Shown in pieces: positions 1 to 10,812 of a stretch of DNA of 10,812 nucleotides. Every line of letters starts with the position of its first letter. Position 1 is the stretch's first letter. The notes under the pieces were generated by a model, which was not told the DNA's origin, searched no databases, and saw only the letters and a program-made list of their open reading frames with translations. The translations under genes and the position numbers were made by a program. The DNA is taken from positions 1-10,812 of the forward strand of contig JAJYPZ010000018.1 in the NCBI GenBank assembly GCA_021794855.1. Reading direction: 5' to 3'. The DNA comes from Pseudomonadota bacterium (GTDB lineage: Bacteria; Pseudomonadota; Gammaproteobacteria; Burkholderiales; Sulfuriferulaceae).

Positions 1-477
1 CCGGCACAACTGCTGTTCGACGGTGTGATGACGATTGCATACCGCGGTCTGCGTCATTTGCGTTATCAGTGCCTGGGTATAGCGCAGCAGAATTTTTTGC
101 AGGATACCGGCACGACGGCCCCCTGCCCGCTTGAACTCCTGTTTGAGTACCTGCGCCTTAAGGCGATAGGCATACCCTGCGCTTTGCACTATGGCACGAC
201 TCGGAGTGGTTTCTCCGCCCATGAACAAGGATATGCCGAGTATGCCTTCATTGCCGACGACGGCGATTTCTGCAGAAGCGCCATCTTCCAGCACATACAG
301 CATGGAGATGATGCAATCCACAGGGAAATAGGCATACTGCAGCCTCCCTCCCGACTCATATAACACCTCGCCCAATGGAAGCGAAACCAGTTCCAGTTGA
401 GGCAGCAAACGCTCGTATTCGACTGGCGTCAAAGCGGCCAGCAATTGATTTTCCATCGGATTATGGATAGTAGACAT
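1..477 (-). CDS. Crp/Fnr-type transcriptional regulator, C-terminus cut by window edge
   Basis: Reading leftward from ATG 475-477 gives an open frame of 159 codons that runs off position 1. It starts MSTIHNPMENQLLAALTP, and a GGAG ribosome site lies 6 bases upstream (484-487). Residues about 15-125 look like the cNMP-binding-like beta-roll of the Crp/Fnr family, with the stretches EDGASAEIAVVGNEGILGIS and GGETTPSRAIVQSAG. The end, TAVCNRHHTVEQQLCR, is the linker helix that normally precedes the helix-turn-helix, so the DNA-binding domain lies beyond the window. Members of this subfamily are DNA-binding regulators whose ligand is generally unknown, and the cassette does not look like a classical cAMP pocket. 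About 80 residues are probably missing. It may regulate nearby stress genes, but nothing in the sequence proves this. Confidence 0.88.
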   Translation of the reverse strand, partial: MSTIHNPMENQLLAALTPVEYERLLPQLELVSLPLGEVLYESGGRLQYAYFPVDCIISMLYVLEDGASAEIAVVGNEGILGISLFMGGETTPSRAIVQSAGYAYRLKAQVLKQEFKRAGGRRAGILQKILLRYTQALITQMTQTAVCNRHHTVEQQLCR

Positions 478-684
478 CTAAAACTCCAGATTCGAGATCC
501 GGCACTGCATTCATCGTGACGATAACTGCGGGGCCAGGAGAGCAGACGATAAATAATGCAAAACCTGCTTGTGCATTTTCTCAAATAAAACATCATCCTT
601 GCTCGTTCATGCCCACGATATTTGTTAAACTTGCAATCCTGTCAGACAGAGTCTGCAAGAATCAAAATGAATACTCTGGCTGAA
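478..684. other. Intergenic region upstream of the Crp/Fnr-type gene
   Basis: These 207 bases lie between the end of the YqjE-like gene and the start of the Crp/Fnr-type gene, both on the minus strand, so they should carry the regulator's promoter. A small hairpin is visible, CAGAC at 643-647 pairing with GTCTG at 651-655, with CTTG (630-633) able to pair with CAAG (656-659) further out. It lacks a clear T-run on the minus strand, so I do not call it a terminator. I find no coding frame or convincing promoter boxes. Confidence 0.4.
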
Positions 685-1125
685 TTATAAGTGCTCCGTC
701 CCTGCTGCCTGGACGACTTCCGCCGAGGCGTGCGGTTCAGAAAAAATGGTCGGGCCGGCTTTTCGAGTTAACTCAGCATAAGATGAATGAAACAGAGGGG
801 GACTGCTCTTCATCTTCTGCAAAGCCGCCCACGACACAAAAAAACCGCAGAATAAAAACAAACCGGTAAGCATTCCTAACACCCCGAGACGCTGCGTATC
901 CCAAGAGGCAATAACCACTAATATCACCAGCAGGATAACTCCGACGCCGATACTGAACATCGCTACCAGCAACCAGATCAGTTGATTGGTCACGCGCTCT
1001 CTCGCCTGCTCCAGATCCAGCAATACAAGCTCTGCGCGAGTAAAAACCATCGCCACCAATGTGACGGGTAACGCTTTGAGCGACTCGAACAGTTTTTTAG
1101 CAGAAGTGCGGGATTTCGCGGTCAT
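685..1125 (-). CDS. YqjE-like phage-holin-superfamily (PF07332-type) membrane protein
   Basis: This 146-residue protein has a short cytoplasmic N-terminus with the family pattern FESLKALPVTLVAMVFTRAE, then an amphipathic helix (RAELVLLDLEQARER). Two hydrophobic segments follow at about residues 49-74 and 80-102, separated by the conserved WDTQRL turn. The tail contains PPLFHSSYAELTRK, as in YqjE. YqjE family proteins are small inner-membrane proteins encoded beside YqjD/ElaB proteins in enterobacteria and linked to stationary phase and stress; their biochemical role is not settled. The gene starts 16 bases after the stop of the DUF883 gene. It has no good Shine-Dalgarno sequence, so translational coupling within a two-gene operon is likely. 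A lytic holin role is unlikely, since there is no endolysin or phage gene nearby. Confidence 0.85.
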   Translation of the reverse strand: MTAKSRTSAKKLFESLKALPVTLVAMVFTRAELVLLDLEQARERVTNQLIWLLVAMFSIGVGVILLVILVVIASWDTQRLGVLGMLTGLFLFCGFFVSWAALQKMKSSPPLFHSSYAELTRKAGPTIFSEPHASAEVVQAAGTEHL

Positions 1126-1141
1126 CGCAATACAGCCATTA

Positions 1142-1471
1142 TTAACGACGACTTATCATCAAACCTATCACCAATCCTGCGCCGGCAGCTATGCCTACTG
1201 CTTTCCATGGCTTGTCGTGTACATAATCGTCCGTTACGCGAGCGGCCGCACGGGTTTTCTCCATGAGCGCAAATTGCGCGTCAGCCATTTTAAGTTTGGC
1301 GACCGACAGGGATTCCTGCGCTTTTGCGCGTACCGTCGCCATGGCTTCGCCGCCCTGATTGACGGTAGCTTTGAGCAGCGCTTCTGCATCGGCTATCACT
1401 ACTTTAAAATCGCGGATCAGCTGTTCTTTGGAAACATCGGAATCTGAAATGGAATCGGACATATTGTTCAT
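1142..1471 (-). CDS. DUF883 family (ElaB/YqjD/YgaM-like) membrane-anchored protein
   Basis: This 109-residue protein has an acidic N-terminus followed by a long helical, coiled-coil-prone region (about 14-80), rich in Ala, Glu, Lys and Gln. The C-terminus has the family signature VHDKPWKAVGIAAG, then a glycine-rich transmembrane helix ending in two arginines (about 90-109). In E. coli, YqjD and ElaB are anchored to the inner membrane by this C-terminal helix, and YqjD binds 70S and 100S ribosomes in stationary phase. The same topology is expected here. The chosen start, ATG 1469-1471, has AGGA 9 bases upstream; a second ATG three codons in is too far from it. The gene is the first of a two-gene unit with the YqjE-like gene. 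A GTGCGGT motif lies about 92 bases upstream, at 1563-1569 on the complement. Confidence 0.9.
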   Translation of the reverse strand: MNNMSDSISDSDVSKEQLIRDFKVVIADAEALLKATVNQGGEAMATVRAKAQESLSVAKLKMADAQFALMEKTRAAARVTDDYVHDKPWKAVGIAAGAGLVIGLMISRR

Positions 1472-1610
1472 GATGTTCTTTCCTTCTGAATTAAAAAATT
1501 ATAACTACGATAACATAACAAGCATCTCTGTGTCATAGCGTACGATCTCATCTTAACCTGTTACCGCACGCAAGCCAATCGCTGCGATTTTATATTAGCA
1601 CGAACACCGG

Positions 1611-1639
1611 TTTCGGCCGATCATAGGTCTCGGCCGAAA
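1611..1639. repeat. Perfect 10-bp inverted repeat (hairpin) after the PRC-barrel gene
   Basis: TTTCGGCCGA (1611-1620) and TCGGCCGAAA (1630-1639) form a perfect 10-bp stem with a 9-base loop, starting 8 bases beyond the PRC-barrel stop codon. Its position suggests a transcript 3'-end or mRNA-stabilising hairpin. No T-run follows on either strand, so it is not a textbook intrinsic terminator. Confidence 0.6.
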
Positions 1640-1647
1640 TTCGATTA

Positions 1648-2082
1648 TCAAACGCGATAGTCGTTTGCTTCGGGTTTGGTGCCGTAATAAGTATGTATCT
1701 GGTTCACCCACGTCTGATCGGCCATATCGGGCCAGTTATCGGGGTCAAAACCGGGTGCACTTTTCAGCCGGTCTTTATCGACGTCGAGCACGAAACGTTT
1801 TTCAACGGTATCCAGTTTTAAAGCTTGCCAGGGTACGGCAAACAATTTTTCGCCCATGCCTAAAAAGCCGCCGAACGATAACACCGCATAAGCAACTTTT
1901 CCGGTACGCATATCGAGCATGATTTCTTTGATATCGCCCAGATCTTCGTCTTCGCTATTGTAAACATCGTTGCCGATCAGCGTATCGGCACCCATAAGTC
2001 TAGGGCCTGGCCCGGAATCGGTATCCATATCAGCGGTAGTGGTTTTATACATTCCGTACGTATCGTGATCTTCGTAGTTCAT
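1648..2082 (-). CDS. PRC-barrel domain protein
   Basis: This 144-residue soluble protein has a disordered, Asp/Thr/Tyr-rich N-terminus (1-28). A PRC-barrel follows at about residues 30-108, with the pattern ADTLIGNDVYNSEDEDLGDI, then LDMRTGKVAYAVLSFGGFLG and EKLFAVPWQAL. The C-terminal extension includes GFDPDNWPDM. PRC-barrels occur in photosynthetic reaction centre H subunits, in the ribosome maturation factor RimM and in many small bacterial proteins often annotated as stress or photosystem-like; stand-alone copies have no defined biochemical role. An upstream in-frame ATG (2104-2106) would add eight residues, but AGGAG at 2089-2093 sits 6 bases before ATG 2080-2082, so I chose the inner start. 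The gene is divergent from katE and shares its upstream region. Confidence 0.88.
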   Translation of the reverse strand: MNYEDHDTYGMYKTTTADMDTDSGPGPRLMGADTLIGNDVYNSEDEDLGDIKEIMLDMRTGKVAYAVLSFGGFLGMGEKLFAVPWQALKLDTVEKRFVLDVDKDRLKSAPGFDPDNWPDMADQTWVNQIHTYYGTKPEANDYRV

Positions 2083-2222
2083 GGTCTTCTCCTCTCGGTT
2101 AAACAATGCGAGGTCTAAAGTTAGGCTTTAGCAAAAATAATTTCTGTTCGATGTCGCACATAACTTTTCCGAAAACAGTTTTCAAAATACCACTCCGCCT
2201 ATCTTTTCCATGATCGGGTCGC

Positions 2223-2275
2223 TTATAAATTATATAAAATTATTTATTTGTTTTCAAATTGTTATAAATTATATA
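2223..2275. repeat. AT-rich 14-base direct repeat pair
   Basis: TTATAAATTATATA occurs exactly at 2223-2236 and again at 2262-2275, 39 bases apart start to start, in an almost purely A/T block. The placement upstream of katE and of the divergent PRC-barrel gene suits an UP-element, an H-NS-type nucleation tract or a tandem operator. Low sequence complexity could also explain it. Confidence 0.5.
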
Positions 2276-2305
2276 CGAATGATTTTGAGCTTCGGTCCGA
2301 CAATG

Positions 2306-2335
2306 TTTACTGCCTGAAATATTCGCCTATATAAA
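2306..2335 (+). promoter_or_regulatory. Candidate katE promoter
   Basis: TTTACT (2306-2311, 4 of 6 matches to TTGACA) and TATAAA (2330-2335, 5 of 6 matches to TATAAT) are 18 bases apart. The overlapping TATATA at 2328-2333 would give 16. The context CCTATATAAAG could suit sigma-S as well as sigma70. This is inferred from consensus only. Confidence 0.35.
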
Positions 2336-2400
2336 GAATAGATCCAGTTCTATTTGTAGGCAAACCGAAACCAAAAAAGAGCAGACATCCTGAATTGAGA

Positions 2401-2414
2401 GTGCGGTACCGCAC
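2401..2414. promoter_or_regulatory. Perfect 14-bp palindrome in the katE leader, possible operator
   Basis: GTGCGGTACCGCAC is its own reverse complement. It lies 84 bases before the katE ATG and downstream of the best promoter candidate. Its half-site, GTGCGGT, recurs in two other intergenic regions of the window (1563-1569 on the complement; 8023-8029, and 8077-8083 on the complement). That fits a dimeric repressor or activator site. The regulator is unknown; in RNA it could also fold as a small hairpin. Confidence 0.45.
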
Positions 2415-2498
2415 AGCACCATTTTTGCGCCTTGGCGTACCGTACCTAATCTTTTCCAATCAGAAAAGTCCAACGATTCAATAACGGAGACAAACGTC

Positions 2499-4616
2499 AT
2501 GACCGGCAAAAAATCGGAAACACCCGAAACTTCTTCGAATTCCAAGACAAAAGCAGCATTTACCGAACCGCCTCATACCGCCGCGAGCGGAGGTGAATGG
2601 CATCAAACCGGCGCCGCTACCGCACAGCCGCTTACGACCAATCAGGGAGTAACGATCGCCGACAATCAGAACTCCCTCAAAAGCCATGAACGCGGACCCG
2701 TACTGCTCGAAGATTTTATCCTGAGAGAAAAAATATTCCATTTCGATCACGAGCGCATACCCGAGCGCATCGTCCATGCCCGTGGCACCGGCGCGCATGG
2801 GGTGTTTGAACTGACCGACTCGCTGGAACAGTTCACGACTGCCGGGATTCTGACCGAAGTTGGCAAGCAAACGCCCGTATTTGCCCGCTTTTCCACTGTA
2901 ACCGGTGGTGCCGGATCTGTCGATACGCCTCGCGACGTACGAGGGTTTGCCGTCAAGTTTTACACCAGCCAAGGCAATTGGGATCTGGTTGGAAATAACA
3001 TACCTGTTTTTTTTATTCAGGATGCCATTAAATTTCCCGATTTGATCCATGCGGTAAAAATGGAACCGGATCGCGCCTTCCCCCAGGCTGCCACCGCCCA
3101 CGACACGTTCTGGGATTACATATCCGTCACCCCGGAATCCATGCATATGATCATGTGGATCATGTCTGATCGCGCACTGCCGAGATCTCTGGCAATGATG
3201 GAAGGATTCGGCATTCACAGCTTTCGTCTGATAAACAATGAAGGCAAATCGACCTTCGTAAAATACCACTGGCGTCCCAAATTCGGTTTGCAATCGACTA
3301 TTTGGGACGAAACCATGAAAATAACCGGCGCCGACCCGGATTTTCACCGGCGCGATTTCTTCGAAGCGATCGAAGCCGGACAATTTCCCGAATGGGAACT
3401 GGCCGTCCAGTTGTTCACGCAGGAAGAAGCCGATGAGCTGCCATTCGACCATCTCGATCCGACCAAGCTGATCCCCGAGGAACTGATACCGCTGAGAACC
3501 ATAGGCCGCATGACCCTGAATCGCTGGCCGGACAATTTTTTTGCCGAAACCGAACAGGTCGCATTCTGTCCGAGCAATATTCTCCCCGGCATGGACTTTT
3601 CCAACGATCCGTTATTGCAAGGACGGTTATTCTCCTATCTGGATACGCAACTGTCGCGGCTCGGTTCGCCCAATTTCAATCAGATCCCCGTCAATGCCCC
3701 TAAATGTCCGTTCGCCAACCAGCAACGCGACGGCCATATGCAAATGGCGCCCCAACCCGGACGGGTCGCATACGAACCGAATACCATGGCGCCCGAAGCC
3801 CCCAGAGAAGATTCCGTACACGGTTTTACTTCAGCCGGAGTCGAAGAAAACGGCCTCAAAAGCCGGATCAGGCCGGAAAGCTTTGCCGATCATTACAGCC
3901 AGGCGCGGCAATTTTTTCTCAGCCAGACAACTTATGAACAAGCGCATATCGCTTACGCACTGGTATTCGAGTTGTCTAAAGTCACTCAGGTATCCGTACG
4001 GACGGCGATAGTCGGACATTTACGCAATATCGACGAAAATCTGGCGGTTCGGGTCGCTCACGGACTTGCGCTGACCGGGCTCCCTCCGGCTCCTCCTTGC
4101 AGCGTCCCGGTGCAGGATTTGCCCGTGTCCCCGGCGTTGCAGTTGATAGGCAAAGCGAAAAATATTTTACTGGGACGGGTCATAGGCATTCTGATCGATA
4201 ACGGGTCCGACGGGGGTTTGGTCAACAAGCTCAAACAGGCGGCCCAGGATGCGGGAGCCAGGGTGAAACTGGTCGCTCCGAGAATTGGTACGGTCATCTA
4301 TGCAGACGGCAGTACAGTCGCCGCAGACGGACAGTTAGCGGGCACGCCGTCGGTGATTTTCGACGCCGTAGCGCTGATCTTATCCGCAGAATCGGTAAAA
4401 CTGCTGTGCAAGGAATCTGTCGCCATAGACTTTGTACGGGATGCCTACTCGCATCTCAAAGGCATTGCGGTGAATCGCGAAAGCGAACCCTTGCTGGAAG
4501 AAGCCGATGCAAGCAGTACGTTGGGCGTAACGAGCGCGGACAATATCGAACAATTCCTGAAATACGCCAAAACCCGGCAATGGGAACGCGAGAGCTGGCA
4601 TCGCACGCTGGCATAA
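2499..4616 (+). CDS. katE: Monofunctional haem catalase, large-subunit HPII/KatE type
   Basis: This 705-residue enzyme dismutates H2O2 to water and O2 in the cytoplasm. The catalytic His is His93 (RIPERIVHARGTGAHG) and the distal Asn is Asn166 (DLVGNNIPVFFIQD). The proximal haem ligand is Tyr380 with Arg376 (LLQGRLFSYLDTQLSRLG). The core catalase fold ends near residue 520. A flavodoxin-like, DJ-1/PfpI-type C-terminal domain follows (about 550-700, beginning LLGRVIGILIDNGSDGG), which marks clade 2 catalases; length is near the 753 residues of E. coli HPII. An oddity: HPII His392, which crosslinks to the haem-ligand Tyr415, is here Cys357 (VAFCPSN), exactly 23 residues before Tyr380 as in the fungal enzyme with a Cys-Tyr bond. 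The ribosome site GGAG is 9 bases upstream. The gene is convergent with sor and close enough to share a terminator region. Confidence 0.96.
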   Translation: MTGKKSETPETSSNSKTKAAFTEPPHTAASGGEWHQTGAATAQPLTTNQGVTIADNQNSLKSHERGPVLLEDFILREKIFHFDHERIPERIVHARGTGAHGVFELTDSLEQFTTAGILTEVGKQTPVFARFSTVTGGAGSVDTPRDVRGFAVKFYTSQGNWDLVGNNIPVFFIQDAIKFPDLIHAVKMEPDRAFPQAATAHDTFWDYISVTPESMHMIMWIMSDRALPRSLAMMEGFGIHSFRLINNEGKSTFVKYHWRPKFGLQSTIWDETMKITGADPDFHRRDFFEAIEAGQFPEWELAVQLFTQEEADELPFDHLDPTKLIPEELIPLRTIGRMTLNRWPDNFFAETEQVAFCPSNILPGMDFSNDPLLQGRLFSYLDTQLSRLGSPNFNQIPVNAPKCPFANQQRDGHMQMAPQPGRVAYEPNTMAPEAPREDSVHGFTSAGVEENGLKSRIRPESFADHYSQARQFFLSQTTYEQAHIAYALVFELSKVTQVSVRTAIVGHLRNIDENLAVRVAHGLALTGLPPAPPCSVPVQDLPVSPALQLIGKAKNILLGRVIGILIDNGSDGGLVNKLKQAAQDAGARVKLVAPRIGTVIYADGSTVAADGQLAGTPSVIFDAVALILSAESVKLLCKESVAIDFVRDAYSHLKGIAVNRESEPLLEEADASSTLGVTSADNIEQFLKYAKTRQWERESWHRTLA

Positions 4617-4625
4617 TTTTACTTT

Positions 4626-4670
4626 GCCGATACCGTCGATATGCGGCGGCATCGGCAGTATATTTATTTC
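4626..4670 (+). terminator. Candidate terminator between convergent katE and sor
   Basis: GCCGAT (4626-4631) pairs with ATCGGC (4651-4656). After one mismatch, CCG (4633-4635) pairs with CGG (4647-4649). A T-rich but interrupted tract (TATATTTATTTCTT) follows on the plus strand, starting nine bases after the katE stop. The T-tract overlaps the sor stop codon. On the minus strand the hairpin is followed by A-rich sequence, so it fits katE better than sor. Confidence 0.5.
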
Positions 4671-5602
4671 TTCAATTTTCTGCGCCACATACCCTGTTCC
4701 ATCATCGGAGCGAGAAACACATAATAAGGACCGCGATCAAGATGGGCGAGCACGCCATTATTATGAATCTGGCGCAATTCGTAATCCACCATCGTATAGC
4801 CTAATCCGACATGCGCGAAATCGCTGTTTTCCCATTCGATATGCACATAATACTGGGTTGGAGTTTGCGGCGGAATCGGTGGTTTGTCGTGGACACCATT
4901 GCCGTAATTGGTGTTATAAGCTGGTGGATTGGCGCCCAGTGTAGCCTTCAGATTACCTTCTGGATCCAGCTGAAAGGAGCCGATAGCCGAAACGCCGAAC
5001 TGTTTGAGCAACATCCAGCCGACCATGCCGGGAACATTGGTCCGCATCCAGCTCAGGGTTTCAATTACGCCCTCTTCAAACGCCTTTTCGTGCCCGGCCA
5101 TAACCCAGTGATCGCCCAACACGATAGCGCGTTGCCCGGTCAAGGCGATTTTCGGAATCCGTATCTTATTCTGGAACGCATCGCCGATGACTTCCGGCAC
5201 GTCGGTCATGGCATGCAGAAAAGGCAGATCGGACCGAATGATTTCATAATACGGTTCCCACGGTCCTTCGATCACCATATCCAGACAATGATGGCAAAGC
5301 TCATAAATGGTGTCGAAGTTGTCATGATGCATTTGCTCGTGGGAATGTACGTCTTTCCATACCGTATATTGGTACATTCCGATTGGATTGAGCGTTTCCC
5401 GCATATCGACAGCGCCGCCGCCATAGCGGCCGGCCATGGGATGTATCCCCGTCTGGATAAGCTGTTCGAAGCCCATGAATCCGGGGTTGGTAGCAGTCGT
5501 TATGCATACTTTCGGCCCGACTTTCATCATGGTCTCGTAACTTTCCGGCCGGTTGGCGATTTTCGCCACATTAATAGCGATAATGGGATTTTCGTTACTC
5601 AT
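4664..5602 (-). CDS. sor: Sulfur oxygenase reductase (SOR)
   Basis: This 312-residue soluble enzyme of the SOR family performs O2-dependent disproportionation of elemental sulfur to sulfite, thiosulfate and sulfide, without external cofactors, in a hollow 24-subunit cytoplasmic shell. From the chosen start the mononuclear iron ligands are His88, His92 and Glu116 (HSHEQMHHDN and EGPWEPYYEI). The sulfur-binding Cys33 is in VGPKVCITTATNPGF, and Cys103/Cys106 are in ELCHHCLDM. These match His86, His90, Glu114, Cys31, Cys101 and Cys104 of the Acidianus ambivalens enzyme with a constant offset of two. They are the only cysteines in the protein. The C-terminus (ELRQIH, APMMEQGMW) also matches, and length is close to the usual 308. 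ATG 5600-5602 has GGAG 6 bases upstream; the in-frame ATG at 5612-5614 has none. It is the last gene of the sqr operon, 80 bases after the DUF1641 gene. Confidence 0.95.
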   Translation of the reverse strand: MSNENPIIAINVAKIANRPESYETMMKVGPKVCITTATNPGFMGFEQLIQTGIHPMAGRYGGGAVDMRETLNPIGMYQYTVWKDVHSHEQMHHDNFDTIYELCHHCLDMVIEGPWEPYYEIIRSDLPFLHAMTDVPEVIGDAFQNKIRIPKIALTGQRAIVLGDHWVMAGHEKAFEEGVIETLSWMRTNVPGMVGWMLLKQFGVSAIGSFQLDPEGNLKATLGANPPAYNTNYGNGVHDKPPIPPQTPTQYYVHIEWENSDFAHVGLGYTMVDYELRQIHNNGVLAHLDRGPYYVFLAPMMEQGMWRRKLKK

Positions 5603-5682
5603 AGGATACTCCATAAATTAATTAAACAAACATTGCTTGACGAGCGCCCGTAAACGCCCAACGGTTCTTTTCTCCTCCAGGT

Positions 5683-6564
5683 TCAGTGCCGCACCGCGCC
5701 GTTCCGGGCTGGCGATGCGGGATGTTCCATATGTTGCGCGGTAACGATAATGCGCTGCAGGAATTCCTGTACTACCGGATCGCGCAGAAGCTTGACCAGA
5801 CCGACCAGACCGCCTTTCGGCGCATCGGGTTCGGCAATTTCGGTTGCCGACTGCTGCCACGCCTGCGCCAGCTCGTTCAGCATTTGCAGTAATGCCGGGA
5901 TCTGCGCCAGACCGCGCATACCTTCGAGCTGCTTGATCGTGCCTGCCGTCAGCGCATCCAGATCGCTGTTCTGCATGACCCCGGATAGCAATGACGAAAC
6001 GTCGCGCAGCCGTTTAAACGTACCATCGCGATGCAATGCGCCCAAGGTGCGGGCTGCGTCGAGCAATGCCGCATCCAGACCGGTCTGCTGCCATACGGCA
6101 CCCAGTTCAACCAGCCCTTCGGTGACACCTGCCGCCAGATTCTGTTGATAAAATTCGTTAATCGCCTGTAACGTATCGACAACATGCTGAAAAGCTGCCA
6201 TTTGCTGCCGTAAAGTCTCCCAGGAAATTTGTTGGCTCCATTGCAATACCGGGGGCAGCAAGGCTTGTAACTGATGCATGGATTCGGCAATAAACACAGC
6301 GTTATCGCGTATCCCGGCCAGCAGTCCGCTGTTGCGCAAGACAGTCAGGGTAGCGAGAGTTTCTTCCAGCAAATTCGGTAAATCGTGGCGTTCGTACAGG
6401 CAACCGGCGTTATGGACGGCATGGGTTAAGGGTTGAGCGAATTCGGGTTGCCATCCTTCAGCAAGACGCGCACCGATTTCGCCGAGAAATTTCAAACCTT
6501 CGAGTTGACGGTTATCCAGATTTTTAAGCCCGTCGGCGGCAGCCGGAGCGGATGAAGTATCCAT
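5683..6564 (-). CDS. DUF1641 domain protein, probable SQR-associated partner
   Basis: This 293-residue protein is almost entirely alpha-helical, without a signal peptide or membrane segment. The C-terminal part (about 250-280, PKGGLVGLVKLLRDPVVQEF) matches the DUF1641 pattern. Two upstream stretches resemble it and each other: TLTVLRNSGLLAGIRD (about 72-87) and TLGALHRDGTFKRLRD (about 173-188). This suggests internal repeats. DUF1641 proteins, such as Bacillus YrhD beside a formate dehydrogenase-like gene, tend to be encoded next to flavin or molybdenum oxidoreductases; no activity is established. Here the gene sits between sqr and sor, 65 bases after sqr. A docking, scaffold or regulatory subunit role is an inference. 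ATG 6562-6564 has AGGA 8 bases upstream. The ATG at 6568-6570 is too close to that site, and the more distal GTG at 6598-6600 lies inside a hairpin. Confidence 0.8.
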   Translation of the reverse strand: MDTSSAPAAADGLKNLDNRQLEGLKFLGEIGARLAEGWQPEFAQPLTHAVHNAGCLYERHDLPNLLEETLATLTVLRNSGLLAGIRDNAVFIAESMHQLQALLPPVLQWSQQISWETLRQQMAAFQHVVDTLQAINEFYQQNLAAGVTEGLVELGAVWQQTGLDAALLDAARTLGALHRDGTFKRLRDVSSLLSGVMQNSDLDALTAGTIKQLEGMRGLAQIPALLQMLNELAQAWQQSATEIAEPDAPKGGLVGLVKLLRDPVVQEFLQRIIVTAQHMEHPASPARNGAVRH

Positions 6565-6594
6565 AGACATATTCCTCGCAAGATAGGAATGAAG

Positions 6595-6619
6595 TGCCAC
6601 GGTTAGATCGACCGTGGCA
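6595..6619 (-). terminator. Intra-operon hairpin between sqr and the DUF1641 gene
   Basis: TGCCACGGT (6595-6603) and ACCGTGGCA (6611-6619) form a perfect 9-bp GC-rich stem with a 7-base loop, 10 bases after the sqr stop. Only weakly T-rich sequence (ACTTCATTCCTATCTT) follows on the minus strand. A leaky terminator, or a hairpin that protects the sqr mRNA 3' end, is more likely than full termination, because the next ribosome site follows within 30 bases. Confidence 0.5.
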
Positions 6620-6629
6620 TACGTACGCT

Positions 6630-7916
6630 TCAGGCAAACAGTTTTTCGCCGACCAGTTGCGAAAATTTCAAGCCCCAGTCGGGCATCTTGCCTTTGTTAC
6701 GGAAGAAAAGATTTTTGTATTGCATCTTGAGCAGAAACTGCGGATGACCCATTTTCAGGATTTGCTCCGTACCGCCGAACCAGGAATTGGAGCGGATATA
6801 AAACGCCTGACCACCGCCCATGTCGCCGATACAATATGTAACCGGTTCCAATTCCTGATCTGCTTCTTCGGCGCTCATCCGACCCAGATCCCTGGCGATC
6901 TGACGCGCCACAATCGTACATTGCTGATGTCCGATAGCACCGAGTTTAGGCACCGTAATGGCCGCTGCATCGCCTGCTGCGAAAACTTCGCGATACTTGG
7001 GATTGCGCATCAGCGTATCGGTGATGATGAAGCCTTCGCTATCGGAAATCGGCAACCCTTTCAAAAAGTCGTGTGCCGCCCAGTTAGGAAACAATATTTT
7101 CAGTTCTGCCGACAGATTCTGACCGTTGGCGAACTCGACCCCCTCCGCTGTTACCCGAGTGATATCGCCGGTTTTATTGACATAATTAAACCCCATGCCG
7201 GATGCAATCTTGAGCAATTGATTAACAACTTCTTCACCGGCATCTTCTGCTATCAGAGCGGCCGGAGTCGTCACCGTAATTTTGTCTGGCCCTCCCTTAC
7301 CGTGTTTTTTCATCCAGGTCGCCAGCGACAGCATGACTTCCACCGGAGGACCCTCGCATGCCGCTTCCGCCCGCGGAAAAGGATGATCGCCGTATAATTT
7401 GATATCTTTGGTGCCATCGCCCTGATGAAACAAAGCTGACCCGATGACCACAGGGCCGCCCTTATATTCGTTATGCAAAAAATGACGAAGTTTGTTACCG
7501 TAATAGAAATCGGTAATGGTGTGACCATGTTCGGCAAATCCTTCTATCTTGTCGAAAGCCAGCCGATTGCCTAACGCCACTACCAGATAATCGTATTGCA
7601 CCGACTCCGGAGCCGCGCCCGGTCGTTCGGTGGGCAAAAAATCGACGCGTTTACTGTCCACATCGATCGCTTCGACCTGACCTTGGATGAACTCGATCTC
7701 ATCGTCAGCCAGCGTATCGTGCAAAGGCATGCACAAGGTAGCCGCCGGATCGCGGTCTTCAAATACCTCAGCGGGAATATTCGGAATAAAAAGCAGAAAG
7801 TTTTTGCGATCCATAACGGTGATCCTGACCGAGTCACCGCAAAACCGACGGATATCCTGGGCACTGCCAAGACCGGCAAAGTTGCCGCCTAGTACTAACA
7901 CATGGGGTTTGATCAT
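6630..7916 (-). CDS. sqr: Sulfide:quinone oxidoreductase-type FAD flavoprotein
   Basis: This 428-residue, two-dinucleotide-fold flavoprotein would oxidise sulfide to polysulfide or sulfur and pass electrons to quinone at the membrane. The N-terminal FAD loop is VLVLGGNFAGLGSA (residues 7-20), and the second FAD contact is VFAAGDAAA (311-319). Two redox cysteines match Cys156 and Cys347 of Aquifex aeolicus SQR: Cys187 (AEAACEGPPVEV) and Cys362 (VTYCIGDMGG). The VPKLG motif near 322 matches VPKTG. The third cysteine (Aquifex Cys124) is absent, and about 20 extra residues precede Cys187. The C-terminus (FLLKMQYKNLFFRNKGKMPD) is the amphipathic membrane-binding part. An NDH-2 role is less likely because of the cysteines. 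ATG 7914-7916 has AGGAG 6 bases upstream. It is the first gene of the operon. Confidence 0.86.
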   Translation of the reverse strand: MIKPHVLVLGGNFAGLGSAQDIRRFCGDSVRITVMDRKNFLLFIPNIPAEVFEDRDPAATLCMPLHDTLADDEIEFIQGQVEAIDVDSKRVDFLPTERPGAAPESVQYDYLVVALGNRLAFDKIEGFAEHGHTITDFYYGNKLRHFLHNEYKGGPVVIGSALFHQGDGTKDIKLYGDHPFPRAEAACEGPPVEVMLSLATWMKKHGKGGPDKITVTTPAALIAEDAGEEVVNQLLKIASGMGFNYVNKTGDITRVTAEGVEFANGQNLSAELKILFPNWAAHDFLKGLPISDSEGFIITDTLMRNPKYREVFAAGDAAAITVPKLGAIGHQQCTIVARQIARDLGRMSAEEADQELEPVTYCIGDMGGGQAFYIRSNSWFGGTEQILKMGHPQFLLKMQYKNLFFRNKGKMPDWGLKFSQLVGEKLFA

Positions 7917-8141
7917 AACGATCTCCTGACAATTCGTTGCGAACGAGCATTGCGAAAGTGACCAGGGCCGGAGAGACCGAGCAATGCTAAATAAAGCCTA
8001 TGAGAAATATTCAGCTGTGTCCGTGCGGTTTCACACTTATTTTTCCTGATGTCAGTCCATTGATTTAAGGTTAATAACCGCACATACATTAGCGTTACTT
8101 TGCCCTCACTATATCTCCACCAACCACCCGAGGAAACGACT
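7917..8141. promoter_or_regulatory. Divergent promoter region between sqr and the hemerythrin-like gene
   Basis: These 225 bases must drive both the sqr-DUF1641-sor operon (minus) and the hemerythrin-like gene cluster (plus). Visible elements are AGCATTGC (7946-7953) with its inverted copy GCAATGCT (7981-7988) in the sqr leader, GTGCGGTTTCACAC (8023-8036), which matches 11 of 14 bases of the katE palindrome, and ACCGCAC (8077-8083). I find no clear pair of -35/-10 boxes. TTGATT (8060-8065) followed by AT-rich sequence is the best weak candidate for the plus-strand promoter. Confidence 0.5.
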
Positions 8142-8609
8142 ATGAAAACCGGCGATATCGATGCAATCACCCTGCTGATCAAAGATCATGAAGAAGTGAA
8201 AGCCATGTTTAAAGAATACGAAGGCCTCACGAAACGAGCAGTGGTCGGCAAAAAAAAATTGGCGACGCAGATTTGCCGTTCATTGACGCTGCATGCGATG
8301 CTGGAAGAAGAAATTTTTTATCCTGCCGTGCGCAGAGCGATCAAGGAAGACGACCTGATGGATGAATCGCTGGTGGAACACGCCAGTGTAAAAGAACTTA
8401 TCGCTCAGGTTGAAAACATGGAACCCGATGACGATTTGTACGATGCCAAGCTTAAAGTAATGTCCGAACAGGTAGAACATCATGTCCGCGAGGAAGAAGG
8501 CGAAATGTTTCCCAAAGTACGTAAAACCAATCTTGATCTGATCTCGATGGGCCAGGAAATGAGCGCACGCAAAGAAGAAGTCGCATCCATGCAAATGGGT
8601 ACCATTTAA
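8142..8609 (+). CDS. Hemerythrin-like HHE cation-binding protein
   Basis: This 155-residue helical protein of the hemerythrin HHE family is predicted to be a cytoplasmic four-helix bundle with a non-haem di-iron site. The ligand pattern is complete: His16 (LIKDHEEVK), His51 and Glu55 (LTLHAMLEEEIFYPAV), His80 (LVEHASVKEL), His114 and Glu118 (VEHHVREEEGEMFP). Such proteins bind O2, NO or iron, or act in oxidative and nitrosative stress; the ligand here is unknown. ATG 8142-8144 has AGGA 7 bases upstream. A longer frame from TTG 8100 would lack a ribosome site and would take in non-conserved residues. The gene is divergent from sqr and first in a plus-strand group with the membrane protein 68 bases downstream. 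Confidence 0.92.
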   Translation: MKTGDIDAITLLIKDHEEVKAMFKEYEGLTKRAVVGKKKLATQICRSLTLHAMLEEEIFYPAVRRAIKEDDLMDESLVEHASVKELIAQVENMEPDDDLYDAKLKVMSEQVEHHVREEEGEMFPKVRKTNLDLISMGQEMSARKEEVASMQMGTI

Positions 8610-8633
8610 ACCCGCATACCCATCTATTTACTC

Positions 8634-8651
8634 CTGCACCTACCAGTGCAG
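8634..8651 (+). repeat. Short hairpin between the hemerythrin-like and membrane protein genes
   Basis: CTGCAC (8634-8639) and GTGCAG (8646-8651) form a 6-bp stem with a 6-base loop in the 68-base gap. No T-run follows, so readthrough into the next gene is plausible. It may be a processing or attenuation element, or chance. Confidence 0.35.
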
Positions 8652-8677
8652 TCAATGCTAATAAAACGGAGAAGACC

Positions 8678-9595
8678 ATGCAGACACAAACAGGCGGAAC
8701 CAATATTTACCCCAACGCCGGCGTATCGGCGATAGATGACACACAAACTTCGGGAGTAACCTGGAGTGCCGTTTTTGCAGGCGCAGTGGCCGCCGCCGCA
8801 CTGGCGCTGATTTTATTGATACTCGGTATCGGCTTAGGTTTGTCTGCCGTCTCCCCGTGGTCATATACCAGCAGCAAAGCGATAGGAACCTCGACGATAG
8901 CCTGGCTGGCATTTATGCAATTGGCTTCTTCCGCACTGGGAGGGTATCTGGCTGGACGCCTGCGGGTTAAGTGGGCGAACATCCACACTGACGAAGTTTA
9001 TTTTCGCGATACAGCGCATGGTCTGCTCGCATGGGCTGTCGCAGCGCTGATGAGCGCTGCCATTGTCGCCAGCGTCGGCGATGCGATATTGAATAATACC
9101 GTCAAAGCGGGCGCCGGAACGGCAAAAACAGCCATGCAGGAAATTTCCGGCAAAAGCACGCACAAGGAACTGGGTATACACGCCATACCGGTCGAATATT
9201 ATTCAGATATGTTATTTCGTTCGGATACCACCCCGGCCGCACCCGACAGCTGGATATTACGCCGTGAAGTCGATAATATTTTTATTACCGACATGCCGGC
9301 AGGAAAATTGTCGCAAAATGACCACGACTATTTGACCCGTATCGTCGCCAAGCGGAGCGGAATGAGCGCGAACGATGCCGGACGCTGGGTAGATGAAGTC
9401 TACGCCTTATACATGCAGAATTATACGGTAATGACCGATACCGCAAAGCAAAAAGCCAACGATGCCAAAAAAGCCGTCGCCTATGCTTCGCTATGGATGT
9501 TCATAGCGTTTTTGCTGGGCGCATTTGTTGCCAGTCTGTCTGCCACCTTCGGCGGTGCGCAACGCGACAAGGTACCGGTGCATACGCATAACTGA
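8678..9595 (+). CDS. Conserved four-helix inner-membrane protein of unknown function
   Basis: This 305-residue protein has hydrophobic segments at about 29-57, 72-93, 113-135 and 267-290. Between the third and fourth lies a soluble loop of about 130 residues, rich in charged residues. Recognisable conserved-looking patches are SALGGYLAGRLR (about 85-96) and YFRDTAHGLLAWAVAALMSA (about 108-127). I recall relatives annotated as hypothetical or loosely as PhnA-like, without experimental support, so I assign no function. The start has GGAG 6 bases upstream. The 13 bases ending in the ATG, GGAGAAGACCATG, are identical to those at the PRC-barrel start. The gene follows the hemerythrin-like gene and precedes a tiny membrane peptide gene, so it probably belongs to an envelope or oxidative stress unit. 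Confidence 0.8.
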   Translation: MQTQTGGTNIYPNAGVSAIDDTQTSGVTWSAVFAGAVAAAALALILLILGIGLGLSAVSPWSYTSSKAIGTSTIAWLAFMQLASSALGGYLAGRLRVKWANIHTDEVYFRDTAHGLLAWAVAALMSAAIVASVGDAILNNTVKAGAGTAKTAMQEISGKSTHKELGIHAIPVEYYSDMLFRSDTTPAAPDSWILRREVDNIFITDMPAGKLSQNDHDYLTRIVAKRSGMSANDAGRWVDEVYALYMQNYTVMTDTAKQKANDAKKAVAYASLWMFIAFLLGAFVASLSATFGGAQRDKVPVHTHN

Positions 9596-9634
9596 CTGTA
9601 ACTATTCGCAACCAATCAACTACTGGAGATAATC

Positions 9635-9709
9635 ATGCCTGCAATCCTGCTGTTTTTATTGGGTGTTCCTCTACCTATCATTATCCTTTTCGCTTTGTTC
9701 TATCATTAA
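9635..9709 (+). CDS. 24-residue hydrophobic membrane peptide
   Basis: ATG 9635-9637 opens a 24-codon frame that reads MPAILLFLLGVPLPIIILFA, then LFYH and TAA. A well-placed GGAG lies 6 bases upstream (9625-9628), and the start is 39 bases after the membrane protein stop. Nearly every residue is hydrophobic, with a Pro-Leu-Pro kink in the middle, so it should form a single transmembrane helix. It is followed by a strong terminator, so it appears to be the last gene of the unit. I believe similar short peptides with the LLGVPLPII core occur in other proteobacteria but cannot confirm this. Function is unknown. Confidence 0.65.
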   Translation: MPAILLFLLGVPLPIIILFALFYH

Positions 9710-9774
9710 ACTTCGTACTATCGTTAAATTTACGGAATTCAAACTGGCCAGAACAGTTGATTAAACCGGAATTG

Positions 9775-9811
9775 AGGACAGTCTGCCTGACGCAGGCTGT
9801 CCTTGTCTTTT
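9775..9811 (+). terminator. Intrinsic terminator after the hemerythrin-like gene cluster
   Basis: AGGACAGTCTGC (9775-9786) pairs with GCAGGCTGTCCT (9792-9803) over 12 positions, with one T-G wobble and a 5-base loop. TGTCTTTT follows. This is a classic rho-independent terminator, 65 bases after the small peptide gene. It separates the stress cluster from the exbB/exbD pair. Confidence 0.85.
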
Positions 9812-9898
9812 CAGTATTACGAGTGCTCCTGCTGAGAGACTTATGTGCAATAATTAAACAGCGGGTTTTTTTCAGAAATCCGGCATCCGAAATCTCGC

Positions 9899-9927
9899 TT
9901 GCCGAAATCGTATTCTCACGCTAAAGT
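9899..9927 (+). promoter_or_regulatory. Candidate promoter of the exbB/exbD pair
   Basis: TTGCCG (9899-9904) and TAAAGT (9922-9927) are separated by 17 bases, 33 bases before the GTG start. Each box matches the sigma70 consensus at 4 of 6 positions. It lies downstream of the terminator at 9775-9811, as an independent promoter should. Confidence 0.35.
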
Positions 9928-9959
9928 GATGCACGTTTTTAATCTGATGGAGTCTATGC

Positions 9960-10565
9960 GTGTTAGCGATTATTGAAGCGGCCGGTTGGCCAATATGGCC
10001 GCTCATTCTGGCCTCTGTTTTATCCGTTGCAATCATTATCGAACGTTTTATCTCGCTCAGAACCACCGAAATCGCACCGCGCGGTTTACTGGATAAAACT
10101 GTGCAAGCCTACCGGCAACAGGGAACTAATAATGAAATGATCGATTTGCTGGCGCAAAGCTCCCCTTTGGGACGGATTTTTGCAGCCGGGTTGCGCAATG
10201 CCCGAAGTTCGCGCGAGATCATGAAAGATTCGATCGAGGAAGCGGGTCGCGCTACCGTACACGAGCTCGAACGTTTTCTCACGGCGCTCGGCACTATCGC
10301 ATCGGTAGCGCCATTGTTGGGCCTGCTCGGCACCGTCATTGGAATGGTGGAAATTTTCGGCGCTCAAACTCCATCCGGCGGCAACCCTGCGATCCTCGCG
10401 CACGGTATTTCGGTCGCTTTGTACAATACGGCGTTCGGCCTGATCGTCGCGATACCGAGTCTGATTTTTTACCGTTTTTTCCGCACCCGAGTGGATACGC
10501 TGGTTATCGAAATGGAACAGCAGGCGGTCAAACTGGTCGAAATCATTCATGGCGAGCGTCCATAA
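9960..10565 (+). CDS. exbB: ExbB/TolQ/MotA-type proton channel protein
   Basis: This 201-residue inner-membrane protein has three transmembrane segments (about 8-29, 108-133, 149-173). A cytoplasmic domain of about 75 residues lies after the first, as in ExbB and TolQ. Family patterns include LGTIASVAPLLGLLGTVIGM and GISVALYNTAFGLIVAIPSL. With ExbD/TolR it uses the proton gradient to power TonB-dependent uptake or Tol-Pal envelope functions; no tonB, tolA or pal gene is visible, so the assignment stays at family level. GTG 9960-9962 is the likely start: GGAG (9949-9952) lies 7 bases upstream. The nearby ATG 9956-9958 is out of frame and ends after six codons. In many proteobacteria this pair leads an operon with msbA/lpxK genes, which would lie outside the window. 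Confidence 0.92.
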   Translation: MLAIIEAAGWPIWPLILASVLSVAIIIERFISLRTTEIAPRGLLDKTVQAYRQQGTNNEMIDLLAQSSPLGRIFAAGLRNARSSREIMKDSIEEAGRATVHELERFLTALGTIASVAPLLGLLGTVIGMVEIFGAQTPSGGNPAILAHGISVALYNTAFGLIVAIPSLIFYRFFRTRVDTLVIEMEQQAVKLVEIIHGERP

Positions 10566-10581
10566 TTAAAACGGGAGCAAC

Positions 10582-10812
10582 ATGAATTTTCAGCGCAGAA
10601 ATCCTCAGGAAGAACCGGAAATCAATCTGATACCGATGATAGACGTCCTGCTGGTAATCGTCATCTTTCTGATGGTGACGACGACGTACTCCAAATTTTC
10701 CGAACTGCAGATCAATCTGCCGCAGGCGAACGGCGACGTAGTAAAGGAAAAACCGGAACAAATCACGGTTTCGGTGGATGCCGCCGGGAATTATCAGGTC
10801 AACAAGACGCCC
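10582..10812 (+). CDS. exbD: ExbD/TolR-family protein, C-terminus cut by window edge
   Basis: The first 77 codons are present, starting MNFQRRNPQEEPEINLIPMI. A short cytoplasmic N-terminus leads into one transmembrane helix (about 18-36), which carries the essential proton-pathway Asp21 in PMIDVLLVIVIFLMV. The periplasmic part begins at about residue 37 (TYSKFSELQINLPQA) and is incomplete; family members are usually about 135-140 residues. GGAG at 10574-10577 is 4 bases upstream, and the start is 16 bases after the exbB stop, so the two genes form one operon. It is the stator partner of the ExbB/TolQ protein. Confidence 0.92.
   Translation, partial: MNFQRRNPQEEPEINLIPMIDVLLVIVIFLMVTTTYSKFSELQINLPQANGDVVKEKPEQITVSVDAAGNYQVNKTP

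Follow-up and report, generated by a model that had tools for sequence, protein, structure and literature searches.

Introduction

Sulfur oxygenase reductase (SOR) converts zero-valent sulfur and O2 into sulfide, sulfite and thiosulfate in the cytoplasm without conserving energy, and the sulfide that it releases is toxic. Sulfolobales with Sor also carry Sqr, and in the model published for this group sulfide:quinone oxidoreductase (SQR) reoxidises the sulfide made by SOR and polysulfide goes back to SOR (PMC11143483 and PMC8551704, both in excerpt). Proteins that couple other enzymes to quinone have also been described: ForE, a DUF1641 subunit, is encoded next to and required by the quinone-reducing formate dehydrogenase ForC (PMC8808070, in excerpt), and the HucM stalk of the Huc hydrogenase, membrane-associated and helical, is said to bring menaquinone to a cytoplasmic enzyme (PMC10017518; PDB 7uus). 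YjlC was named a membrane coupling protein of NDH-2 by the depositors of its structures. These structures, of YjlC with YjlD, presumably come from Bacillus subtilis. The main text of PMC10090944, which we had guessed to be the source of a YjlC-YjlD crosslinking model, mentions neither protein. For archaea, the case consists of a single table from Ignicoccus, in which Iho_0672 is a DUF1641 protein and Iho_0673 a flavoprotein (PMC3149612, in excerpt).

Here we analyse a locus in which genes for an SQR-type flavoprotein, a DUF1641-like protein and a SOR follow one another. The window, the whole stretch of DNA analysed, comprises 10,812 nucleotides of contig JAJYPZ010000018.1.

Layout of the locus

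The locus reads as follows, in the direction of transcription:

6630-7916, minus strand: sqr, SQR-type flavoprotein, 428 amino acids (open reading frame call and homology)
6565-6629, minus strand: gap between sqr and the DUF1641-like gene, 65 bases, holding a hairpin
5683-6564, minus strand: DUF1641-like gene, 293 amino acids (open reading frame 5683-6600; start at ATG 6564 according to homologues)
5603-5682, minus strand: gap between the DUF1641-like gene and sor, 80 bases, with a GGAG ribosome-binding site and without a terminator-like site
4664-5602, minus strand: sor, sulfur oxygenase reductase, 312 amino acids (open reading frame 4664-5614, 316 amino acids; start at ATG 5602 according to homologues)

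An earlier note on this DNA had described three same-strand genes separated by 65 and 80 bases, and our positions and identities agree with it, the homologue-based starts giving exactly these gaps in the order sqr, DUF1641-like gene, sor on the minus strand. Plausible ribosome-binding sites lie upstream of all three genes. Promoter- and terminator-like sites showed no excess over chance expectation, and on the minus strand none fell in either intergenic gap or upstream of sqr. We infer that the three genes are co-transcribed. The hairpin (6619-6595; nine pairs, a 7-nt loop and no T run) lies 3' of sqr, where it could uncouple expression, which counts against the proposal made below. A shorter form of this hairpin was spotted by eye in the corresponding gap of locus L001.

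The two enzymes

The sor product is, judged by its sequence, a sulfur oxygenase reductase, for which O2-dependent sulfur disproportionation is predicted. It matches PF07682 as a full-length domain (444.9 bits, residues 10-311, in Pfam) and scores 282 bits against the NCBIfam equivalog model, under the cut-off of 400. C33, H88, H92, C103, C106 and E116 (counted from ATG 5602; 37, 92, 96, 107, 110 and 120 in the 316-residue reading frame) are invariant in all 32 aligned SORs, and we take these six positions to be the iron ligands and active-site cysteines of the A. ambivalens SOR. The nearest solved SOR is PDB 6qpa (E 2.9e-180), presumably from Thioalkalivibrio paradoxus. A plasmid search for SOR gave no match.

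The flavoprotein appears to be of the sulfide:quinone oxidoreductase type, with sulfide-dependent quinone reduction as its predicted activity. The two catalytic cysteines at the polysulfide site, Cys187 and Cys362 (aligned to C178/C350), are invariant in 47 of 47 aligned sequences. The closest solved sequence is the A. ambivalens SQR (PDB 3h8i/3h8l), matched over residues 5-411 of 428 (1.5e-48, ~30% identity). By structure comparison the top 16 entries are all SQRs, and the fold resembles SQR more closely than it does NDH-2 or flavocytochrome c. No NCBIfam model matched above its cut-off, the top match being a type III model (selenoprotein subtype; 65.7 bits against a cut-off of 525). Thr135 stands at the column of A. 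ambivalens Cys129, the cysteine that binds FAD covalently in that enzyme, and because none of the 47 sequences has a cysteine in this column we dropped a formal type V assignment.

Counting against the two-subunit enzyme proposed below, SQRs also occur away from DUF1641 genes, namely in Thioclava (59% identical) and, more distantly, at L130 and L131. A rule by which DUF1641-paired SQRs would be without the FAD-linking cysteine and unpaired ones would have it (L116, L130, L131) was broken by L176, whose SQR, of the same subfamily as that of the window, has neither this cysteine nor an adjoining DUF1641 gene.

The DUF1641-like protein

Taken alone, the window protein falls below the cut-off of Pfam PF07849 (14.4 bits against 21, E 0.036). 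Of the 16 sequences aligned for its family, eight, that of the window among them, hit DUF1641 with E no higher than 0.1, the best at 1.3e-6, and the DUF1641 signature GGLVGLVKLLRDPVVQ lies at residues 251-266. A 41-row profile of the family finds YjlC in the PDB (E 2.2e-5), and a profile match to the ForE type has E 1e-5 (probability 82); profile comparison shows homology to the coupling subunits YjlC and ForE. The predicted model is all helical and of low confidence (pLDDT 52.3, pTM 0.24), its quality being too poor to show a tube or a quinone site.

The earlier note had cast this protein as a docking or regulatory partner of the other two. A trio-specific docking protein was rejected, as the pair of sqr and DUF1641-like gene persists without SOR and relatives serve other dehydrogenases: among SOR-less genomes with an SQR of the window subfamily, the pair is kept in all eight from Acidithiobacillaceae and in three of four from a sample of 369 genomes spread evenly over a single class. 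This persistence, and the occurrence of DUF1641-like proteins alongside type III-like SQR, formate dehydrogenase and NDH-2, make an SQR subunit the more likely role.

Linkage across genomes

Linkage of the three genes is conserved and recurrent, far above chance. The whole trio occurs in 16 of 63 SOR loci, in two gene orders. In the class sample SOR was found in seven genomes and the window SQR subfamily in nine, with both in five (P about 5e-8), and in all five the two adjoin. Co-occurrence is not universal: the subfamily is missing from two of the seven SOR genomes, the pair is absent from the stretch examined in 44 of the 63 SOR loci, and in Acidithiobacillaceae SOR lies within 5 kb of the pair in only 5 of 12 SOR genomes. 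Cultured relatives with the unit include Thiomonas bhubaneswarensis and Acidithiobacillus ferrianus.

The steady unit is sqr with the DUF1641-like gene, to which, on our reading, SOR was joined repeatedly as a sulfide source: there are two same-strand orders and a divergent arrangement at L139, and on a quickly built SOR tree linkage changes six times, starred branches forcing four of these changes. At loci whose SOR has no adjacent pair, no Pfam family recurred in more than four cases among the neighbours (103 of 118 neighbour ORFs at 31 loci, these being 30 of the 44 loci without the pair, plus L015), and DUF1641 was not among the 25 families listed of 138.

Beyond this subfamily, a DUF1641-like gene lies 3' of a type III-like SQR gene in 16 of 20 loci, and no SOR gene was found near these pairs in the stretches examined. 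Of ten Bacillota DUF1641 regions, chosen mostly for long ORFs, three adjoin an SQR (L124, L125, L129) and seven do not, one neighbour being a transposase.

Discussion

We propose that sqr and the DUF1641-like gene probably encode a two-subunit SQR, with SOR as an adjoining source of sulfide that is recovered as quinol and polysulfide. In this enzyme, Cys187 and Cys362 of the flavoprotein would carry the growing polysulfide as sulfide is oxidised at one FAD face, while the DUF1641-like protein would tether the flavoprotein to the membrane on the cytoplasmic side and deliver quinone to the other FAD face, a role modelled on ForE in formate dehydrogenase and YjlC in NDH-2. SOR would turn zero-valent sulfur and O2 into sulfide, sulfite and thiosulfate with no energy conserved, and the co-expressed SQR pair would convert the sulfide to quinol and polysulfide, the latter reusable by SOR. 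In this way energy would be conserved in each round, with sulfite and thiosulfate leaving. We infer complex formation, quinone delivery and SOR-SQR flux. The cycle returning sulfur to SOR that the earlier note had outlined matches the published Sulfolobales model, but the module is not closed, as had been suggested, because sulfite and thiosulfate leave it. In usual descriptions SQR binds membrane and quinone without a partner, which counts against a two-subunit enzyme. Also counting against the proposal, Sulfolobus acidocaldarius that received the S. tokodaii genes sor, tqoAB and sqr produced only modestly more sulfate (PMC11323534, in excerpt).

It is conceivable, if somewhat doubtful, that the SQR pair serves to detoxify the cytoplasmic sulfide made by SOR, energy conservation and return of sulfur being incidental. 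Retention of the pair in SOR-less genomes is expected of general sulfide removal, and the Thioclava SQR relative adjoins cydAB, presumably encoding a sulfide-resistant oxidase; however, any SQR reaction reduces quinone and so conserves energy regardless, and the association with SOR fits use equally well. That the trio is a sulfur-gene island exchanged among acidophiles, SOR and the pair having no functional connection, is unlikely: SOR and SQR pairwise distances are correlated across 18 loci (Mantel r 0.85), as after joint transfer, but the varied orders and the changes on the SOR tree point to repeated joining, and the trio genes are 0-10 bases apart or overlapping in Acidiferrobacter-like loci. 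We consider a role of the DUF1641-like protein in sulfur transfer, as a chaperone or in regulation similarly improbable. Its sequence diverges quickly (pairwise identity averages 0.29, versus 0.71 for SQR) and the type III-like pair at L124 is followed by what we take to be a DsrE-like gene, yet the protein has a single cysteine, and those relatives for which tests or structures exist, ForE and YjlC, link dehydrogenases to quinone or the membrane.

Somewhat less probable still is a HucM-like stalk, filled with quinone and built of DUF1641 subunits, that would let SQR work away from the membrane and dock to the SOR shell, sulfide reaching SQR and polysulfide returning to SOR without entering the cytosol; if true, the docked SOR-SQR would be a sulfur-respiring assembly in which a cytoplasmic oxygenase compartment connects to the quinone pool. 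A weak match (E 2.9e-5) ties the C-terminal region of HucM to the DUF1641-like proteins that partner type III-like SQR; it ranks under a designed armadillo protein, a sign of helical-repeat background, although the best single HucM domain scores better; the window family itself gave no direct match, being connected to HucM only via these partners. A non-sulfide substrate for the flavoprotein, such as persulfide or NADH, is very unlikely, since the low identity to its nearest solved relative, the absent FAD-linking cysteine and the lack of an NCBIfam match above cut-off leave room for it but the two invariant catalytic cysteines and the SQRs that fill the top structural ranks speak against it.

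Neither an SQR coupled to a DUF1641 protein nor its association with SOR seems to have been described, although each half has precedents. In a literature search that covered few subscription journals, and whose scope did not extend to the reports on PDB 9pxk and 9snk, which possibly cover SQR, DUF1641 was not found together with sulfur oxygenase reductase or sulfide quinone; one paper with both sqr and DUF1641 drew, in the part available, no connection between them, and the available parts of reviews and studies on SOR held no sqr-DUF1641-sor unit. Recovery of SOR sulfide in bacteria is largely inferred from archaeal models, and the presence of the unit in cultured relatives makes it testable.

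Among known systems, the A. ambivalens type V SQR has two catalytic cysteines, like the window SQR, but the cysteine to which its FAD is linked is absent from the window SQR. Thioalkalivibrio SOR loci (L023, L027), unlike the window, are without the pair in the stretch examined. ForC-ForE (ForE1, PDB 8rqz) is menaquinone-linked and has a DUF1641 subunit by its dehydrogenase, as in the window; however, ForC is a molybdenum enzyme with a catalytic subunit unrelated to SQR, and ForE is shorter than the window protein. Huc, unlike the window system, is a hydrogenase. In the type III-like SQRs of the class sample and Bacillota, sqr likewise precedes a DUF1641-like gene, mostly 9-14 bases away or overlapping, although these are another SQR type than the window's (~50 bits between profiles). 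YjlC-YjlD (PDB 9pxk, 9pxl, 9pxm, 9snk) joins a flavoprotein of the same fold to a DUF1641 protein, as in the window pair, and window-derived profiles each match one of its subunits, but YjlD is an NADH dehydrogenase (NDH-2) rather than an SQR, and the system is without SOR. Formate dehydrogenase and NDH-2, for which DUF1641 coupling subunits have been tested or solved, would be joined by SQRs of at least two kinds. This suggests that enzymes regarded as membrane proteins of one subunit may rely on a separate protein for quinone coupling.

Genes of the window

The trio of the window (sqr, a DUF1641-like gene and sor) lies on the minus strand and faces a catalase gene:

7916-6630, minus: sqr, first gene of the trio
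6595-6619: hairpin in the sqr-DUF1641 gap, 9 pairs and a 7-nt loop, without a T run
start 6564, minus: DUF1641-like gene, second gene, start set by homologues
start 5602, minus: sor, third gene, start set by homologues
2499-4616, plus: catalase gene, convergent with sor, 47 bases between their ends

With these homologue-based starts the intergenic gaps are 65 and 80 bases, which bears out the spacing claimed in the earlier note, and a plausible ribosome-binding site precedes each gene of the trio. A simple scan found promoter- and terminator-like sites no more often than expected by chance, and none in either minus-strand gap or upstream of sqr. The sqr-DUF1641 gap region is not unusually stable when folded (z -1.45; 20 of 200 shuffles equally stable). 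Visual inspection of L001, another trio locus, shows a shorter hairpin (7 pairs) in the corresponding gap. The window hairpin may be an element for RNA processing or stability. Elsewhere in the window, holin-like, DUF883 and PRC-barrel genes stand in a row (685-2082, minus), close to a cyclic-nucleotide-binding, regulator-like gene (1-477). Among named relatives, MAGs of Sulfuriferula or Burkholderiales come closest. SOR is reported, in the available part of the source, to be absent from four published Sulfuriferula isolates (PMC12285272).

Linkage of SQR, DUF1641 and SOR

The gene association that the earlier note rightly pointed out is real and recurrent. A 32-row SOR alignment, run against genome contigs, picked out 63 loci. 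All three genes lie on the same strand in 16 of them (L001-L005, L009, L010, L017, L029-L035 and L037), with sor in L010 lying 1.3 kb from the sqr-DUF1641 pair across two small ORFs. L007 and L008 have sor-sqr on contigs that stop within sqr, L015 has the pair on the opposite strand, 7.3 kb from sor, and no such pair was found at the other 44 loci within the stretch examined, short in some. Gene order, with the window included, is sqr-DUF1641-sor in five cases and sor-sqr-DUF1641 in 12; in L139 sor is divergent from the pair. A quick SOR tree (60 rows, four fragments left out) shows at least six changes of linkage, of which starred branches force four. Pairwise distances across 18 loci are correlated (r 0.85 for SQR-SOR, 0.88 for SQR-DUF1641, 0.78 for DUF1641-SOR; matched by 0 of 2000 permutations), which shows a common history without specifying its cause. 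A flavoprotein gene adjoins sor on the opposite strand in three Acidithiobacillus loci, L013 and L015 (11018-12277 in both) and L010 (11015-12271); the one scanned, from L013, is NDH-2-like in appearance.

An unbiased class sample is stronger evidence of linkage than the SOR-locus scan. For it, 369 genomes were sampled evenly from the class to which G004 (the Thiomonas genome that contains L004) belongs; we infer this class to be Gammaproteobacteria in GTDB. At E up to 1e-100, the SQR subfamily of the window occurs in nine genomes and SOR in seven (remote SOR in four more); both occur in five (P 4.7e-8, or 1e-6 when all 11 SORs are counted), and in 5/5 the genes are adjacent. Against the linkage, two SOR genomes of this sample, G384 and G496, lack this SQR. 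Among 29 Acidithiobacillaceae, SQR is found in 20 (one a fragment only) and SOR in 12, all with SQR; eight have SQR alone and nine neither (Fisher P 0.003), and sor lies within 5 kb of the pair in only 5 of the 12. G004 alone carries this SQR among 150 genomes of its order, and 23 SOR genomes hand-picked from the 63 loci include 17 with this SQR, two with a remote relative and four with none.

SQR and DUF1641 as the core unit

SQR and DUF1641 together form the core unit. A DUF1641-like gene follows this SQR gene in 28 of 30 SQR loci (several repeated from earlier sets); in both remaining loci the contig stops within sqr, and each of these two genomes has the rest of sqr on a different contig, with the DUF1641-like gene after it. 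The gene is also kept in 8/8 SOR-less Acidithiobacillaceae with this SQR. Searched with the DUF1641 profile, the class sample yielded 31 matches, spread over 19 genomes. The ten strong matches (eight genomes) represent eight genes, all beside this SQR, and 16 of the weaker ones, among the 20 of 21 with DNA examined, lie beside another SQR gene. Ten of these other SQRs were scanned; all had the NCBIfam type III SQR model as top match, under its curated cut-off, and retained both cysteines, and the other six match a profile made from the ten (299-740 bits). Only two of the ten scanned partners reach E 0.001 with the Pfam DUF1641 model. One weaker match (L161) is cut by a contig end, and L150 (274-1512), L163 (868-2109) and L169 (736-1974) encode a 412-413 aa variant with no SQR neighbour, in three genomes of which two also have an sqr-DUF1641 pair. 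The partner-type proteins of L161 (1477-2196) and L155 (541-1368) contain helical repeats, which are almost the same as one another in L161, so partner length may vary with repeat number.

In SOR-bearing Bacillota, three of ten DUF1641 regions fetched hold further type III-like pairs, not near SOR. An SOR-bearing Alicyclobacillus (L124, 2537-4577) has, outside the sor locus, a row of three genes: a type III-like sqr, one for DUF1641 and one that we take to resemble DsrE. The best DUF1641 matches in Alicyclobacillales adjoin molybdopterin dehydrogenase genes (16 hits in 59 ORFs of 20 loci). SQRs without adjacent DUF1641 occur in L176, L130, L131 and a Thioclava plasmid (L116, 7576-9263), where a 59%-identical SQR follows cydAB and DUF302 amid transposases.

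A candidate two-subunit SQR

The earlier note cast DUF1641 as a docking or regulatory partner; a coupling subunit of a two-subunit SQR is the better supported reading. The top PDB matches of the window DUF1641 family are YjlC (9snk, E 2.2e-5; 9pxk, E 4.4e-5, where it is named 'NDH-2 membrane coupling protein'), followed by unrelated helical repeats at E 0.0019 and worse. Since the SQR profile also has a match in these entries, to YjlD (E 2.6e-8), the pair of window proteins resembles the two subunits of one solved complex, YjlC-YjlD. The DUF1641-like partners of type III-like SQR, to which the window family is clearly related (E 2.1e-13), match YjlC better (1.6e-9) and, weakly, HucM. HucM builds a tube with its C-terminal region, and this tube is believed to convey menaquinone 94 A to the Huc hydrogenase (PMC10017518, in excerpt). 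A Bacillus formate dehydrogenase needs the DUF1641 protein ForE1 for its formate:menadione activity and, most likely, for binding menaquinone, according to the available text of PMC8808070. The literature searched, with most subscription journals outside it, nowhere presents SQR and DUF1641 as a paired unit, nor the link of this pair to SOR; the nearest item, in the portion of the source available, is an Ignicoccus table with DUF1641 protein Iho_0672 and flavoprotein Iho_0673 (PMC3149612).

The trio probably works as a loop. SOR would make sulfide, sulfite and thiosulfate from zero-valent sulfur and O2. The sulfide would go to the two-subunit SQR, which would pass electrons to quinone supplied by the DUF1641 subunit and hand back polysulfide. 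Joint transcription of the genes, assembly of a complex and the passing of substrate are all putative. The SOR-SQR cycle proposed in the earlier note is plausible and has an archaeal precedent: excerpts of PMC11143483 describe the same loop in Sulfolobales as an 'energetic spiral' and say that Sqr occurs in all Sulfolobales with Sor. Against a simple view of the loop, S. acidocaldarius made only modestly more sulfate when it was given sor, tqoAB and sqr, as the available text of PMC11323534 has it. Compared with the Sulfolobales loop, the bacterial trio would turn the loop into a genetic unit and add a coupling subunit.
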